In this document: positions 1 to 64,000 of the stretch, one piece after another
How positions within the stretch are numbered: position 1 is the first letter of the stretch
Layout: each line of letters begins with the position of its first letter
Notes under the pieces: generated by a model
What the model was told of the DNA's origin: nothing
The model's input: only the letters and a program-made list of their open reading frames with translations
Databases searched by the model: none
From: Georgenia sp. TF02-10
Lineage (GTDB): Bacteria > Actinomycetota > Actinomycetes > Actinomycetales > Actinomycetaceae
Assembly (NCBI RefSeq): GCF_022759505.1
Contig: NZ_CP094289.1
Coordinates: 2,852,001 to 2,916,000, forward strand
Length of the DNA: 64,000 bases
Direction: 5' to 3'
Program-made: the position numbers and the translations under genes

Positions 1-767
1 ACGAGCTCGCCGACGGCGGCCGCCACGTCCGCCGGCCGCTCCCAGAGCAGGAGGTGGCCGGCGCCCGGGCAGACCTGCAGCTCGGCGGCGGGGATGGCGG
101 CGCGGAGCCGGTCGACCTCCGCGCGGGGCACCAGGTGGTCCGCGTCGCCCCAGAGCAGGAGGGTCGGCGCGCGGACCGTCCCCGCCTCGGTGGGCGGCAC
201 CGCCGTCGCCAGGCCGTCCAGGCTGGCCCGCCAGACCCGGGCGGGCATCTTCGTGCCGTCGTGCAGGCGGGCCGCGACGAACCCCTCCGGCACGGCCGGG
301 GACACCGGGAGGGTGCCGAGCACGCGGCGGACCTGGTCCAGATCGACCGGGTCGACCAGCCGGGCCACCTCGTCGGCGAACGGCGGGCGCCCGCGCAGGC
401 TGCGCGGCGCCCCGACGAGGACCAGCCCGAGGACCCGGCCGGGGTGGTCGACGGCGACCGCCTGGGCCACGTACCCGCCGCTGGAGGCGCCCACCAGCCA
501 GGCCGCCGGCAGCCCGACGGCGTCCAGGAACGCCACGACGTCGGCGGCCACCTGCGGCAGGGCGTAGCCGTGGGCGGGCTTGTCCGAGGCGCCGTGGCCG
601 CGCAGGTCCGGGACGAGGACGCGCAGCGCGGGCGGCAGGCGGGGGCGGAGGAGATCGAAGCTGCCCCCGGACTCCGCCCAGGCGTGCAGCAGCACCACCG
701 GGACCCCGTCCGGCGGTCCCTGGGCGGCGTAGGCGAGCCGGACACCGGTCGCCAGCCGGGCCTGCAT
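1..767 (-). CDS. alpha/beta hydrolase, 3' end outside window
   Basis: Alpha/beta-hydrolase-fold protein read on the minus strand; the reading frame stays open to the window edge, so the C-terminus is missing (about 255 residues are visible). It starts MQARLATGV at 767. Visible marks are the oxyanion-hole strand VVLLHAWAESG, the DLRGHG motif, the nucleophile elbow VGASSGGYV (GxSxG, serine around residue 100) and, near the edge, the late GDADHLVP strand (acid) and GAGHLLLWE (catalytic histidine). The full triad is therefore present. Substrate cannot be predicted; it resembles the 3-oxoadipate enol-lactonase/haloperoxidase-like group. It lies downstream of thiL on the same strand with a gap of about 170 bases. 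Confidence 0.85.
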   Translation of the reverse strand, partial: MQARLATGVRLAYAAQGPPDGVPVVLLHAWAESGGSFDLLRPRLPPALRVLVPDLRGHGASDKPAHGYALPQVAADVVAFLDAVGLPAAWLVGASSGGYVAQAVAVDHPGRVLGLVLVGAPRSLRGRPPFADEVARLVDPVDLDQVRRVLGTLPVSPAVPEGFVAARLHDGTKMPARVWRASLDGLATAVPPTEAGTVRAPTLLLWGDADHLVPRAEVDRLRAAIPAAELQVCPGAGHLLLWERPADVAAAVGEL

Positions 768-939
768 CGGCCCATGGTGCGGCGTTGGTCCGGGGCGTGC
801 ACGCGGGCGGCGCCGGGCTGGGACGGGCGTGAGGCGGCCGTCGGCCGGGGCGGACGCGCGGCCCCGGGGTCGTGCACGTGGAACGCGGCCGGTTCCGGGT
901 CTGCATCAGCCGCGCATACTTCGGCCGACAGCTACCAGC

Positions 940-1929
940 TCACCCGCTGAAGTGGTCCCACCCCGGACGGACCTGCGGCTGCCGCCCGCCGACGGTGACG
1001 GTGCCGGCGGGTCGCCCGGGCGCCGGCTCGTCGGCCCGGCCGAGCGGGATGAAGCCGGCCGGCAGGGGCACCCCCGCCGGGAACGTCGCGAGCATGCCGT
1101 GGTCCTCCCCGCCGGTGAGCACCCACTCGACCGGGTCCGCCCCGAGCCGGGTGGCGGCGTCGGCAAGCGCCGCTACCGCCGCGGGGACGGCGTCGGCCGG
1201 CGGCGCGAGGTCCAGCACGACGCCGGAGGCCCGGGCCAGGCGCCGGGCGTCGCGCAGCAGTCCGTCGGAGACGTCCATCATCGCGCGGGCTCCGGCGCGG
1301 GCGGCGGCGACGCCGGCGGAGAGCGCCGGGCGTGGCCGTAGGAAGTCCCGGACGAGATCCTCGTCGTCGGCCCCGCCGCGCCGGCCGCCGCTGAGCAGCG
1401 CGTACCCGGCGGCGCCGCGGCCCAGCACCCCGGCGTGGGCCACGACGTCGCCGGGCCGGGCGCCGGAGCGCAGCACCGGCTCCCGCCCGCCCAGGTCCCC
1501 GTGCACGGTGACGGCGACGACGAGCTGCTCGCCGGCGGAGAGGTCCCCGCCGTCGACCCCGACCCCGAGCGGGCCGCACGCCTCCGTTAGTCCGCGGGCG
1601 AGGTCGTGCACCCAGGCCACCGGCGTGGCGGGCGGCAGGACGAGAGAGACGACCAGCGTCGTCGGCTCGGCCCCCATGGCGGCGATGTCGGCCAGGTTCT
1701 GCATCGCGGCACGCCACCCGACGTCGGCGCCGGTGGACCAGGCCGGGCGGAAGTGGTGGCCCTCGACCAGGACGTCGGTGGAGACGCAGAACCGGCCGTC
1801 GGGGGCGGCGATGACCGCGGCGTCGTCACCGGTCGGCACCAGGGTGTTCCGGCCGCGGGGCAGCAGGGGGACGAAGGAGGCGATGAGCTCGTCCTCGTTC
1901 AGGGCGGAGACGGGACGGTCGGGGCGCAC
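940..1929 (-). CDS. thiL: thiamine-monophosphate kinase
   Basis: ThiL phosphorylates thiamine monophosphate to thiamine pyrophosphate, the last step of cofactor synthesis, in the cytosol. The Mg/ATP-binding motifs of the PurM/ThiL fold are visible: TGDDAAVI near the N-terminus, VSTDVLVEGHHF, GDLGG and MDVSDGLLRDA mid-protein. I place the start at a GTG (1929) because a TACGGT box sits 7 bases upstream, the leaderless arrangement seen at many genes here; an upstream in-frame ATG at 1968 would add 13 residues that do not look conserved. Length (329 aa) is normal. It is divergent from the DUF3515 gene, a common actinobacterial arrangement near ddl. Confidence 0.93.
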   Translation of the reverse strand: MRPDRPVSALNEDELIASFVPLLPRGRNTLVPTGDDAAVIAAPDGRFCVSTDVLVEGHHFRPAWSTGADVGWRAAMQNLADIAAMGAEPTTLVVSLVLPPATPVAWVHDLARGLTEACGPLGVGVDGGDLSAGEQLVVAVTVHGDLGGREPVLRSGARPGDVVAHAGVLGRGAAGYALLSGGRRGGADDEDLVRDFLRPRPALSAGVAAARAGARAMMDVSDGLLRDARRLARASGVVLDLAPPADAVPAAVAALADAATRLGADPVEWVLTGGEDHGMLATFPAGVPLPAGFIPLGRADEPAPGRPAGTVTVGGRQPQVRPGWDHFSG

Positions 1930-1936
1930 GCGCACA

Positions 1937-1942
1937 ACCGTA
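1937..1942 (-). promoter_or_regulatory. -10 box of thiL, leaderless type
   Basis: TACGGT read on the minus strand, 7 bases before the GTG at 1929. Transcription would begin at or next to the start codon. Confidence 0.5.
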
Positions 1943-2039
1943 GGGTCTGGGACCGCCGGCGCCCGCACCGGCCGGCCGGCCCGGGCCGCACCGGGCCGCC
2001 AAGACCGGCCCGCCCGATCGGCCCGCCCAGGTCCCGCCG

Positions 2040-2045
2040 TACAGT
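2040..2045 (+). promoter_or_regulatory. -10 box of DUF3515 gene, leaderless type
   Basis: TACAGT 6 bases before the GTG at 2052; no Shine-Dalgarno sequence lies between. Confidence 0.5.
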
Positions 2046-2051
2046 GGCGCC

Positions 2052-2627
2052 GTGGCCCGCCGACCCGTCCCCCGCCGTCGCCGGGCCCTCGGGCCGGCCG
2101 CCGGCGGGCTGGTCGCCGCGGCAGTGCTCGCCGGGTGCGCGGCGCCGGTGTCCGTGACCCCCGGGGAGGAGGCGCGAGAGCCGGTGTGCGCGGAGGTCCT
2201 GCAGGCCACGCCGGACGACCTCGGCGGCCTCGAGCGCCGGTCCACCACCGCCCAGGCGGCCACCGCGTGGGGGGAGCCGGCGGTCACCCTGCGCTGCGGG
2301 GTGAGCCCGCCGGGCCCGACGACGGACCGGTGCCTGAGCATCGAGGCCGATGGGCAGTCGGTGGACTGGATCGCGGTGCCGGACGAGGACGCCGGCGCCG
2401 GGGCGGAGGACGCCGAGACCGAGGCCGAGGCGGAGGACGCCCCCGACGACCCAGCCGGCCGCGGCGGGTGGACGTTCGTCACCTACGGGCGAATACCGGC
2501 GGTGGAGGTCGTCGTGCCGGTGGAGCAGGCCGGCGAGCAGCCCACCGCCGCACTGGTCGAGCTCGCCCCGGCGGTGGCGGTCGTCCCGGCGGAGCGGTTC
2601 TGCGTCGGCCCGGACGACGCCGGCTGA
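2052..2627 (+). CDS. DUF3515 family lipoprotein
   Basis: A 191-residue protein with an Arg-rich N-terminus, a hydrophobic stretch and a lipobox LAGC around residues 31-34, so it is probably lipid-anchored outside the membrane. The remainder matches the DUF3515 pattern known from actinobacteria: an early Cys (VCAEVLQATP), a mid-protein Cys in LRCGVSPP, a Cys after TTDRC and a last Cys near the C-terminus (RFCVGPD). A Glu/Asp/Ala-rich insert (GAEDAETEAEAEDAP) sits in the middle. Function is unknown; the family is usually found next to ddl and thiL, as here. Start is a GTG behind a -10-like TACAGT. Confidence 0.85.
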   Translation: MARRPVPRRRRALGPAAGGLVAAAVLAGCAAPVSVTPGEEAREPVCAEVLQATPDDLGGLERRSTTAQAATAWGEPAVTLRCGVSPPGPTTDRCLSIEADGQSVDWIAVPDEDAGAGAEDAETEAEAEDAPDDPAGRGGWTFVTYGRIPAVEVVVPVEQAGEQPTAALVELAPAVAVVPAERFCVGPDDAG

Positions 2628-2731
2628 CCGGACCTTCCCGCCCGGCGACGGCCCGGCCGGGCCACCGCCCACCAGCCGCCTGGCCCGCCCGGGTACCGAT
2701 CAGCGCAGCCTCCCGGGCCGCTGCCCTACGA

Positions 2732-4021
2732 TCAGCGCAGCCCGGCGGGCCGGGCCAGGGCCAGCCGGATCAGCTCGTCGATGAGCTCGGGGTAGCTCAG
2801 CCCCGACCGTTCCCACACCAGGGGGTACATCGAGAACGGGGTGAAGCCCGGCATTGTGTTGACCTCGTTGATGATCACCTCGCCCGGGCGGCTGTAGAAG
2901 AAGTCCACCCGCGCCAGCCCCTCGCAGCCGAGGGCGGTGAAGGCGGCGGCCGCGAGCTCGCGGACCCGGTCGGTGGCCTCCGGCGGCAGCTCGGCCGGCA
3001 CGGAGATGGTCAGCGGGTCGGTGTCGAGGTACTTGGTGTCGTAGTCGTAGAACCCGGTGGCCGGGGCGGTCAGGATGATCTCCCCGGGGACCGAGGTCCG
3101 CGGCTCGGCGTCGTCCGGCCCGCCCAGCACCCCGCACTCGACCTCCCGGCCGGCCACGCCAGCCTCGACGATCACCTTCGGGTCGTGCTGCTGGGCCGCG
3201 ACGACGGCGGCCTCGACGTCCGCCAGCCGCTCCACCCGGCTGATGCCCAGGGAGGACCCGCCGCGGGCAGGCTTGACGAAGACCGGGAAGTCCAGCGAGG
3301 CGACGGCGTCGAGCGCCCGGGCCTTGTCCGTGCGCCACAGCCGGGGGGTGATCACCGTGTACGGCCCCACCGGCAGGCCGTGCCCGGCGAGGATGACCTT
3401 CATGTAGTGCTTGTCCATCGCCGCGGCCGAGGCGAGCACACCGGAGCCGACGTAGCGGGCGCCGGTCATCTCCAGCAGGCCCTGGAGTGTGCCGTCCTCG
3501 CCGTACGGACCGTGCAGCAGCGGCAGGACCACGTCGACGGGGCCGAGCTCGACGGGTGCGGGCTCGGCGCCGGCGGGCGCGGCGTCGTTGGTGGGCTGGG
3601 CGCCGTCGCCGGTCCCGTCGAGGACCAGCGGGGTTGTGCCCTGGCCGGGGGCGAGCAGGATGCGGGGCCCCGCCGGGCTGACCTCGGCCCGTCCCCCGGC
3701 GAGCGCGGCCGGGTCGTCCGGGGCGAGCACCCACTCCCCGGCCCGGGTGACCCCGACCGGCACCACGTCGTAGGTGTCCCGGTCGATGGCGCTCAGCACG
3801 CTCGCGGCGGTGGCGCAGCTGACGGAGTGTTCTCCGCTGCGGCCCCCGAAGACGACGGCGACCCGCACCCGGCGGGGGGCGCCGGCGGCGGTGGCCCCGG
3901 TGGGGGCGGCGGCCGGGCTGACGGGGGCGGATGCGGGGGGCGCGGTGGCCGTCGGGGGCGCGGCAGGCGCGGGGCGGGCGCTGGCGCCCTCCTGGGCGGC
4001 CGGGCCGGGATCGGTGCTCAT
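2732..4021 (-). CDS. ddl: D-alanine--D-alanine ligase
   Basis: ATP-grasp enzyme that joins two D-alanines for peptidoglycan precursors. The N-terminal domain starts with VAVVFGGRSGEHSVS around residue 60, followed by LLHGPYGEDGTLQGLLE, then ATP-grasp segments (MDKHYMK, FPVFVKPARGGSSLGIS, VECGVLG) and the C-terminal GLARVDFFY and INEVNTMPGFT, which carry metal ligands. The start is the ATG at 4021, giving 429 residues, longer than the usual ~360 because of a ~55-residue Ala/Pro-rich N-terminal extension with no recognisable domain. A TAGCCT box lies 8 bases upstream. Normally gpsA and plsC flank ddl in actinobacteria; here an accessory block intervenes. Confidence 0.95.
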   Translation of the reverse strand: MSTDPGPAAQEGASARPAPAAPPTATAPPASAPVSPAAAPTGATAAGAPRRVRVAVVFGGRSGEHSVSCATAASVLSAIDRDTYDVVPVGVTRAGEWVLAPDDPAALAGGRAEVSPAGPRILLAPGQGTTPLVLDGTGDGAQPTNDAAPAGAEPAPVELGPVDVVLPLLHGPYGEDGTLQGLLEMTGARYVGSGVLASAAAMDKHYMKVILAGHGLPVGPYTVITPRLWRTDKARALDAVASLDFPVFVKPARGGSSLGISRVERLADVEAAVVAAQQHDPKVIVEAGVAGREVECGVLGGPDDAEPRTSVPGEIILTAPATGFYDYDTKYLDTDPLTISVPAELPPEATDRVRELAAAAFTALGCEGLARVDFFYSRPGEVIINEVNTMPGFTPFSMYPLVWERSGLSYPELIDELIRLALARPAGLR

Positions 4022-4234
4022 CGACGGCGAGGCTACCCGCCACCCCCGGCAGGCTCCGGGACGCCATGCGGGCCCGCTTCCGTGTCGCTGGTCGCGTGTC
4101 ACCGGACCGCCGTCGCTGTCGCCGTCCCTGCCCTGCCCTGCCAGTTCTGGTCCCGTAGCGGCGTGGCCCCAGTCCCGGTGCGAGCGAGGCTGCCGGTCCC
4201 CGGACGCGGCGCGCCCCGAACCCGTCGGCCGACC

Positions 4235-4240
4235 TACGCT
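4235..4240 (+). promoter_or_regulatory. -10 box of Cys/Met PLP enzyme gene, leaderless type
   Basis: TACGCT 7 bases before the GTG at 4248. Confidence 0.5.
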
Positions 4241-4247
4241 CGTCGTC

Positions 4248-5414
4248 GTGGACACCTCGGACTCCCCCGCCCAGCTCGCGGCCGCCACCCTCGCCGTCAC
4301 CGCGGGCCGCCCGGAACGGACCCAGGGCGCGCCGGTCAACCCGCCGGTGGTGCTCTCCAGCACCTACGTCTCCACCCGGGAACCAGGGCCGGAGCTGCTC
4401 TACGCGCGCTACGCCACCGAGACCTGGTCCCCACTGGAGGAGGCGGTGGCCGCGCTGGAGGGCGCCGAGCTGCCCGGGCTCGTCTTCTCCTCCGGGATGG
4501 CCGCCGTCGACGCGGCGCTCCGCCTGGCCGCACCCGGCACCGCGATCGTGGTCCCGCGGCACGCCTACCTGGCCACCCTGACCGCCGCCCGGGAGCAGGC
4601 CGAGCGCGAGGGGTCGGTGGTCCGGGAGGTCGACATCGCGGACACGGCCGCCGTCGCCGCCGCGCTCGCGCCGGCCGACGGCGTGCCGGCCGGGCTGCTG
4701 TGGATCGAGTCCCCGACCAACCCGATGCTGGAGGTGGCGGACATCCCGGCGCTGGTCGCCGCCGCCCGCCTGGCCGGCGCCCGGACCGTCGTGGACAACA
4801 CCTTCGCCACGCCGCTGGCCCAGCGCCCGCTCGCGCACGGCGCGGACGTCGTCGTGCACTCGGCCACGAAATACCTGGCCGGGCACTCCGACGTCCTCCT
4901 CGGCGTGGCCGTCACCGACGACCCCGACCTGCGCGCCCGGCTGCACGCCCGGCGCACCACCGGCGGAGCGGTCGCCGGGCCGTGGGAGGCCTGGCTGGCG
5001 CTGCGCGGGCTGCGGACCCTCGCCCTGCGGGTGGACCGCTCCCAGGCCAGCGCCCTCGAGCTCGCCGGCCGGCTCGCCGCGGACCCCCGGGTGGTCCAGG
5101 TGGTCCACCCCGGCCTGCCCAGCCACCCCCAGCACACCCGCGCGGCGGCCCTGATGACGGGTTTCGGCTCGGTGCTCACGCTGCGTCCGGTCGGCGGGGC
5201 GACGGCGGCCGACGCGCTCACCGAGGCCGTGCGGCTGTGGGTACCGGCAACCAGCCTCGGCGGCGTGGAGTCCACCCTGGAGCGCCGGCGCCGCCTCGCC
5301 GCCGAGGCGCCGACCGTGCCGACGGACCTGCTGCGCCTGAGCGTGGGCATCGAGGACGTCGCAGACCTGTGGGCGGACCTCGACCAGGCGCTGGACGTCG
5401 CCACCGGGAGGTGA
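4248..5414 (+). CDS. Cys/Met metabolism PLP-dependent enzyme (cystathionine gamma-synthase/lyase-like)
   Basis: 388-residue member of the trans-sulfuration family of fold-type I PLP enzymes. Visible family marks: YARYATETWSPLEEAVAALE (substrate/phosphate loop), FSSGMAAVDAAL (phosphate binding), IESPTNPMLEVADI, VDNTFATP (the Asp that pairs with the PLP ring nitrogen) and HSATKYLAGHSDV with the PLP lysine. The usual R near the C-terminus is in LRLSVGIEDVADL. The exact reaction (gamma-synthase, gamma-lyase, beta-lyase or methionine gamma-lyase) cannot be decided from sequence alone. It starts at a GTG with a TACGCT box 7 bases upstream and is divergent from ddl. Confidence 0.88.
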   Translation: MDTSDSPAQLAAATLAVTAGRPERTQGAPVNPPVVLSSTYVSTREPGPELLYARYATETWSPLEEAVAALEGAELPGLVFSSGMAAVDAALRLAAPGTAIVVPRHAYLATLTAAREQAEREGSVVREVDIADTAAVAAALAPADGVPAGLLWIESPTNPMLEVADIPALVAAARLAGARTVVDNTFATPLAQRPLAHGADVVVHSATKYLAGHSDVLLGVAVTDDPDLRARLHARRTTGGAVAGPWEAWLALRGLRTLALRVDRSQASALELAGRLAADPRVVQVVHPGLPSHPQHTRAAALMTGFGSVLTLRPVGGATAADALTEAVRLWVPATSLGGVESTLERRRRLAAEAPTVPTDLLRLSVGIEDVADLWADLDQALDVATGR

Positions 5415-5995
5415 CGGCCGGCCCGTCACGGCAACACCTCCTGGCTACGGGTGCTCCATCCACCCCCTTAACCGAGGGAGACCCGAACCGACGACATCCT
5501 CACGGCTGGTACGAACTGAGGTCGCGGCGCGGACGAGCCATCCTCGAGGCGTCGCTACCAGTTGGGGCCTGAGCATGGGCCGGTCGCCCGACTGCACGAT
5601 CATTCCTACCCACGGCGGGTGAGGCTGGCCCCGGTCTAGCAAGGGATACGCGGATGGGTCGATGGTCGTCGCCGCCTGCTGCTGCTCGGCGACCGGTTCT
5701 GTTGATCCCCGCGGTGCGTAGTTGGAGGATCAACCGCCTGGCCCACCCTCTCGCGCGGGCCGCGGCTGGTAGGCGAGGCCGAACCTCACAACTTCGCCGC
5801 TGTCCACGTCGGCTGCCCGCACGGCCTGCCGAGACGTCCCCGGCCGCCGGGTGGGGCGAGCCAAGCCGATCTGCTGTCCCCTGTCCATGCCAATACTCTT
5901 TGACCCATTGCCACAAACGTTGACGGCGTGTACCGTCCGCTTCAAGGCGTCAGGAGCGCCTGATCTACCGGAGTCAGAGAGGAAGCCGGAGTACT
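5415..5995. other. intergenic stretch without a recognisable gene
   Basis: About 580 bases with visibly lower GC than the surroundings, particularly from 5860 on. Short open frames exist on both strands but none shows a start with a ribosome-binding site, a familiar motif or consistent codon bias. Could be a decayed gene or an insertion scar next to the RDD gene. Confidence 0.5.
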
Positions 5996-6469
5996 ATGAC
6001 CGGCCCAAGTTCCATGGCCCGCGGCACCCAGAGCGGTGTCAGTGGGACCAACTTGCGATGCTGGTGGAGGCGGGTCATTGCGTACCTACTAGGCATGATC
6101 TTGCCCTGGTCGCTACTTTCGCAGTTGTTGGGCACCCTTCTCGTGGGGCGCTCCGCCCCGGAGGGACCCGCCGGCTGGCTAGCCGACGTCATTGCCTTCG
6201 GACTGATCGTGGTCGTGTCCGCGCTCTTCACGAGCGACGGTCAGTCATTGACCCACCGCCTCGTCCGGCTGCAAATCCGAGAGCTCTCTGGAGAACCTGC
6301 GTCTCGCCTGAGAATGGGCCTACGCAATATTGCTCACCTTGCGGATTTTGGCTCGCTAGGTTTAGGATTTCTCTGGCCCCTTTGGGACTTGCGAGGTCGG
6401 ACGTTTGCAGACAAACTAGTTGGCACTCGCGTTGAATCAGTAGGCGGCGACACGACCGTCAGAAACTGA
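5996..6469 (+). CDS. RDD family membrane protein
   Basis: 157-residue protein with the layout of RDD domains: an Arg-led first helix (CWWRRVIAYLLGMILPW, residues ~27-44), a second hydrophobic segment (WLADVIAFGLIVVVSALF), then the sequence GQSLTHRLVRLQIR that corresponds to the usual GQSLGKRLLGLRV, and GRTFADKLVGTRV, corresponding to the usual GRTLHDLLAGTVV. Function of such proteins is mostly unknown; some are ion transporters. GGAG lies 5 bases before the ATG. Codons such as ATT, CTA, TTA and AAA are frequent here and rare in the neighbours, so the gene has probably been acquired recently. Confidence 0.75.
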   Translation: MTGPSSMARGTQSGVSGTNLRCWWRRVIAYLLGMILPWSLLSQLLGTLLVGRSAPEGPAGWLADVIAFGLIVVVSALFTSDGQSLTHRLVRLQIRELSGEPASRLRMGLRNIAHLADFGSLGLGFLWPLWDLRGRTFADKLVGTRVESVGGDTTVRN

Positions 6470-6494
6470 TCAGCCGCTCGCCCTCGTGGCCACG

Positions 6495-6662
6495 ATGAAG
6501 GCGGGCACCGTGGTCCGTCGCGGCTCGGCCCAGGACACGGCCCGGGCCGCCGTGCCGGCGGCGATCCCCTTCGGACTGCTCGCCCTGATCACCGTCGTGT
6601 CACCGAACCTGCACCGGGTCACCGCGGCGGCCGTGGAGATGATCTGCGAGCCGGACGACTGA
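6495..6662 (+). CDS. short open frame, 55 aa, possible gene remnant
   Basis: Starts ATG AAG and encodes a peptide with one hydrophobic segment (AVPAAIPFGLLALITVVSP). No clear ribosome-binding site and no recognised family. Codon third positions are GC-rich as in true genes here, unlike the RDD gene just before it. It may be the tail of a broken gene or noise. Confidence 0.2.
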   Translation: MKAGTVVRRGSAQDTARAAVPAAIPFGLLALITVVSPNLHRVTAAAVEMICEPDD

Positions 6663-6888
6663 GCCACGGTCTGCCTCGCCCGCGACGACCGCGCCCTCCT
6701 GCCCGACGCGAGCGCGACCATCGGGAGGCTTGTCTCACTCGCGCCTCCCCCGAGCCCGTCCTCGTCACCTCACAGGTGGGCTCGGCGCCCGACGACGGTC
6801 GAGCGACGATCTGGCTGCCCGAGGTGGCGAGGGCCTCAAGAAGGGCGAGTTTTGATCAGCAATCGCCACCCAGGGCCTCACGGCTCGC

Positions 6889-7443
6889 ATGCCGGCCCTC
6901 GACCTCATCTCTCCGCGACCGCTGCACCGCCGAGCCGCCGTCGTGGCCGCATGCCTGCTCGCCGGGTTCACCGCGGTGCCCCTACTGATCCTGGCCGCGG
7001 TCAACCTCGTGCCCGAGATCATGCCGCCCGGCACGTACGCCGACATCAGCACCGAGGACCGACCGCTCCACCTCATGTACACCCCGGCCATGGCAGTCAG
7101 CATCGCCGCCGCGATCGCCCTGACGTGCGCGCTCGCGCTTCTCGCCGCCGCGACGGTCGGCTCGGTCGCCGGTCCGATCGTCTTCCTCGCCGTCTCCGGC
7201 GCCATCGTGATGGTCCAAGGGACCGTCACCGGCACCGTGATCGCGCTCGGCGGCGCCGGTGACCCGCCCTACGAGCTCCATCCGTGGGGACTCACCCTCG
7301 CCGCTGTCACCTGCTGCGCCGCCGTCCTCGCCTGGTCCCGCACGCACGCCGCCGCAGCGCCGCTGACCGCCCAGCTGCGTCAGGGCTCGTGGCCCGGCCG
7401 CACGGGCCCGCGAGCACGGCGGCGAACGCTGCTCACCCCCTGA
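6889..7443 (+). CDS. hypothetical membrane protein, four predicted helices
   Basis: 184 residues with four hydrophobic stretches (about residues 16-41, 65-90, 92-118 and 130-148) separated by short loops, so an integral membrane protein with a basic, Arg-rich C-terminus. I do not recognise a family. Third codon positions are strongly G/C, supporting a real gene. No clear Shine-Dalgarno is seen before the ATG, and the start might lie slightly elsewhere. It is followed after 88 bases by the acetyltransferase gene on the same strand. Confidence 0.5.
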   Translation: MPALDLISPRPLHRRAAVVAACLLAGFTAVPLLILAAVNLVPEIMPPGTYADISTEDRPLHLMYTPAMAVSIAAAIALTCALALLAAATVGSVAGPIVFLAVSGAIVMVQGTVTGTVIALGGAGDPPYELHPWGLTLAAVTCCAAVLAWSRTHAAAAPLTAQLRQGSWPGRTGPRARRRTLLTP

Positions 7444-7518
7444 GCTCCTAGACCTCGGATGCGCAGACCGGGAGCACCGGCGCCCGGGAGGGCGTGAGGA
7501 CGCTCGTGCACGCGTAGG

Positions 7519-7524
7519 TACGGT
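7519..7524 (+). promoter_or_regulatory. -10 box of acetyltransferase gene, leaderless type
   Basis: TACGGT 7 bases before the GTG at 7532. Confidence 0.5.
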
Positions 7525-7531
7525 CGTCCAC

Positions 7532-8131
7532 GTGACTGATGAAGCCCCGGCACCGATCGACTACTTCGCCGACGACCCGCGGTCGAACCACGAGCGCATG
7601 CTGGCCGGTGACCTGTACATCTCCGACGACCCGACGATCGTCGCCGCGCAGCGGCAGGCGGTGCGCCTGTCCGCGCGGTTCCTGGCGGCCTACAACGAGG
7701 ATCCCGAGGCGGGCCAGACGCTGGCGCGGGAGCTGTTCGGCGAGGTGGGCACGGGCGCCTTCGTGCGCGCACCGGTGTACGTGGACTACGGGAGCCGGGT
7801 CTTCATCGGGCCGCGCACGTTCGTCAACATGGGGCTCGTCGCGCTGGACGTCGCGGAGATCCGCATCGGGGCGGACTGCCAGATCGGGCCGAACGTGCAG
7901 CTGCTGACGCCGACGCACCCGATCGACCCGCAGCCGCGCCGGGACAAGTTCGAGGCAGCCAAGCCGATCACCATCGGCGACAACGTCTGGCTCGGCGGCG
8001 GCGTAATCGTCTGCCCTGGCGTGACGATCGGCGAGAACAGCGTGATCGGGGCGGGCGCCGTCGTCACCCGGGACGTCCCGGCCAACAGCCTGGCGGTGGG
8101 CAACCCGGCCCGGATCGTCCGCAGCATCTGA
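7532..8131 (+). CDS. sugar O-acetyltransferase (maltose/galactoside acetyltransferase family)
   Basis: 199-residue left-handed beta-helix acetyltransferase that would transfer acetyl from acetyl-CoA to a sugar hydroxyl. The N-terminal maltose-acetyltransferase cap motif (ERMLAGDLYISDDP) is followed by hexapeptide repeats: VYVDYGSRVFIG, VNMGLVALDVAEIRIG, IGPNVQLLTPTHPID with the catalytic His of the T-H-P motif, IGDNVWLGGGVIVCPGVTIG and ENSVIGAGAVVTRDVPANSLAVGNPARIVR. Length is normal for the Maa/LacA/NodL family. Acceptor sugar unknown. Start is the GTG with a TACGGT box 7 bases upstream. Confidence 0.92.
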   Translation: MTDEAPAPIDYFADDPRSNHERMLAGDLYISDDPTIVAAQRQAVRLSARFLAAYNEDPEAGQTLARELFGEVGTGAFVRAPVYVDYGSRVFIGPRTFVNMGLVALDVAEIRIGADCQIGPNVQLLTPTHPIDPQPRRDKFEAAKPITIGDNVWLGGGVIVCPGVTIGENSVIGAGAVVTRDVPANSLAVGNPARIVRSI

Positions 8132-8485
8132 CGAGAGGACGTCCTGCGAGGCTGGGTGGGATGCAGCCGTCGCGAGCTCGAGGGTCACTTCGACACTCCC
8201 GTCACCCGGCAGGTCGACGCGCTCCGCGCGGGCCGCGCGCTGCACCGGGCGCTGGATGCCCAGCCCGTCGACCGGTCGGCGACGCGGAACGCCGTCCGCA
8301 CGATCGCCGAACCCTCCCCCGCTGCGGAACATCGCTGACCCGAGGTGCCCGCCCTGAACGGCCCTGAACGCGCGGCCGAGGATCCCGTGGTGCTCACCGC
8401 CGGGTTCTCGACCCGGCCACCGGCGCGGCCCGCTACCGTCGCCCCAGACGGTCGAGGCGCGGCCACCGGACGGCGAGGAGCACCG
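8132..8485. other. intergenic region, no gene seen
   Basis: About 350 bases between the acetyltransferase and the lipoprotein. Only short overlapping open frames, none with a start signal; presumably carries the lipoprotein promoter. Confidence 0.5.
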
Positions 8486-9199
8486 ATGAGACGCAGCACA
8501 CGAACCCTGGCGGCGGCGGTCGCCGCGGCGGCCCTGGTCGGCGCCTGCTCGCCGGGCGGCGAGGAGCCAGCAGGGACGGCGACGCTCACCTCCAGTCCGG
8601 CCGCCGTCACCGCTACCGACGACGCCCCGACCACCGACGCCCCCACCGGCGAGCCCACAGCGACCGGATCTCCGGCGACCGAGCAGCCCTCGCCGTCGTC
8701 CACGCCCGACGACGACGCCACGGCACCCGCCGCGCCGGAGACGGAGCAGCCGGACCTGCCGTTCAGCACCGAGGCGCAGCAGGACCCGAGCTGGCCGACG
8801 GCCGGCGGGGACCTGCTGCCCACGACGGTCCGCGTCGCCAGCCACCCGGGCTTCGAGCGGGTCGTCTTCGACTTCGCCGGCACGGGCACCCCGGGGTACC
8901 GGGTGGAGTACGTCGACGCCGCCGTCGACGACCCCAAGGGCACCGAGGTCGACCTGGACGGGGACGCCGTCCTCCAGGTGGTGGCCAGCGGCACCCGCTA
9001 CCCGGCCGAGGGCGAGGCGGAGCAGATGGCCCTGGGGGAGATCGACGTCGAGGACGACGACATCGTGGCGGAGGTCCACGTGACCGGGGTGTTCGAGGGC
9101 CTCAATCAGGCGTTCCTCGGGCTGGACGCCCAGCGTCCGTTCCGGGTCTTCACCCTGACCGACCCGGCGCGGCTGGTCGTGGACGTCCAGGCCGGCTGA
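8486..9199 (+). CDS. AMIN-like domain lipoprotein
   Basis: 237 residues. Signal peptide with basic start MRRSTRTLAAA and lipobox LVGAC around residue 22, then a long Thr/Pro/Ser/Asp-rich linker (residues ~25-95) typical of a cell-wall-spanning spacer, then a globular domain starting VRVASHPGFERVVFDFAG and ending FRVFTLTDPARLVVDVQAG. This corresponds to the AMIN-like domain described in actinobacterial lipoproteins; the function is unknown but AMIN domains often bind cell-wall polymers. A second copy of the domain, without lipobox, is encoded at 23720. GAGGAG lies about 7 bases before the chosen ATG. Confidence 0.85.
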   Translation: MRRSTRTLAAAVAAAALVGACSPGGEEPAGTATLTSSPAAVTATDDAPTTDAPTGEPTATGSPATEQPSPSSTPDDDATAPAAPETEQPDLPFSTEAQQDPSWPTAGGDLLPTTVRVASHPGFERVVFDFAGTGTPGYRVEYVDAAVDDPKGTEVDLDGDAVLQVVASGTRYPAEGEAEQMALGEIDVEDDDIVAEVHVTGVFEGLNQAFLGLDAQRPFRVFTLTDPARLVVDVQAG

Positions 9200-9267
9200 C
9201 CGCGCGACGGCGCCCGGCCCGCCCGGCCCGGCCGCGCACCGACGCCACGGGCGGGCCCGGACGTCAG

Positions 9268-9273
9268 TAGCCT
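9268..9273 (+). promoter_or_regulatory. -10 box of gamma-carbonic anhydrase gene, leaderless type
   Basis: TAGCCT 6 bases before the ATG at 9280. Confidence 0.5.
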
Positions 9274-9279
9274 GACCGC

Positions 9280-9813
9280 ATGGCAGCTCTGGTGCTCCCC
9301 TGGGACGGCCGCTCCCCCGCCGTCGACGCCACCGCGTTCGTCGCGCCCACGGCCGCGCTGATCGGCGCCGTCCGGGTCGGCGCGGACGCCGGCGTCTACT
9401 TCGGCGCGGTGCTGCGCGCGGACAAGGAGTCGATCACGATCGGCGCCGGCAGCAACGTGCAGGACAACGTGACCATCCACGTCGACGCGGGGTTCCCGGT
9501 GTCCGTGGGCGCCCGGGTCAGCATCGGCCACAACGCGGTCGTGCACGGCTGCACGATCGAGGACGACTGCCTGATCGGCATGGGCGCCCGGGTCCTCAAC
9601 GGGGCCAGGATCGGCGCCGGGTCGCTGGTCGCGGCGGGTGCCGTCGTCCTCGCCGGCACCGAGGTCCCGCCGGGCTCGCTCGTGGCCGGCGTCCCGGCGA
9701 AGGTCCGCCGCGAGCTGACCGCGCAGGAGGTGGCCGGCAACCGGGACAACGCCGCGACCTACGTCGAGCTGTCCGCCGGCTATCGCGACGCGCTGGGCGC
9801 TAACGAGGGCTGA
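9280..9813 (+). CDS. gamma-carbonic anhydrase family protein
   Basis: 177-residue left-handed beta-helix protein of the gamma-carbonic anhydrase/YrdA family. Hexapeptide turns run from ALIGAVRVGADAGVYFGAVLRAD to GSLVAGVPAKVRREL. The three metal-binding histidines of the family are in NVTIHVDAG, VSIGHNAV and AVVHGCTI. Such proteins form trimers with a metal at each interface; many homologues have no measured carbonic anhydrase activity, so the reaction is unproven. It is preceded by a TAGCCT box 6 bases from the ATG. Confidence 0.92.
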   Translation: MAALVLPWDGRSPAVDATAFVAPTAALIGAVRVGADAGVYFGAVLRADKESITIGAGSNVQDNVTIHVDAGFPVSVGARVSIGHNAVVHGCTIEDDCLIGMGARVLNGARIGAGSLVAAGAVVLAGTEVPPGSLVAGVPAKVRRELTAQEVAGNRDNAATYVELSAGYRDALGANEG

Positions 9814-9898
9814 TCCCGCGCACGAACGGGCGGACGGCGACGCCGGCGGCTCGCTGCCGGGATCACGTCTTCCGTTGTGCTCCCCGCCGCCGGGCGGC

Positions 9899-10759
9899 CT
9901 ACGCTCGCCGCCGGGCTCCCCATGCCCGCCGGCGAGCCTCCCGCGCCCGCCGCCGCGCCACCCGCTCGCGCCGCCGCACCTCCCGCGCCCGCCGCCGGGC
10001 GGCCCGCTCGGCCCGCCGGGCCGCCCGGGCGGCGTCGTACGCGGCCCGCGGGTCGCCGTCGACCCGGACGTCGTAGGGCCGCGCCGGCGGCACCTCCCCG
10101 CGCACCCCGGCGAGCAGGGCGGTGATCGCCACCATCACCCGGGCGGTCGCCTCGGTGAGCACCGCGGCGTCGAGCGGCCGGCCGTACAGGTCCGACAGGT
10201 CCACCGGCGAGCCGGCCACCACCACCACCGGCCGCGGCGGGAACGGGTGGACGGTGGCGGTGAACCGCGGGATCACCTGCTGCGCGCCCCACTGCGCCAG
10301 GGGCACGACCGGCGCCCCGGTCCGCAGCGCGAGCCGCGCCACCCCGGTCCGGCCGCGCATCGGCCACTCGCCGGGGTCCCGGGTGTGCGTGCCCTCGGGG
10401 AAGACGACGACGCACTCCCCGGCCGCCAGCGCCGCCTCCGCGGCCACCAGGGCCTCGGCGGCCCGGTCGGTACCGCGGCGGACCGGGATCTGCCCGAGCG
10501 CCCGCAGCGCCACGCCCAGCAGCGGCACGTCGAAGAGCGTGTCCTTGGCCAGGAACCGCGGCGGGGCGCCGTGGGCGTTGAGGAAGTCCGCGACGGTGAG
10601 CGGGTCGAAGTTGCTCACGTGGTTGGCGACGGCGATGAACCCGCCGGTGCGCGGTAGGTGCTCCCCGCCGCGCCAGGTGCGGCGGGTGGTCAGCCGCAGG
10701 ACGCCGACGACGACCACGGCGGCGACCCGGTACGCGGCGGACCTCCGGCGGCTGGCCAC
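9899..10759 (-). CDS. lysophospholipid acyltransferase (PlsC-like) with Arg-rich tail
   Basis: 286-residue 1-acyl-glycerol-3-phosphate acyltransferase family protein for phospholipid synthesis at the inner face of the membrane. After an N-terminal hydrophobic segment (YRVAAVVVVGVLRL) the catalytic HxxxxD motif is NHVSNFD (about residues 46-52), the GxIxVxR block is LGQIPVRRG and the acceptor motif is VVFPEGTHTRDP. The last ~50 residues are almost only Ala and Arg ([14 protein letters not shown] and similar), not part of the family. GTG start with a TAGCAT box 6 bases upstream, which overlaps the stop codon of the CDF gene. In relatives this gene sits with murA, as it roughly does here. Confidence 0.9.
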   Translation of the reverse strand: MASRRRSAAYRVAAVVVVGVLRLTTRRTWRGGEHLPRTGGFIAVANHVSNFDPLTVADFLNAHGAPPRFLAKDTLFDVPLLGVALRALGQIPVRRGTDRAAEALVAAEAALAAGECVVVFPEGTHTRDPGEWPMRGRTGVARLALRTGAPVVPLAQWGAQQVIPRFTATVHPFPPRPVVVVAGSPVDLSDLYGRPLDAAVLTEATARVMVAITALLAGVRGEVPPARPYDVRVDGDPRAAYDAARAARRAERAARRRAREVRRRERVARRRAREARRRAWGARRRA

Positions 10760-10765
10760 GGCCCG

Positions 10766-10771
10766 ATGCTA
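10766..10771 (-). promoter_or_regulatory. -10 box of plsC-like gene, inside the CDF stop
   Basis: TAGCAT 6 bases before the GTG at 10759. Its first three bases are the TAG stop codon of the upstream CDF gene. Confidence 0.45.
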
Positions 10772-11701
10772 CGGACGGCCTGCGCCGTCGACCGCCGCCA
10801 CCGCCTCCTGCCCGCGGGAGACGGTCAGGACCGCCTCCACCACGAGCTGCTCCTCCTCCAGCCGCCGCTCGAGCGCACGCAGCCGGGTGGCCACCGCGGA
10901 CTCGGCGGCGTCGCCCGTGAGGTCCACGCCGGCGACGAGGTAGAGCTGGCGGGGCCCGACGAACTCCACGTGCAGGTAGTTCACCGCCGCCACCTCCGGC
11001 TCGGCGCGCAGCAGCCGCTCGAGCGTGCCGCGCAGCGACGCCGAGGCCTCCACGCCGACGATGAACCGCCGGTTGCGGTCCAGCAGCACGAGGGCGACCA
11101 CGCCGAGCAGGACGCCGACGGCGATGGAGCCGACGGCGTCGGGCACCGGTGAGCCGGTGAGGTCGTGCGCGAGCAGCCCGGCCGCCGCGAGCACGATGCC
11201 GATGAGCGCCGCGGCGTCCTCGGCGAACACGGCCCGCAGGGTGGGGTCGGAGGTCTGCAGGGCGTGCTCGAGCAGGTCCCGGTCCGCCCGGCGGGCCTCC
11301 CGCCGGACCTGCCGGACGGCCTGGAAGAAGGAGGTGCCCTCGAGCACGAACGCGATCCCGAGCACGACGTAGCCGACCACGAAGTCCGAGGCGGGGTCCG
11401 GGTCGAGAAGCTCCTGGACGCCGTGGGTGATCGAGACCCCCGCGCCGACGGCGAAGAGCCCGATCGCGGCGAACATGGACCAGACGTAGGCCTCGCGGCC
11501 GTACCCCAGCGGGTGGGCGGCGTCGGGACGACGGCGGGCGCGCCGGTCGGCCACCAGGAGGAAGACCTCGTTGCCGGTGTCCGCCCAGGAGTGGGCCGCC
11601 TCGGCCACCATCGACGCCGACCTGGTGATGTACCCGGCCACCGTCTTCGCCACGGCGACCAGCAGGTTGGCGCCGAGGGCGAGGATGACGGTGACGTTCA
11701 C
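10769..11701 (-). CDS. cation diffusion facilitator transporter
   Basis: 310-residue CDF-family exporter of divalent metals (Zn, Mn, Fe or Cd/Co) driven by proton exchange. Six hydrophobic helices are visible. Metal-site motifs are HSWADTGNE in helix II (about residues 37-45) and DAAALIG in helix V, matching the family HxxxD/DxxxD pattern loosely; the cytoplasmic C-terminal domain follows (YLHVEFVGPRQLYLVAGVDL). Metal specificity cannot be assigned safely. It begins MNVTVIL at 11701, 19 bases after the stop of the DinB gene, so the two may be cotranscribed. Confidence 0.9.
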   Translation of the reverse strand: MNVTVILALGANLLVAVAKTVAGYITRSASMVAEAAHSWADTGNEVFLLVADRRARRRPDAAHPLGYGREAYVWSMFAAIGLFAVGAGVSITHGVQELLDPDPASDFVVGYVVLGIAFVLEGTSFFQAVRQVRREARRADRDLLEHALQTSDPTLRAVFAEDAAALIGIVLAAAGLLAHDLTGSPVPDAVGSIAVGVLLGVVALVLLDRNRRFIVGVEASASLRGTLERLLRAEPEVAAVNYLHVEFVGPRQLYLVAGVDLTGDAAESAVATRLRALERRLEEEQLVVEAVLTVSRGQEAVAAVDGAGRP

Positions 11702-11720
11702 GGTGCCCCGCCGGCCGGGG

Positions 11721-12233
11721 TCAGCCGCGGGCCCGGAGCAGGATGCCCCTGACGTAGGCGGCCTGGCCGAGGTGCTCCAGGTCGTCCGCGACGATGCTCA
11801 CCAGCCGCACCCCGAGGGTCACCGGCGGGTCCCACGCCTCGTCGACCACCCGGTCCAGGTCCGCCTCGGTGAGGCCGGCGAGGTACTCGCTGGTGCGGCG
11901 GTGGACGGCGTCGAGGTACCCGGTGAGCAGGTCGGCGGGGGCGCGGACCTGGGCCACCTGGTCGCTGGTGTGGCCGTAGCCGGTGTCACCCGGGCCGAAC
12001 GGGAGGCCGAACCGCTCCTGCCAGCCCGCGCTGGTCCACACCTGCTCGCTGCCGGCGACGTCGGCGATCTGGGCGTCCTCGCCGCGGGCCAGGTGCCACA
12101 CCAGCCAGGCGATCGGGTTCGCGGCCGGGTCGATCCGGGCGGTCAGCTCGTCGTCGGTGAGCCCGTCGAGGACCTGCTGGGCCTCCTCGGGGACGCGGGC
12201 GTAGGCATCGGTGAGCAGCGCGGAGACGTTCAT
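11721..12233 (-). CDS. DinB/mycothiol-transferase family protein (DUF664-like)
   Basis: 170 residues, four-helix DinB fold. The conserved His positions that bind a metal in this family are in WLVWHLARGED (about residue 48), DAVHRRTSEY and DDLEHLGQAAYVRG near the end. Actinobacterial members include mycothiol-dependent transferases and maleylpyruvate isomerases; the substrate of this one is unknown. I chose the ATG at 12233 because the domain starts there (MNVSALLTDAYARV) and a CACACT box lies 7 bases upstream; the open frame extends further upstream only as noise. Confidence 0.85.
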   Translation of the reverse strand: MNVSALLTDAYARVPEEAQQVLDGLTDDELTARIDPAANPIAWLVWHLARGEDAQIADVAGSEQVWTSAGWQERFGLPFGPGDTGYGHTSDQVAQVRAPADLLTGYLDAVHRRTSEYLAGLTEADLDRVVDEAWDPPVTLGVRLVSIVADDLEHLGQAAYVRGILLRARG

Positions 12234-12240
12234 GGCGCCC

Positions 12241-12246
12241 AGTGTG
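12241..12246 (-). promoter_or_regulatory. -10-like box of DinB gene, leaderless type
   Basis: CACACT 7 bases before the ATG at 12233; weaker match than the TAnnnT boxes. Confidence 0.35.
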
Positions 12247-12395
12247 GTCCAGCGGTGCGGGCCGTGCATCGCGGGCGGCGGGCTTACCGCGCCACCCGCA
12301 CGGGCGCGTCGGCCGCCACCCGCGGGGGCGCCGTCGGCTCCCATCGTCCCGGGGCGCCGTCGCCGCGCCACCCCGCGCGGGCGCCGTCGGACGCC

Positions 12396-12440
12396 AGGGC
12401 ATCGGGACCGGGGCACCGCGTGACAAGCCGCCGCGTGAGC
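12396..12440 (+). repeat. intergenic direct repeat, copy 1 of 2
   Basis: 45-base sequence beginning AGGGCATCGGGACC and ending GTGAGC. The second copy is at 23198-23242 and differs at about 5 positions. Both copies stand shortly before a perfect inverted repeat (12533 and 23282). Confidence 0.6.
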
Positions 12441-12532
12441 CACCTACACCGTTGGCACCACCCCAGCGCCCGACTCCTCGCGCCCGGCCCGGCCGCGAGT
12501 TCGCAGGTTCATGCCGAGTTCGAGGTTGAGCG

Positions 12533-12564
12533 CCGAGTTCGCTACGTGGGACTAGCGAACTCGG
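12533..12564. repeat. perfect inverted repeat amid GAGTTCG motifs
   Basis: Arms CCGAGTTCGCTA (12533-12544) and TAGCGAACTCGG (12553-12564), 8-base loop. The motif GAGTTCG or its complement recurs about six times between 12496 and 12610. Lies between the DinB start and the murA stop; both genes are on the minus strand, so a DinB-side terminator role for murA is not indicated. Confidence 0.6.
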
Positions 12565-12724
12565 CTCGAGCTGGCCAACTCGACACCGTCCGGCTGCACG
12601 AGTTCGCTAGTTTCGAGTCGAGGTCGCCGCGCGCCGTCGGCCGCCACCTGCACGGGCGCCGTCGGCTACCCGCGCGGGCACTCCGCCCGCCCCGACCTTC
12701 GGGCCGGGGCAGTCCGCCCCGCCC

Positions 12725-14074
12725 CTACCGGGCGGCGACGGCCGGGGCGGGGTCGGCGATGGTGGCCCGGGCGCCGAGCGCCTCGAGCTTGCCCAGGAAG
12801 TTCTCGTACCCGCGGTTGATGAGCGTGATGCCCCGCACCCGGGAGGTGCCCTCGGCCGCCAGGGCGGCGATCAGGTGGGAGAACCCGCCCCGCAGGTCCG
12901 GGACGTCGATGTCGGCCGCGCGCAGCGGCGTCGGGCCGGAGACGACGGCGGAGTGCAGGAAGTTGCGCTGGCCGAACCGGCACCGCAGCCCGCCCAGGCA
13001 CTCGCGGTAGACCTGGATGGTGGCACCCATGCCGCGCAGGGCCTCGGTGAACCCGAACCGGTTCTCGTAGACCGTCTCGTGCACGATGGACAACCCGTCG
13101 GCCTGGGTGAGGGCGACGACGAGGGGCTGCTGCCAGTCGGTCATGAAGCCGGGGTGGACGTCGGTCTCCAGCACGATGGAGCGCAGGTCCCCGCCCGGGT
13201 GCCAGAACCGGATGCCGTCCTCGCGCACGTCGAACGCGCCGCCCACCTTCCGGAAGGTGTTCAGGAAGGTCATCATCTCGGGCTGGCTGGCGCCGCGGAC
13301 GAAGACGTCGCCGTGGGTGGCCAGGGCGGCGGAGGCCCACGAGGCGGCCTCGATGCGGTCCGCCAGCGCGGTGTGCCGGAACCCGCCGAGGTGCGCCACG
13401 CCCTCGATGCGGATGGTCCGGTCGGTGTCCACGGAGATGATCGCGCCCATCTTCTGCAGGACGGCGATGAGGTCCATGATCTCCGGCTCGGTCGCCGCGT
13501 TGCGCAGCTCGGTGAGCCCCTGCGCGCGCACGGCGGTGAGCAGGGTCTGCTCGGTGGCGCCGACCGAGGGGTAGGGCAGCTCGATCCGGGTGCCGTGCAG
13601 CCCGAGCGGGGCGGTGATGTAGATGCCCTGGACCTGCTTGTCCACCACGGCGCCGAAGCTGCGCAGGATGTCCAGGTGGTAGTTGATCGGCCGGTCCCCG
13701 ATCCGGCACCCGCCGAGGTCGGGGATGAAGGCCTCGCCGAGCCGGTGCAGCAGCGGGCCGCAGAAGAGGATGGGGATGCGGGAGGAGCCGGCGTGGGCGT
13801 CGATGTCGGCGACGTGGGCGGACTCCACGTTGGAGGGGTCCAGGTGCAGCACCCCGCCCTCGACGTCGTAGTCGACGGTGACCCCGTGCAGCCGCAGCAG
13901 CCCGGCGACGATCTCGACGTCGCTGATCACGGGGACGTTGCGCAGCTCCGAGGGGGTCTCGCCGAGGAGGGCGGCGACCATCGCCTTGGAGACGAAGTTC
14001 TTGGCACCGCGCACGGTGATCTCACCGTGCAGGGGGGTGCCGCCCTCGACCGTCAGGAGCCCGCTCATGCCCAC
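12725..14074 (-). CDS. murA: UDP-N-acetylglucosamine 1-carboxyvinyltransferase
   Basis: First committed step of peptidoglycan synthesis: transfer of enolpyruvate from PEP to UDP-GlcNAc. 449 residues, slightly longer than the usual ~420. The Lys/Asn pair is in RGAKNFVSK, the mobile-loop catalytic cysteine is present at about residue 123 (LGGCRIGDRP), and the catalytic Asp lies in HPGFMTDWQQ. A Cys rather than Asp at the loop predicts fosfomycin sensitivity, unlike mycobacteria (family knowledge). Start could also be the second Met (14068). About 230 bases separate it from leuD upstream. Confidence 0.95.
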   Translation of the reverse strand: MGMSGLLTVEGGTPLHGEITVRGAKNFVSKAMVAALLGETPSELRNVPVISDVEIVAGLLRLHGVTVDYDVEGGVLHLDPSNVESAHVADIDAHAGSSRIPILFCGPLLHRLGEAFIPDLGGCRIGDRPINYHLDILRSFGAVVDKQVQGIYITAPLGLHGTRIELPYPSVGATEQTLLTAVRAQGLTELRNAATEPEIMDLIAVLQKMGAIISVDTDRTIRIEGVAHLGGFRHTALADRIEAASWASAALATHGDVFVRGASQPEMMTFLNTFRKVGGAFDVREDGIRFWHPGGDLRSIVLETDVHPGFMTDWQQPLVVALTQADGLSIVHETVYENRFGFTEALRGMGATIQVYRECLGGLRCRFGQRNFLHSAVVSGPTPLRAADIDVPDLRGGFSHLIAALAAEGTSRVRGITLINRGYENFLGKLEALGARATIADPAPAVAAR

Positions 14075-14306
14075 CTCACCTGCCCCGCCGGACGGGGCCT
14101 CGGAAACGCTGCCGCAGCGGTGGCAGCGACAGCCCAGGATACGTCGGGACCCCTCCGCGGGTCAGCGCGACACGGTGTCGGCTGCGCCACGACTGCGGTT
14201 GGCCGGGCGTTGCCGGCTGCACGACGGCGGCCGGCCGGCAAGGCCGGCTGGCGGACGACGGTGGCCGCATCCGCCCCGCAAACCCGGCCGGCCGCCGTCG
14301 GCGGGC

Positions 14307-14987
14307 TCAGGCCAGCGGCGCGTCGGCGTGCGCCGGCAGGTGCGCGGTGTCGGTCACCGGCCGGGCGGCCATCACGTGCACCGGCGGCAGGTGCCGGGCC
14401 GGCAGGGTCCGCGGCCGCCACGCGGCGCGGGTGGCCTCGTAGGCGGTGATGTCCGCCTCGTGCTGCAGGGTCAGGCCGATGTCGTCCAGCCCCTCGAGCA
14501 GCCGCCAGCGGGTGTAGTCGTCGATCTGGAAGGTGCACTGGAACTCCCCCGCCAGCACCGTGCGGGCCTCCAGGTCCACGGTCACCTGGGTCCCCGGGGC
14601 GCTCTCCAGCACCTTCCACAGCATCTCGGCGTCCTCGGCGGTGACGACGCCGGCGACCAGCCCCTGCTTGCCGGCGTTGCCGCGGAAGATGTCCGCGAAC
14701 CGCGGGGCGAGGACGACCTTGAAGCCGTAGTCCTTCAGCGCCCACACGGCGTGCTCGCGGGAGGAGCCGGTGCCGAAGTCCGGCCCGGCCACCAGCACCG
14801 ACCCGGCGGCGTAGGCGGGGTCGTTGAGGACGAACTCCGGGTCCCCGCGCCAGGCGGCGAACAGGGCGTCCTCGAACCCGGTGCGGGTGACCCGCTTGAG
14901 GTACACGGCCGGGATGATCTGGTCGGTGTCGACGTTGCTGCGGCGCATCGGGACGCCGACCCCGGTGTGCGTGGTGAACTTCTCCAT
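14307..14987 (-). CDS. leuD: 3-isopropylmalate dehydratase small subunit
   Basis: Small (swivel) subunit of isopropylmalate isomerase, second step of leucine synthesis; with LeuC it can also process citramalate for the cimA route to isoleucine. Family marks: [33 protein letters not shown] and [14 protein letters not shown]. 226 residues, with a ~25-residue unconserved tail beyond the usual end. Ribosome-binding site GAGGAG ahead of the ATG. Directly downstream of leuC (10 bases), one operon. Confidence 0.96.
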
Positions 14988-14997
14988 GGTGGGCTCC

Positions 14998-16437
14998 TCA
15001 GGCGCCGACGGGGACGGGTGCGGGGACCGGGGCGAGGTCGGCCGGGGCGGAGAGGGTGCCGCGCACCGCCGTCGCGGCGGCCACCAGCGGGGAGACGAGG
15101 TGGGTGCGCCCGCCCTTGCCCTGGCGGCCCTCGAAGTTCCGGTTCGACGTCGACGCCGCCCGCTCCCCGGGCCGGAGCTGGTCGGGGTTCATGCCCAGGC
15201 ACATCGAGCACCCGGCGTTGCGCCACTCGGCGCCGAAGTCCAGGAAGACCTGGTCCAGCCCCTCCGCCTCGGCCTGCAGCCGGACCCGGGCCGAGCCGGG
15301 CACGACGAGGACCCGGACGCCATCGGCCTTGGTGCGGCCCCGCAGGATCCCGGCGACGGCGCGCAGGTCCTCGATCCGGCCGTTGGTGCACGAGCCGATG
15401 AAGACGGTGTCGACGGCGATCTGGCGCAGCGGGGTGCCCGGGACGAGGTTCATGTACTCCAGCGCCCGCTCGGCGGCGGCGCGCTCGTCCTCGGCGGCGA
15501 TGTCCACCGGGTCGGGCACGGCCGCGGACAGCGGCAGGCCCTGGCCGGGGTTGGTGCCCCAGGTGACGAAGGGCTCCAGGTCGGCGGCGTCGAGGGTGAC
15601 CTCGGCGTCGAAGACGGCGTCGTCGTCGGAGCGCAGCGTGCGCCAGTACGCCACCGCCTCGTCCCAGTCCGCGCCGGCGGGGGCGTGCGGGCGGCCCTTC
15701 AGGTAGGCGAAGGTGGTCTCGTCCGGGGCGATCATCCCGGCCCGGGCGCCGGCCTCGATGGACATGTTGCAGATGGTCATCCGGGCCTCCATGGAGAGGC
15801 TGCGGATGGCCTCGCCGCGGTACTCCAGGACGTAGCCCTGGCCGCCGCCGGTGCCGATCTTGGCGATGACCGCCAGGATGATGTCCTTGGCGGTGGTGCC
15901 CTCGGGCAGGACACCGTTGACGTTGATCGCCATGGTCTTGAACGGGGCGAGCGGCAGGGTCTGGGTGGCCAGGACGTGCTCGACCTCGGAGGTGCCGATC
16001 CCGAACGCCAGGGCACCGAACGCGCCGTGGGTGGAGGTGTGGGAGTCTCCGCAGACCACCGTCAGGCCGGGCATGGTCAGGCCGAGCTGGGGGCCGACGA
16101 CGTGCACGATGCCCTGGTCGGCGTCGCCCAGGGAGTGCAGCCGGACGCCGAACTCGGCGGCGTTGCGGCGCAGGGTCTCGATCTGGGTGCGCGAGGTCGG
16201 GTCGGCGATGGGCCGGTCGATGTCCAGGGTGGGGGTGTTGTGGTCCTCGGTGGCGATGGTCAGGTCCGGCCGGCGGACCTGCCGGCCGGCGAGCCGCAGC
16301 CCCTCGAACGCCTGCGGGCTGGTGACCTCGTGCACGAGGTGGAGGTCGATGTAGAGCAGGTCCGGGGCGCCGTCGGTCCCCCGGCGCACCACGTGCGCGT
16401 CCCACACCTTCTCGGCCAGCGTGCCGCTCATCGCCAC
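14998..16437 (-). CDS. leuC: 3-isopropylmalate dehydratase large subunit
   Basis: Large aconitase-family subunit with a 4Fe-4S cluster. Cluster cysteines are visible in [10 protein letters not shown] and [10 protein letters not shown], the third Cys of the set lying in [15 protein letters not shown]. 479 residues is normal. Strong GGAGGGAG ribosome site before the ATG. It is divergent from the IclR-type regulator at 16506 with only 68 bases between, in which a perfect operator-like palindrome lies. Confidence 0.97.
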
Positions 16438-16469
16438 TCCCTCCGCCCCGCCGTCCTCCGCCGGGACAC

Positions 16470-16499
16470 TTGCGGTCTCAGTCCCTGAGATGCCAGTAT
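16470..16499 (+). promoter_or_regulatory. promoter of the IclR-type gene
   Basis: TTGCGG (16470-16475), 18 bases, CAGTAT (16494-16499), then 6 bases to the ATG at 16506. The operator palindrome occupies the spacer, a position that suits repression. Confidence 0.45.
16476..16490. promoter_or_regulatory. operator-like palindrome between leuC and IclR gene
   Basis: TCTCAG-TCC-CTGAGA, perfect 6-bp arms around a 3-base centre. IclR-type regulators of leuCD (NdgR, LtbR) are known to act from this intergenic region; binding here is inference. Confidence 0.6.
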
Positions 16500-16505
16500 C
16501 GCTGC

Positions 16506-17228
16506 ATGGACAACTCTAGCGGAGTCGGCGTCCTTGACAAGGCCGCCACCGTTCTCGGGGCGCTGGAGGCCGGGCCGGCCACCCTCGCCCAGCTGGTCAC
16601 CGCCACGCACCTGGCCCGGCCGACGGCGCACCGCCTCGCCGTCGCCCTGGAGCACCACCGGCTCGTCGCCCGGGACATGCAGGGCCGGTTCATCCTCGGC
16701 CCGCGGCTGGCCGAGCTCGCCTCCGCCGCCGGCGAGGACCGGCTGCTGGCCGCCGCCGGGCCGGTGCTGGTGGCCCTGCGCGACCACACCAACGAGTCCG
16801 CCCAGCTCTTCCGCCGGCAGGGCGACCAGCGCATCTGCGTGGCCGCGGCGGAGCGGCCGGTGGGCCTGCGCGACTCCATCCCGGTGGGCGCCACGCTGAG
16901 CATGCACGCCGGGTCGGCCGCGCAGATCCTGCTCGCCTGGGAGGAGCCGGACCGCCTGCACCGAGGCCTGCACGGGGCGAGCTTCACCGCCACGATGCTC
17001 TCCGCGGTGCGCCGCCGGGGCTGGGCGCAGTCGGTGGCCGAGCGGGAGGCGGGGGTGGCGTCGGTGTCCGCGCCGGTGCGCGGCCCCTCGGGCCGGGTGA
17101 TCGCCGCGGTGTCCATCTCCGGGCCGATCGAGCGGATGGGCCGCCAGCCCGGCCGGCTGCACGCCGCGGCGGTCGTCGCCGCCGCCAACCGCCTCACCCA
17201 GGTGCTCGGGCGCACGGACCAGGGCTGA
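16506..17228 (+). CDS. ndgR: IclR-family regulator of leucine genes (NdgR/LtbR type)
   Basis: 240-residue IclR-family regulator. N-terminal winged helix-turn-helix ([30 protein letters not shown], residues ~25-57) and an effector domain (about 80-235) with [24 protein letters not shown] and [19 protein letters not shown]. Position divergent from leuCD is the hallmark of NdgR/AreB in Streptomyces and LtbR in Corynebacterium, which control leucine genes. Start at 16506 because upstream codons run into the operator. A strong hairpin terminator follows at 17254. Confidence 0.9.
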
Positions 17229-17253
17229 TCCAAGAGCGGCACCCGGGCAGCGA

Positions 17254-17286
17254 AGAGGCTCCCACCCGCACCGGGTGGGAGCCTCT
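17254..17286 (+). terminator. hairpin terminator after the IclR gene
   Basis: AGAGGCTCCCACCCG (17254-17268), loop CAC, and a perfect 15-bp complement (17272-17286). It may also stop transcription arriving from the tRNA-Glu gene on the other strand. Confidence 0.8.
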
Positions 17287-17293
17287 CTCGTCG

Positions 17294-17366
17294 TACCCCC
17301 AGCCGGATTCGAACCGGCGCCGCCGCCGTGAGAGGGCGGTGTCCTAGGCCACTAAACGATGGGGGC
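17294..17366 (-). tRNA. tRNA-Glu (CTC)
   Basis: 73-nt cloverleaf on the minus strand: acceptor GCCCCCA, D-arm with AGTGG, anticodon stem-loop CCGCCCTCTCACGGCGG with anticodon CTC, T-loop GGTTCGAATCC, acceptor 3' strand TGGGGGT plus discriminator A. No CCA is encoded. Reads GAG codons. Close to gltX, its charging enzyme. Confidence 0.95.
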
Positions 17367-17567
17367 CTGTTCTGTTGTCTGCCACCTCGCGGCGGCTCGT
17401 GGAACGCTACCAGAGGCTGCCCGCCGACTTCGACCCCGCCCGCCGGGCGCCGGTGTGAACTCGTGCACAGCGCGGGTTCTTCCCCGTCACCGGACCGGGT
17501 CGGCTCGACGGCCGGTTAGGTGGCGAGGCCTCGACCGCGTCAGCGCGGGAAGCGGCGCGGCCGTCCG

Positions 17568-17639
17568 CTGGGGTACCAGGACTCGAACCTAGACTAACTG
17601 AACCAGAATCAGTCGTGCTGCCGATTACACCATACCCCA
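17568..17639 (-). tRNA. tRNA-Gln (CTG)
   Basis: 72-nt cloverleaf on the minus strand: acceptor TGGGGTA, anticodon stem-loop ACTGATTCTGGTTCAGT with anticodon CTG, T-arm GGTTCGAGTCC, acceptor TACCCCA and discriminator G. No encoded CCA. In actinobacteria Gln-tRNA is made by GltX mischarging followed by GatCAB amidation (family knowledge), so its place near gltX is fitting. Confidence 0.95.
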
Positions 17640-17805
17640 AGGGGGTATCCCCGCCTCCCCTGCCGGACGGCGTCGGGGCGGTTCCACCGACGCAAGACCT
17701 TACCCGAGCGCCCCGGGGCCGGCCAACTGCCGTCGGGCCTTGGTGACTGACCTCACGACGGCGGCCGCGGGGCCGATCGCGGAGCCGGCCCGGACTCAGC
17801 CCCGG

Positions 17806-18792
17806 TCATCGGGGTACCCGCAGCGGCGCCGTCCCGACGACGGCGACCGCGCCGCGCTCGGGGTCCTCGGCGACGGTGGCGGCCAGCCCGGCACCGGCCA
17901 CCACGGCCACCGCGGCATCCCGCTGGTCCTCGCTGGCCTCGACGAGCAGGTGGCCGCCGGGCGCGAGCCAGCCCGGGGCCAGGGCCGCCACGGCGCGCAG
18001 CAGGTCGAGGCCGTCCGCGCCGCCGTCGAGCGCTGCCCGGGGCTCGTGCACCCGGGCCTCCGGCGGGAGGAGGCGGAGGTCGGCGGTGGGGACGTACGGG
18101 ACGTTGGCGAGCAGGACGTCCACCCGGCCCCGGAGCCGGGCCGGCAGCGCGGCGTCGAGGTCACCGAGGTAGGCGGTGCCGCCGACGGCCGCCACGTTGG
18201 TGCGGGCGCAGGCGGCCGCGGCGGGGTCGTTGTCGACGGCGTGCAGCTCGCCCCCGCCGATCGCCGCGACCAGGGCCATGCCGAGCGCACCGGTGCCGCA
18301 GCACAGGTCCACCACGACGGGCGCCGGGGCCGCGGCAGGGTGGGTCCCGCCGTCGGCCTGCACCTGGCGGGCGCCGGCGTCGGCCTGCACCAGGCGGGCC
18401 GCCTCGCGCACGAGGAGCTCGGTGCGCCGGCGCGGGACGAAGACGCCGGGCCCGACGGCCACCCGCAGCCCGCAGAACTCGGCCCAGCCGAGCACGTGCT
18501 CCAGCGGCTCCCCGGCCACCCGCCGGCGGACCAGCGCGTCGACGTCGGCCGGCGTGGCCGCCGCGTCGAGGATGAGGGCGGCCTCCTCCTCGGCGAAGAC
18601 GCAGCCCGCGGCGCGCAGCCGGTCGGCGAGCGCGGCGACGTCGGCCGGTGGCGCGGAGGCGGGCGAACCGCCGGCGGGCCCCGGGTCCACCGGTCCACGG
18701 GACGCCGACCCGGTGGGTTCCGGGTCTACCGGTCCGGGCGCCGTCGACCCGGGTGCCGACGACCCCGGCCGGGCCCCGTCGTCGCCCGGCAC
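17806..18792 (-). CDS. PrmC-related protein-(glutamine-N5) methyltransferase homologue
   Basis: 328-residue SAM-dependent methyltransferase related to PrmC/HemK. SAM motif I is VVVDLCCGTGALGMAL, the acidic strand is HAVDNDPAAAA and the catalytic motif reads NVPYVPT instead of NPPY. That variation, together with PRRRTELLV (normally PRxETE), marks the PrmC-like paralogue family of unknown substrate rather than true PrmC. The first ~45 residues are a Pro/Gly/Ser-rich tail containing repeated GPVDP/STGPVDP-like units. It starts 8 bases after the gltX stop and is probably in the same transcript. Confidence 0.85.
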   Translation of the reverse strand: MPGDDGARPGSSAPGSTAPGPVDPEPTGSASRGPVDPGPAGGSPASAPPADVAALADRLRAAGCVFAEEEAALILDAAATPADVDALVRRRVAGEPLEHVLGWAEFCGLRVAVGPGVFVPRRRTELLVREAARLVQADAGARQVQADGGTHPAAAPAPVVVDLCCGTGALGMALVAAIGGGELHAVDNDPAAAACARTNVAAVGGTAYLGDLDAALPARLRGRVDVLLANVPYVPTADLRLLPPEARVHEPRAALDGGADGLDLLRAVAALAPGWLAPGGHLLVEASEDQRDAAVAVVAGAGLAATVAEDPERGAVAVVGTAPLRVPR

Positions 18793-18800
18793 CGGCCGGC

Positions 18801-20321
18801 TCAGGCCGCGGCGCCGAGCCGCGCGCGCAGGGCGCGGAGCCGGGCGAGGGAGGAGTCCTTGCCGAGGATCTCCATGGACTCGAACAGCGGCGGGGAGACC
18901 CGCCGGCCGGTGACCGCGGTGCGCAGCGGCGTGAACGCGAACCGGGGCTTGATGCCCAGCCCCTCCACCACTGCCGCCCGCAGCGCCTCCGCCACGACGT
19001 CGGCGGTGAAGGAGGTCAGCGGCTCCAGGGCGGAGACCGCGGCGTCGAGCACCTCCGGCGCCTCCTGGCGCAGCGCGGCCAGGGCGTCCTCGGTCACGAC
19101 GAGGTCGTCGTCGTCGACCAGGAGGAAGCCGAGCATTCCGGGCGCCTCGCCGAGCAGGGTCATCCGCTCCTGGACCAGGGGGGCGGCCTGGTCCAGCACC
19201 TCCTGCTGGCGGGCGGGCAGGTCCGGGTAGGACGCGGCGGCTACCAGCCCGGCGGCGTGCAGGTAGGGCACCAGGCGGTCGCGGAAGTCCGCCGGCTCCA
19301 GCAGACGCAGGTGCGTGGCGTTGATGGCCTCGGCCTTCTTCAGGTCGAACCGGGCCGGGTTCGGGTTGACGTCGGCGACGTCGAAGGCCGCGACCATCTC
19401 CTCCTTGCTGAAGATGTCGTTGTCCGGGGAGATGCCCCAGCCGAGCAGGGCGAGGTAGTTCAGCAGCCCCTCGGGCACGAAGCCGCGCTCACGGTGCAGG
19501 AACAGGCTGGACTCCGGGTCCCGCTTGGACAGCTTCCGGTTCCCCTCGCCTATCACGTAGGGCAAATGCCCGAAGACCGGGCGGACGGTGGCGATGCCGA
19601 GGTCGAGCAGCGCCTGGTAGAGCACCACCTGCCGGGGGGTGGAGGAGAGCAGGTCCTCCCCGCGCAGCACGTGGGTGATGCCCATCAGGGCGTCGTCGAC
19701 CGGGTTGGTCAGGGTGTACAGCGGGTAGCCGTTGGCCCGGACGATGACGAAGTCCGGGATCGAGCCGGCCTTGAAGGTGACGTCGCCGCGGACCAGGTCG
19801 GTGAAGGTGACGTCGGTGTCCGGCATGCGCACCCGCAGCACGGGCTCGCGGCCCTCGGCGCGGTAGGCGGCCCGCTGCTCGGCGGTCAGGTCCCGGTCGT
19901 ACCCGTCGTAGCCGAGCTTGGGGTCCCGGCCGGCGGCGCGGTGGCGGGCCTCGACCTCCTCGGGGGTGGAGAAGGACTCGTAGGCGTACCCGGCCTCCAG
20001 CAGCCGGGCGGCGACGTCGGCGTAGATTTCCATCCGCTGGGACTGCCGGTAGGGCCCGTGCGGGCCGCCGACCTCCACCCCCTCGTCCCAGTCCAGGCCG
20101 AGCCAGCGCAGCGCGTCGAGCAGCTGGCGGTAGCTCTCCTCGCTGTCCCGGGCGGGGTCGGTGTCCTCGATCCGGAAGACCAGCGTGCCGCCCACGTGCC
20201 GGGCGTAGGCCCAGTTGAACAGCGCGGTGCGGATGAGGCCGACGTGCGGGGTGCCGGTGGGCGAGGGGCAGAAGCGGACCCGGACGGCGGAGCCGGTGGC
20301 CGGGGCGGTGGAGTCGGTCAT
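18801..20321 (-). CDS. gltX: glutamyl-tRNA synthetase
   Basis: Class I synthetase charging tRNA-Glu, and probably also tRNA-Gln because no glutaminyl-tRNA synthetase is seen and actinobacteria use GatCAB. 506 residues. The HIGH motif appears as [18 protein letters not shown] and the KMSKS loop as [13 protein letters not shown]. The C-terminal anticodon-binding region follows. The ATG is 10-20 bases downstream of a TAGGCT box. Both cognate tRNA genes are within 1.5 kb. Confidence 0.97.
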
Positions 20322-20682
20322 GATCGGCCCAGCCTAGTCGGGGGCTGCCGGGCGGCCTGGCCGCGGTCTGGGCCGAGGACGACGGCGCGGCGGGCCTGCC
20401 GCCGCTGCCGGGCGGCCCGGTCGCGGTACGGTCGCGGGCGCCGCACCCGGCCGGCCGCCGAGGCGGCAGCCGCAACGCCGTCGCGCGGGAGCGGGTGCTC
20501 CTGACCGGGTGCGGGCCGCGGCGACCGGCGCTCGCGGGGGCGCCGCCCGCACCACAGAACCACCTCCGCCCCTGGTCGAGCTGGCGCTGGTCAAGAGGAG
20601 GATCTTGCGGATCGCTGGCCGCGCGACGTGTCGGATCCCGTGCTCAGTGGCATCCGGCCCGGGAAAGCTGGTACGGCCGGCG

Positions 20683-20838
20683 TCAGGATCGATCCGGCTT
20701 GTGCTTGGCTTGGAGAAATATCTCAACTCCGCTGAGCACTGCACCGAGACCGCCGACCACTGCGGCGACAACGGAACCTGTCAAGAATCCCCAGGCGCAG
20801 AGCACAACAAAGCACAATGTGCGAGCGGCCACCACCAA
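20683..20838 (-). CDS. possible small two-helix membrane protein
   Basis: About 51 residues: two hydrophobic stretches (LCFVVLCAWGFLTG and VVAAVVGGLGAVLSGVEIF) and a basic end (QAKHKPDRS). The region is AT-richer than its surroundings. The start is uncertain (a TTG is assumed); an AGGAG lies further upstream than usual. I do not recognise it; it might be a decayed gene. Confidence 0.3.
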   Translation of the reverse strand: MVVAARTLCFVVLCAWGFLTGSVVAAVVGGLGAVLSGVEIFLQAKHKPDRS

Positions 20839-21033
20839 GTAGTAAATCAGCCCTCGTCTCCTGTTAGTTCGAGCAGCTTGTGGCAACGCCAACAAGGCCC
20901 AGCAAGGCACTGGCGCCCTCTGTGCAAGAATAACCACCCTGGTCCCGCCGGCCACCCGCACCCGGCAGGCGAACCAGACCCTGCTGCCGACCACCGACCG
21001 GCGCCCGCCGCTGGGCGCATGGAGAGGAGCCCC

Positions 21034-22212
21034 GTGACCGCCGTCGACTTCGACAGCATCACCGCCGAGGACCTGCGCCGGGCCGGGTCGATGAAGTGGA
21101 CGACCTTCCCGGACTGCCTCGGCGCCTTCCTGGCGGAGATGGACTTCGGGGTCCCGCCGGTGGTGCGCGACCTGGTCCGCCGCGCGGCCGACGACGGCGC
21201 GCTGGGCTATCTGCCCGGGCCGGAGCGGGCGGCGCTGCGCCAGGCCACCGCGGGCTGGCTGGGCCGCACCACCGGGTGGCACGTCCCCGCCGACCGGGTC
21301 CACCTGGTCCCGGACGTCCTCTCGGTGCTCCGCGCGACCATCCGGCACTTCACCCCGCCCGGCTCGGCCGTCATCGTGCCCACCCCGGCGTACATGCCGT
21401 TCCTCACCGTGCCCGGGGCGGCGGACCGGGAGGTCGTCCAGGTGCCCTGCCGGCCGGACGCCGCCGGCCGGTACACCCTGGACCTGGCCGGCATCGACGC
21501 CGCCTTCGCCGCCGGCGCCGGCCTGCTGGTGCTGTGCAACCCGTGGAACCCGGTGGGCCGCGTCCTCACCCGGGAGGAGCTGCTCGCCGTCGTCGACGTC
21601 GTGCACCGACACGGCGGCCGGGTCTTCGCCGACGAGATCCACGCCCCGCTCCTGCTCGACGACGTCCGGCACGTCCCGTACGCCGCCGTCGACGAGCGCG
21701 CCGCCGCGCACACCGTCACCGCGGTGGCCGCCTCCAAGGGCTGGAACGTCCCCGGCCTGAAGTGCGCCCAGATGATCCTGTCCAACGACGCCGACGCCGC
21801 CGCGTTCGCCCCGTACAGCGTCGACGCCGGGGACACCGTCGGCCTGCTCGGTGCCCGGGCCGCCACCGCTGTCTACACCGACGACGGCGGCTGGCTGGCG
21901 GAGGTCCTGGCGTACCTGCGGGGCAACCGGGACGCCCTCGCCGAGCTCGTCGCCGAGCACCTGCCCGGCGCGGTGCTCAGCCGGATCGAGGGCACCTACA
22001 TCGCCTGGCTGGACTGCCGCGGCCTGGGGCTGCCCGCGCCGCCGGCGGAGTTCTTCCGGCAAGCGGCCGGGGTGGCGCTCACCGACGGGGCCGCCTGCGG
22101 GGCGGCGGGCGAGGGGTTCGTCCGGCTGGTCATGGCCACCCCGCGCCCGCTGCTGCGGACGATGGTGACGCAGATGGGCGCCGCGGTCGCGGAGCAGCGC
22201 CGCGACGGCTGA
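21034..22212 (+). CDS. MalY/PatB-type PLP enzyme (cystathionine beta-lyase-like)
   Basis: 392-residue fold-type I aminotransferase of the MalY/PatB group, which cleaves cystathionine or other C-S substrates to pyruvate, ammonia and a thiol. Visible: MKWTTFPDCLGAFLAEMDF at the start (family W/AEMDF motif), TPAYMPFL, LCNPWNPVGRVLTREEL, VFADEIHAPLLL (Asp for the PLP nitrogen), ASKGWNVPGLKCAQ with the PLP lysine, and the C-terminal FVRLVMATPRPLL arginine. GTG start chosen because GGAGAGGAG ends 4 bases upstream. It could supply homocysteine or release sulfide; the reaction is not fixed by sequence. Confidence 0.9.
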   Translation: MTAVDFDSITAEDLRRAGSMKWTTFPDCLGAFLAEMDFGVPPVVRDLVRRAADDGALGYLPGPERAALRQATAGWLGRTTGWHVPADRVHLVPDVLSVLRATIRHFTPPGSAVIVPTPAYMPFLTVPGAADREVVQVPCRPDAAGRYTLDLAGIDAAFAAGAGLLVLCNPWNPVGRVLTREELLAVVDVVHRHGGRVFADEIHAPLLLDDVRHVPYAAVDERAAAHTVTAVAASKGWNVPGLKCAQMILSNDADAAAFAPYSVDAGDTVGLLGARAATAVYTDDGGWLAEVLAYLRGNRDALAELVAEHLPGAVLSRIEGTYIAWLDCRGLGLPAPPAEFFRQAAGVALTDGAACGAAGEGFVRLVMATPRPLLRTMVTQMGAAVAEQRRDG

Positions 22213-22248
22213 CCCCCGGGCCCGCCGTCCGCGCCGGGCCGCCGCCGG

Positions 22249-23022
22249 TCAGTCCCGCCGCACCACCGGGTTGTCCAGCGTGCCGATGCCCTCGACCTCG
22301 ACCTGCACCCGCTGGCCCACGTCGATCGGCCCAACACCGGCCGGGGTGCCGGTAAGGATGACGTCGCCGGGCAGCAACGTGAAGATCGAGGACACATACG
22401 CCACCAGCTCGGGCACCGAGCGGACCAGCTGGGAGGTCCGCCCGTCCTGGCGCAGCTCCCCGTCCACCCGGGCCCGCACGGCCAGGTCGCTGACGTCGAT
22501 GTCCACGGCCAGGTAGGGCCCCAGCGGGCAGGAGGTGTCGAAGCCCTTGGCCCGGGTCCACTGTCCGTCGGTGCGCTGGACGTCCCGGGCGGTGACGTCG
22601 TTGGCGGCGGTGTAGCCGAAGATCACGTCGCCGGCCCGCTCGGCGGGGACGTACTTGCACAGCCGGGAGATCACGACGGCGAGCTCGGCCTCGTGGTGCA
22701 CCTCCTGGCTGTACGGCGGCAGCACGATGGGGTCGTTGGGGCCGACGACGGCGGTGTTGGGCTTGAGGAAGACGAGCGGCTCGGCCGGGACCTCGTTGCC
22801 CATCTCGGTGGCGTGCGCGGCGTAGTTGCGGCCGATGCCGATGACCTTCGACCGCGGGATCACCGGGGAGAGCAGCCGCACGTCCTCGACCCGGACCCGT
22901 TCCCCGGTGGTGTCCAGGCCGCCGTAGATGGGGTCGCCCCGGAGGACGACGAGCTCGTCGGCCTCCTCGTCGAGGACGCCGTACCGGGGGTCCTCCCCCG
23001 CGCTGAACCGTGCGATACGCAT
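22249..23022 (-). CDS. fumarylacetoacetate hydrolase family protein
   Basis: 257-residue FAH-superfamily enzyme. Family marks: GIGRNYAAHATEMGN, PLVFLKPNTAVVGP, HHEAELAVVISR (metal-binding E-x-E), FGYTAANDVTARDVQ, WTRAKGFDTSCPLGPYL and GDVILTGTPAGVGP. Likely hydrolyses or decarboxylates a small beta-diketo or hydroxy-acid compound (oxaloacetate decarboxylase, acylpyruvase and 2-hydroxyhepta-2,4-diene-1,7-dioate isomerase are relatives). Located near gltX in many actinobacteria. ATG at 23022 with a TACGGT box 7 bases upstream. Confidence 0.92.
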   Translation of the reverse strand: MRIARFSAGEDPRYGVLDEEADELVVLRGDPIYGGLDTTGERVRVEDVRLLSPVIPRSKVIGIGRNYAAHATEMGNEVPAEPLVFLKPNTAVVGPNDPIVLPPYSQEVHHEAELAVVISRLCKYVPAERAGDVIFGYTAANDVTARDVQRTDGQWTRAKGFDTSCPLGPYLAVDIDVSDLAVRARVDGELRQDGRTSQLVRSVPELVAYVSSIFTLLPGDVILTGTPAGVGPIDVGQRVQVEVEGIGTLDNPVVRRD

Positions 23023-23029
23023 GGCCCCA

Positions 23030-23035
23030 ACCGTA
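23030..23035 (-). promoter_or_regulatory. -10 box of FAH-family gene, leaderless type
   Basis: TACGGT 7 bases before the ATG at 23022. Confidence 0.5.
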
Positions 23036-23197
23036 GTCAGGACGCGGCGGGCCGCCCGACGGCGGCAGGCGCTGCGGACGCTGGGCCGACCGCCGTCGTG
23101 CCGCACCCCCGCCGGGACGCCGGGAACGGAAGGTGTTGTGGGGCTCGGAACGATGGTGACGGGGTGGGTTCACGGGGGTGGATGGGCGTCCTGGACC

Positions 23198-23242
23198 AGG
23201 GCATCGGGACCAGGGCATCGCGTGACGAGCCGGCGCCTGAGC
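23198..23242 (+). repeat. intergenic direct repeat, copy 2 of 2
   Basis: About 40 of 45 bases match the copy at 12396-12440. Inside it, GCATCGGGACC is followed by a near-repeat GGGCATCGCG. A long palindrome starts 39 bases further on. Confidence 0.6.
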
Positions 23243-23281
23243 GGCTGACCGGTCTGCGGGCCTTGCCGGTGAGACGCCGCG

Positions 23282-23345
23282 CGTCCGTGTGGTACTTGTG
23301 GCGGTTTCAGCCGCCGTCAAAGGGGCCACAAGTACCACACGGACG
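23282..23345. repeat. long perfect palindrome A
   Basis: Two perfect 21-base arms (23282-23302 and 23325-23345) around a 22-base loop that begins GGTTTCA. The outer 20 bases of the arm, CGTCCGTGTGGTACTTGTGG, are identical to those of palindrome B at 45245. It lies between two divergent genes, so it is not a terminator for either. Confidence 0.85.
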
Positions 23346-23719
23346 GGTGTCGATAGCGGCGGAGCATGTCTCAGCCGAGCCGCTCGTGGACGCGCCCCGG
23401 CATTCGTTACCGATTCGTCGCCGTCGGCCCGTTCCCCCGTCCGCGGCCCGCGCGTACCGTTCGAGGATGCGCGGACGGTGACGTCCGCCCGTTCCCGACG
23501 GTCCAGCCTCGCTGGCCCGCTGTCGGCGCACGCCGAGCGGATCCCCACGAGCCGCACCGGCGAGGGGTGAGGCCCCCCGCCCTGTCTGGGCACCCGGCGC
23601 GGCGCCGGACCACACCACCCCGTGCTGGTGCCCTCGCCCGTCCGACCACCGGGCGGGCGCCAGCGGGCCGCGGCCGCGGCCCGGTTCCTCACCTTCCTCA
23701 CCGCACACAGGAGAACGCC

Positions 23720-24265
23720 ATGAGGCGTCTGACGAAGTACCTGCTCGCCCTCGTGCTCGGGCTGACCTTCCTCGTCCCCGCCGGCGCCGCCCAGGCCGCG
23801 ACGCCGTACTGCGGGATCCACTGGGGCTCCCTCGCCAAGCAGGCGGGGAGCCTCTCGGCCGCGCAGCTGACGAACGTCCGCACCGGCCGGCACACCTGCT
23901 ACGACCGCATGGTCGTGGACTTCCGCGGCGACGTCACCGGCTACTCGGTGCAGTACGTCAGCCAGTTCGCCGCGGAAGGGTCGGGGGCGGCCATCCCGCT
24001 GCGCGGCGCCGCCGACCTGGCCGTCACCGCCCACGCCCCGGCGTACGACGCCAGCGGCAACCCCACCTACGCCCCCGCCAACCCGCGTGAGCTCAGGAAC
24101 GTCATGGGCTACCAGACGTTCCGCCAGCTCGCCTGGGGCGGCTCCTTCGAGGGCTCGTCCTCGATCGGGCTGGGCGTGCGCGCCCGGCTGCCGTTCCGGG
24201 TCTTCGTGCTCGACGGCCCGGGCACCGGTTCCCGGCTCGTGGTGGACGTCGCCCACTTCTGGTGA
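23720..24265 (+). CDS. secreted AMIN-like domain protein
   Basis: 181 residues with a classical signal peptide (MRRLTKYLLALVLGLTFL, cleavage likely after GAAQA around residue 30). The mature part contains CGIHWGSL, DRMVVDFRGDVTGYSVQYV and the end FRVFVLDGPGTGSRLVVDV, the same pattern as the lipoprotein at 8486 (domain with R(M)VVDF and RLVVDV strands), so both belong to the AMIN-like family. Here it is free rather than lipid-anchored and has no Thr/Pro linker. Two Cys (CGIHW and HTC) may form a disulfide. AGGAG stands 7 bases before the ATG. Confidence 0.82.
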   Translation: MRRLTKYLLALVLGLTFLVPAGAAQAATPYCGIHWGSLAKQAGSLSAAQLTNVRTGRHTCYDRMVVDFRGDVTGYSVQYVSQFAAEGSGAAIPLRGAADLAVTAHAPAYDASGNPTYAPANPRELRNVMGYQTFRQLAWGGSFEGSSSIGLGVRARLPFRVFVLDGPGTGSRLVVDVAHFW

Positions 24266-24490
24266 GGCGGCCACCGAGGTAGGCCGTCGTCAGGCACCGG
24301 GGGCGGGCGCACCGCGCCGTCCGGCCCCGGTGCTTGCCGTCTGCGGTGGCCAGAGTCGTGCGGTGGTCGGCCCGGCCTGAGGACCGGCACCATCTGACGG
24401 CCGGCACCGCCTGACGCCGGGCCCCTCCCGACGGCCCACCCGGCGTGCCCCGCCCGGTGGCGCCCCGAGCGGGAGGCGGACCCGCGCGTC

Positions 24491-24496
24491 TACGCT
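24491..24496 (+). promoter_or_regulatory. -10 box of DUF418-like gene, leaderless type
   Basis: TACGCT 6 bases before the ATG at 24503. Confidence 0.5.
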
Positions 24497-24502
24497 TCCC
24501 GG

Positions 24503-25777
24503 ATGAGCCGACCCACCGCAGCCGGCGCGCCCGAGCTCACGGTCCCGGGCCGCCCCGCCCGCGCCGGCCGGCTCGGCGGGATCGACGTCGCCCGCGGGCT
24601 GGCGATCCTGGGGATGTTCGTCGCGCACCTGGGCGACGACGGCCCGGACGGCGAGCACGACCCGGCCTGGTTCGTCGTCGCCGACGGGCGCTCCGCCGCC
24701 CTCTTCGCCGTCCTGGCCGGGGTGTCCCTCGCGCTGTCGTACGGCCGCCGCACCCCGCCGGCCGCCCTGGCCCTGGTCCGGGCCCGGCTGGCGGTCTTCG
24801 TCCGGGCCGCGGTCCTGCTCGTCATCGGCGTGTTCCTGGTGGCGCTGGGGACCCCGGTCCTGGTGATCCTCCCCGCCTACGCCGCCACCTTCGCCCTGGC
24901 CACCCCGTTCCTCGGGCTGGCGCGGCGCTGGGTGCTGACCGCCGCCGCCGTGGTGGTCGTCGTCTCCCCCACCGTCCTGTTCCTGCTGACCACGCCGACG
25001 GCGGCCGGTGACCCGAGCCCGCTGGCCCGCCTCACCGGTATGGCGGACCCGGTCGAGCTGCCGATGGACGTCTTCGTCACCGGCGCCTACCCCGCCCTGG
25101 TGTACCTGGCCTACGTCCTGGCCGGGCTCGCCGTCGGCCGCAGCGACCTCGCCCGCACGCGCACCCAGCTGGTGCTGGTCGGCGCCGGCGCCGGCCTCGC
25201 CGCCCTCGGCTGGGGCACCTCCCGGCTGGGGCTGGACGCGCTCGGTCCCGACGCCGCCCCGCTCACCCGCCGGCTGCTCAGCGCGGAGGCTCACGACGAC
25301 TCCACCCTGGAGGTGCTGGGCAACTGCGGCACGTCACTGGCGGTCATCGGCCTGTGCCTGCTGGCCACGACCGCACCCGTCGTCGGCCGGGCCGCCCGGG
25401 CCGTCCTGGCGCCGGTGGCGGCCGCCGGGGCGCTGTCGCTGACCGTGTACTCCGTGCACATCGTCGCGATCTTCCTGCTCGGCAACGACGTCGTGTGGTA
25501 CCCGGAGTCCAACGCCGTGCTCGGCTGGTTCGTGCTGGTCGCCCTGGCCGGTGCGTGGCTGTGGCGCCGGTTCCTCGGCCGGGGCCCGCTGGAGCGCCTG
25601 GTACGCGGGGCCGTCCGCGCCGTCGTCCCGCCGCTCGGCCCTGGCTCCGGCGCCGGGCCTACCGTCCCGGCCGGTGGCGCGGGAACCGCCGTCCCAGGCG
25701 CCGGCGCGGGCCCGTCATCCCGGGCAGCGTCGCCGACCAGCCACGCTCTCGGCAGTAACGAACCCCCCGGCCCGTGA
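24503..25777 (+). CDS. DUF418/HGSNAT-like multi-spanning membrane protein
   Basis: 424 residues with about nine hydrophobic helices. The start RLGGIDVARGLAILGMFVAHLG is the signature of DUF1624/HGSNAT-type and DUF418 proteins, a superfamily of membrane acyltransferases that move acyl groups across the membrane to cell-envelope sugars. The late segment LSLTVYSVHIVAIFLL matches the DUF418 end region. The C-terminal ~50 residues are a Gly/Ala/Pro tail (GSGAGPTVPAGG). Acceptor unknown. ATG with a TACGCT box 6 bases upstream. Confidence 0.82.
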   Translation: MSRPTAAGAPELTVPGRPARAGRLGGIDVARGLAILGMFVAHLGDDGPDGEHDPAWFVVADGRSAALFAVLAGVSLALSYGRRTPPAALALVRARLAVFVRAAVLLVIGVFLVALGTPVLVILPAYAATFALATPFLGLARRWVLTAAAVVVVVSPTVLFLLTTPTAAGDPSPLARLTGMADPVELPMDVFVTGAYPALVYLAYVLAGLAVGRSDLARTRTQLVLVGAGAGLAALGWGTSRLGLDALGPDAAPLTRRLLSAEAHDDSTLEVLGNCGTSLAVIGLCLLATTAPVVGRAARAVLAPVAAAGALSLTVYSVHIVAIFLLGNDVVWYPESNAVLGWFVLVALAGAWLWRRFLGRGPLERLVRGAVRAVVPPLGPGSGAGPTVPAGGAGTAVPGAGAGPSSRAASPTSHALGSNEPPGP

Positions 25778-25896
25778 CGCGGGCTCCGGCGACACCTCCT
25801 GCCTGAGTCCCCACCTGTGGTGGCGTGGTCGTCCGCCCGCCTGCGCGCGCAGCAGACGTCGAGCCCCTCGCGCTGGAGGCTCCCCGACCGCCCTTG

Positions 25897-26583
25897 TCAG
25901 CCGTGGCCCGGCAGGCCGCCCGACCGGAGCAGCCCGGCCCGCTCGGCCAGCACGGCCAGCGCCACCCGGTTGCGGACCCCGAGCTTGGCCTGCGCCGCGG
26001 CCAGGTGAGTCTTGACCGTCGCCTCGCCGAGGAACATCTGGCGGGCGATCTCGCCGTTGGACAGGCCGTGCCCGACGGCGACGACCACCTCCCGCTCCCG
26101 GTCGCTCAGCCGGGCGATGGACCGGGCGGCCTCCTCCTGCTCCTGGTGCCCCCGCTCGCGGGTGAGGTGGTCGAGCACCTGCCGGGTGCTGCGCGGGGAG
26201 AGCACCGAGTCGCCGGCGACCACCGCGCGGACCGCCCCGATGATCTCCGCCGGAGCGGCGGACTTCAGCAGGAAAGCCGCCGCGCCGGCCGTGATGGCGC
26301 GCAGCACGGCGTCGTCCACGTCCCAGGTGGTCAGGGCGATGACGTACGGCGGGCTGGGCAGGGCCACGATGCGCTCGGTGGCGGTCAGGCCGTCGGTGCC
26401 CGGCATCCGCAGGTCCATCAGGACGACGTCGGGGGCGTGGGCCTGCACGGCGGTGACCGCGGCGTCCCCGTCACCGGCCTCGCCCACCACCTCGATGTCC
26501 TCGGTGCTGGTGAGGATGAGCCGCAGCCCGCGGCGGACGAGCGGGTCGTCGTCCACGAGGAGCACCCGGTGCGGCCGGTCCAT
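25897..26583 (-). CDS. NarL/LuxR-type response regulator
   Basis: 228 residues. Receiver domain 1-120 with the acidic pocket VDDDP, phospho-acceptor Asp57 in VVLMDLRMPGTDG, Thr in ALTTWD and Lys in FLLKSAAP. C-terminal LuxR helix-turn-helix from about residue 162 (LSDREREVVVAVGHGLSNGEIA, then ATVKTHLAAAQAKLGVRNR). Output is transcription control; targets unknown. It lies 50 bases downstream of its histidine kinase. ATG at 26583 with a TAGCAT box 7 bases upstream, so it can also be transcribed separately. Confidence 0.95.
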   Translation of the reverse strand: MDRPHRVLLVDDDPLVRRGLRLILTSTEDIEVVGEAGDGDAAVTAVQAHAPDVVLMDLRMPGTDGLTATERIVALPSPPYVIALTTWDVDDAVLRAITAGAAAFLLKSAAPAEIIGAVRAVVAGDSVLSPRSTRQVLDHLTRERGHQEQEEAARSIARLSDREREVVVAVGHGLSNGEIARQMFLGEATVKTHLAAAQAKLGVRNRVALAVLAERAGLLRSGGLPGHG

Positions 26584-26590
26584 GCCCCAG

Positions 26591-26596
26591 ATGCTA
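26591..26596 (-). promoter_or_regulatory. -10 box of response-regulator gene, leaderless type
   Basis: TAGCAT 7 bases before the ATG at 26583. Confidence 0.45.
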
Positions 26597-26633
26597 GGCG
26601 CGACCGCCGACACGCGGAGCGGTGCGGCGGCGC

Positions 26634-28007
26634 TCAGCCGTCGCTCGTCTCCCAGGGCAGCCAGGCGGTGACCCGGAAGGTGCGACCGTCGTCGTCCAGG
26701 CCATACGTCAGCTGGCCGCCGAGGAGCTCCACCCGTTCCGCCATGCCGCGCAGGCCCTGACCGCCTGCCCCGTCCGCCGGCCCGACGTACGGGTTCCGGG
26801 CGTCGATGTGCACGCCGTCAGCCGGCCCCCCGGAGACGTCCAGCCGCAGCGGCTGGCCCGGGGAATGCTTGCGGGCGTTGGTGAGCAGCTCCTGGACGAT
26901 CCGGTACACCGCGCGGGACAGCGCCGGCCCGGCCTGTTCGGCCCCGTCGAGGTAGACGGTGGAGGTCACCGGCGCGCCGGTCTGCGCCGTCTCCTCGATG
27001 ACCCCGCGCAGGTCGGTCAGCGACAGCTCCGGTGCCGCCGGCGCGGTGCCGAGGGGCTCGCGGAGCACCGCGAGCAGCGAGCGCAGGTCCTCCATCGACC
27101 GGGCGGCCATCGACCGCACGAGCTCGGCGCTCTCGGCCAGCTCGGGGTCGTGGGCGGCCCGGGTGGCCACCGCCCCGGCGTGCAGGTTGAGCAGCGAGAG
27201 GCGGTGCCCGAGGACGTCGTGCACCTCCCGGGCGATGCGTTCGCGCTCCTGCTGGCGGGCCAGCTGGTCGCCCAGCCGGTCGGTCGTGGCACGTTCCACG
27301 CTGGCCTCCCGGGCGGCGGCGTGCGCCTCCCGGCTGGCCCGCACGAGCAGCCCGGCGCCGACGGCCACCCCCATCGCCAGCGCCACCGCCGCCGGCACCA
27401 CCCACCAGGCCAGGACCACCTGGACGGGCTCGGCGCCGACGGACGCAGGGCCCATCACGGTCTTGAGCAACGACGAGGCGGTGTCCGGCCCCCTGGCGTC
27501 CCTCGCCACGGACACCGCCGTGGCCAGCGTGACCGCTCCGGCCGTCCACCACACCTGCTCGCCGCGCCGGCGGGAGACCAGGCCGGCCAGGGCCACCAGG
27601 GCGGTCCAGGAACCGATCGGCAGGACCACGGCGACGGCGGCGGCCACGAGCGTCACCGCGTAGGGGTAGCGGTGGCGCCAGAAGAGCAGGACGGGGACGC
27701 CGAGCCCGGCGCCGAGCGCCACCAGCGCCAGCAGGAGCTGCCAGCCGCGGTCGCCGGAGGTCAGCCCGGAGTAGGCGGTCGTGGTCACCGAGGCGATCGC
27801 GCACACCGGGAGGTACAGCGCGGTGCGCCACCACGGCGCGGCCTCGGTGGGTGCCGGTGCCGCGGCTGGCGGGGCCGGCGTCTGGCCGGGTGGGCCCGCA
27901 GCCGCGCCGGGCGCGTCCGACGCACGGGCGCGCTGACCTGACACCGGGGCGGTTGGTCTGGACGCCGGGGCGCCCGGCACCGCCGCGGGCTCCGGAGGTC
28001 CATCCAT
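26634..28007 (-). CDS. sensor histidine kinase (DesK/NarX-type, HisKA_3)
   Basis: 457 residues. A ~55-residue Pro/Ala-rich cytoplasmic N-terminus is followed by five or six hydrophobic helices (about residues 62-225), a coiled linker, then the HisKA_3 dimerisation domain with phospho-acceptor His263 in ERERIAREVHDVLGHRLS, and the ATPase domain with N-box QELLTNARKHSPG and G-box GGQGLRGMAERVELLGG. No periplasmic sensor domain, so it probably senses the membrane or an associated protein, as DesK or LiaS do. ATG with TACCGT 6 bases upstream; divergent from the DUF4352 gene, a plausible target. Confidence 0.93.
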   Translation of the reverse strand: MDGPPEPAAVPGAPASRPTAPVSGQRARASDAPGAAAGPPGQTPAPPAAAPAPTEAAPWWRTALYLPVCAIASVTTTAYSGLTSGDRGWQLLLALVALGAGLGVPVLLFWRHRYPYAVTLVAAAVAVVLPIGSWTALVALAGLVSRRRGEQVWWTAGAVTLATAVSVARDARGPDTASSLLKTVMGPASVGAEPVQVVLAWWVVPAAVALAMGVAVGAGLLVRASREAHAAAREASVERATTDRLGDQLARQQERERIAREVHDVLGHRLSLLNLHAGAVATRAAHDPELAESAELVRSMAARSMEDLRSLLAVLREPLGTAPAAPELSLTDLRGVIEETAQTGAPVTSTVYLDGAEQAGPALSRAVYRIVQELLTNARKHSPGQPLRLDVSGGPADGVHIDARNPYVGPADGAGGQGLRGMAERVELLGGQLTYGLDDDGRTFRVTAWLPWETSDG

Positions 28008-28013
28008 GGCCAC

Positions 28014-28019
28014 ACGGTA
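28014..28019 (-). promoter_or_regulatory. -10 box of histidine-kinase gene, leaderless type
   Basis: TACCGT 6 bases before the ATG at 28007. Confidence 0.5.
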
Positions 28020-28184
28020 GGGCGCCCCGCCCACACCCGGTTCCCCCGATCGGCCGGCCGTGTGCGCCTTCCCCTCCCCCGACCGGCTGCCGCGCTCCGG
28101 CTGACCAGGCGATGTGGCTGACCGCCGCGCCGGCGTTGGCTTGTGCCGACCTTCCGAGAACGTCCACGAACAAGGAGAGACGCC

Positions 28185-28979
28185 ATGAGCACCACACCTC
28201 CGCAGGGCCCCCGGTCCGACGGCGCCGCCCACCAGGCCATGCCCGGCCAGACCTTCAACCCCCAGGGTCCGGACGCCTACGCCACCGGCCAGTACGCACC
28301 GACCGGTCAGTACTCGCAGCCCACCGGCCCCGGTCCCCGCCCGGAACGGCGGCGCAGCTGGTTCGCGCGGCACAAGATCCTCACCGGCCTGCTCGCCATC
28401 ATCGTGCTGGTCATCCTCGTCAACGCCCTCGGCGGCGGCGGCGACGACGACAACCCCACCGCGGGCACGACGGCGCCCGGCCAGGAGGCGCCTGCTGATG
28501 AGGCGGCGCCGGAGGCCCCGGCCGAGGAGCAGGACGCGGCCGAGGCGGACGCTGCCGCGCCGGAATCGGCCGCGCCGGAGGCACCTGGCCTGGCCACGCC
28601 GGTGCGGGACGGGAAGTTCGAGTTCACCGTCACCGCGGTCCAGCCCGGCGTCGGGCAGATCGGTGACGAGATGCTCGGTGAGCAGGCTCAGGGCCAGTTC
28701 GTCCTGGTGGACCTGACCGTCACCAACATCGGCGAGGAGCCGCAGACCTTCTTCGCCGACAACCAGACGCTGGTGGACGAGCAGGGCCGGGAGCACGCCG
28801 CCGACAGCATGGCCAGCATCTACCTGGAGGGCGACGACACCTTCGTCAACGAGATCAACCCGGGGAACACGGTCACGGGCACGATCGTCTTCGACATCCC
28901 GGTCGACGCCGTGCCCACCAGCCTCGAGCTGCACGACTCGGCCTTCTCCGGCGGGGTGACCGTCTCCCTGGCGGAGTAG
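28185..28979 (+). CDS. membrane-anchored DUF4352 protein
   Basis: 264 residues. Cytoplasmic Gln/Pro/Tyr-rich start (GQYAPTGQYSQPTGPG), one transmembrane helix (ILTGLLAIIVLVILVNAL, about 62-79), a Glu/Ala/Pro-rich linker, then an immunoglobulin-like DUF4352 domain (about 145-262: KFEFTVTAVQPGVGQIG, QFVLVDLTVTNIGEEPQTFF, NPGNTVTGTIVFDIP). The domain therefore faces the outside. Function unknown; such proteins are often envelope-stress or lipoprotein-like components. AAGGAGAG lies before the ATG at 28185. A GC-rich hairpin follows. Confidence 0.85.
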   Translation: MSTTPPQGPRSDGAAHQAMPGQTFNPQGPDAYATGQYAPTGQYSQPTGPGPRPERRRSWFARHKILTGLLAIIVLVILVNALGGGGDDDNPTAGTTAPGQEAPADEAAPEAPAEEQDAAEADAAAPESAAPEAPGLATPVRDGKFEFTVTAVQPGVGQIGDEMLGEQAQGQFVLVDLTVTNIGEEPQTFFADNQTLVDEQGREHAADSMASIYLEGDDTFVNEINPGNTVTGTIVFDIPVDAVPTSLELHDSAFSGGVTVSLAE

Positions 28980-28991
28980 AGCGGGGGACAT

Positions 28992-29022
28992 CGGCCCGGC
29001 CGGTCCTGCACCGGCCGGGCCG
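28992..29022 (+). terminator. GC-rich hairpin after the DUF4352 gene
   Basis: CGGCCCGGCCGGT (28992-29004) and its complement (29010-29022) with a 5-base loop, 12 bases past the stop. No T tract. Confidence 0.6.
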
Positions 29023-29046
29023 GTGGACGGTCAGAGAAGCATTCCG

Positions 29047-29054
29047 CTCCGGAG
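29047..29054. repeat. CTCCGGAG palindrome, left flank of the IS110 element
   Basis: Preceded by GCATTCCG, which resembles GCATTTTCCA before the same palindrome in the array at 30676-30869. This looks like the left half of an interrupted array unit. Confidence 0.55.
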
Positions 29055-29163
29055 CCCGACATGTTGGAGATGCCGACATCCTTCAGAGAGAGAACCGAGG
29101 GGTTTCTCCCGATCAAGGTCGAGTCGGAAGCCGCAAGGACGCTGAGGTGAAACCAAGGTGACG

Positions 29164-30399
29164 TCATGCGGCTGGCGCCTCCGCGGTGACCTTGTAGCCC
29201 AGGGCGGTGAGCTCGTTGATGAGGCGCTTGGCGCGGCGTTCGGGGCTGTGCCGCCGGACGAAGTAGTCGGCGCCGAGGTCCTGGTAGGGCTGGTCCCGGT
29301 CGAGCATGTGGAAGACCGAGACCAGGATGGAGTGCTGGACGGCGCCCAGGGCCTTGGCGTGGCCACGGCGTCCCTTGATGCGGGCGTACTGCGCCGCGGA
29401 GTAGGAGGCCTTGGTCCGCACCGCCGCGGTCGCGGCGTCGTGGAGGTAGGTCCGCAACCACTTGTTGCCCTTGCGGGTCCGCCCCGACCGGGACTTCCCG
29501 GCGGACTCGTGCTGCCCCGGACAGCGCCCGGCCCAGGACGCCAGGTGCTCGGCGTCGCCGAAGACGCTCATGTCCACCCCGATCTCGGCGATGATCCCCT
29601 CCGCGGTGCGCTTGTCGATCCCGGGGGCGGTGGCCAGCAGGTCACGCTGGCGGGCGAAAGGGGCGATCACCTCATCGATCGCCTCCGACAGGCGCTCGAT
29701 CGTCTCGTCCAGGTAGTCCAGCTTGGCCAGGATCTCCCCCACGACCAGGGCGTGCTGGGCACCGAAGCGCCCCCGCAGCGCCTCGCGCAGGGCCGGGATC
29801 TTCGACCGCAGCCGCCCCTTGGCCAGGTCCGCCAGCGCGCCGGGGTCCGGCGCCCCGCCAACCAGGGCCCTGAGCATCGCCCGCCCGGAGACCCCCAGGA
29901 TGTCGGTGGCCACCGAGGAGAGCTTCACCCCGGCGTCCTGCAGGACCTTGTCCAGCCGCTGGGCCTCCCGGCCCCGCTCCTCGATCTGGGCCTTGCGGTA
30001 CCGGGTCAGGTTCCGCAGCTCCCGGATCTCCTTCGGCGGGACGAAGGAGGGCCGCACCAGCCCGTGCGCCACGAGCTGGGCGATCCCCGCCGCATCGGCC
30101 ATGTCCGTCTTGCGGCCCGGGACGTTGCGCAGGTGCCGGGCGTTGAGCAGCCAGCACCCGAAGGCGTCCTCCAGCACGTAGTACACCGGCTTCCAGTACA
30201 CCCCGGTGGACTCCATCCCCACCAGCAGCACCCCGAAGGACGTCAACCAGTCCCGCAGCGCCAGCAGGTCCTTCGTCATCGTCCCGAACGTCGCCGTCTC
30301 GGTCTGCACCTCCGTGCCGGTCGTGATCCGCACGCACGCCACGACCGTGTCCTTGTGCACGTCCAGACCCGCGCACCGCTCCACCAGCGTCTCCACCAC
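29164..30399 (-). CDS. IS110 family transposase
   Basis: 411-residue DEDD-type recombinase of IS110 elements. RuvC-like N-terminal domain: Asp13 (AGLDVHKDTV), Glu63 (VGMESTGVYW), Asp99 and Asp102 (KTDMADAAGIAQL). A coiled middle part follows, then the Tnp20 domain with APGIDKRTAEGIIAEIG and the serine of PGQHESAGKS. All catalytic residues are present and the frame is intact, so it may be active. GTG start chosen with GGAGG 5 bases upstream; an upstream open frame of 90 codons lacks support. Family members are guided by a bridge RNA from the adjacent noncoding end (established for IS621). Confidence 0.93.
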   Translation of the reverse strand: MVETLVERCAGLDVHKDTVVACVRITTGTEVQTETATFGTMTKDLLALRDWLTSFGVLLVGMESTGVYWKPVYYVLEDAFGCWLLNARHLRNVPGRKTDMADAAGIAQLVAHGLVRPSFVPPKEIRELRNLTRYRKAQIEERGREAQRLDKVLQDAGVKLSSVATDILGVSGRAMLRALVGGAPDPGALADLAKGRLRSKIPALREALRGRFGAQHALVVGEILAKLDYLDETIERLSEAIDEVIAPFARQRDLLATAPGIDKRTAEGIIAEIGVDMSVFGDAEHLASWAGRCPGQHESAGKSRSGRTRKGNKWLRTYLHDAATAAVRTKASYSAAQYARIKGRRGHAKALGAVQHSILVSVFHMLDRDQPYQDLGADYFVRRHSPERRAKRLINELTALGYKVTAEAPAA

Positions 30400-30412
30400 A
30401 ACCACCTCCACC

Positions 30413-30506
30413 AGTCGGCACCGACAAGGGCGGGTCGCCTGGGGAGCTTCACCACAGAGGAGTCTGAGGTACGCGCTCGAAGCAGCAGTTCCAGGTGCCC
30501 GAAGCT
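30413..30506 (-). ncRNA. candidate IS110 bridge RNA region upstream of the transposase
   Basis: Read on the minus strand, the leader before the transposase contains GGGAGCTTC (30506-30498) and its exact complement GAAGCTCCC (30450-30442) enclosing 47 bases, and a second small hairpin GTCGG-TG-CCGAC (30424-30413). A large stem with an internal loop upstream of the gene is what IS110 bridge RNAs look like. Structure and function are inferred from pattern only. Confidence 0.4.
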
Positions 30507-30514
30507 CCCACGTC

Positions 30515-30522
30515 ACACTCCG
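30515..30522. repeat. CTCCGGAG palindrome, right flank of the IS110 element
   Basis: Followed by GGGCTCGACCAGCACC, which aligns with GAGTACGAGTAACAGCAACC following the palindrome in array unit 2. Confidence 0.55.
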
Positions 30523-30619
30523 GAGCGGGCTCGACCAGCACCAAGTCGATCCGACGTCGACAGGCGACCCACAGACAAGGTTTCCCCCGCTCCATGCGGG
30601 CCGCAAGGCCCCGCCACCA

Positions 30620-30869
30620 CTCCGGAGTGGATCCGGCTGACGACGATCAAATCCGGAGCACGCAACCGCGATCATCTCCGGAGTGGATATCGGTCATATA
30701 GCACGCATTTTCCACTCCGGTGTGAGTATGAGTAACTGCAAACCACCTCCGGAGTGGATGTCGGTCATATAGCACGCATTTTCCACTCCGGAGTGAGTAC
30801 GAGTAACAGCAACCATCTCCGGAGTATATATAGATGCCAGGCACATGGCACGCATTTCCTGCTCCGGAG
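30620..30869. repeat. tandem array of ~70-base units with CTCCGGAG cores
   Basis: Exact CTCCGGAG at 30620, 30676, 30747, 30786, 30817 and 30862, with variants at 30651 (ATCCGGAG) and 30715 (CTCCGGTG). Two long units (from 30676 and from 30747) agree almost base for base over 70-71 bases, sharing TCGGTCATATAGCACGCATT; the third (from 30817) is diverged and the first (from 30620) more so. The array is AT-rich compared with its surroundings and ends 16 bases from the APC permease stop. Not CRISPR, as the intervening sequence is also repeated. Confidence 0.8.
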
Positions 30870-30884
30870 TCACGACGCCGCCGG

Positions 30885-32396
30885 TCAGCGTTCCCCGGTC
30901 GGCTCCCCACGAGCGAGCGCCCGGGCGGCGGCGGGCCGCGCCCGCAGCAGGACCAGGCCGAGCAGGAACCACCCCGCGGCGATCACCAGCGCCAGCCGGC
31001 TCGCGCTGACCAGCACGGTCAGGATCACCAGCCCGCCGACGACCGGCACCACCACGTACGCCGGCCCCTTGCCGGCGAAGTAGCGCACCGTCGCGGCGTG
31101 CAGGAACACGAACGCCACCAGCGCACCCACGGTCACCATCGAGGAGAGCACCTCCAGCCCGTCCGCCCGGGTAGCGGCCGCCGTCGCCATGACGAGGGTG
31201 ACGGCGGCGGAGAGCAGGATGCTGTTGCGGGGCGCCCGCCCGCGGGGGTCGACCCGGGCCAGCACGGAGGGCAGCGCCCCCTCCCGGCCCATCGCGAAGA
31301 GCAGCCGGGCGACCGCCGCCTGGGCCACCAGCGCGGAGAAGACCGGTCCGACGGCGCGCACCACCGTCACCACCGAGGAGAACCAGCTGCCGACGGCGGC
31401 GTCGAGCATGGTGTAGAACGCCGTGCCCTGCGCGGCCGGGTCGGCCTGCAGCGCCGCGGCGGAGACCGGGTTGAGCAGCGCCCCGAGGTAGGTCTGGAGC
31501 ACGAACAGCGCGCCGGCGAGGACGAGGCAGAACTGCAGCGCGCGGCCCACCTGGTCGGTGCTGCCGGTGACCTCCTCGGCGAAGGTCGCGATGGCGTCGA
31601 AGCCGAGGAACGCCAGGATGGCGACGGTGGCGGCGCCGAGCACGCCGGTGACGTCCAGCCCGGCCTCGCCGGTCAGCGGGGTGAGCCAGCCGCGCTCCGG
31701 CCCGTGCCGGACCAGGAAGGCCGCGGCAGCGACGACGAACGCGCCGAGCACCACCAGCTCCACCACCAGCACCGTCATCCCGACCCGGGCGGCGAGCTTC
31801 ACGCCGCCGAGGTTGAGGGCGGTGACCAGGACGACGGCGGCCAGGGTGAAGACCCACACTGGCACCGCGGGCACCAGGGCGTGGCAGGCGATGCCGGCGA
31901 ACAGCGAGGCCACGGACGGGATGAAGAGGTAGTCCAGCGCGATCATCCAGCCGGCGAGGAACCCCGGGCGCGGCCCGAGCCCGGCGCTGGCGTAGGCGTA
32001 GACCGAGCCGGCCCGCGGCACCGCGGCGGACATCCGGGCGTAGGACCAGGCGGTGAAGGACATCGCCACGGTGGCGACCACGAACACCAGCGCGACGGCG
32101 CCGCCGCCGCGGGCGTCGAGCACCCCGAAGGTCCCCATCGGGGCGGTCACGCCGATGAAGAGCAGGCCGTAGACGACCAGGTCGCGCAGGCGGAGGACGT
32201 GGCGCAGCGCCGGCGCGGCCGGGCCAGGATCGGAGGCGCCGGGACCGGCGGGACCGGCGGAACCGGCGGCACCAGCAGGACCGGCACCGGCACCAGCGGG
32301 ACCGGGCCCGCCGCCAGGACCGACGCCCGGGCCGCGACCGGGACCGCCGGAACCGTCACCAGGACGGGCGCCGTCGGCACCCGCGGGAGTAGCCAC
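30885..32396 (-). CDS. APC superfamily amino-acid permease
   Basis: 503 residues. Residues 1-65 are a Gly/Pro/Ala tail built from short GPG/AGPAG repeats; then about 12 hydrophobic helices of the amino acid-polyamine-organocation family (first helix VVYGLLFIGVTAPMGTFGVL, family motif AILAFLGFDAIATFAEEV in helix 6). Substrate unknown, probably an amino acid or amine imported with a proton. GTG start with a TAGGCT box 6 bases upstream; divergent from the helicase gene by 68 bases. The CTCCGGAG array lies just past its stop. Confidence 0.9.
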   Translation of the reverse strand: MATPAGADGARPGDGSGGPGRGPGVGPGGGPGPAGAGAGPAGAAGSAGPAGPGASDPGPAAPALRHVLRLRDLVVYGLLFIGVTAPMGTFGVLDARGGGAVALVFVVATVAMSFTAWSYARMSAAVPRAGSVYAYASAGLGPRPGFLAGWMIALDYLFIPSVASLFAGIACHALVPAVPVWVFTLAAVVLVTALNLGGVKLAARVGMTVLVVELVVLGAFVVAAAAFLVRHGPERGWLTPLTGEAGLDVTGVLGAATVAILAFLGFDAIATFAEEVTGSTDQVGRALQFCLVLAGALFVLQTYLGALLNPVSAAALQADPAAQGTAFYTMLDAAVGSWFSSVVTVVRAVGPVFSALVAQAAVARLLFAMGREGALPSVLARVDPRGRAPRNSILLSAAVTLVMATAAATRADGLEVLSSMVTVGALVAFVFLHAATVRYFAGKGPAYVVVPVVGGLVILTVLVSASRLALVIAAGWFLLGLVLLRARPAAARALARGEPTGER

Positions 32397-32402
32397 CGGC
32401 CG

Positions 32403-32408
32403 AGCCTA
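32403..32408 (-). promoter_or_regulatory. -10 box of APC permease gene, leaderless type
   Basis: TAGGCT 6 bases before the GTG at 32396. Confidence 0.45.
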
Positions 32409-32464
32409 GGCACGACCCGCCAGGCCCCGCACCGGCAGCCGGGTGAGGCTGAGAGGATCGGGGC

Positions 32465-35149
32465 ATGTCCGCCGCCGCCCCCGCCCTGAACCTCCTCCTG
32501 GACGACCTCGAGGACGCCGGCGGGCCCACCCCGGACGGCCTGTACGACGCCTTCACCGCCTGGGCGGCGGGGACGGGCCTGGCGCCCTACCCGCACCAGG
32601 AGGAGGCGCTGATGTCGCTGGTGTCCGGGGAGCACGTCATCCTCTCCACCCCCACCGGCTCCGGGAAGTCCCTGGTCGCCGTCGGCGCGCTCTTCACCAC
32701 CCTGGCCAGCGGCCGGACCGGCTACTACACCGCCCCGCTCAAGGCGCTGGTCTCGGAGAAGTTCTTCGACCTGGTGGACCTGTTCGGCTCGGCCAACGTC
32801 GGCATGGTCACCGGCGACACCGCGATCAACCCCGCCGCGCCGATCATCTGCTGCACCGCGGAGATCCTGGCCAACCAGGCGCTCCGCGACGGCGCGGACA
32901 CCGACGCCGGGGTGGTGGTGATGGACGAGTTCCACTTCTACGCCGACCCCCAGCGCGGCTGGGCCTGGCAGGTGCCGCTGCTGGAGCTGCCCAAGCGCCA
33001 GTTCCTGCTCATGTCCGCCACGCTCGGCGACGTCTCCTTCTTCGCCGCCGACCTGCGCCGGCGGACCGGACGGGAGGTCTCCGTCGTCGCCGACGCCGAG
33101 CGGCCCGTCCCGCTGACCTACGCCTACTCCGTCGAGCCCATCCAGGACGTCCTGCTCGAGCTCGTCCAGACCCACCGGGCGCCGGCGTACGTGGTGCACT
33201 TCGCGCAGAAGGACGCCGTCGAGCGGGCCCAGTCCCTCACCTCGGTGCAGGTGGCCACCCGGGAGCAGCGTGACCGGATCGCCGACGCCCTGGGCGACTT
33301 CCGGTTCGGGCCCGGCTTCGGGGCCACCTTGTCCCGGCTGCTGCGGCTGGGCATCGGGGTGCACCACGCCGGGATGCTGCCGCGCTACCGCCGGCTGGTC
33401 GAGCGGCTCACCCAGGCCGGGCTGCTGGGCGTGGTGTGCGGCACCGACACCCTCGGGGTGGGCATCAACGTGCCCATCCGCACGGTGGTCCTGACGTCGC
33501 TGACGAAGTTCGACGGCGAGCGCTCCCGGCACCTGACCGCCCGGGAGTTCCACCAGATCGCCGGGCGGGCCGGCCGGGCCGGGTTCGACACCACCGGCGA
33601 GGTCATCGTCCAGGCCCCGGAGCACGTGATCGAGAACGCCCGCGCGCTGGCCAAGGCCGGCGACGACGAGCGCAAGCGCCGCAAGGTGGTGCGCAAGAAG
33701 GCCCCGGCCGGCGTCGTGAACTGGACGGACAAGACCTTCGAGCGGCTCCGGGACGCCGCGCCCGAGCCGCTGACCAGCCAGTTCCGGGTGACCCACACCA
33801 TGGTCCTGGCCGTCCTGGCCCGGCCCGGGGACCCGGTGGCCGCGATGTACCGGCTGGTCACCGACAACCACGAGCCGAAGGTCGAGCGCAACCCGCACCT
33901 GCGCCGGGCGGTGGAGATCTACCGGTCGCTGCGCGCCGCGGGCGTGGTCGAGCACGCGGACGCCGGGTGGCGCCTGGCCCACCCGGGCGAGCCGTACGTG
34001 CGGCTGACCGTGGACCTGCCGCGGGACTTCGCGCTCAACGCCCCGCTGTCCCCGTTCGCGCTGGCGGCCCTGGACCTGCTCGACGCCGACAGCCCGGACT
34101 TCGCCCTCGACGTCGTCTCGGTCATCGAGGCGACCCTGGAGGACCCCCGCCCGCTGCTGTACGCCCAGGCGCACGCCGCCCGCGGCGAGGCGGTGGCGGC
34201 GATGAAGGCCGAGGGCATCGAGTACGAGGAGCGGATGGCGCTGCTGGAGGACGTCACCTGGCCCCGGCCGCTCGCCGAGCTCCTGGACGCGGCGCTGGCC
34301 ACCTACCGGCAGACCAACCCGTGGGTCGCCGACTACGAGCTCCGGCCCAAGTCGGTGGTGCGGGAGATGGTCGAGCAGGCGATGACCTTCACCGAGCTGG
34401 TCTCCCGCTACCAACTCGCCCGCTCCGAGGGCGTCGTGCTGCGCTACCTCACCGACGCCTACCGGGCGCTGCGCCAGGTGGTGCCGGACTCGGCGCGGAC
34501 GGCGGAGGTGGTCGCGATCATCGACTGGCTCGGGCAGCTGGTGCGCTCGGTGGACTCCTCCCTGCTGGACGAGTGGGAGGCGCTGGCCGCCGGCGCGGCG
34601 GCGTCCGCCGGGGCGGCGGTGGTGCCGGACGAGGGGGCCCCGGTCGAGCGCCGGTTCGGGGAGGGGCCCGACGGCGAGCTGCCGGTGACCCGGAACCGGC
34701 ACGCCTTCCGGGTGGCGGTCCGCAACTCGGTGTTCCGGCGGGTCGAGCTCCTGGCCCGGGAGGCCTACGACGCCCTCGGCACCCTCGACGGCGCCGCCGG
34801 GTGGGACGCCGACCGGTGGGCACGGGCGCTGGCGCCGTACTGGGCGGAGAACGACTGGCTCGGCACCGGGCCCGAGGCCCGGGCCGGGGCGCTGGTGCAG
34901 GTGCTGGAGGAGCCGACCGCTGCCGACTGGGCGGCGGTGGGGTCCGGCGGCCCGGAGGGCGGCGCGGACGGCGGCCCGGAGGGCGGCCCCGACGGCGGGC
35001 CGGAGGGCGGCCGTCGCTGGCTGGTCCGCCAGACCTTCGACGACCCGGCCGGGGACCACGACTGGGGGCTGACCGTGGTGGTGGACCTGGACGCCTCCGA
35101 CGCCGCCGGGCAGCCGGTCCTGCAGCCGGTGGCGCTCGGGCCGCGGTAG
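32465..35149 (+). CDS. DEAD/DEAH-box helicase with DUF3516 C-terminus
   Basis: 894-residue superfamily 2 helicase of the Ski2/HelY-like type. Motif I TPTGSGKS (~residue 61), Ia TAPLKALVSEKF, motif II MDEFHFY, III LMSATLGD, then IV-VI: HHAGMLPRYRR, TDTLGVGINVPIRTVV and [14 protein letters not shown]. The C-terminal half (from about 420) fits DUF3516, found with such helicases in actinobacteria and thought to act on RNA; the substrate is not known. An Asp/Gly/Pro repeat (GGPEGGADGGPEGGPDGG) sits in the C-terminal region (~836-855). The ATG is 6 bases after a GAGGAT box, the start agreed by the domain. Confidence 0.92.
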   Translation: MSAAAPALNLLLDDLEDAGGPTPDGLYDAFTAWAAGTGLAPYPHQEEALMSLVSGEHVILSTPTGSGKSLVAVGALFTTLASGRTGYYTAPLKALVSEKFFDLVDLFGSANVGMVTGDTAINPAAPIICCTAEILANQALRDGADTDAGVVVMDEFHFYADPQRGWAWQVPLLELPKRQFLLMSATLGDVSFFAADLRRRTGREVSVVADAERPVPLTYAYSVEPIQDVLLELVQTHRAPAYVVHFAQKDAVERAQSLTSVQVATREQRDRIADALGDFRFGPGFGATLSRLLRLGIGVHHAGMLPRYRRLVERLTQAGLLGVVCGTDTLGVGINVPIRTVVLTSLTKFDGERSRHLTAREFHQIAGRAGRAGFDTTGEVIVQAPEHVIENARALAKAGDDERKRRKVVRKKAPAGVVNWTDKTFERLRDAAPEPLTSQFRVTHTMVLAVLARPGDPVAAMYRLVTDNHEPKVERNPHLRRAVEIYRSLRAAGVVEHADAGWRLAHPGEPYVRLTVDLPRDFALNAPLSPFALAALDLLDADSPDFALDVVSVIEATLEDPRPLLYAQAHAARGEAVAAMKAEGIEYEERMALLEDVTWPRPLAELLDAALATYRQTNPWVADYELRPKSVVREMVEQAMTFTELVSRYQLARSEGVVLRYLTDAYRALRQVVPDSARTAEVVAIIDWLGQLVRSVDSSLLDEWEALAAGAAASAGAAVVPDEGAPVERRFGEGPDGELPVTRNRHAFRVAVRNSVFRRVELLAREAYDALGTLDGAAGWDADRWARALAPYWAENDWLGTGPEARAGALVQVLEEPTAADWAAVGSGGPEGGADGGPEGGPDGGPEGGRRWLVRQTFDDPAGDHDWGLTVVVDLDASDAAGQPVLQPVALGPR

Positions 35150-35217
35150 GGGGCGCTGCTCGGCGGCGGTTCGCCGGGTCCGAGCCTGCGCCCGGCGGGA
35201 GGTGGCACGATCACCGC

Positions 35218-35712
35218 ATGAGCCGGCCACGACGCACCGCGAGCACACCGGCGCTGAAGGTCCTCGCCGGGGCCGGGGTGCCGTACACGGTCCGCGCGTA
35301 CGACCACGACCCGCGCGCCGGCGTCGGCTACGGCCAGGAGGCGGTCGCGGCGCTCGGGGAGGACCCGCGGCGGGTGTACAAGACGCTCCTCGCCAGCGTG
35401 GACGGGCAGCTGACCGTCGCGGTCGTCCCGGTGGACCACCAGCTCGACCTGCGCAAGCTCGCGCGGGCGCTGGGCGCCAAGCATGCCGAGATGGCCGACC
35501 CGGCCGCCGCCGAGCGGGCCACCGGATACGTGCGCGGGGGCATCTCACCGCTCGGCCAGCGCACCGCGCTGCCGACGGTGGTCGACGCCGGCGCGCTGGA
35601 GCATCCGACCGTCCTGGTCAGCGCGGGCCGGCGCGGGCTGGACGTCGAGCTCGCGCCCACCGACCTCGTCGCCCTCACCGGCGCTTCCACGGCCCCGCTG
35701 GGCCGCCCGTGA
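35218..35712 (+). CDS. ybaK: Cys-tRNA(Pro)/Cys-tRNA(Cys) deacylase
   Basis: 164-residue YbaK/EbsC protein that hydrolyses mischarged Cys-tRNA(Pro). The catalytic lysine is in RRVYKTLLASVDG (about residue 60) and the family block VRGGISPLGQRTALPTVVDAGA is complete. Cytosolic quality control of translation. ATG at 35218 behind a CACGAT box. Its stop overlaps the start of the next gene by four bases (GTGA), so the two are translationally coupled. Confidence 0.93.
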   Translation: MSRPRRTASTPALKVLAGAGVPYTVRAYDHDPRAGVGYGQEAVAALGEDPRRVYKTLLASVDGQLTVAVVPVDHQLDLRKLARALGAKHAEMADPAAAERATGYVRGGISPLGQRTALPTVVDAGALEHPTVLVSAGRRGLDVELAPTDLVALTGASTAPLGRP

Positions 35713-36383
35713 GCGTCGGCCGTGGCCGCTCGGCGGCGCCCGGGCGGCCGCGGGTGCCCGAGCCCGACGTCGCCGCCCACCTCGCCCCGGTGCCGCCCGT
35801 GGCGCTCGGCGCGGCCACGGTGACCGCGGCGGACCTCACCGGCGCCGACCTGGTCGGCGCCGAGCTGTCCGCTGCCCAGGTCGAGGGCTCGGCGCTGGAC
35901 CGGCTCCGGGCCGCCGGCGGGAGCTGGCGGCGCACCACCCTGGTGGACTGCCGGCTCGACGGCGCCGACCTGGCCAACCTGCGCACCGCGGACCTGGCCC
36001 TGGTCCGGTGCAGCCTGCGCGAGGTCCGCCTCACTGGCGCCCAGCTCACCGGTGCCCGGCTGCGGGCGGTCCGGCTCGAGGGGGCGCAGGCGTCGCTGAG
36101 CAGCTGGCGCGGCGCGCGGCTGCAGCACGTCGTGCTCACCGGGTGCGACCTGCGCGAGGCGGACCTGTCCGGGGCGAAGCTGACCGACGTCTGGTTCGAG
36201 GACTGCGACCTGGGCGGTGCCCAGCTCGACGGCGCGCGCTGCGAGCGGGTCCGGCTCTCCGGCTGCCGGCTGACCGGGATCGGCGGGGTAACCGGGCTGC
36301 GCGGCGCCGCGGTGGACGCCGACAGCGGGCACGACCTGCTCCCGCTGCTCGCCGGCGCCCTGGGCATCGCCCTGGTGGACTAA
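35709..36383 (+). CDS. pentapeptide-repeat protein
   Basis: 224 residues with about 20 pentapeptide units of the A(D/N)Lxx type (TAADLTGADLVGAEL, CRLDGADLANLRTADLALV, CDLREADLSGAKLTDVWF, CDLGGAQLDGARCERVRL), which fold into a right-handed square beta-helix. Some such proteins mimic DNA and protect gyrase (Qnr, MfpA), but this one cannot be assigned to that role. GTG start overlapping the ybaK stop. Ends with VDADSGHDLLPLLAGALGI. Confidence 0.88.
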   Translation: MSVGRGRSAAPGRPRVPEPDVAAHLAPVPPVALGAATVTAADLTGADLVGAELSAAQVEGSALDRLRAAGGSWRRTTLVDCRLDGADLANLRTADLALVRCSLREVRLTGAQLTGARLRAVRLEGAQASLSSWRGARLQHVVLTGCDLREADLSGAKLTDVWFEDCDLGGAQLDGARCERVRLSGCRLTGIGGVTGLRGAAVDADSGHDLLPLLAGALGIALVD

Positions 36384-36579
36384 CGGCGGGCGAGAACGTC
36401 CCAGCCCCGAGCAGCCGGCGCGGCCTCACGCGCAGCAGCGGGACGTCCAGTCCTCATCCCACCACCGGAGCGGCTGGACATGGCGCGCAGCCAGAAATGA
36501 CATCGGCAACCCCATTGTGCCCGGTGCACGCCGGCGTACCTTCAAGCCTGGGGACACCACCCAGTGGAGGAGCACATCG
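36384..36579. other. intergenic spacer before the hypothetical gene pair
   Basis: About 200 bases with no gene seen; presumably contains the promoter for the small ORF and the hypothetical gene. Confidence 0.5.
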
Positions 36580-36702
36580 ATGTGCATCGCAGACACCCGA
36601 CCCCTACGCCAGGGCCAAGACGCGGGGGATCATGGCGAACGGCATCGAGGTGTCGTTGCCTCTGGGGAGGGTGCCCAGCCGGAGTCCAGCCATGAACGGT
36701 GA
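36580..36702 (+). CDS. possible small ORF overlapping the next gene
   Basis: 40 codons starting MCIADTRPLRQGQ, with an excellent GGAGGAG ribosome site 7 bases upstream, ending 11 bases into the following gene. The frame overlap and strong ribosome site suggest a translated upstream ORF or coupling peptide, but composition is not gene-like and there is no recognised family. Confidence 0.3.
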   Translation: MCIADTRPLRQGQDAGDHGERHRGVVASGEGAQPESSHER

Positions 36703-37198
36703 TGTGCTCCGACGGGATATCGATTGGGACGCGCTAGACCTCGCGGGCGCGTTCGAGAGGGCGGCACAGGCCGACTCGGGAGCAGGTTCTGACGGGTTAC
36801 TGGCCGCAGCAAGTGGCGAGGACGGAGCCAACTTCTTCCTGGTCACCGTGCCGTCGAGCCCGACGTGGGCCGCGGAGTACCTCTTCTATACCCGACACGA
36901 CGGCGAGCGCGACCACTTCCGCATCAGCTACATCGTGCGCATGGACGAGCCGGAGCTCACCGAGGCAGGCTGCGCCTACGAACGGCGGGAGGGTGGTCGG
37001 CGCTACCACTACGGCGTCCTTCGTCGGACAGATCCCCTCGCGGTCATCCGCGTGCGCGTCGGGGACTCCGGCTGGACGATGCTCGGACGACAGGCCGGAG
37101 GGTGGTTCGTCTTCCTGCAACTCTCCGACGACCCCGCAGCGGAGCTGCTCGTCGAGCAGCAGTCTCCCGACTGCTGGGAGGAGATCATCTCCTTGTGA
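36692..37198 (+). CDS. hypothetical protein, 168 aa
   Basis: Starts MNGDVLRRDIDWD with GGAG 7 bases upstream. A soluble, acidic, mixed alpha/beta-looking protein with an aromatic core (WAAEYLFYTRHDGERDHFRISY, WTMLGRQAGGWFVFLQL, CWEEIISL). No signal peptide or membrane helix. I do not recognise it; its small size and lone position resemble orphan immunity-type proteins, but nothing here proves that. An in-frame ATG at 36632 would extend it by 20 residues. Confidence 0.6.
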   Translation: MNGDVLRRDIDWDALDLAGAFERAAQADSGAGSDGLLAAASGEDGANFFLVTVPSSPTWAAEYLFYTRHDGERDHFRISYIVRMDEPELTEAGCAYERREGGRRYHYGVLRRTDPLAVIRVRVGDSGWTMLGRQAGGWFVFLQLSDDPAAELLVEQQSPDCWEEIISL

Positions 37199-37301
37199 GC
37201 AATAGATGCACCGGTACGTGGCTCGAGCCGGCGGGATGCGGCGCCACTTCCGTGGCCGAAAGCCGCCAGCCGCCGTCGGCGGGGCGTGCCAGGGTGGAGG
37301 C

Positions 37302-38861
37302 ATGGCCCCGCAGATGACCTTCGGCGAGCGGTACGCGGCGATCTCGTCGCGCGACGCGCGGTTCGATGGGCAGTTCGTCACCGCCGTGCGGTCGACGGGC
37401 ATCTACTGCCGGCCGTCGTGCCCCGCGCGCACGCCGAAGCCGGCGAACGTCACCTTCTTCCCGACCAGCGCCGCCGCGCACGAGGCCGGGTACCGGGCGT
37501 GCAAGCGATGCCTGCCCGAGGCGGCGCCCGGATCCCCCGACTGGAACGTGCGCGGCGACGTCGCCGGCCGGGCGATGCGACTCATCGTCGACGGCGTGGT
37601 CGAGCGGGAGGGCGTCCCGGGGCTGGCCGCGCGGCTGGGGTACTCCTCGCGCCACCTGACGCGGCTGCTGGCGGCCGAGCTCGGCGCCGGGCCGCTCGCG
37701 CTGGCCCGCGCGCACCGCGCCCACACGGCGCGGGTGCTGCTGGTGGGCACCGACCTCCCCGCCGCCGACGTGGCGTTCGCGGCGGGCTTCGCGAGCGTGC
37801 GCCAGTTCAACGACACCGTGCGCGAGGTCTTCGGGATGACCCCGACCGAGCTGCGCGCGCGTCGCCGCGGCACGCCCCACGCACCCACGGGCATCGACCT
37901 GGCCCTGCCCTACCGCGAGCCGTTCGACCCCGCCGGCCTGTTCGCCTGGATGGGCGCGCGCGCCGTGCCGGGCGTCGAGGAGGGCGACGAAGCGTCGTTC
38001 GCCCGCACGCTCAGGCTGCCCCACGGCCCGGCCTGGTTCCGGCTCAGCCACCGGGACGGGCGGCTGCGGCTGGAGGCCCGGCTCGAGAGCCTGGCCGACC
38101 TGTCGACGCTCGTCTCGCGCGCCCGGCGCTTGTTCGACCTCGACGCCGACCCGGTCGCGATCGACCAGGCGCTGGCGCGGCACCCCGAGCTCGCGCCGCA
38201 CGTGGCGGCGAACCCCGGCACCCGCCTCCCGGGGACGGCGGACCCGCACGAGCTGCTGATCCGGGCCATGGTCGGCCAGCAAATCTCGGTCGCCGCGGCC
38301 CGCACGCACCTGACGCGCCTCACCGAGGCGCTGGGCGAGCGGGTCGAGCTGGCCGGCGAGCAGCGGCTGCTGTTCCCGACCATGACCGCGATCGCCGAGC
38401 GCGGGGCCGAGGTGCTGCGCGGCCCGGCCGCGCGCACCCGGGCGGTCACCGGTGCCGCCGCCTCGCTCGCCGCGGGTGATCTGACGCTGACGACCGGCGA
38501 CGACGCGACGGAGCAGCGCGCCGCCCTGATGGCGATGCCCGGCATCGGCGCGTGGACGAGCGACTACGTGCGGATGCGGGTGACCGGCGACCCCGACGTC
38601 CTGCTCACCGGCGACGTCGCCCTGCGGGCGGGAGCCGCCCGGGCGGGGATCCCGCCCGGGCCCCGCGAGCTCGCGGCCTGGGCCGTGCGCGCCGCTCCCT
38701 GGCGCTCCTACCTGTCCATGCACCTGTGGCGCCTGGCCGCCGGGCCTGCCGTCGCCGTCGGTAGCGCCGGATCGACAGCGGGGCCGGCCCGCGGCCAGCC
38801 GCGCCAGGTCGCACCCCGCACGTCCGTCCGGCTCCCGGACCCCGCCGAGGAGGCATCATGA
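37302..38861 (+). CDS. Ada-AlkA fusion: DNA alkylation sensor and 3-methyladenine glycosylase
   Basis: 519 residues in three parts. Residues ~1-75: Ada metal-binding domain with the four zinc cysteines ([19 protein letters not shown]), one of which takes methyl from phosphotriesters. Residues ~85-185: AraC-type helix-turn-helix ([19 protein letters not shown], then [23 protein letters not shown]). Residues ~195-505: AlkA N-terminal and HhH-GPD glycosylase ([15 protein letters not shown], catalytic Asp in LTGDVALR). It both senses methylation and excises alkylated bases. ATG at 37302; the Met 12 bases later is an alternative. Overlaps ogt by ATGA. Confidence 0.93.
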
Positions 38862-39352
38862 CCGCGACCCTGCAGACCGTCGACACGCCCGACGGGCCGT
38901 TCACGATCGTCGCCGACGCCGACGGCGCGGTGCTCGCGTCGGGCTGGACGGGCGACCCCGAGGCGACGCTCGCCCGCATCCACCCGACGCTGCGCCCGAC
39001 CGGGGTGCGCGAGGGTGACACCGACGCCGCCGGAGCCGTCCGCGCCTACTACGACGGCGACCTGGCCCGGATCGACGGCGTGCCGGTGCGGCAGCGCGGC
39101 ACCGCGCTGCAGGCGGCCGGGTGGGCGGCCCTGCGCCGCATCGCCCCGGGCTCGCCGCTCAGCTACACCGCCTTCGCCGACGCGCTGGGCTCGCCGCGCG
39201 CCGTGCGCGCCGCCGCCTCGGTCTGCGCGCGAAACGCCCCCGCGCTGTTCGTGCCGTGCCACCGCGTGCTGCGCGGCGACGGATCTCTCGGCGGCTTCGC
39301 CTGGGGGCTCGACGTCAAGCGCGCGCTCCTCGCGCGGGAGGCCGCCACTTGA
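38858..39352 (+). CDS. ogt: methylated-DNA--[protein]-cysteine S-methyltransferase
   Basis: 164-residue suicide enzyme that removes O6-methylguanine. Active-site PCHRV with the acceptor Cys around residue 127 ([14 protein letters not shown]), helix-turn-helix with [21 protein letters not shown], and the end [20 protein letters not shown] overlap with the Ada-AlkA gene shows translational coupling: one adaptive-response operon. Length is normal. Confidence 0.95.
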
Positions 39353-39472
39353 GCTGACCCGGCCTGAGGCTGAGCTGAGGTGTCGGTCTCGGCGCCCGCG
39401 GTGAGGCCGCCACTCGAGGTGGACCCGGCATCGGCGTCCGCGGGCGCGCCGGTCGGACCCGAACCGGCCGGG

Positions 39473-40048
39473 TCACGCCCGGGCGGCCTTCGCGGCCGCC
39501 TTGGCCGCCCGCTTGGTCTCCCGCACCCGGGCCAGGGACTCGCCGTCGACGATGTCCGCGACGGACCGGAAGGACCCCTCCTCGCCGTACGCCCCGGCCG
39601 CCTCGCGCCACCCGGGGGCGGTCAGCCCCCGCTGCTTGCCGAGGAGCGCGAGGAAGATGCGGGCTTTCTGCTCGCCGAAGCCCGGCAAGGCCTTGAGGCG
39701 ACGCAGCACCTCCGCGCCGTCGGGGTCGCCGGCCGTCCAGATCGCCGCGGCGTCGCCGTCGTAGTGCTCCACGAGGTAGGCGGCCAGGGCCTGGATCCGC
39801 TCCGCCATGGCTCCGGGGTAGCGGTGCACCGCGGGCGGGGTCCGGCACGCCTCGGCGAGCGCCTCGGGGTCGAGGTTGGCGACCAGGTGCGGGTCGAGGC
39901 CGCCGAGCCGGTCGTGGAGCTTCTGGGGGCCGGCGAACGCCGTCTCCATGGCGACCTGCTGGTCGAGCAGCATGCCGACGAGCAGGGCGAAGTCGTCGCT
40001 GGAGAGCAGGGCGTCGGCGGCCGCGTCGCCGGTGATGTGCAGGTCCAT
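39473..40048 (-). CDS. HhH-GPD-type base-excision repair protein
   Basis: 191 residues, HhH-GPD glycosylase-like fold of an actinobacterial family. The hairpin-helix-hairpin is LKALPGFGEQKARIFLALLG (about 124-143), preceded by VGMLLDQQVAMETAFAGP. The fold is that of base-excision DNA glycosylases, but the catalytic Asp is not in the standard position, so the activity is uncertain. C-terminus Lys/Ala rich (ETKRAAKAAAKAARA). It is convergent with the ogt operon and part of a repair cluster. ATG with a CAGGAT box 6 bases upstream. Confidence 0.85.
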   Translation of the reverse strand: MDLHITGDAAADALLSSDDFALLVGMLLDQQVAMETAFAGPQKLHDRLGGLDPHLVANLDPEALAEACRTPPAVHRYPGAMAERIQALAAYLVEHYDGDAAAIWTAGDPDGAEVLRRLKALPGFGEQKARIFLALLGKQRGLTAPGWREAAGAYGEEGSFRSVADIVDGESLARVRETKRAAKAAAKAARA

Positions 40049-40090
40049 GGGGCGATCCTGCCACCGGCGGCGCCGGCCCGTCCGCCCCCC

Positions 40091-40225
40091 GCCGTCGTCG
40101 TCGCACGGGCAGGCGCCGGGCCGCCGTCGTCAGCCGGGCAGGCGCACCGGGCCGCCGTCGTCAACCCTGCAGGCGCACCCTCCCCGGCCGTCGTCATCCG
40201 GGCAGGCGCACCGGGCCGCCGTCGG
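40091..40225. repeat. tandem ~30-base minisatellite running into a coding end
   Basis: Four copies of a unit like CGGGCAGGCGCACCGGGCC plus GCCGTCGTCA at 40106, 40135, 40166 and 40199 (29, 31 and 33 bases apart). The last copy contributes the final residues of the nucleotidyltransferase (GGPVRLPG). Confidence 0.7.
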
Positions 40226-40859
40226 CCCGCTCCGCGGAGTGCTCCACGGTCCGCCCACCAGACGGACCGTCCCCGCCCTCCTCCGCCGCGCCGCCGACCT
40301 CGTCCCGCGGCGCGATGATCCCCAGCCGCTCGAGCAGGAAGAGGAAGGCGGCGGCATAGGGGTTGTCCGCGGTCCGCGCGGCCACCTCGGCCCAGTCGAC
40401 CTGCTCGCGCAGCGCGCGGGCCACCGGCAGCAGGTTGCCGAAGTCGCAGCGCTGCTCGGTCAGCACCCGGAGCTTCTCGGCGAGGACGTCGGTGGCCGGC
40501 AGTACAGGCATAGGCACCCCGAACACGGTGTGCTCGCTCGTTCGGTCGAGCATGTCCTCGCCCACCGGGTCGCGGCCGAGCCGGAAGATGAGGTCGACGA
40601 GCGCGTCGCCCTTCCAGGCCTTGAACAGCCAGTCCTCCACCGGGTCCTCGACCCGCAGGTCGGTGGCCGCCAGCGCCTCGCGGGCCTGGGCGACGTCGGC
40701 CTCGCGGATGACGAAGTCGGCGTCGTGGTCGGACTCGGGCGCCCCATGCACCCACGCGGCGAACCCGCCGGCCAGGGCGAAGCGCAGCCCGGCCCCGCTC
40801 AGGGTGGCCCCGACGATGCGCATCGCCTCGTGGAGCTCGTCTCGGTCGCGGTCGTCCAT
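40194..40859 (-). CDS. nucleotidyltransferase-fold protein
   Basis: 221 residues, nucleotidyltransferase fold similar to AbiEii-like and DUF6036-type proteins: LAGGFAAWVHGAPESDHDADFVI carries the G-G...DxD metal motif (about 31-53), followed by VDLIFRLG (third Asp) and PVLPATDVLAEKLRVLTEQ. Such proteins include toxin partners of type IV systems, but no antitoxin gene is next to it. The C-terminal ~30 residues are unconserved and partly made of the minisatellite. ATG at 40859; divergent from the EEP gene. Confidence 0.75.
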   Translation of the reverse strand: MDDRDRDELHEAMRIVGATLSGAGLRFALAGGFAAWVHGAPESDHDADFVIREADVAQAREALAATDLRVEDPVEDWLFKAWKGDALVDLIFRLGRDPVGEDMLDRTSEHTVFGVPMPVLPATDVLAEKLRVLTEQRCDFGNLLPVARALREQVDWAEVAARTADNPYAAAFLFLLERLGIIAPRDEVGGAAEEGGDGPSGGRTVEHSAERADGGPVRLPG

Positions 40860-40917
40860 GGCACGGGTGTACACGACGAGGGGCGCCGCCGCACCGCCAC
40901 CGGCACAATCGAGGGTG

Positions 40918-41859
40918 ATGCGCATCGTGACCTTCAACATCCTGCACGGCCGGTCCGTCGACGACGGCGAGGTGGACCTGGACCGGTTCGCCGACGCCGT
41001 CCGCACCCTGGACCCCGACGTCCTCGCCCTGCAGGAGGTGGACCGGGACCAGCCCCGCTCCCACGGCGCCGACCTGACCACCGTGGCCGCAGAGGTGATG
41101 GGCGCCGTCGAGCACCGGTTCGTCGCCACCATGCAGGGCACCCCGGACCGGTGGACCGCCGCCACCGGCGAGGAGCAGCCGGGCGCGGCGGTCTACGGCA
41201 CCGCGCTGCTGAGCCGCTACCCGGCCGACGCCTGGCGGGTGCTCTCCCTGCCCGGCCCGCAGCAGCGGGTCCCGGTGACCTTCCCGGGCCGGCAGCGGCC
41301 GGTGCTGGTGCAGGACGAGCCGCGCACCGCCCTGGCGATGACCGTCCGGACCCCGGCCGGGCCGTGCACGGTGGTCGGCACGCACCTGACGTTCGTCCCG
41401 GGCTGGAACACTGCCCAGCTGCGCCACCTGGTCCGGGCGGTGCGGGACATGACCCGCCCGCTGCTGCTCATGGGCGACCTCAACCTCGCCGGCGGCGCCC
41501 CGGCCCGCACCAGCGGCTTCCGCCCGCTGGCCACCGCCATGACCTTCCCGGTGGACGAGCCCACCGAGCAGCTCGACCACATCCTTGCCGACGGCGACGT
41601 GCGGGTCAGCGAACCGGCCCGGTCCCTGCGGATGGCGCTGTCCGACCACCGCGCGCTCACCGTCTCGGTCGAGCTCGGCCCGGCCGCTGCTGAGCCGGTC
41701 GCGAGCGGGGCCGGGCGGACGACGGCGTCCGCGGCGTCCGGGCCGGCGGCGTCCGCGGCGTTCGGGACGACGGCGGCCGGACCAGCGGCAACTGGGACGA
41801 CGGCTTCCGCGGCGGCGGCGTCCGGACCGGCAGCGTCCGGGGGCGAGCCGCCCGCGTAG
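40918..41859 (+). CDS. endonuclease/exonuclease/phosphatase family protein
   Basis: 313 residues. EEP fold: MRIVTFNILHG (Asn), VLALQEVDRDQPRSHG (Glu), VVGTHLTFVPGWN (His/Asp pair region), LLLMGDLNLAGG (DxN), QLDHILAD and SDHRALTVSVEL (catalytic His). A metal-dependent phosphodiesterase on lipids or DNA; the target is unknown. The last ~65 residues are an Ala/Thr/Ser/Gly tail (ASAASGPAASAAFGTTAAGP) that is not family sequence. Stop codon TAG is part of the -10-like box of the next gene. Confidence 0.88.
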   Translation: MRIVTFNILHGRSVDDGEVDLDRFADAVRTLDPDVLALQEVDRDQPRSHGADLTTVAAEVMGAVEHRFVATMQGTPDRWTAATGEEQPGAAVYGTALLSRYPADAWRVLSLPGPQQRVPVTFPGRQRPVLVQDEPRTALAMTVRTPAGPCTVVGTHLTFVPGWNTAQLRHLVRAVRDMTRPLLLMGDLNLAGGAPARTSGFRPLATAMTFPVDEPTEQLDHILADGDVRVSEPARSLRMALSDHRALTVSVELGPAAAEPVASGAGRTTASAASGPAASAAFGTTAAGPAATGTTASAAAASGPAASGGEPPA

Positions 41860-41862
41860 GGT
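41857..41862 (+). promoter_or_regulatory. -10 box of yggS-like gene, overlapping the EEP stop
   Basis: TAGGGT 7 bases before the GTG at 41870. Confidence 0.45.
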
Positions 41863-41869
41863 CAGGGCC

Positions 41870-42724
41870 GTGGAGGACATCGCGGCGAACCTGGCCGCCG
41901 TGCGGGCGCGGATCGCCGAGGCCGCAGGCGTCGTCGGCCGGGACCCGGGCGAGGTCCGGCTGCTGCTGGCGGTGAAGAACCAGCCGGTCGACGCCGTCCG
42001 GGCCGCGCTGGCCGCCGGGGCAGACCTGCTCGGGCACAACCGCGTCCAGGAGGCCGCCACCATCGGAGCGGCGCTGGCGGAATCGGAGGTCCCGCCGCAC
42101 GAGACGCACTTCATCGGCCGGCTGCAGAGCAACAAGGTAAGCCAGGTGCTGCGCTGGGTCTCGTGCGTGCAGGGGGTGGACTCCGCCCGGCTCGCCGAGC
42201 GCCTGGCTGCAACGGTCGCCCGCGCAGGGCGCCCGGACGACGGGCCGGCGCAGGCAGCAGGTACGGCGCAGTCAGCGGGTGCAGCGCAGGCCGCGAGTGC
42301 TGGCCAGCTGGGGCAGGCCGCGAGTGCTGGCCAGCCGGGGCAGGCCGCGGGTACTGACCAGCCGGGGCAGGCGGCAGTGGTCGACCCGCTCGACGTCCTG
42401 GTCCAGGTCAACGTCTCCGGCGAGGCCACCAAGGCCGGCTGCTCCCCCGCCGAGGCGGTGGAGCTGTGCGCGGCCGTCGGTCGGCTGCCTCAGCTGCGGC
42501 TGCGCGGGCTGATGACGATCGGTGCCCACTCGGCCGACCTCGGCGTGGTCCGGGCAGGTTTCGAGCACCTGGCCGCCCTGCGCGCCGAGGTGCTGGCCAG
42601 CGGCGCGCCCGGGACGGAGACGGCCCGGGAGCTGAGCATGGGGATGAGCGGGGACCTGGAGGCGGCGATCGCCGCCGGCGCGACGATCGTGCGGGTCGGC
42701 ACCGCGGTCTTCGGCGCGCGGTAG
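41870..42724 (+). CDS. YggS-family PLP homeostasis protein with repeat insert
   Basis: 284-residue PLP-binding protein of the YggS/PROSC (PipY) family, which keeps free PLP in balance. The PLP lysine is in LLLAVKNQPVDAV (about residue 32), then GHNRVQEA, HFIGRLQSNKVSQ, DVLVQVNVSGEATKAGCSP, LRLRGLMTIGAHS and ELSMGMSGDLEAAIAAGATIVRVGTAVFG. The family is about 230 residues; the extra ~50 are a low-complexity insert (GTAQSAGAAQAASAGQ...) coded by a 27-base minisatellite. GTG start, TAGGGT box 7 bases upstream. Confidence 0.9.
   Translation: MEDIAANLAAVRARIAEAAGVVGRDPGEVRLLLAVKNQPVDAVRAALAAGADLLGHNRVQEAATIGAALAESEVPPHETHFIGRLQSNKVSQVLRWVSCVQGVDSARLAERLAATVARAGRPDDGPAQAAGTAQSAGAAQAASAGQLGQAASAGQPGQAAGTDQPGQAAVVDPLDVLVQVNVSGEATKAGCSPAEAVELCAAVGRLPQLRLRGLMTIGAHSADLGVVRAGFEHLAALRAEVLASGAPGTETARELSMGMSGDLEAAIAAGATIVRVGTAVFGAR
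42287..42367 (+). repeat. 27-base minisatellite inside the yggS-like gene
   Basis: Three in-frame copies (42287-42313, 42314-42340, 42341-42367), coding QAASAGQLG, QAASAGQPG and QAAGTDQPG. Three changes separate copy 3 from copy 2. Confidence 0.85.
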
Positions 42725-42912
42725 CGGCGCCCGGCACGGTCGGCTGCCCGCCCAGGCTCCCTGGCCGCCTCACTCAGCTGTCGCTACTGCTGGACTGGCT
42801 CACGGGCCCAGCGCTGCCGACGCCGAGCCAGCGGTCGCGGGGACGGCGGATCCTCGACTACTGTTTCCGACAGCAGGACCACGGGTAATGCCGAGCCCCA
42901 GCGGAGGACGAG

Positions 42913-43062
42913 ATGGGATTCATCAAGAACGCGCTCAAGTCAGGTGTGGCGCTCAAGGGCGTCCAGATCCTCCGTCGGGAAGCAGCGAAGCCGGAGAACC
43001 AGCGCAAGGCCAGGGAGCTGGCCAACAAGCTGCGCCAGCGCGGCGGCAAGCGCCCGCACTGA
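42913..43062 (+). CDS. conserved small basic protein, 49 aa
   Basis: MGFIKNALKSGVALKGVQIL then RREAAKPENQRKARELANKL and RQRGGKRPH. GGAGGACGAG precedes the ATG. One short hydrophobic helix followed by a charged, basic one suggests a small peripheral membrane or nucleic-acid-binding protein. Similar short proteins are known in actinobacteria but I cannot name a function. Confidence 0.65.
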   Translation: MGFIKNALKSGVALKGVQILRREAAKPENQRKARELANKLRQRGGKRPH

Positions 43063-43346
43063 CACCTGCCCGGGTTGGCGCAGCTGTTGGGCGCGTAGCC
43101 CTGGACCCCCAGCACCTCCTGCACGAGCACTTCAGCCGGTGAGCGCTGGGGCGTCGGCGCGTATGCCGGCGGTGGCGTACTGACCGAGTCGCCAGCGGCG
43201 GCAAGACCAGAGGACGCCGGCAACGGCCGCCTTCACCCCCAGCCCTCGGCTCGGGGCGCCTTCCCAGCCATGTCGGCGCGGGCGCCATCCCAGCCGGCCA
43301 GCGCCGGGCGCCGTCGACCCGGCCGGCACCGGGCGCCGTCAGCCGG
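43063..43346. other. intergenic DNA with GCCGTCG/GGGCGCC motifs
   Basis: No gene seen. The end (43250-43340) repeats GGGCGCC(G/A)TC about three times. Confidence 0.5.
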
Positions 43347-43781
43347 TCAGCTCCGGGCCCTGTCGCGGAACCGCTCCGGCACCCGGTCCCGGGCGTAGGT
43401 GATCTCGGTCTGGCCGTGCGGGGTCGGCCGGCCGTCCGCGCCGAGGTTCACGAAGACCAGCGTGTCGATGGTCAGGATGGTGTGCCGGGTGAAGAGGTTG
43501 CGGACCTGCGCGCGCATGGTCAGCGACGTCCGGCCGAACCGGGTGGCCCGCAGCCCCATCTCGACCACGTCGCCCTGCTCGGCGGAGCTGACGAAGTTGA
43601 TCTCCGACATGTACTTCGTGACGACCCGCTCGCTGCCGAGCTGGATCATCACGTAGATCGCCGCCTCCTCGTCGATCCACCGCAGCAGGCTGCCGCCGAA
43701 GAGCGTCTGGTTGGCGTTGAGGTCTTCGGGCCGGATCCACTTCCGGGTACGGAAGTTCACCTCGTCGTCGTCAGGGCTCAT
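43347..43781 (-). CDS. acyl-CoA thioesterase (hotdog fold)
   Basis: 144 residues. Hotdog domain of the BACH/YciA type: NANQTLFGGSLLRWIDEEAAIYVM carries the catalytic N..G/GG..L-DE pattern and helix, then KYMSEINFVSSAEQGDVVEM and TILTIDTLVFVNLGADGRP. Hydrolyses acyl-CoA to the acid and CoA in the cytosol. ATG at 43781 with a TACCGT box 7 bases upstream; upstream codons of the open frame are noise. Downstream of the lipoate ligase on the same strand. Confidence 0.9.
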   Translation of the reverse strand: MSPDDDEVNFRTRKWIRPEDLNANQTLFGGSLLRWIDEEAAIYVMIQLGSERVVTKYMSEINFVSSAEQGDVVEMGLRATRFGRTSLTMRAQVRNLFTRHTILTIDTLVFVNLGADGRPTPHGQTEITYARDRVPERFRDRARS

Positions 43782-43788
43782 GGGGCAC

Positions 43789-43794
43789 ACGGTA
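43789..43794 (-). promoter_or_regulatory. -10 box of thioesterase gene, leaderless type
   Basis: TACCGT 7 bases before the ATG at 43781. Confidence 0.5.
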
Positions 43795-43927
43795 CGTGCA
43801 CTTCCGACCGCGGCGCCCTGCCGGCCGCGCGCCGGACGCACCACCGGGCCGGGGGTCCCCCGGCGACCTCTGAGCCATCCGACCCACCGCAGGTCCGCCG
43901 TTACCGACGGACCGACCGGTCGGCCGG

Positions 43928-44977
43928 TCAGGGCACCCGGTAGGTCCAGCCGTCGCTGAGGAACTTCGTCTCCATGAGCTCCTCGGCCCGGGCGATCTCC
44001 TCCGGCCGGTAGTCCGAGAGCTGGGTGCGGTACCGGCCGCGGAAGTGGGCGAGGAAGGCCTCGATGATGGCCTCCCGGCTCATGCCGGTCTGCGAGCGCA
44101 TGGGGTCCACCCGCTTGTTGGCGCTCTTGACGCCCTTGTCGGACATCTTCTCCCGGCCGATGCGCAGGACGTCGAGCATCTTGTCCGCGTCGATGTCGTA
44201 GCTCATCGTCACGTGGTGCAGCACGACGCCGGAGGCGAACCGCTTCTGCGCGGCGCCGCCGATCTTGCCGGCGTCGGAGGCGATGTCGTTCAGCGGCACG
44301 TAGCGGGCCCGGACGCCGACGTCGGCGAGCGCGCCGAGCACCCAGTCGTCGAGGAAGGCGTAGGACTGCTCGAAGCTCAGGCCCTCCACCAGCGAGCCGG
44401 GCACCACCAGCGAGTAGGTGATGCAGTTGCCCGGCTCCATGAACATGGCGCCGCCGCCGGAGATGCGGCGGACGACGCTCATCCCGTGCCGCTGGAGCGC
44501 CTCGAGGTCCACCTCGTTGCGCACGGACTGGAAGGAGCCGATGACCACGAGCGGGGCGTTCCACTCCCAGATCCGCATCGTCGGCCCGCGCCGGCCGGCC
44601 GCCACCTCGCCGGGGATGACCTCGTCCAGGGCGACGTTGAGCGCGGGGTGGACGGGCTCGCCGTGGATGACGTCGAAGGTGTGGTCGCCCCAGCCGGTGG
44701 CCCTGCCCAGGGCGCGGCGCACCGCGATGCCCACGGCCTCCGGGGAGAAGCCGACCATGGCCACCCCGTCGTGCAGCGCCCCGCCGATGGCCTGGGCGAG
44801 CTGGGCCGCGGTGGCGGTCTCGGGCATGCCGTCCAGGGCTGCGTCGATGTCCTCCAGCGCGCTGTCCGGCTCGAGGAAGAAGTCCCCGGAGACGCGCACC
44901 CCGGCCAGCCGGCCGTCCTTGACCTCCAGGTCCACCGCGACGAGCTTGCCTCCGGGAACCTTGTACTCACCATGCAC
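43928..44977 (-). CDS. lipoate-protein ligase family protein with N-terminal accessory domain
   Basis: 349 residues. Residues 1-85 resemble the small accessory domain normally at the C-terminus of LplA (GEYKVPGGKLVAVDLEVKDG, then VSGDFFLEPDSALEDIDAAL). The catalytic biotin/lipoate ligase domain follows, about 95-349: HPALNVALDEVI, MRIWEWNAPLVVIGSFQSV, VRRISGGGAMFMEPGNCITYS (RRxSGGG), and NDIASDAGKIGGAAQKRF with the catalytic lysine. The order is thus swapped relative to E. coli LplA. It attaches lipoate, or possibly octanoate, to E2 or GcvH. GTG start with TAGGCT 6 bases upstream. Confidence 0.88.
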   Translation of the reverse strand: MHGEYKVPGGKLVAVDLEVKDGRLAGVRVSGDFFLEPDSALEDIDAALDGMPETATAAQLAQAIGGALHDGVAMVGFSPEAVGIAVRRALGRATGWGDHTFDVIHGEPVHPALNVALDEVIPGEVAAGRRGPTMRIWEWNAPLVVIGSFQSVRNEVDLEALQRHGMSVVRRISGGGAMFMEPGNCITYSLVVPGSLVEGLSFEQSYAFLDDWVLGALADVGVRARYVPLNDIASDAGKIGGAAQKRFASGVVLHHVTMSYDIDADKMLDVLRIGREKMSDKGVKSANKRVDPMRSQTGMSREAIIEAFLAHFRGRYRTQLSDYRPEEIARAEELMETKFLSDGWTYRVP

Positions 44978-44983
44978 TCCCCC

Positions 44984-44989
44984 AGCCTA
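44984..44989 (-). promoter_or_regulatory. -10 box of lipoate-ligase gene, leaderless type
   Basis: TAGGCT 6 bases before the GTG at 44977. Confidence 0.5.
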
Positions 44990-45244
44990 ATGATGGGCTC
45001 GTCGAGGATCGCGCGCGCTCGGACCGCCGTCGCCCGAAACACCGGGTGCTGGCCGCCGTCGTTGGCGGCACCGGATCCGCCGGCCGCCGTCGCCGACAGC
45101 ACCCGGCCCGCAACAGCTCCGGACGCCGGGGTAGCTACCGCAGCGATGGTGTTCGCCCCGAGCTCTGCCCTGGCTCGCGCCGACCGGGCTCCGCGCTCGT
45201 CCCCCGGGTGCACCTGCCCGGCATTCACCACCCCGCGCCGGCAC

Positions 45245-45309
45245 CGTCCGTGTGGTACTTGTGGGCGGTTTCACGGCGCCGGAAACCGGCCACAAGTACC
45301 ACACGGACG
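45245..45309. repeat. long perfect palindrome B
   Basis: 20-base arms (45245-45264 and 45290-45309) identical to those of palindrome A at 23282. The inner part differs (GCGGTTTCACGGCGCCGG) yet forms its own GGTTTC/GAAACC stem. Lies between the lipoate-ligase start and the cimA stop. Confidence 0.85.
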
Positions 45310-45472
45310 CGCGCTGCAGCCGGAGTCGAGCCCACCCGTCAGCTCAAGGGGTCGCTGCAACACCTCGCGAGGAGGCACTCGCACGCGCGTCGTTCGCGGC
45401 AGTTGCAGGAACCGGGGGCTCAGGCACCTCGCCCGCCGTCGTCGGCCCCCCGGCGCCGTCCGTCGCCGGCCG
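45310..45472. other. spacer between palindrome B and the cimA stop
   Basis: No gene or clear terminator seen; contains one GCCGTCGTCGG motif. Confidence 0.45.
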
Positions 45473-47200
45473 TCAGCGCGGCTCGACGCCGTGGTGCAGC
45501 AGCCCCCACACGACCGACTCGGTCAGCGCCTGCCAGGACGCCTCGATGATGTTCGTGCCCACCCCGACCGTGGACCAGCTCCGGACGGTGTCGGAGGTCT
45601 CGATGAGCACCCGGATGGTGGCGTCGGTGCCCTGCTGGGTGTCGAGGATGCGGACCTTGTAGTCGATCAGCTCGAAGGCCTCGATCTCGGGGTAGGTACC
45701 CACCAGCGCCTCGCGCAGCGCGTGGTCCAGGGCGTTGACCGGGCCGTTGCCCTCCCCGGTGCGGACCATCCGGCCCTGCCCGGTGCGCAGCCGGACGGTG
45801 GCCTCGGCCTCCTGCCCGCCGCCCGGGCGGTGCTCGACGAAGGCGCGCCAGCTCTCCACCTCGAAGTAGCGCGGCGGGCGGCCGTCGATCTCGGTGCGCA
45901 GCAGCAGCTCGAAGGAGGCGTCGGCGGCGTCGTAGGTGTACCCGGCCGCCTCGGCCTCCTTGACCCGCTGCGTCACCCGGCCGAGCAGCTCGCCCTGGCC
46001 GGCGAGGTCGAAGCCGAGCTCGCGGCCCTTGAGCTCGATGGAGGCCCGGCCGGCCATCTCCGAGACGAGCATCCGCATGTCGTTGCCGACGGCGGTGGGG
46101 TCGACGTGCTGGTACAGGTCCGGGTCCACCCGGATCGCCGAGGCGTGCAGGCCGGCCTTGTGCGCGAACGCCGACGCCCCGACGTAGGGCTGGCGCCCGT
46201 AGGGGCTGATGTTGGTGATCTCGGAGATGGCGTGCGCGACGCCGGTGGCGTCGGCCAGGCCGGTGCCGGCCAGCGCCGGCCGGCCGAGCTTGAGCTCGAG
46301 GTTGGCCACGCAGGTCAGCAGGTCGGCGTTGCCGGTCCGCTCGCCGTAGCCGTTCACGGTGCCCTGGATGTGCCCGGCGCCGGCCTCGACGGCGGCCAGG
46401 GTGTTGGCGACAGCGCAGCCGGAGTCGTTGTGCGCGTGGATGCCCAGCCGGCCGGACGTGCTCGCCCGGACCGCGGCCACCACCTCGCTGACCCAGGTGG
46501 GCAGCATCCCGCCGTTGGTGTCGCACAGCACCACGGTGGCGGCGCCGGCGTCGACGGCGGCCGCCACGCACTGCAGGGCGTAGCCGGCGTCGTGGCGGTA
46601 GCCGTCGAAGAAGTGCTCCAGGTCCACCACCACCTCCCGGTCCAGCGCGACCAGGTGGCCCACCGTCGCCCGGATCATCCGCAGGTTCTCCGCGCCGGTG
46701 GTCCGCAGCGCCCGCTCGACGTGCCGGCTGTCGCTCTTGGCGACCAGGGTGACCACCGGCGCCTCGGCCTCCACCAGGGCCCGCACCTGGGCGTCCGCGC
46801 CGGGCTCGGCCCCCGGCCGGCAGGTGGCGCCGAACGCGGCGAGGCGGGCGTGGCGCAGGTCGAGCTCCTTGGCCGCCCGGGCGAAGAACTCGGTGTCCTT
46901 GGGGATGGCGCCGGGCCAGCCGCCCTCGATGTAGCCCACGCCGAGGGAGTCGAGGTGGGCGGCGATGGCCAGCTTGTCGGCCACCGACAGGTTCATGCCC
47001 TCCTGCTGGGCGCCGTCGCGCAGGGTGGTGTCGTAGACCTGGACGACGGCGGCCTCGGCAGCGGGTGCGGCGGCGGCCGTGGGGCGGGCGGCGGGCCCGG
47101 CGTCGGCGGCGGCCGGCCGCGCTGGGTCGACGGCGGCGGGGCGGGCGTCGTCCGGGTCGACGGCGGCCGGGCGCCCACCGGGGGCGACGGTGCTGCGCAT
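45473..47200 (-). CDS. cimA: citramalate synthase
   Basis: 575 residues. Condenses pyruvate with acetyl-CoA to (R)-citramalate, the threonine-independent entry to isoleucine. After a Pro/Ala-rich ~45-residue N-terminal stretch the HMGL-like barrel starts VYDTTLRDGAQQEGMNLSV, with IHAHNDSGCAVANTLAAVEAGA (metal His) and FAHKAGLHASAIR. The C-terminal LeuA-type regulatory domain ends SWSTVGVGTNIIEASWQAL. Members of this family are isoleucine-feedback-inhibited. LeuCD and LeuB in this window can carry the next steps. Start ATG at 47200 with AGGAGC before it, behind a leader-peptide attenuator. Confidence 0.95.
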   Translation of the reverse strand: MRSTVAPGGRPAAVDPDDARPAAVDPARPAAADAGPAARPTAAAAPAAEAAVVQVYDTTLRDGAQQEGMNLSVADKLAIAAHLDSLGVGYIEGGWPGAIPKDTEFFARAAKELDLRHARLAAFGATCRPGAEPGADAQVRALVEAEAPVVTLVAKSDSRHVERALRTTGAENLRMIRATVGHLVALDREVVVDLEHFFDGYRHDAGYALQCVAAAVDAGAATVVLCDTNGGMLPTWVSEVVAAVRASTSGRLGIHAHNDSGCAVANTLAAVEAGAGHIQGTVNGYGERTGNADLLTCVANLELKLGRPALAGTGLADATGVAHAISEITNISPYGRQPYVGASAFAHKAGLHASAIRVDPDLYQHVDPTAVGNDMRMLVSEMAGRASIELKGRELGFDLAGQGELLGRVTQRVKEAEAAGYTYDAADASFELLLRTEIDGRPPRYFEVESWRAFVEHRPGGGQEAEATVRLRTGQGRMVRTGEGNGPVNALDHALREALVGTYPEIEAFELIDYKVRILDTQQGTDATIRVLIETSDTVRSWSTVGVGTNIIEASWQALTESVVWGLLHHGVEPR

Positions 47201-47333
47201 GGTGCTCCTTGCGGTGGGCCGGCGTGGCTCGGTGGCGCAGCCCCAGCGTAGGCCGGCGGGGTGGTGCCGGTACCGGTCGCGGTCGCCGCGACGGGGCGGC
47301 GGCGTCGCTGGGAAGGTGCCCCCAGCAACAAGA

Positions 47334-47386
47334 AGACCTCCCGTGGTACGGGAGGTCTGCGCATCGAGCGGGTGTGCTCGATGCGC
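47334..47386 (-). terminator. attenuator hairpins upstream of cimA
   Basis: On the minus strand: hairpin 1 GCGCATCGAGC/GCTCGATGCGC (47386-47359), then immediately the terminator AGACCTCCCGT/ACGGGAGGTCT (47358-47334) with a 3-base loop and the tail TCTTCTTGTT. Together with the leader peptide this forms a ribosome-mediated attenuator. Confidence 0.75.
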
Positions 47387-47415
47387 TAGCCGATAAGCAG
47401 CTGGGAGCGCGTCAC
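47386..47415 (-). CDS. cimA leader peptide, 9 aa
   Basis: Codons VTRSQLLIG then TAG; two Leu and one Ile codon in a row just before the first attenuator hairpin, fitting for an isoleucine-pathway gene. GTG start without Shine-Dalgarno; the weak box CACACT lies 7 bases upstream (47428-47423), so the leader is probably read from a leaderless transcript. Confidence 0.6.
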   Translation of the reverse strand: MTRSQLLIG

Positions 47416-47636
47416 GCGAGCGAGTGTGCCACACCGCCGCCCGGTGGGTGGTCGCCTGCGCCACCATGTGAGACGGGCGGGCGCGACCGGGCGCCGCGGT
47501 GCCCGCGGCGCGCAGGGTGAGGGCCTCCCGGTGCCCGCGGCGCGCGGTGCGTCGAGCCCCGGCCCGTCGTTGACAGGCGGCCCCCTGCGGCCGACGCCGC
47601 GCTGGGGCTCAGCTCACCGCACCGTCGACCGACCTC

Positions 47637-47700
47637 CATGTCTGTACTCGCTGTGGCGGCTTCAAGCCGGCTCGAAGCCGCCACAGCGAGTACAGACATG
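47637..47700. repeat. long perfect palindrome C
   Basis: Two exact 27-base arms (47637-47663 and 47674-47700) and a 10-base loop. The arm contains GTACTCGCTGTGGCGGCTTC, echoing GTACTTGTGGCGGTTTC of palindromes A and B. Between the ilvE stop and the cimA leader. Confidence 0.88.
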
Positions 47701-47922
47701 CACGACCTCCGGTGGGCGGCCTGCGTGGCATCCGATGCACGGCCCGCGGTGCGCGGCCTGCATGGCCTGCGGTGCATGGCCTGCGGTGCCCAGCCCGTGC
47801 TGCCCACCTGCGACACGCGGCTTCCGCACCGGGACCGGCTTGGCTCCGGCTTCTCAGACTCGCGCGACGCCGTGGTATCGAGCGGTCCGTCCGGGCGGCA
47901 CGCCCGGCGCTCCGGGGCTGCG
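47701..47922. other. spacer with short GGCCTGCGGTGCAT repeats, no gene seen
   Basis: Degenerate ~14-base repeats (GCATGGCCTGCGGT) from 47716 to 47790; no coding signal. Confidence 0.45.
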
Positions 47923-49080
47923 TCAGGCCAGGCGGTACATCCAGCCCGCCGGGTCGGGGCGCCGGCCGTACTGGATGTCCGTCAGCGTGGTGTAGAGCTC
48001 CGTCGTCGTCGGCCCCGGGGTGCCGTCCCCGACCGTGACGTCGAACCCCTCCCCCGCCAGGCGGCCGATGGGGGTCACGACGGCGGCGGTCCCGCACGCG
48101 AAGGCCTCCCGGACGCGGCCGGCGCGGATGTCGTCCAGCAGGCCGGCCAGGTCGATCATCTCCTCGCGGACCTCCCGGCCGTCGGCGCGCAGCAGGTCCA
48201 GGATCGAGGCGCGGGTGCCGCCCTCGAGGATGGTGCCGGTAAGCGCGGGCGTCCGGACGGCGCCGTCGTCGTCGACGACGAAGAGGTTCATCCCCCCCAG
48301 CTCCTCCAGGTAGGTGTTGGTCGCGGCGTCGAGGTAGCAGACCTGCTCGAACCCCTTGTCGTAGGCCTCCTGCTGGGGCAGCAGGGAGGCGGCGTAGTTG
48401 CCGCCGGTCTTGGCCGCGCCCATCCCCCCCGGGCCGACCCGGTGGTAGTCCGCGGCCACCCAGATCGCCACCGGGGTGAAGCCCTGGGTGAAGTACGGCC
48501 CGACCGGGGAGGCGATGAGGAGGTAGGCGACCTCGCGGGCCGCGCGCACGCCGAGGAAGGGCTCGGTGGCGATCATGAACGGCCGCAGGTACAGGCTGGC
48601 GCCGGTGGTCTCCGGCACCCACCGGCGGTCCGCGGCGACCAGCGCGGCCAGCGAGGCGACGAAGTCCTCGGCGGGCAGCTCGGGCAGCGCCAGGCGGCGG
48701 GCCGAGGCGTTGAACCGGGCGGCGTTGAAGCCGGGGCGGAACGTCCACACCGACCCGTCGGCGTGCCGGTAGGCCTTCAGCCCCTCGAACACCTGCTGGC
48801 CGTAGTGGAGGACGGCGGCGGCCGGGGAGAGCGCGATGGGGGCGAAGGCGACGGTGCCGTGGTCGTGCCAGCCGGCGTCGGCGGTCCACCGGGCGCGCGC
48901 CATGTGGTCGGTGAACGCGACGCCGAAGGTCAGGCTGCCCATGACCTCGGCGTGGGTCTGGGCGGTTGCCGGGCTGGCGGCGGGGGTGTGCGGGAACCGG
49001 CCGGCGAGGGCGTCGGCGGCGGGAAGCTCGGCGGCGTCGGGGCCGGTCAGGGGCGCGGTGGGGGCGGGCGAGGTGCTCAT
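47923..49080 (-). CDS. ilvE: branched-chain amino-acid aminotransferase
   Basis: 385 residues, fold-type IV PLP aminotransferase of the eukaryote-like (class II) BCAT group. Last step of Val, Leu and Ile synthesis. Marks: HYGQQVFEGLKAYR, the PLP lysine in GMGAAKTGGNYAASL, VCYLDAATNTYLEELGGMNLF and GTILEGGTRASILDLLR, then ACGTAAVVTPIG. Third-position GC is typical. GAAGGT precedes the ATG. Confidence 0.96.
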   Translation of the reverse strand: MSTSPAPTAPLTGPDAAELPAADALAGRFPHTPAASPATAQTHAEVMGSLTFGVAFTDHMARARWTADAGWHDHGTVAFAPIALSPAAAVLHYGQQVFEGLKAYRHADGSVWTFRPGFNAARFNASARRLALPELPAEDFVASLAALVAADRRWVPETTGASLYLRPFMIATEPFLGVRAAREVAYLLIASPVGPYFTQGFTPVAIWVAADYHRVGPGGMGAAKTGGNYAASLLPQQEAYDKGFEQVCYLDAATNTYLEELGGMNLFVVDDDGAVRTPALTGTILEGGTRASILDLLRADGREVREEMIDLAGLLDDIRAGRVREAFACGTAAVVTPIGRLAGEGFDVTVGDGTPGPTTTELYTTLTDIQYGRRPDPAGWMYRLA

Positions 49081-49274
49081 GGGACCTTCTTCGGGTGCTG
49101 CGGGTGGGATGACGGTATCGCCGGTGGCCGGAGCGGCGCAGGGGCCGGTCGGGTGGTGGCCGGAGGCCGGGAGGCGGCGGGCGCCGGGACCCAGCGGCCG
49201 GGCGCCGTCGGCGGGGTGGTGGCGGGGCCCGCTGGGCCGCCGTCGGGAGGGTGCCAGGGGGTGGGACGCCGCAG

Positions 49275-49398
49275 GCGGGATGGTGCTGGATCGGCGGGAC
49301 CGGGCGCCGTCCGCGGGGTGGTGCCGGCGGGACCGGGCGCCGTCGGCGGGATCGTGCCGGACCGGTGGGGCCGGGCGCCGTCCGCGGGGTGGTGCCGA
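49275..49398. repeat. 33-base minisatellite between ilvE and leuB
   Basis: Two tidy 33-base units at 49295-49327 and 49328-49360 (CGGGACCGGGCGCCGTCCGC..., 4 differences) and a longer diverged one to 49398; half-units upstream. All contain GGGCGCCGTC. No gene is seen in 49081-49451. Confidence 0.75.
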
Positions 49399-49451
49399 GA
49401 CGCCGGCGGTCGTCGTCCCCGACGGGCGGGCGGGCGGGTGCCGCCCCGGGG

Positions 49452-50495
49452 TCAGCCGGATACTCGGGCGGCGAGGGCGTCGCCGACGACGGCGGTGGGC
49501 CGGGCCTGGCCGTCCCGCTCGGCGACGTCGGCGGCGACGGCGGCCTCCACCCGCCGTGCCTCGGCGCCCAGGCCGAGGTGGTCCAGGAGCAGGGCGACGG
49601 AGAGCACGGTGGCGGTGGGGTCGGCGATGCCCCGCCCGGCGATGTCGGGGGCGGAGCCGTGGACCGGCTCGAACATCGAGGGCGTGGTCCGCGCCGGGTT
49701 GATGTTGCCCGAGGCGGCCAGCCCGATGCCGCCGCTGATGGCGGCGGCGAGGTCGGTGAGGATGTCGCCGAAGAGGTTGTCGGTGACGATGACGTCGAAC
49801 CGGGCCGGGTCGGTGACGAGGAAGATGGTGGCGGCGTCCACGTGCAGGTAGTCGACGGCGACGTCCGGGTACTCCGCCGCGACGGCCTCGACGGTGCGCC
49901 GCCAGAGGTGCCCGGCGTGGACGAGGACGTTGTGCTTGTGCACGAGGGTGAGCCGGCGGCGGGGGCGGGCCTGGGCCCGGGCGAACGCGTCGCGGACCAC
50001 CCGCTCGACGCCGTAGGCGGTGTTGACCGAGACCTCGTTGGCCACCTCCGCCGGGGTGCCCACCCGGATCGCGCCGCCGTTGCCGACGTAGGGCCCCTCG
50101 GTGCCCTCGCGCACGACGACGAAGTCGACCTCGCCCGGCGCGGCGAGCGGGCTGGGCACGCCGGGGTAGATGCGGGAGGGCCGGAGGTTGACGTAGTGGT
50201 CCAGGGCGAACCGGAGCCGGAGCAGCAGGCCGCGCTCGAGGACGCCGGAGGGCACGGTGGGGTCGCCGATGGCGCCGAGCAGGATGGCGTCGTGCTCGGT
50301 AATGGTGGCCAGGTCGGCGTCGGTGAGGGTCTCCCCGGTGCGGTGCCAGCGGGCGGCGCCGAGGTCGAGCTCGGTGCGCTCGACGGTGACGTCGGCGCCG
50401 GCGACCGCGGCGTCGAGGACCTTCAGGCCCTCGGCGACGACCTCCGGGCCGATGCCGTCGCCGGCCACGACCGCCAGCCTGATCGTGCGCGTCAT
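49452..50495 (-). CDS. leuB: 3-isopropylmalate dehydrogenase
   Basis: 347 residues. NAD-dependent beta-decarboxylating dehydrogenase of leucine synthesis; the same enzyme can convert 3-methylmalate in the citramalate route. Motifs: [42 protein letters not shown], the catalytic Lys/Asp core LVHKHNVL and [13 protein letters not shown], and the NAD site [27 protein letters not shown] before the ATG. 271-base gap to the ilvC stop upstream. Confidence 0.97.
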
Positions 50496-50766
50496 GCCGT
50501 GCCTCTCCTCGTGTCCCTGCTGCTGCGGGCGGCGCCGGGAGCCCGGGGGTCTGCCCGTCGGCGGCCGGCGCGGTCGCCCGGGTCGAACCGTAGCCGCGCC
50601 GTCCGTGATCGGACGGGGCGTCTCATGTCCGCCTTGGTGCGCCCCGGGCCGGCCGGGCCCCCGGGCTGTCGGGCCGGACGGCCCGGCCTGGGCGGCCAGG
50701 CACGGCCAGGCACCCGGCGCCGCCCCTGCCGGGCCGCCAGCGCGCGGCTCCCCTGCCCCGAAGCCG

Positions 50767-51795
50767 TCAGCGCGCGGCGCTGCCCTCGACGTAGTCGGCG
50801 TCCCCGGCGTCGACCCAGGCGAAGAGCTTGCGCAGCTCCCGGCCGGTGGCCTCGATCGGGTGCGCCTCGCCCCGGGCCCGGAGCTCCTTGAACTCCGGCG
50901 CGCCGGCGTCCTGGTCCGTGATGAACCGGTCGGCGAAGGCGCCGGACTGGATGTCCGCGAGCACCGCCTTCATGTTCTCCTTCACCTGCGGGGTGATCAC
51001 CCGGGGGCCGGAGACGTAGTCGCCGTACTCGGCGGTGTCCGAGATGGACCAGCGCTGCTTGGTGAGGCCGCCCTCGTAGATGAGGTCGACGATGAGCTTG
51101 AGCTCGTGCAGCACCTCGAAGTAGGCGACCTCGGGCTGGTAGCCGGCCTCGGTCAGGGTCTCGAAGCCGTACTGGATGAGCTGGGAGACCCCGCCGCAGA
51201 GCACCGCCTGCTCGCCGAACAGGTCCGTCTCGGTCTCCTCGGTGAAGGTCGTCCGGATGCCGGCGGCACGCAGCCCGCCGATCGCCTTGGCGTAGCTCAG
51301 CGCCGTGTCCCAGGCGGTCCCGGAGCCGTCCTGCTCGACGGCGACGATCACCGGCACCCCCCGGCCGGCCTCGTACTCCCGGCGCACCAGGTGCCCGGGG
51401 CCCTTCGGGGCGACCATGACGACGTCGTGGCCGGCCTCGGGGGTGATGTAGCCGAACCGGATGTTGAAGCCGTGCGCGAAGAGCAGGGTGGCGTCGGGCT
51501 TGAGGTTCGGGGCGATCTGCTCGGCGTAGAGGGTGCGCTGGACCTGGTCGGGGGCCAGGATCACGACGACGTCGGCGCCGGCCACGGCGTCCGGCACGGT
51601 GGCCACCGCCAGGCCCTCCTCCTCGGCCTTGGCGCGGGAGGCGGAGCCCTCGCGCAGGCCGACGGTGACCTGGACGCCGGAGTCGCGCAGGTTCAGCGCG
51701 TGGGCGTGGCCCTGGCTGCCGTAGCCGACGACCGCCACCTTCTTGGACTGGATCACGGACAGGTCGGCGTCGTCGTCGTAGAACAGGTCAGCCAC
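50767..51795 (-). CDS. ilvC: ketol-acid reductoisomerase
   Basis: 342 residues, class I enzyme, second step of Val/Ile synthesis, NADPH-dependent. N-terminal Rossmann fold [16 protein letters not shown], then [30 protein letters not shown] and the C-terminal knotted domain with metal ligands [18 protein letters not shown] and [23 protein letters not shown] start at 51795 with GAAGGAGAAC just before. It follows ilvN by about 135 bases. Confidence 0.97.
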
Positions 51796-51929
51796 GGTGG
51801 TTCTCCTTCGGTTGGGACTGCTGGTGCGGTTCAAGGGTGCCAGGCCGGCCGCCGTCGGCCCGGGACGGCGGTTCCCGACGGCGGCCGGTGCGGTGCGGGC
51901 ACCGGTGCGGGCGCGGGTGCCGGGGGCGG

Positions 51930-52454
51930 TCAGGCGCTGCGGGCCACCCGCTCGACTGCCCGGTCGGTCATCGAGCGGTTGCCGCGGGCGATGGCCACCG
52001 TGCCGGACTGGACGATCTCCCGGATGCCGTGCGGCTCCAGGGCGGCGAGCAGGGCGCGGATCTTCCCGGCGGCGCCGGTGGCCTCGACGGTCACTGCGTC
52101 GGGGGCGACGTCGACCACGTGGGCCCGGAAGAGCTCGACGACCTGCAGCACCGCCGTGCGGGAGGCGTCGTCGGCGCGGACCTTGACCAGCAGCAGCTCG
52201 CGCTGGACGGAGGAGTCCGGCTCGAGCTCGACGATCTTGATGACGTTGACGAGCTTGTTGAGCTGCTTGGTCACCTGCTCCAGCGGGAGGTCGGCGGCGT
52301 CCACCACGACGGTGATCCGGGAGATCTCCGGGTGCTCGGTGGGGCCCACGGCCAGGGAGTGGATGTTGAAGGCGCGGCGGGCGAAGAGCGCCGAGACGCG
52401 GGTGAGCACGCCGGGCTTGTTCTCCACCAGCACTGACAGGGTGCGCGTGGTCAT
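51930..52454 (-). CDS. ilvN: acetolactate synthase small (regulatory) subunit
   Basis: 174 residues. ACT domain ([30 protein letters not shown]) binding valine for feedback, followed by the C-terminal ALS_ss_C domain ([28 protein letters not shown]). Partner of IlvB, whose stop is 14 bases upstream. Length normal. Confidence 0.96.
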
Positions 52455-52468
52455 CGGTCTGCTCCGGC

Positions 52469-54421
52469 TCACTCGTCGCGGTCCCACACGGGGGTGATCC
52501 CGCGGGCGTACTGGATGGCGTCGTTGCCGACGCCGGCGGCCACCATCGGCCAGACCATCGCGTCGCGGGAGACCACGAAGTCCACGACCACCGGGGCGTC
52601 GTCGATCTCCATGGCGCGGCGGATGGTGTCGTCGAGGTCGGCCGTGGACTCGCACCGCAGGCCCACGCAGCCGTAGGCCTCGGCGAGCTTGACGAAGTCC
52701 GGGATGTGCTGGGTCTGGTGCCCGGTGTGCAGGTCGGTGTGGGAGTAGCGGCCCTCGTAGAAGAGGGTCTGCCACTGCCGGACCATGCCGAGGGAGGAGT
52801 TGTTGATCAGGGCGACCTTGATCGGGATGCCCTCCAGGGCGCAGGTGGCCAGCTCCTGGTTGGTCATCTGGAAGCAGCCGTCGCCGTCGACCGCCCAGAC
52901 GGTGGCGTCCGGCCGGCCGACCTTGGCGCCCATGGCCGCGGGCACCGCGTAGCCCATGGTGCCCAGGCCGCCGGAGTTGAGCCAGGTGCGGGGGTGCTCG
53001 TAGCGGATGAACTGGGCCGCCCACATCTGGTGCTGGCCCACCCCGGAGACGTACACCGCCTCCGGCCCGGCGATCTCGCCCAGCCGGGAGATCACGTGCT
53101 GGGGGGCCATCAGCCCGTCCTCGGTGGGCGTCCAGCCCAGCGGGTAGCGCTGGCGCAGGTCGTCCAGCCGCTGCCACCAGCCCTCCAGGTCCGGCCGGCC
53201 GTGCTGGGCGTGGGCCGCGGCCAGCTCGGTGGTCAGGTCGGCGGCGACCTCCTTCAGGTCCCCGACGATGGGCACGTCGGCCTGCCGGTTCTTGGAGATC
53301 TCGGCCGGGTCGATGTCGGCGTGGACGATCGTGGCCTTCGGCGCGAAGCTGTCCAGCCGGCCGGTGACCCGGTCGTCGAACCGGGCGCCCAGGGCGACGA
53401 TGAGGTCGGCCTGCTGCAGCGCGGCGACGGCGGCCACCGAGCCGTGCATCCCGGGCATGCCCAGGTGCTGGGGGTGGGAGTCGGGCACCACGCCGCGGGC
53501 CATCAGGGTGGTGACGACGGCGGCCCCGGAGAGGTCGACGAGCCGGCGCAGCTCGGCGGCGGCCTCGGCGCGCACCGCCCCGCCGCCGACGTAGAGCACC
53601 GGCCGGCGGGCGGTGGCCAGCAGCCGGGCGGCCTCGCGGACCTGGCGCAGGTGCGGTTTGGTGACTGGGTGGTACCCGGGCAGGTCGAGGGTGGGGGGCC
53701 AGACGAAGTCGGCCGCGGCCTGCTGGGCGGACTTGGCGACGTCGACCAGCACCGGGCCGGGCCGGCCGGTGGCGGCAATGTGGAACGCCTCAGCGATGCG
53801 GGCGGCGACCTGGCTGGGATCGGTGACCAGGAAGGAGTGCTTGGTCAGCGGCATCGTCGCCCCGACGATGTCGGCCTCCTGGAAGGCGTCGGTGCCGATG
53901 GCGCTCGCGCCCACCTGCCCGGTGATGGCGACCACCGGCACGGAGTCCATGTGGGCGTCGGCGAGCGGGGTGATCAGGTTGGTCGCGCCCGGGCCGGAGG
54001 TGGCCATGCACACGCCGACCTTGCCGGTGGCGGCGGCGTAGCCGGTGGCCGCGTGCCCGGCGCCCTGCTCGTGGCGGACCAGGATGTGGCGCAGCCGGGT
54101 GGAGTCGTAGAGCGGGTCGTAGGTCGGCAGGATCGCCCCGCCGGGCATGCCGAAGATGACCTCGGCGCCCACCTCCTCCAGCGCCCGGACGATGTTCCGC
54201 GCGCCGGTGGACGGCTCGGTCACCACGGCGGGGCCGGGGGCCAGGGCGGGCGCGGCTTGGGTGGGCCCGGCCGGCGCGGGCATGGCCTCGCCGTTGCCCT
54301 GGGCGGGCCGGGCGGCCGGGGTGCTGCGGGCGGCCGGGGCCGGCCGGGGGGCCGGGCGGAGGGCCGCCGCGGACCTGGGCGGGGCCGGGCGGGGCGGGGC
54401 CGGGTGCGGGGCCTTGGCCAT
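52469..54421 (-). CDS. ilvB: acetolactate synthase large subunit
   Basis: 650 residues, ThDP enzyme for the first common step of branched-chain synthesis. After a Pro/Ala-rich N-terminal extension of ~65 residues, the fold begins [20 protein letters not shown]; catalytic Glu in [16 protein letters not shown]; the FAD-linked central domain; and the ThDP motif [15 protein letters not shown]...INN in the C-terminal half. The expected family is ~570-600 residues. CAGGAGG ribosome site before the ATG. A leader-peptide attenuator lies 52 bases upstream. Confidence 0.96.
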
Positions 54422-54472
54422 CGGTGCCTCCTGGCGGTGGTGCTCGTGGCGGTGGTGCTCGGGACGGGCATG

Positions 54473-54544
54473 AAAAAACCCCTCGTCCCTGTCCAGGGTG
54501 CCGAGGGGTGCGCGCAACAGCCGGTTCAGGCGACCGTTGCGCGC
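54473..54544 (-). terminator. attenuator hairpins upstream of ilvB
   Basis: On the minus strand: hairpin 1 GCGCGCAAC/GTTGCGCGC (54544-54536 with 54518-54510), overlapping the end of the leader peptide, then the terminator CCCCTCGG...ACGAGGGG (54508-54479) followed by TTTTTT. Typical ribosome-mediated attenuation. Confidence 0.8.
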
Positions 54545-54570
54545 GGGGTAAGTACGAGGTGCCGCTGCAT
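54526..54570 (-). CDS. ilvB leader peptide, 14 aa
   Basis: [14 protein letters not shown] and TGA. The Leu-Val-Leu run is placed so that stalled ribosomes would cover the first arm of hairpin 1. TACTGT lies 7 bases upstream of the ATG (54583-54578) and no Shine-Dalgarno exists, so it should be read from a leaderless transcript. Confidence 0.72.
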
Positions 54571-54577
54571 GGTGGCC

Positions 54578-54583
54578 ACAGTA
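54578..54583 (-). promoter_or_regulatory. -10 box of ilvB leader transcript
   Basis: TACTGT 7 bases before the leader ATG at 54570. Confidence 0.55.
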
Positions 54584-54650
54584 GCGGGCGCCGTCGCCGG
54601 CGTCACGCCGTCTCAGATGGTGGATCACGTACTCGGATGCCGGACCGAGG

Positions 54651-55328
54651 TCAGCCCGCGGGCTCCTCCTGCCAGGTGCACACGCAGGCCTCGTTGCCCT
54701 CCGCGTCGGCCAGCACCCACCAGGACGGGGCGTGCGCGTCCGTGACCAGGTGGCCGCCGGCGGCCAGCGCGGCGGCCACCCGGGCCGGGGCGTGGTCGGC
54801 GGGGACGTGGACGTCGAGGTGGATGCGGTTGCGGCCGGGGCGGGGGGCATCCATCTGCTGGAACCACAGGGCGGGCCCGCGGCCGGCGGGGTCGACGAGG
54901 TCGACGGAGGTCTCCTCCTCGCCGGGCGGGGCGAACCGCTTGTAGCCGAGCACGGCCTGCCAGAACGGCAGGACGGCGGCGATGTCGAGCGCGTCGACGG
55001 CGATCTCGACGGCGGTGCACCGGTGGGGCTCGGGCCGCAGGCCGAGCTCGCGGGCGATGGTCGAGATGCGCTCGCCGAGCGCGACGTCCCGCTCGGTGAG
55101 CCCGCCGGCGGCGTAGGTGATGAGCGAGACGTGCACCCGGTGGTAGCGCAGGTCCAGGTCGGGGTGGTGGTCGAGCTCCTCGGCGACGTCGCCGATGCGC
55201 CGCGCCAGCTCGATGCCGCGGGCGAGGGAGCCGGTGCGGAAGGTGCCGACGAGGCGGGGGCCGACCACGCGCCACTCCTGCAGGCCCGGGCGGGCCTGCA
55301 CCTCCCCGGCGGGCAGCAGCCGTGTCAT
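54651..55328 (-). CDS. pterin-carbinolamine dehydratase-like and VOC (glyoxalase) fusion
   Basis: 225 residues. Residues ~1-95: PCD/DCoH fold with [20 protein letters not shown] and [15 protein letters not shown], the histidine motif of 4a-hydroxytetrahydrobiopterin dehydratase. Residues ~110-225: a VOC/glyoxalase_6-type domain ([21 protein letters not shown], then [22 protein letters not shown]). Such fusions occur in actinobacteria; the joint reaction is unknown. ATG at 55328; the open frame upstream runs in the ilvD complement and is not coding. Between ilvD and ilvB. Confidence 0.85.
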
Positions 55329-55468
55329 GGCCCCAAGGGTGGCACCGGGACCCGGGCCCGGCGAGCGGGACGGCAGCGCGTTCCGGCACCAGGTGGGGCG
55401 CGCCGCCCGGCCGCCCGACCGGCGCTTACCGGCAGCCGGCCCGCGGCGCACCGGCGCCCCGCCCGGGC

Positions 55469-57178
55469 TCACTCCAGGATGGCTCCGCGGGAGGCGGACT
55501 GGACGAGCTTGCTGTACTTGCCGAGCACGCCGCGGGTGTAGCGCGGCGGCAGCGGGGCCCAGCCGGCGCGGCGGCGGTCCAGCTCGTCGTCCTCGACGAG
55601 GAGGTCGAGCCGGCCGGCGGCGACGTCGAGGCGGATCCGGTCCCCGTCCCGGACGAGGGCGACCGGGCCGCCGTCGACGGCCTCCGGCGCGACGTGGCCC
55701 ACGCACAGCCCGGTGGTGCCGCCGGAGAACCGCCCGTCGGTCAGCAGCAGCACGTCCTTGCCGAGCCCGGCGCCCTTGATGGCGCCGGTGATGGCGAGCA
55801 TCTCGCGCATCCCGGGGCCGCCCTTCGGGCCCTCGTAACGGATGACGACGACGTCGCCGGCGGTGATCGTGCCGTCCTCGAGCGCGTCCATCGCGGCGCG
55901 CTCCCGGTCGAACACCCGGGCGGTGCCCTCGAAGACGTCGTTCTCGAAGCCCGCGGACTTCACGACGGCGCCCTCCGGGGCGAGCGAGCCGTGCAGGATC
56001 GTGATGCCGCCGGTGGCGGCGACCGGGTCGCTCGCCGGCCGGAGGACCTTGCCGTCCGGGTCCTCGGGGCGCAGGGCCTCCAGGTTCTCCGCGACGGTCT
56101 TGCCGGTGACCGTCAGGCACTCCCCGTCCAGCAGCCCCGCGTCCAGGAGCGTCTTCATGACGACCTGGATCCCGCCGACCCGGTCGACGTCGTACATCAC
56201 GTACTGGCCGTAGGGCTTGAGGTTGGCCAGGTGCGGCACCTTGGCGCCGATGCGGGCGAAGTCCTCGAGGGAGAGGTCGACGTCGGCCTCGTGGGCGATG
56301 GCCAGCAGGTGCAGCACCGCGTTGGTGGACCCGCCGAAGGCCTGGACGACGGCGATCGCGTTCTCGAACGCCGCCTTGGTCATGATGTCGCGGGCGGTGA
56401 TGCCCTGGCGCAGCAGCCCGACGACGGCCTCGCCGGCGCGGTGGGCGGCGGCGTCGCGGCGCCGGTCGGCCGAGGGCGGCGTGGCCGAGCCGGGGATGGA
56501 CATCCCCATCGCCTCGGCGACGGTGGCCATGGTGTTGGCGGTGTAGTAGCCGCCGCAGGCGCCCTCGCCCGGGCAGATGGCCCGCTCGATGCGCCCGAGG
56601 TCCTCGTTGCTCATCAGGCCGCGGGCGCAGGCGCCGACGGCCTCGAAGGCGTCGATGATCGTCACGTCCTTCTCGACGCCGTCGCTGAGCTTGACCCGGC
56701 CGGGCATGATCGAGCCGGCGTAGATGAACACGCTGGCCAGGTCCAGGCGGGCGGCCGCCATCAGCATCCCGGGGAGGGACTTGTCGCAGCCGGCCAGGAG
56801 CACGGAGCCGTCGAGGCGCTCGGCCTGCATGACCGTCTCGACGGAGTCGGCGATGACGTCGCGGGAGACGAGCGAGAAGTGCATGCCCTCGTGGCCCATC
56901 GAGATGCCGTCGGAGACGGAGATGGTGCCGAACTGGAGGGGGTAGCCGCCGCCGGTGAAGACGCCCTCCTTGGCCGCCTGGGCGAGGCGGTTGAGCGAGA
57001 GGTTGCAGGGGGTGATCTCGTTCCACGAGCTCGCGATGCCGATCTGCGGCTTGGCGAAGTCCTCGTCGCCCATGCCGACGGCGCGCAGCATGCCGCGGGC
57101 GGCGGTGGCCTCGATGCCGTCCGTCACCTGGCGGCTGCGCGGCTTGATGTCCGGTGTCGTTGGGGCCTGGATGGTCAT
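55469..57178 (-). CDS. ilvD: dihydroxy-acid dehydratase
   Basis: 569 residues, Fe-S dehydratase, third step of Val/Ile synthesis (and pantothenate). Cluster cysteines: [15 protein letters not shown] and [24 protein letters not shown], with a further one at [13 protein letters not shown]. The C-terminal [25 protein letters not shown] block is present. ATG at 57178, TACACT box 7 bases upstream. It is not attenuator-controlled as far as seen. Confidence 0.96.
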
Positions 57179-57185
57179 GGGGGCG

Positions 57186-57191
57186 AGTGTA
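57186..57191 (-). promoter_or_regulatory. -10 box of ilvD, leaderless type
   Basis: TACACT 7 bases before the ATG at 57178. Confidence 0.5.
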
Positions 57192-57337
57192 GGACCGGGC
57201 GCGCGGGTGCCGGCTGCGGGGTCGGCACGTGGGATGCGGCTGCTCGACGCCGCCGCGAGAGTCGACGGGGTGCAGGGCGTTGCCGGTGCAGGCCCACGGC
57301 GGTCCCGGCCGCCGGGGGCGGCGCGCCATCGCGGGCT

Positions 57338-57463
57338 GACGGCGGCAGCGCGGCGTCGACGTGGCCGGTCGACGGCGGCACCGCGGCGTCGACGTGGCCG
57401 GTCGAGGGCGGCAGCGCGGCGGGCCGGGCCGACCGCGGCAGCGCCGCCTCGACGTGGCCGGAG
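57338..57463. repeat. 33-base minisatellite between ilvD and rRNA operon
   Basis: Units at 57338-57370, 57371-57403, 57404-57430 (27 bases) and 57431-57463, all of the type GGCGGCAGCGCGGCGTCGACGT. Units 1 and 2 differ by one base. No gene is seen from 57192 to 57580. Confidence 0.8.
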
Positions 57464-57580
57464 ATGAGCGTGCCGCAGTGGGAGAACGGCAGCAGGGGCG
57501 ATCCGAGGGCGCCGCGGGCCGGCGCCCGTGTCGACGGCTCCAATGCCGAGCCACGGGGCCGAGTACCGAACTGGAAATGC

Positions 57581-57614
57581 CGAGGAGGCCGCAACGTGGG
57601 TTGCGGCCTCCTCG
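57581..57614 (-). terminator. rRNA operon terminator
   Basis: 15-bp perfect stem CGAGGAGGCCGCAAC with a 4-base loop, directly after the 5S gene. Confidence 0.85.
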
Positions 57615-57623
57615 ATGCACGGG

Positions 57624-57743
57624 TGTTCGGCGGTGTCCTACTCTCCCACACGGTCGCCCGTGCAGTACCATCGGCGCTGAGGGGCTTAGCTTCCGGGTTC
57701 GGAATGGGACCGGGCGTTTCCCCCTCGCTATGACCGCCGTAAC
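57624..57743 (-). rRNA. rrf: 5S ribosomal RNA
   Basis: About 120 nt on the minus strand: GTTACGGCGGTCATAGC at the 5' end, the conserved CCCGGTCCCATTCCGAACC mid-part and AGTAGGACACCGCCGAAC at the 3' end. Terminal bases are estimates. Confidence 0.95.
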
Positions 57744-57839
57744 TCTATGGAGATATCAACCACCGGCGGGGGTGGGTATCTCGGGAACCGTACAGTGGAC
57801 GCTCGCACCCAGCAGCCAACGTTGTGGTGCTGGTTCGTG

Positions 57840-62782
<4,943 letters not shown>

Positions 62783-62980
62783 AACCAAAGCCCGTGACCA
62801 CCCGACCGGGCAGCCACGACCATCGATACGAAGAAAACAATCCAAGCAAGCACCCACCCCGAAACCGGGGGCACCGAGGCAGGCACCAACCAAGAACAAA
62901 AAACTTCGACCCCCGCACCCGACCACCACCCCCCACCACGAACGGCAAGGACCAGCAGCCACGCACGACGATCACATGGC

Positions 62981-63020
62981 ATCAAAAACTTGGCACGCTG
63001 TTGAGTTCTCAAGAAACAGA
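62981..63020 (-). promoter_or_regulatory. rRNA leader element (boxA/antitermination-like)
   Basis: TTTCTTGAGAACTCAACAGC then GTGCCAAGTTTTTGATGCC on the minus strand, a leader sequence shared by actinobacterial rRNA operons. Confidence 0.6.
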
Positions 63021-63076
63021 CACACACCGTCGAATCCCCACCGCGAGGCAGGAACCCGAACCGGGGCAGGCGTTCT

Positions 63077-63105
63077 ACTTTATCTCTGCCGGCTGGCGCT
63101 GTCAA
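63077..63105 (-). promoter_or_regulatory. rRNA operon promoter
   Basis: TTGACA (63105-63100), 17 bases, TAAAGT (63082-63077): near-consensus housekeeping-sigma promoter about 300 bases before the 16S gene. Confidence 0.75.
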
Positions 63106-63568
63106 CCGGGCCGCTGTCGGTCCGAAGGTCAGGCTGTCCGGCGACCGGTCGGCAGGCGCGGGTCTCCGCTGCTGCTTCTCGGTCCTCCCGCGGGATCGGC
63201 CACCGGTCTCGGTGTCCGCTGCTCCCTGGCGGGCACGAGTAGGTTAGGCAGGCGCCGGGACGCGGGTCAAACCGTCACGGGATGACGTGGACCACAGCTT
63301 GTGGACGGTGGGCGCCCGGATAGGGAGCGGACGGGCGCACGGGGCCGCACCGGCGACACCGTGCGGCGTCGGCGGTACCGAGAAGGGCGAGAGGCCGCCG
63401 TCGGGCCCGGGAGGGCGAGAGGCCGCCGTCGTGCCTGCCCTGCAGCGCCCCTCCTCCGCAGGTCGCCCGGGCACCCGTGCCGACCGGCCCCGGCGAGGCC
63501 AGCGCGGGAGCGTGCGGGCGTGCACCCGCTCCGGACGCCCCGCTCGTGCCGGGCCGGCCCGGCGGCCG
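63106..63568. other. intergenic region, no gene seen
   Basis: About 460 bases between the rRNA promoter and the malate synthase stop; contains two GGCCGCCGTCG motifs (63390-63430), otherwise nothing recognised. Other operon promoters may lie here. Confidence 0.5.
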
Positions 63569-64000
63569 TCAGGGCATGCGCTCGTAGGCGGGCAGGGTGA
63601 GGAAGTCGGCGTAGTCGTCGGCCACGGCGACCTGCAAGAAGGTCGCGCGCGCGTCGGCGTAGTCGGCCGCGTCGCCTGGGAGCGCGGCGACCTCCTCATC
63701 CACGAGGCGCTCGACCAGGTCCTTGGTGACCTGGGCACCGGTGTCGGCCAGGGTCACCGAGCTGTGCAGCCACTGCCAGACCTGGGACCGGGAGATCTCG
63801 GCGGTGGCCGCGTCCTCCATGAGGTTGAAGATCGCCACCGCCCCCTGCCCGTTCAGCCACGCGGCGAGGTACTGGATCCCGACCGAGATGTTGTTGCGCA
63901 GGCCGGCCTCGGTGACGTCGCCGGGGGTGGCCGCGACGTCGAGCAGCTGGGCGGCCGTGACGTGGACGTCCTCGCGCGTGCGGTCGATCTGGTTCGGCCG
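63569..64000 (-). CDS. aceB: malate synthase A, C-terminal part
   Basis: Glyoxylate-cycle enzyme that condenses glyoxylate with acetyl-CoA. The visible ~143 C-terminal residues contain GLRNNISVGIQYLAAWLNGQGAVAIFNLMEDAATAE, which holds the catalytic Asp (MEDAATAE) of the MSA family, then SRSQVWQWLHSSV and the end LTLPAYERMP. The gene continues beyond the window; its stop is TGA at 63569. Confidence 0.92.
   Translation of the reverse strand, partial: RPNQIDRTREDVHVTAAQLLDVAATPGDVTEAGLRNNISVGIQYLAAWLNGQGAVAIFNLMEDAATAEISRSQVWQWLHSSVTLADTGAQVTKDLVERLVDEEVAALPGDAADYADARATFLQVAVADDYADFLTLPAYERMP

Follow-up and report, generated by a model that had tools for sequence, protein, structure and literature searches.

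The locus studied here, a palindrome-rich stretch of the Georgenia sp. TF02-10 genome that also holds an IS110 transposase gene, raises the question of how an IS110 element and a palindrome array came to stand together: whether the array was the address at which the element landed, or whether the transposon had a part in building it. The window, i.e., the whole 64-kb stretch of DNA that was analysed, contains nine copies of the palindrome CTCCGGAG where chance would give 3.2; in 100 shuffles of the 64 kb the count never rose to nine, which confirms the cluster pointed out in a preliminary description of the sequence. Eight of the nine copies lie within 29047–30869, and the additional copy is at 27990. 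The positions given in that description were correct at 29047, 30620, 30676, 30747, 30786, 30817 and 30862; the copy placed at 30515 is at 30518, and the first two copies are 1471 rather than 1468 bases apart. The gene between them was rightly called an intact IS110 transposase: the ORF on the minus strand is complete from its start at 30396 to its stop at 29164, and one recombinase carries both Pfam domains, DEDD_Tnp_IS110 (PF01548, 95.5 bits) and Transposase_20 (PF02371, 76.5 bits). Its match to NCBIfam NF033542 scored 264 bits against a cut-off of 140. We consider it highly probable that the locus holds one IS110-family copy whose two target guides together spell the junction of a palindromic repeat dispersed in the host genome.

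Limits of the IS110 element

The borders (Table 1) were obtained from 56 aligned upstream regions, those of the window and 55 relatives taken from named genomes and from plasmids, and the same architecture was found in all 56 elements. The relatives' upstream non-coding region (NCR) aligns with the window from the start codon to about 30617; therefore, the CTCCGGAG copy at 30518 lies inside the element. At the right end (RE), TTTCACCTC-AG directly behind the stop codon matches the donor guide TACCTC-AG of the predicted bridge RNA, as does the RE motif GGTTTCACCTC-AG, which sets the right core at 29142–29143. An RE at approximately 29082 (CTGAAGG) was considered and discarded, since it is ACCTCAG at 29142 that the donor guide matches. 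The core dinucleotide at both element ends is CT on the plus strand, i.e., AG in the sense of the transposase. Approximately 223 nt of non-coding sequence lie upstream of tnp and approximately 20 nt downstream, the long upstream region and short right end of the IS110 group. The only trace of an inverted repeat in the relatives was CATGAAAAT, approximately 45 nt inside the left end (LE), against ATTTTC, approximately 5 nt inside the RE.

Table 1. Positions of the element, its guides and the surrounding palindromes in the window.
Feature	Position	Strand	Basis
IS110 element, including both core dinucleotides	29142..30621	-	RE motif against donor guide; LE core against left target guide
IS110 transposase/recombinase, 410 aa, start GTG	29164..30396	-	Pfam and NCBIfam matches
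RE core dinucleotide	29142..29143	-	donor-guide match; 29047-29141 lies outside the element
Predicted bridge RNA, closing stem GGGTCGCCTG/CAGGCGACCC	30432..30570	-	conserved 5' NCR, fold, consensus pairs; upstream of transposase
Left donor guide TACCTC + core AG	30464..30471	-	match to own RE
Left target guide CTCCGG + core AG (second CTCCGGAG of the preliminary description)	30518..30525	-	guide-flank match, 56 elements
Right target guide GGATCGACT, specifying AGTCGATCC	30544..30552	-	RT-RTG complementarity across relatives; 15-mer in repeat
Palindrome at LE junction, left target CACTCCGG-AG	30620..30627	.	8/8 match to guide
REP/BIME-like palindrome array, 31- and 39-nt units	30620..30869	.	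unit comparison, genome loci
Separate CTCCGGAG palindrome, 95 bp from RE core	29047..29054	.	word count and borders

No second copy of the element was found in a search of the genome; as a single copy, it offers no second junction for examination. Three other IS110-type genes in the genome have no such array adjoining them, and a search of plasmids with the 3' end of the element gave no useful matches. From the borders, the junction of the circular form would be expected to read TTTCACCTC-AG-TGGTGGCGG. Joining the two flanks rebuilds an empty site, GGACG-CT-CCGGAGTGG, in which one CTCCGGAG is restored; retention of the palindrome in the empty site is one of the two points on which the preliminary description had beforehand let its proposal of insertion into the array depend, the other being the flanks of further copies, of which the genome has none.

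A predicted bridge RNA upstream of the transposase gene

In the alignment, variable words stand between conserved blocks, the first after GACGTCG, the second after GAGCCCG and the third after GAGC(A/G)CG. The two bases behind the second and third words are identical to each other in 53 of the 56 elements (mostly AG, sometimes AA, once AC), which is the behaviour expected of a bridge-RNA core. In the centroid fold, the predicted RNA is closed by the stem GGGTCGCCTG/CAGGCGACCC, and the guides lie in open loops. A consensus structure from 20 sequences contains 13 pairs, seven of which show double changes. The minimum-energy fold, computed for the single sequence, was not significantly lower than that of shuffles (z = -1.05), and a search of Rfam with the predicted RNA returned no matching family. 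Judged by sequence comparison alone, the loops would pair with both target and donor around a common core, as in a bridge RNA.

Guide words match targets and donors across relatives

The second word with its core matched the element's own left flank at a mean of 0.854 compared with 0.672 for the flanks of other elements (56 elements), and the own value exceeded all 10,000 permutations (maximum 0.718). Since the guide itself was used for LE placement, these left match rates are partly selected, for which the permutations control; no such selection by the guide affected the right-target pairs or the two bases that follow the left core. With right ends located by the donor-guide match at the motif ATTTTC-nnnnn-AG, the third word with its core matched the element's own downstream sequence at 0.910 compared with 0.710 (permutation maximum 0.762; 54 elements). 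The reverse complement of the first word matched the sequence behind the right-end core at 4.51 of 7 positions compared with 3.06 (permutation maximum 3.60) and, in free register, at 2.9 of 5 compared with 1.5 of 5. These tests indicate that the second word is the left target guide (LTG), the third the left donor guide (LDG) and the first the right target guide (RTG). The core of the LTG equals that of the LDG in 53 of 56 elements. A column-pair scan of 44 loci recovered the same positions, including some that were not used for placement, with z values of 7.0–7.9 at RD positions 2–3 and an antiparallel relation at RT positions 2–5.

A side observation concerns the left targets of several relatives (L052, L062, L065, L102 and L140), which resemble an RE (TTTTCnnnnn-AG) belonging to a different IS110 of this subgroup, giving the impression that these elements insert next to each other.

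The programmed site and the flanks of the insertion

In the window, the left guide fits the LE flank at 30620 (CACTCCGG-AG) at 8 of 8 positions. The right guide GGATCGACT reads AGTCGATCC; thus, the programmed site is CTCCGGAGTCGATCC (CTCCGG-AG-TCGATCC). Across the whole 4.09-Mb genome, this 15-mer occurs exactly at 664229, 664330 and 2144290 only. With at most one mismatch, it occurs at 16 sites, all in the repeat family, compared with none for the reversed-pattern control. The proposal that the IS110 element landed at a copy of the palindrome array therefore held: the palindrome is its programmed target, the repeat can be read in the guide RNA, and one CTCCGGAG reappears when the flanks are joined.

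In the mechanism that we propose, a bridge RNA would be transcribed from the region upstream of the transposase gene and would load onto the recombinase to form an RNP. Its left guide would pair with the left target and core, and its donor guides with the element's own ends as joined in the circular form. Recombination at the AG core would then move the element, which would land in a copy of the repeat instead of in genes. Sequence comparison, in the window and the relatives, supplied the limits of the element, the guide–target and guide–donor matches, the place of the target in the repeat and the independence of the array from the element.

The actual right flank is AGCGTCC; i.e., the CGTCC after the core matches the right guide at 0 of 5 positions. 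Insertion through the left arm alone and a later change at the right side are both possible, because the right-guide score is as low (0–1 of 5) in 11 of 40 elements. Since the right flank fails to match the right guide, we infer that the left guide was sufficient for the insertion in the window.

A refinement compatible with the guided insertion is that the right flank once matched (AGTCGATCC...) and that the 92 bp now lying between the RE and the palindrome at 29047 arrived later by rearrangement or another insertion. The right guide does fit the array units at 664229, 664330 and 2144290, and the stretch is unique in the genome and followed by an array-like end, GCATTCCGCTCC; however, a boundary, a duplication or a source of the 92 bp was searched for and none was found, and poor right matches are common among the relatives. 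We hold this refinement to be rather doubtful. Within the stretch itself (29055–29141), between the RE and the palindrome, ATGTCGG occurs as a direct repeat, and there is a weak match to a protein kinase. A kinase-gene remnant within 29047–29141 was considered from one 37-nt match (83%, E = 4.7e-4, in one genome) and set aside because 396 genomes were searched and chance could explain such a match.

It is very improbable that the guide match is a coincidence owed to a G+C-rich palindrome and that either chance or a protein recognising a hairpin brought the element close to the array. CTCCGG is indeed G+C-rich, and the right flank as it stands does not fit the right guide; however, the match is 8 of 8 exactly at the junction, the other arm points independently to this repeat as well (AGTCGATCC), the 15-mer formed by both arms has no occurrence outside the repeat family, and the same guide–flank relation recurs across the relatives. 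Still less credible is the delimitation of the preliminary description, in which the CTCCGGAG copies at 29047 and 30518 marked the two ends of the element, each end having a palindrome that was duplicated or carried along: the gene is flanked by two exact copies and GCATTCCG resembles an array unit end, but the RE is placed at 29142 by the donor guide and the LE at 30621 by the left target guide, 30518–30617 is conserved element sequence in the relatives, and the variable word at 30518 acts as a guide in 56 elements, being the left target guide in the target-binding loop. Of the two outside flanks that had been compared with the array, GCATTCCG, which precedes 29047, is indeed similar to the terminal part of a 39-nt unit, whereas GGGCTCGACCAGCACC behind 30525 is part of the conserved 5' NCR of the element itself.

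The palindromic repeat and its second transposon

The array of approximately 70-base units had been correctly seen and is made of spacings of 31 and 39 nt. Its units start with GGAGTGGAT, end with ATCCACTCC and are 31 or 39 nt long; hence, TCCGGA recurs every 31 and 39 nt. Both orientations of the 39-nt unit occur. Compensatory changes were seen in the 8-bp inverted repeat at its ends, in 5 cells compared with 0.9 in shuffles, a value that 0 of 500 shuffles reached. A model of this unit found about 20 separate loci in the Georgenia sp. TF02-10 genome; across the 213 family genomes covered, its other matches were weak and restricted to a single further genus. The repeat is essentially confined to its host genome among these 213. 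Most loci are intergenic, often between convergent genes, by a rough ORF-based check. The suggestion of a role for the transposon in making the array was not borne out, because the repeats sit at about 20 other loci without the single-copy element.

BIME arrays alternate short and long spacing. REP/BIME sequences are dispersed extragenic palindromes of 21–65 nt in many copies; the repeats described here, at approximately 20 mostly intergenic loci, are REP/BIME-like. They share with enterobacterial and pseudomonad BIME/REP sequences short extragenic palindromes that are single or arrayed, with short and long spacing alternating, and differ from them in a 12–20-bp palindrome at 31/39-nt spacing and in a genome without a Y1 (RAYT) transposase. 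The genome gave no match to PF01797, and a control search was positive in 5 of 14 genomes; RAYT was thus rejected as mobiliser of the repeats. A literature search for REP repeats in actinobacteria returned nothing relevant. In another genus (genome G021, loci L199 and L200), a distant 47-nt version, CTCCGGAG(G/T)AGAT...CTCCGGAG, was observed, which suggests that the repeat family is older than the genus.

The palindromes also receive an IS1182-like element (NF033551, 227 bits, below the cut-off of 270), whose copies are 100% identical. It is inserted at 277317, 1128287, 3465501, 3492474, 3947564 and 3951340, and also at 3243325 (L207–L214). Six of these seven insertions split the repeat's CTCCGGAG as CTCCGG|GAGCCTGTTG...CAACAGGCTC|CCGGAG with duplication of CCGG, and the remaining one lies elsewhere (CTGG). 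A non-autonomous derivative of approximately 120 bp with the same GAGCCTGTTG/CAACAGGCTC ends lies inside a repeat copy (L206:2653-2773). Because far less than 1% of the genome consists of these repeats, two unrelated transposons evidently prefer them for landing, and the question of why some repeats become transposon sinks is thereby addressable in one genome. IS1272, a relative of IS1182, is reported to target inverted repeats (PMC5678879), as the IS1182-like element does here; however, the reported outcome for IS1272 is that the element takes the place of the inverted repeat and no duplication arises, whereas CCGG is duplicated here at the centre of CTCCGGAG.

Comparison with known IS110 systems

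Insertion in REP sequences is well documented for IS110 elements, namely IS621, ISPpu9, ISPpu10 and ISRm19 (Tobes and Pareja 2006, PMC1525189; Durrant et al. 2024, PMC11208160); thus, the kind is already known. The element shares with them a DEDD/Transposase_20 recombinase, a predicted bridge RNA in a long left end, a dinucleotide core and a target within a dispersed palindromic repeat, and differs in the repeat, the host and the core AG. Although the case is of an ordinary kind, its details are instructive: guide, target and donor can be read in one natural IS110 subgroup, in which the genomic repeat word is the address and the copy within the element is the guide.

The order of the guides also differs. 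In the window's subgroup, the right target guide lies 5' and the left target guide 3' in the loop, the opposite of IS621; the 5' segment is complementary to the right flank and the 3' segment is same-sense with the left flank, rather than the bottom-strand guide (LTG) standing 5' of the top-strand guide (RTG) as in the IS621/ISEc21 type. Durrant et al. drew six diverse bridge RNAs, with ISAar29 in Extended Data Fig. 10c (PMC11208160). In the IS1111 elements ISPa11 and ISEc11, the top-strand-complementary segment comes first and the bottom-strand one second (Siddiquee et al. 2024, PMC11187229). The subgroup resembles this group in guide order, and ISPa11 targets REP too; unlike that group, it has its NCR upstream of tnp, lacks long subterminal inverted repeats and has a tnp of 410 aa. 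The IS1111 combination of 7–17-bp subterminal inverted repeats with an NCR downstream of tnp was not found.

The reversal relative to IS621, as read from the alignment, is possibly a new feature. We lean slightly towards a broader reading, in which a large upstream-RNA IS110 subgroup has the reversed guide order (RTG then LTG, with the LDG also lying 3') and both arms of the present element are programmed for a repeat that is confined to the host lineage and is also the landing site of an unrelated IS. If not yet described, a family-wide guide order would bear on the way in which the RNA is threaded through the recombinase, and it would be relevant to engineering of the subgroup. The target and donor loops (30464–30552 in the window) have a common hairpin frame, TGGTGC..GAGCCCG in the former and TGTTGC..GAGCACG in the latter, as though one of them had arisen by duplication of the other.
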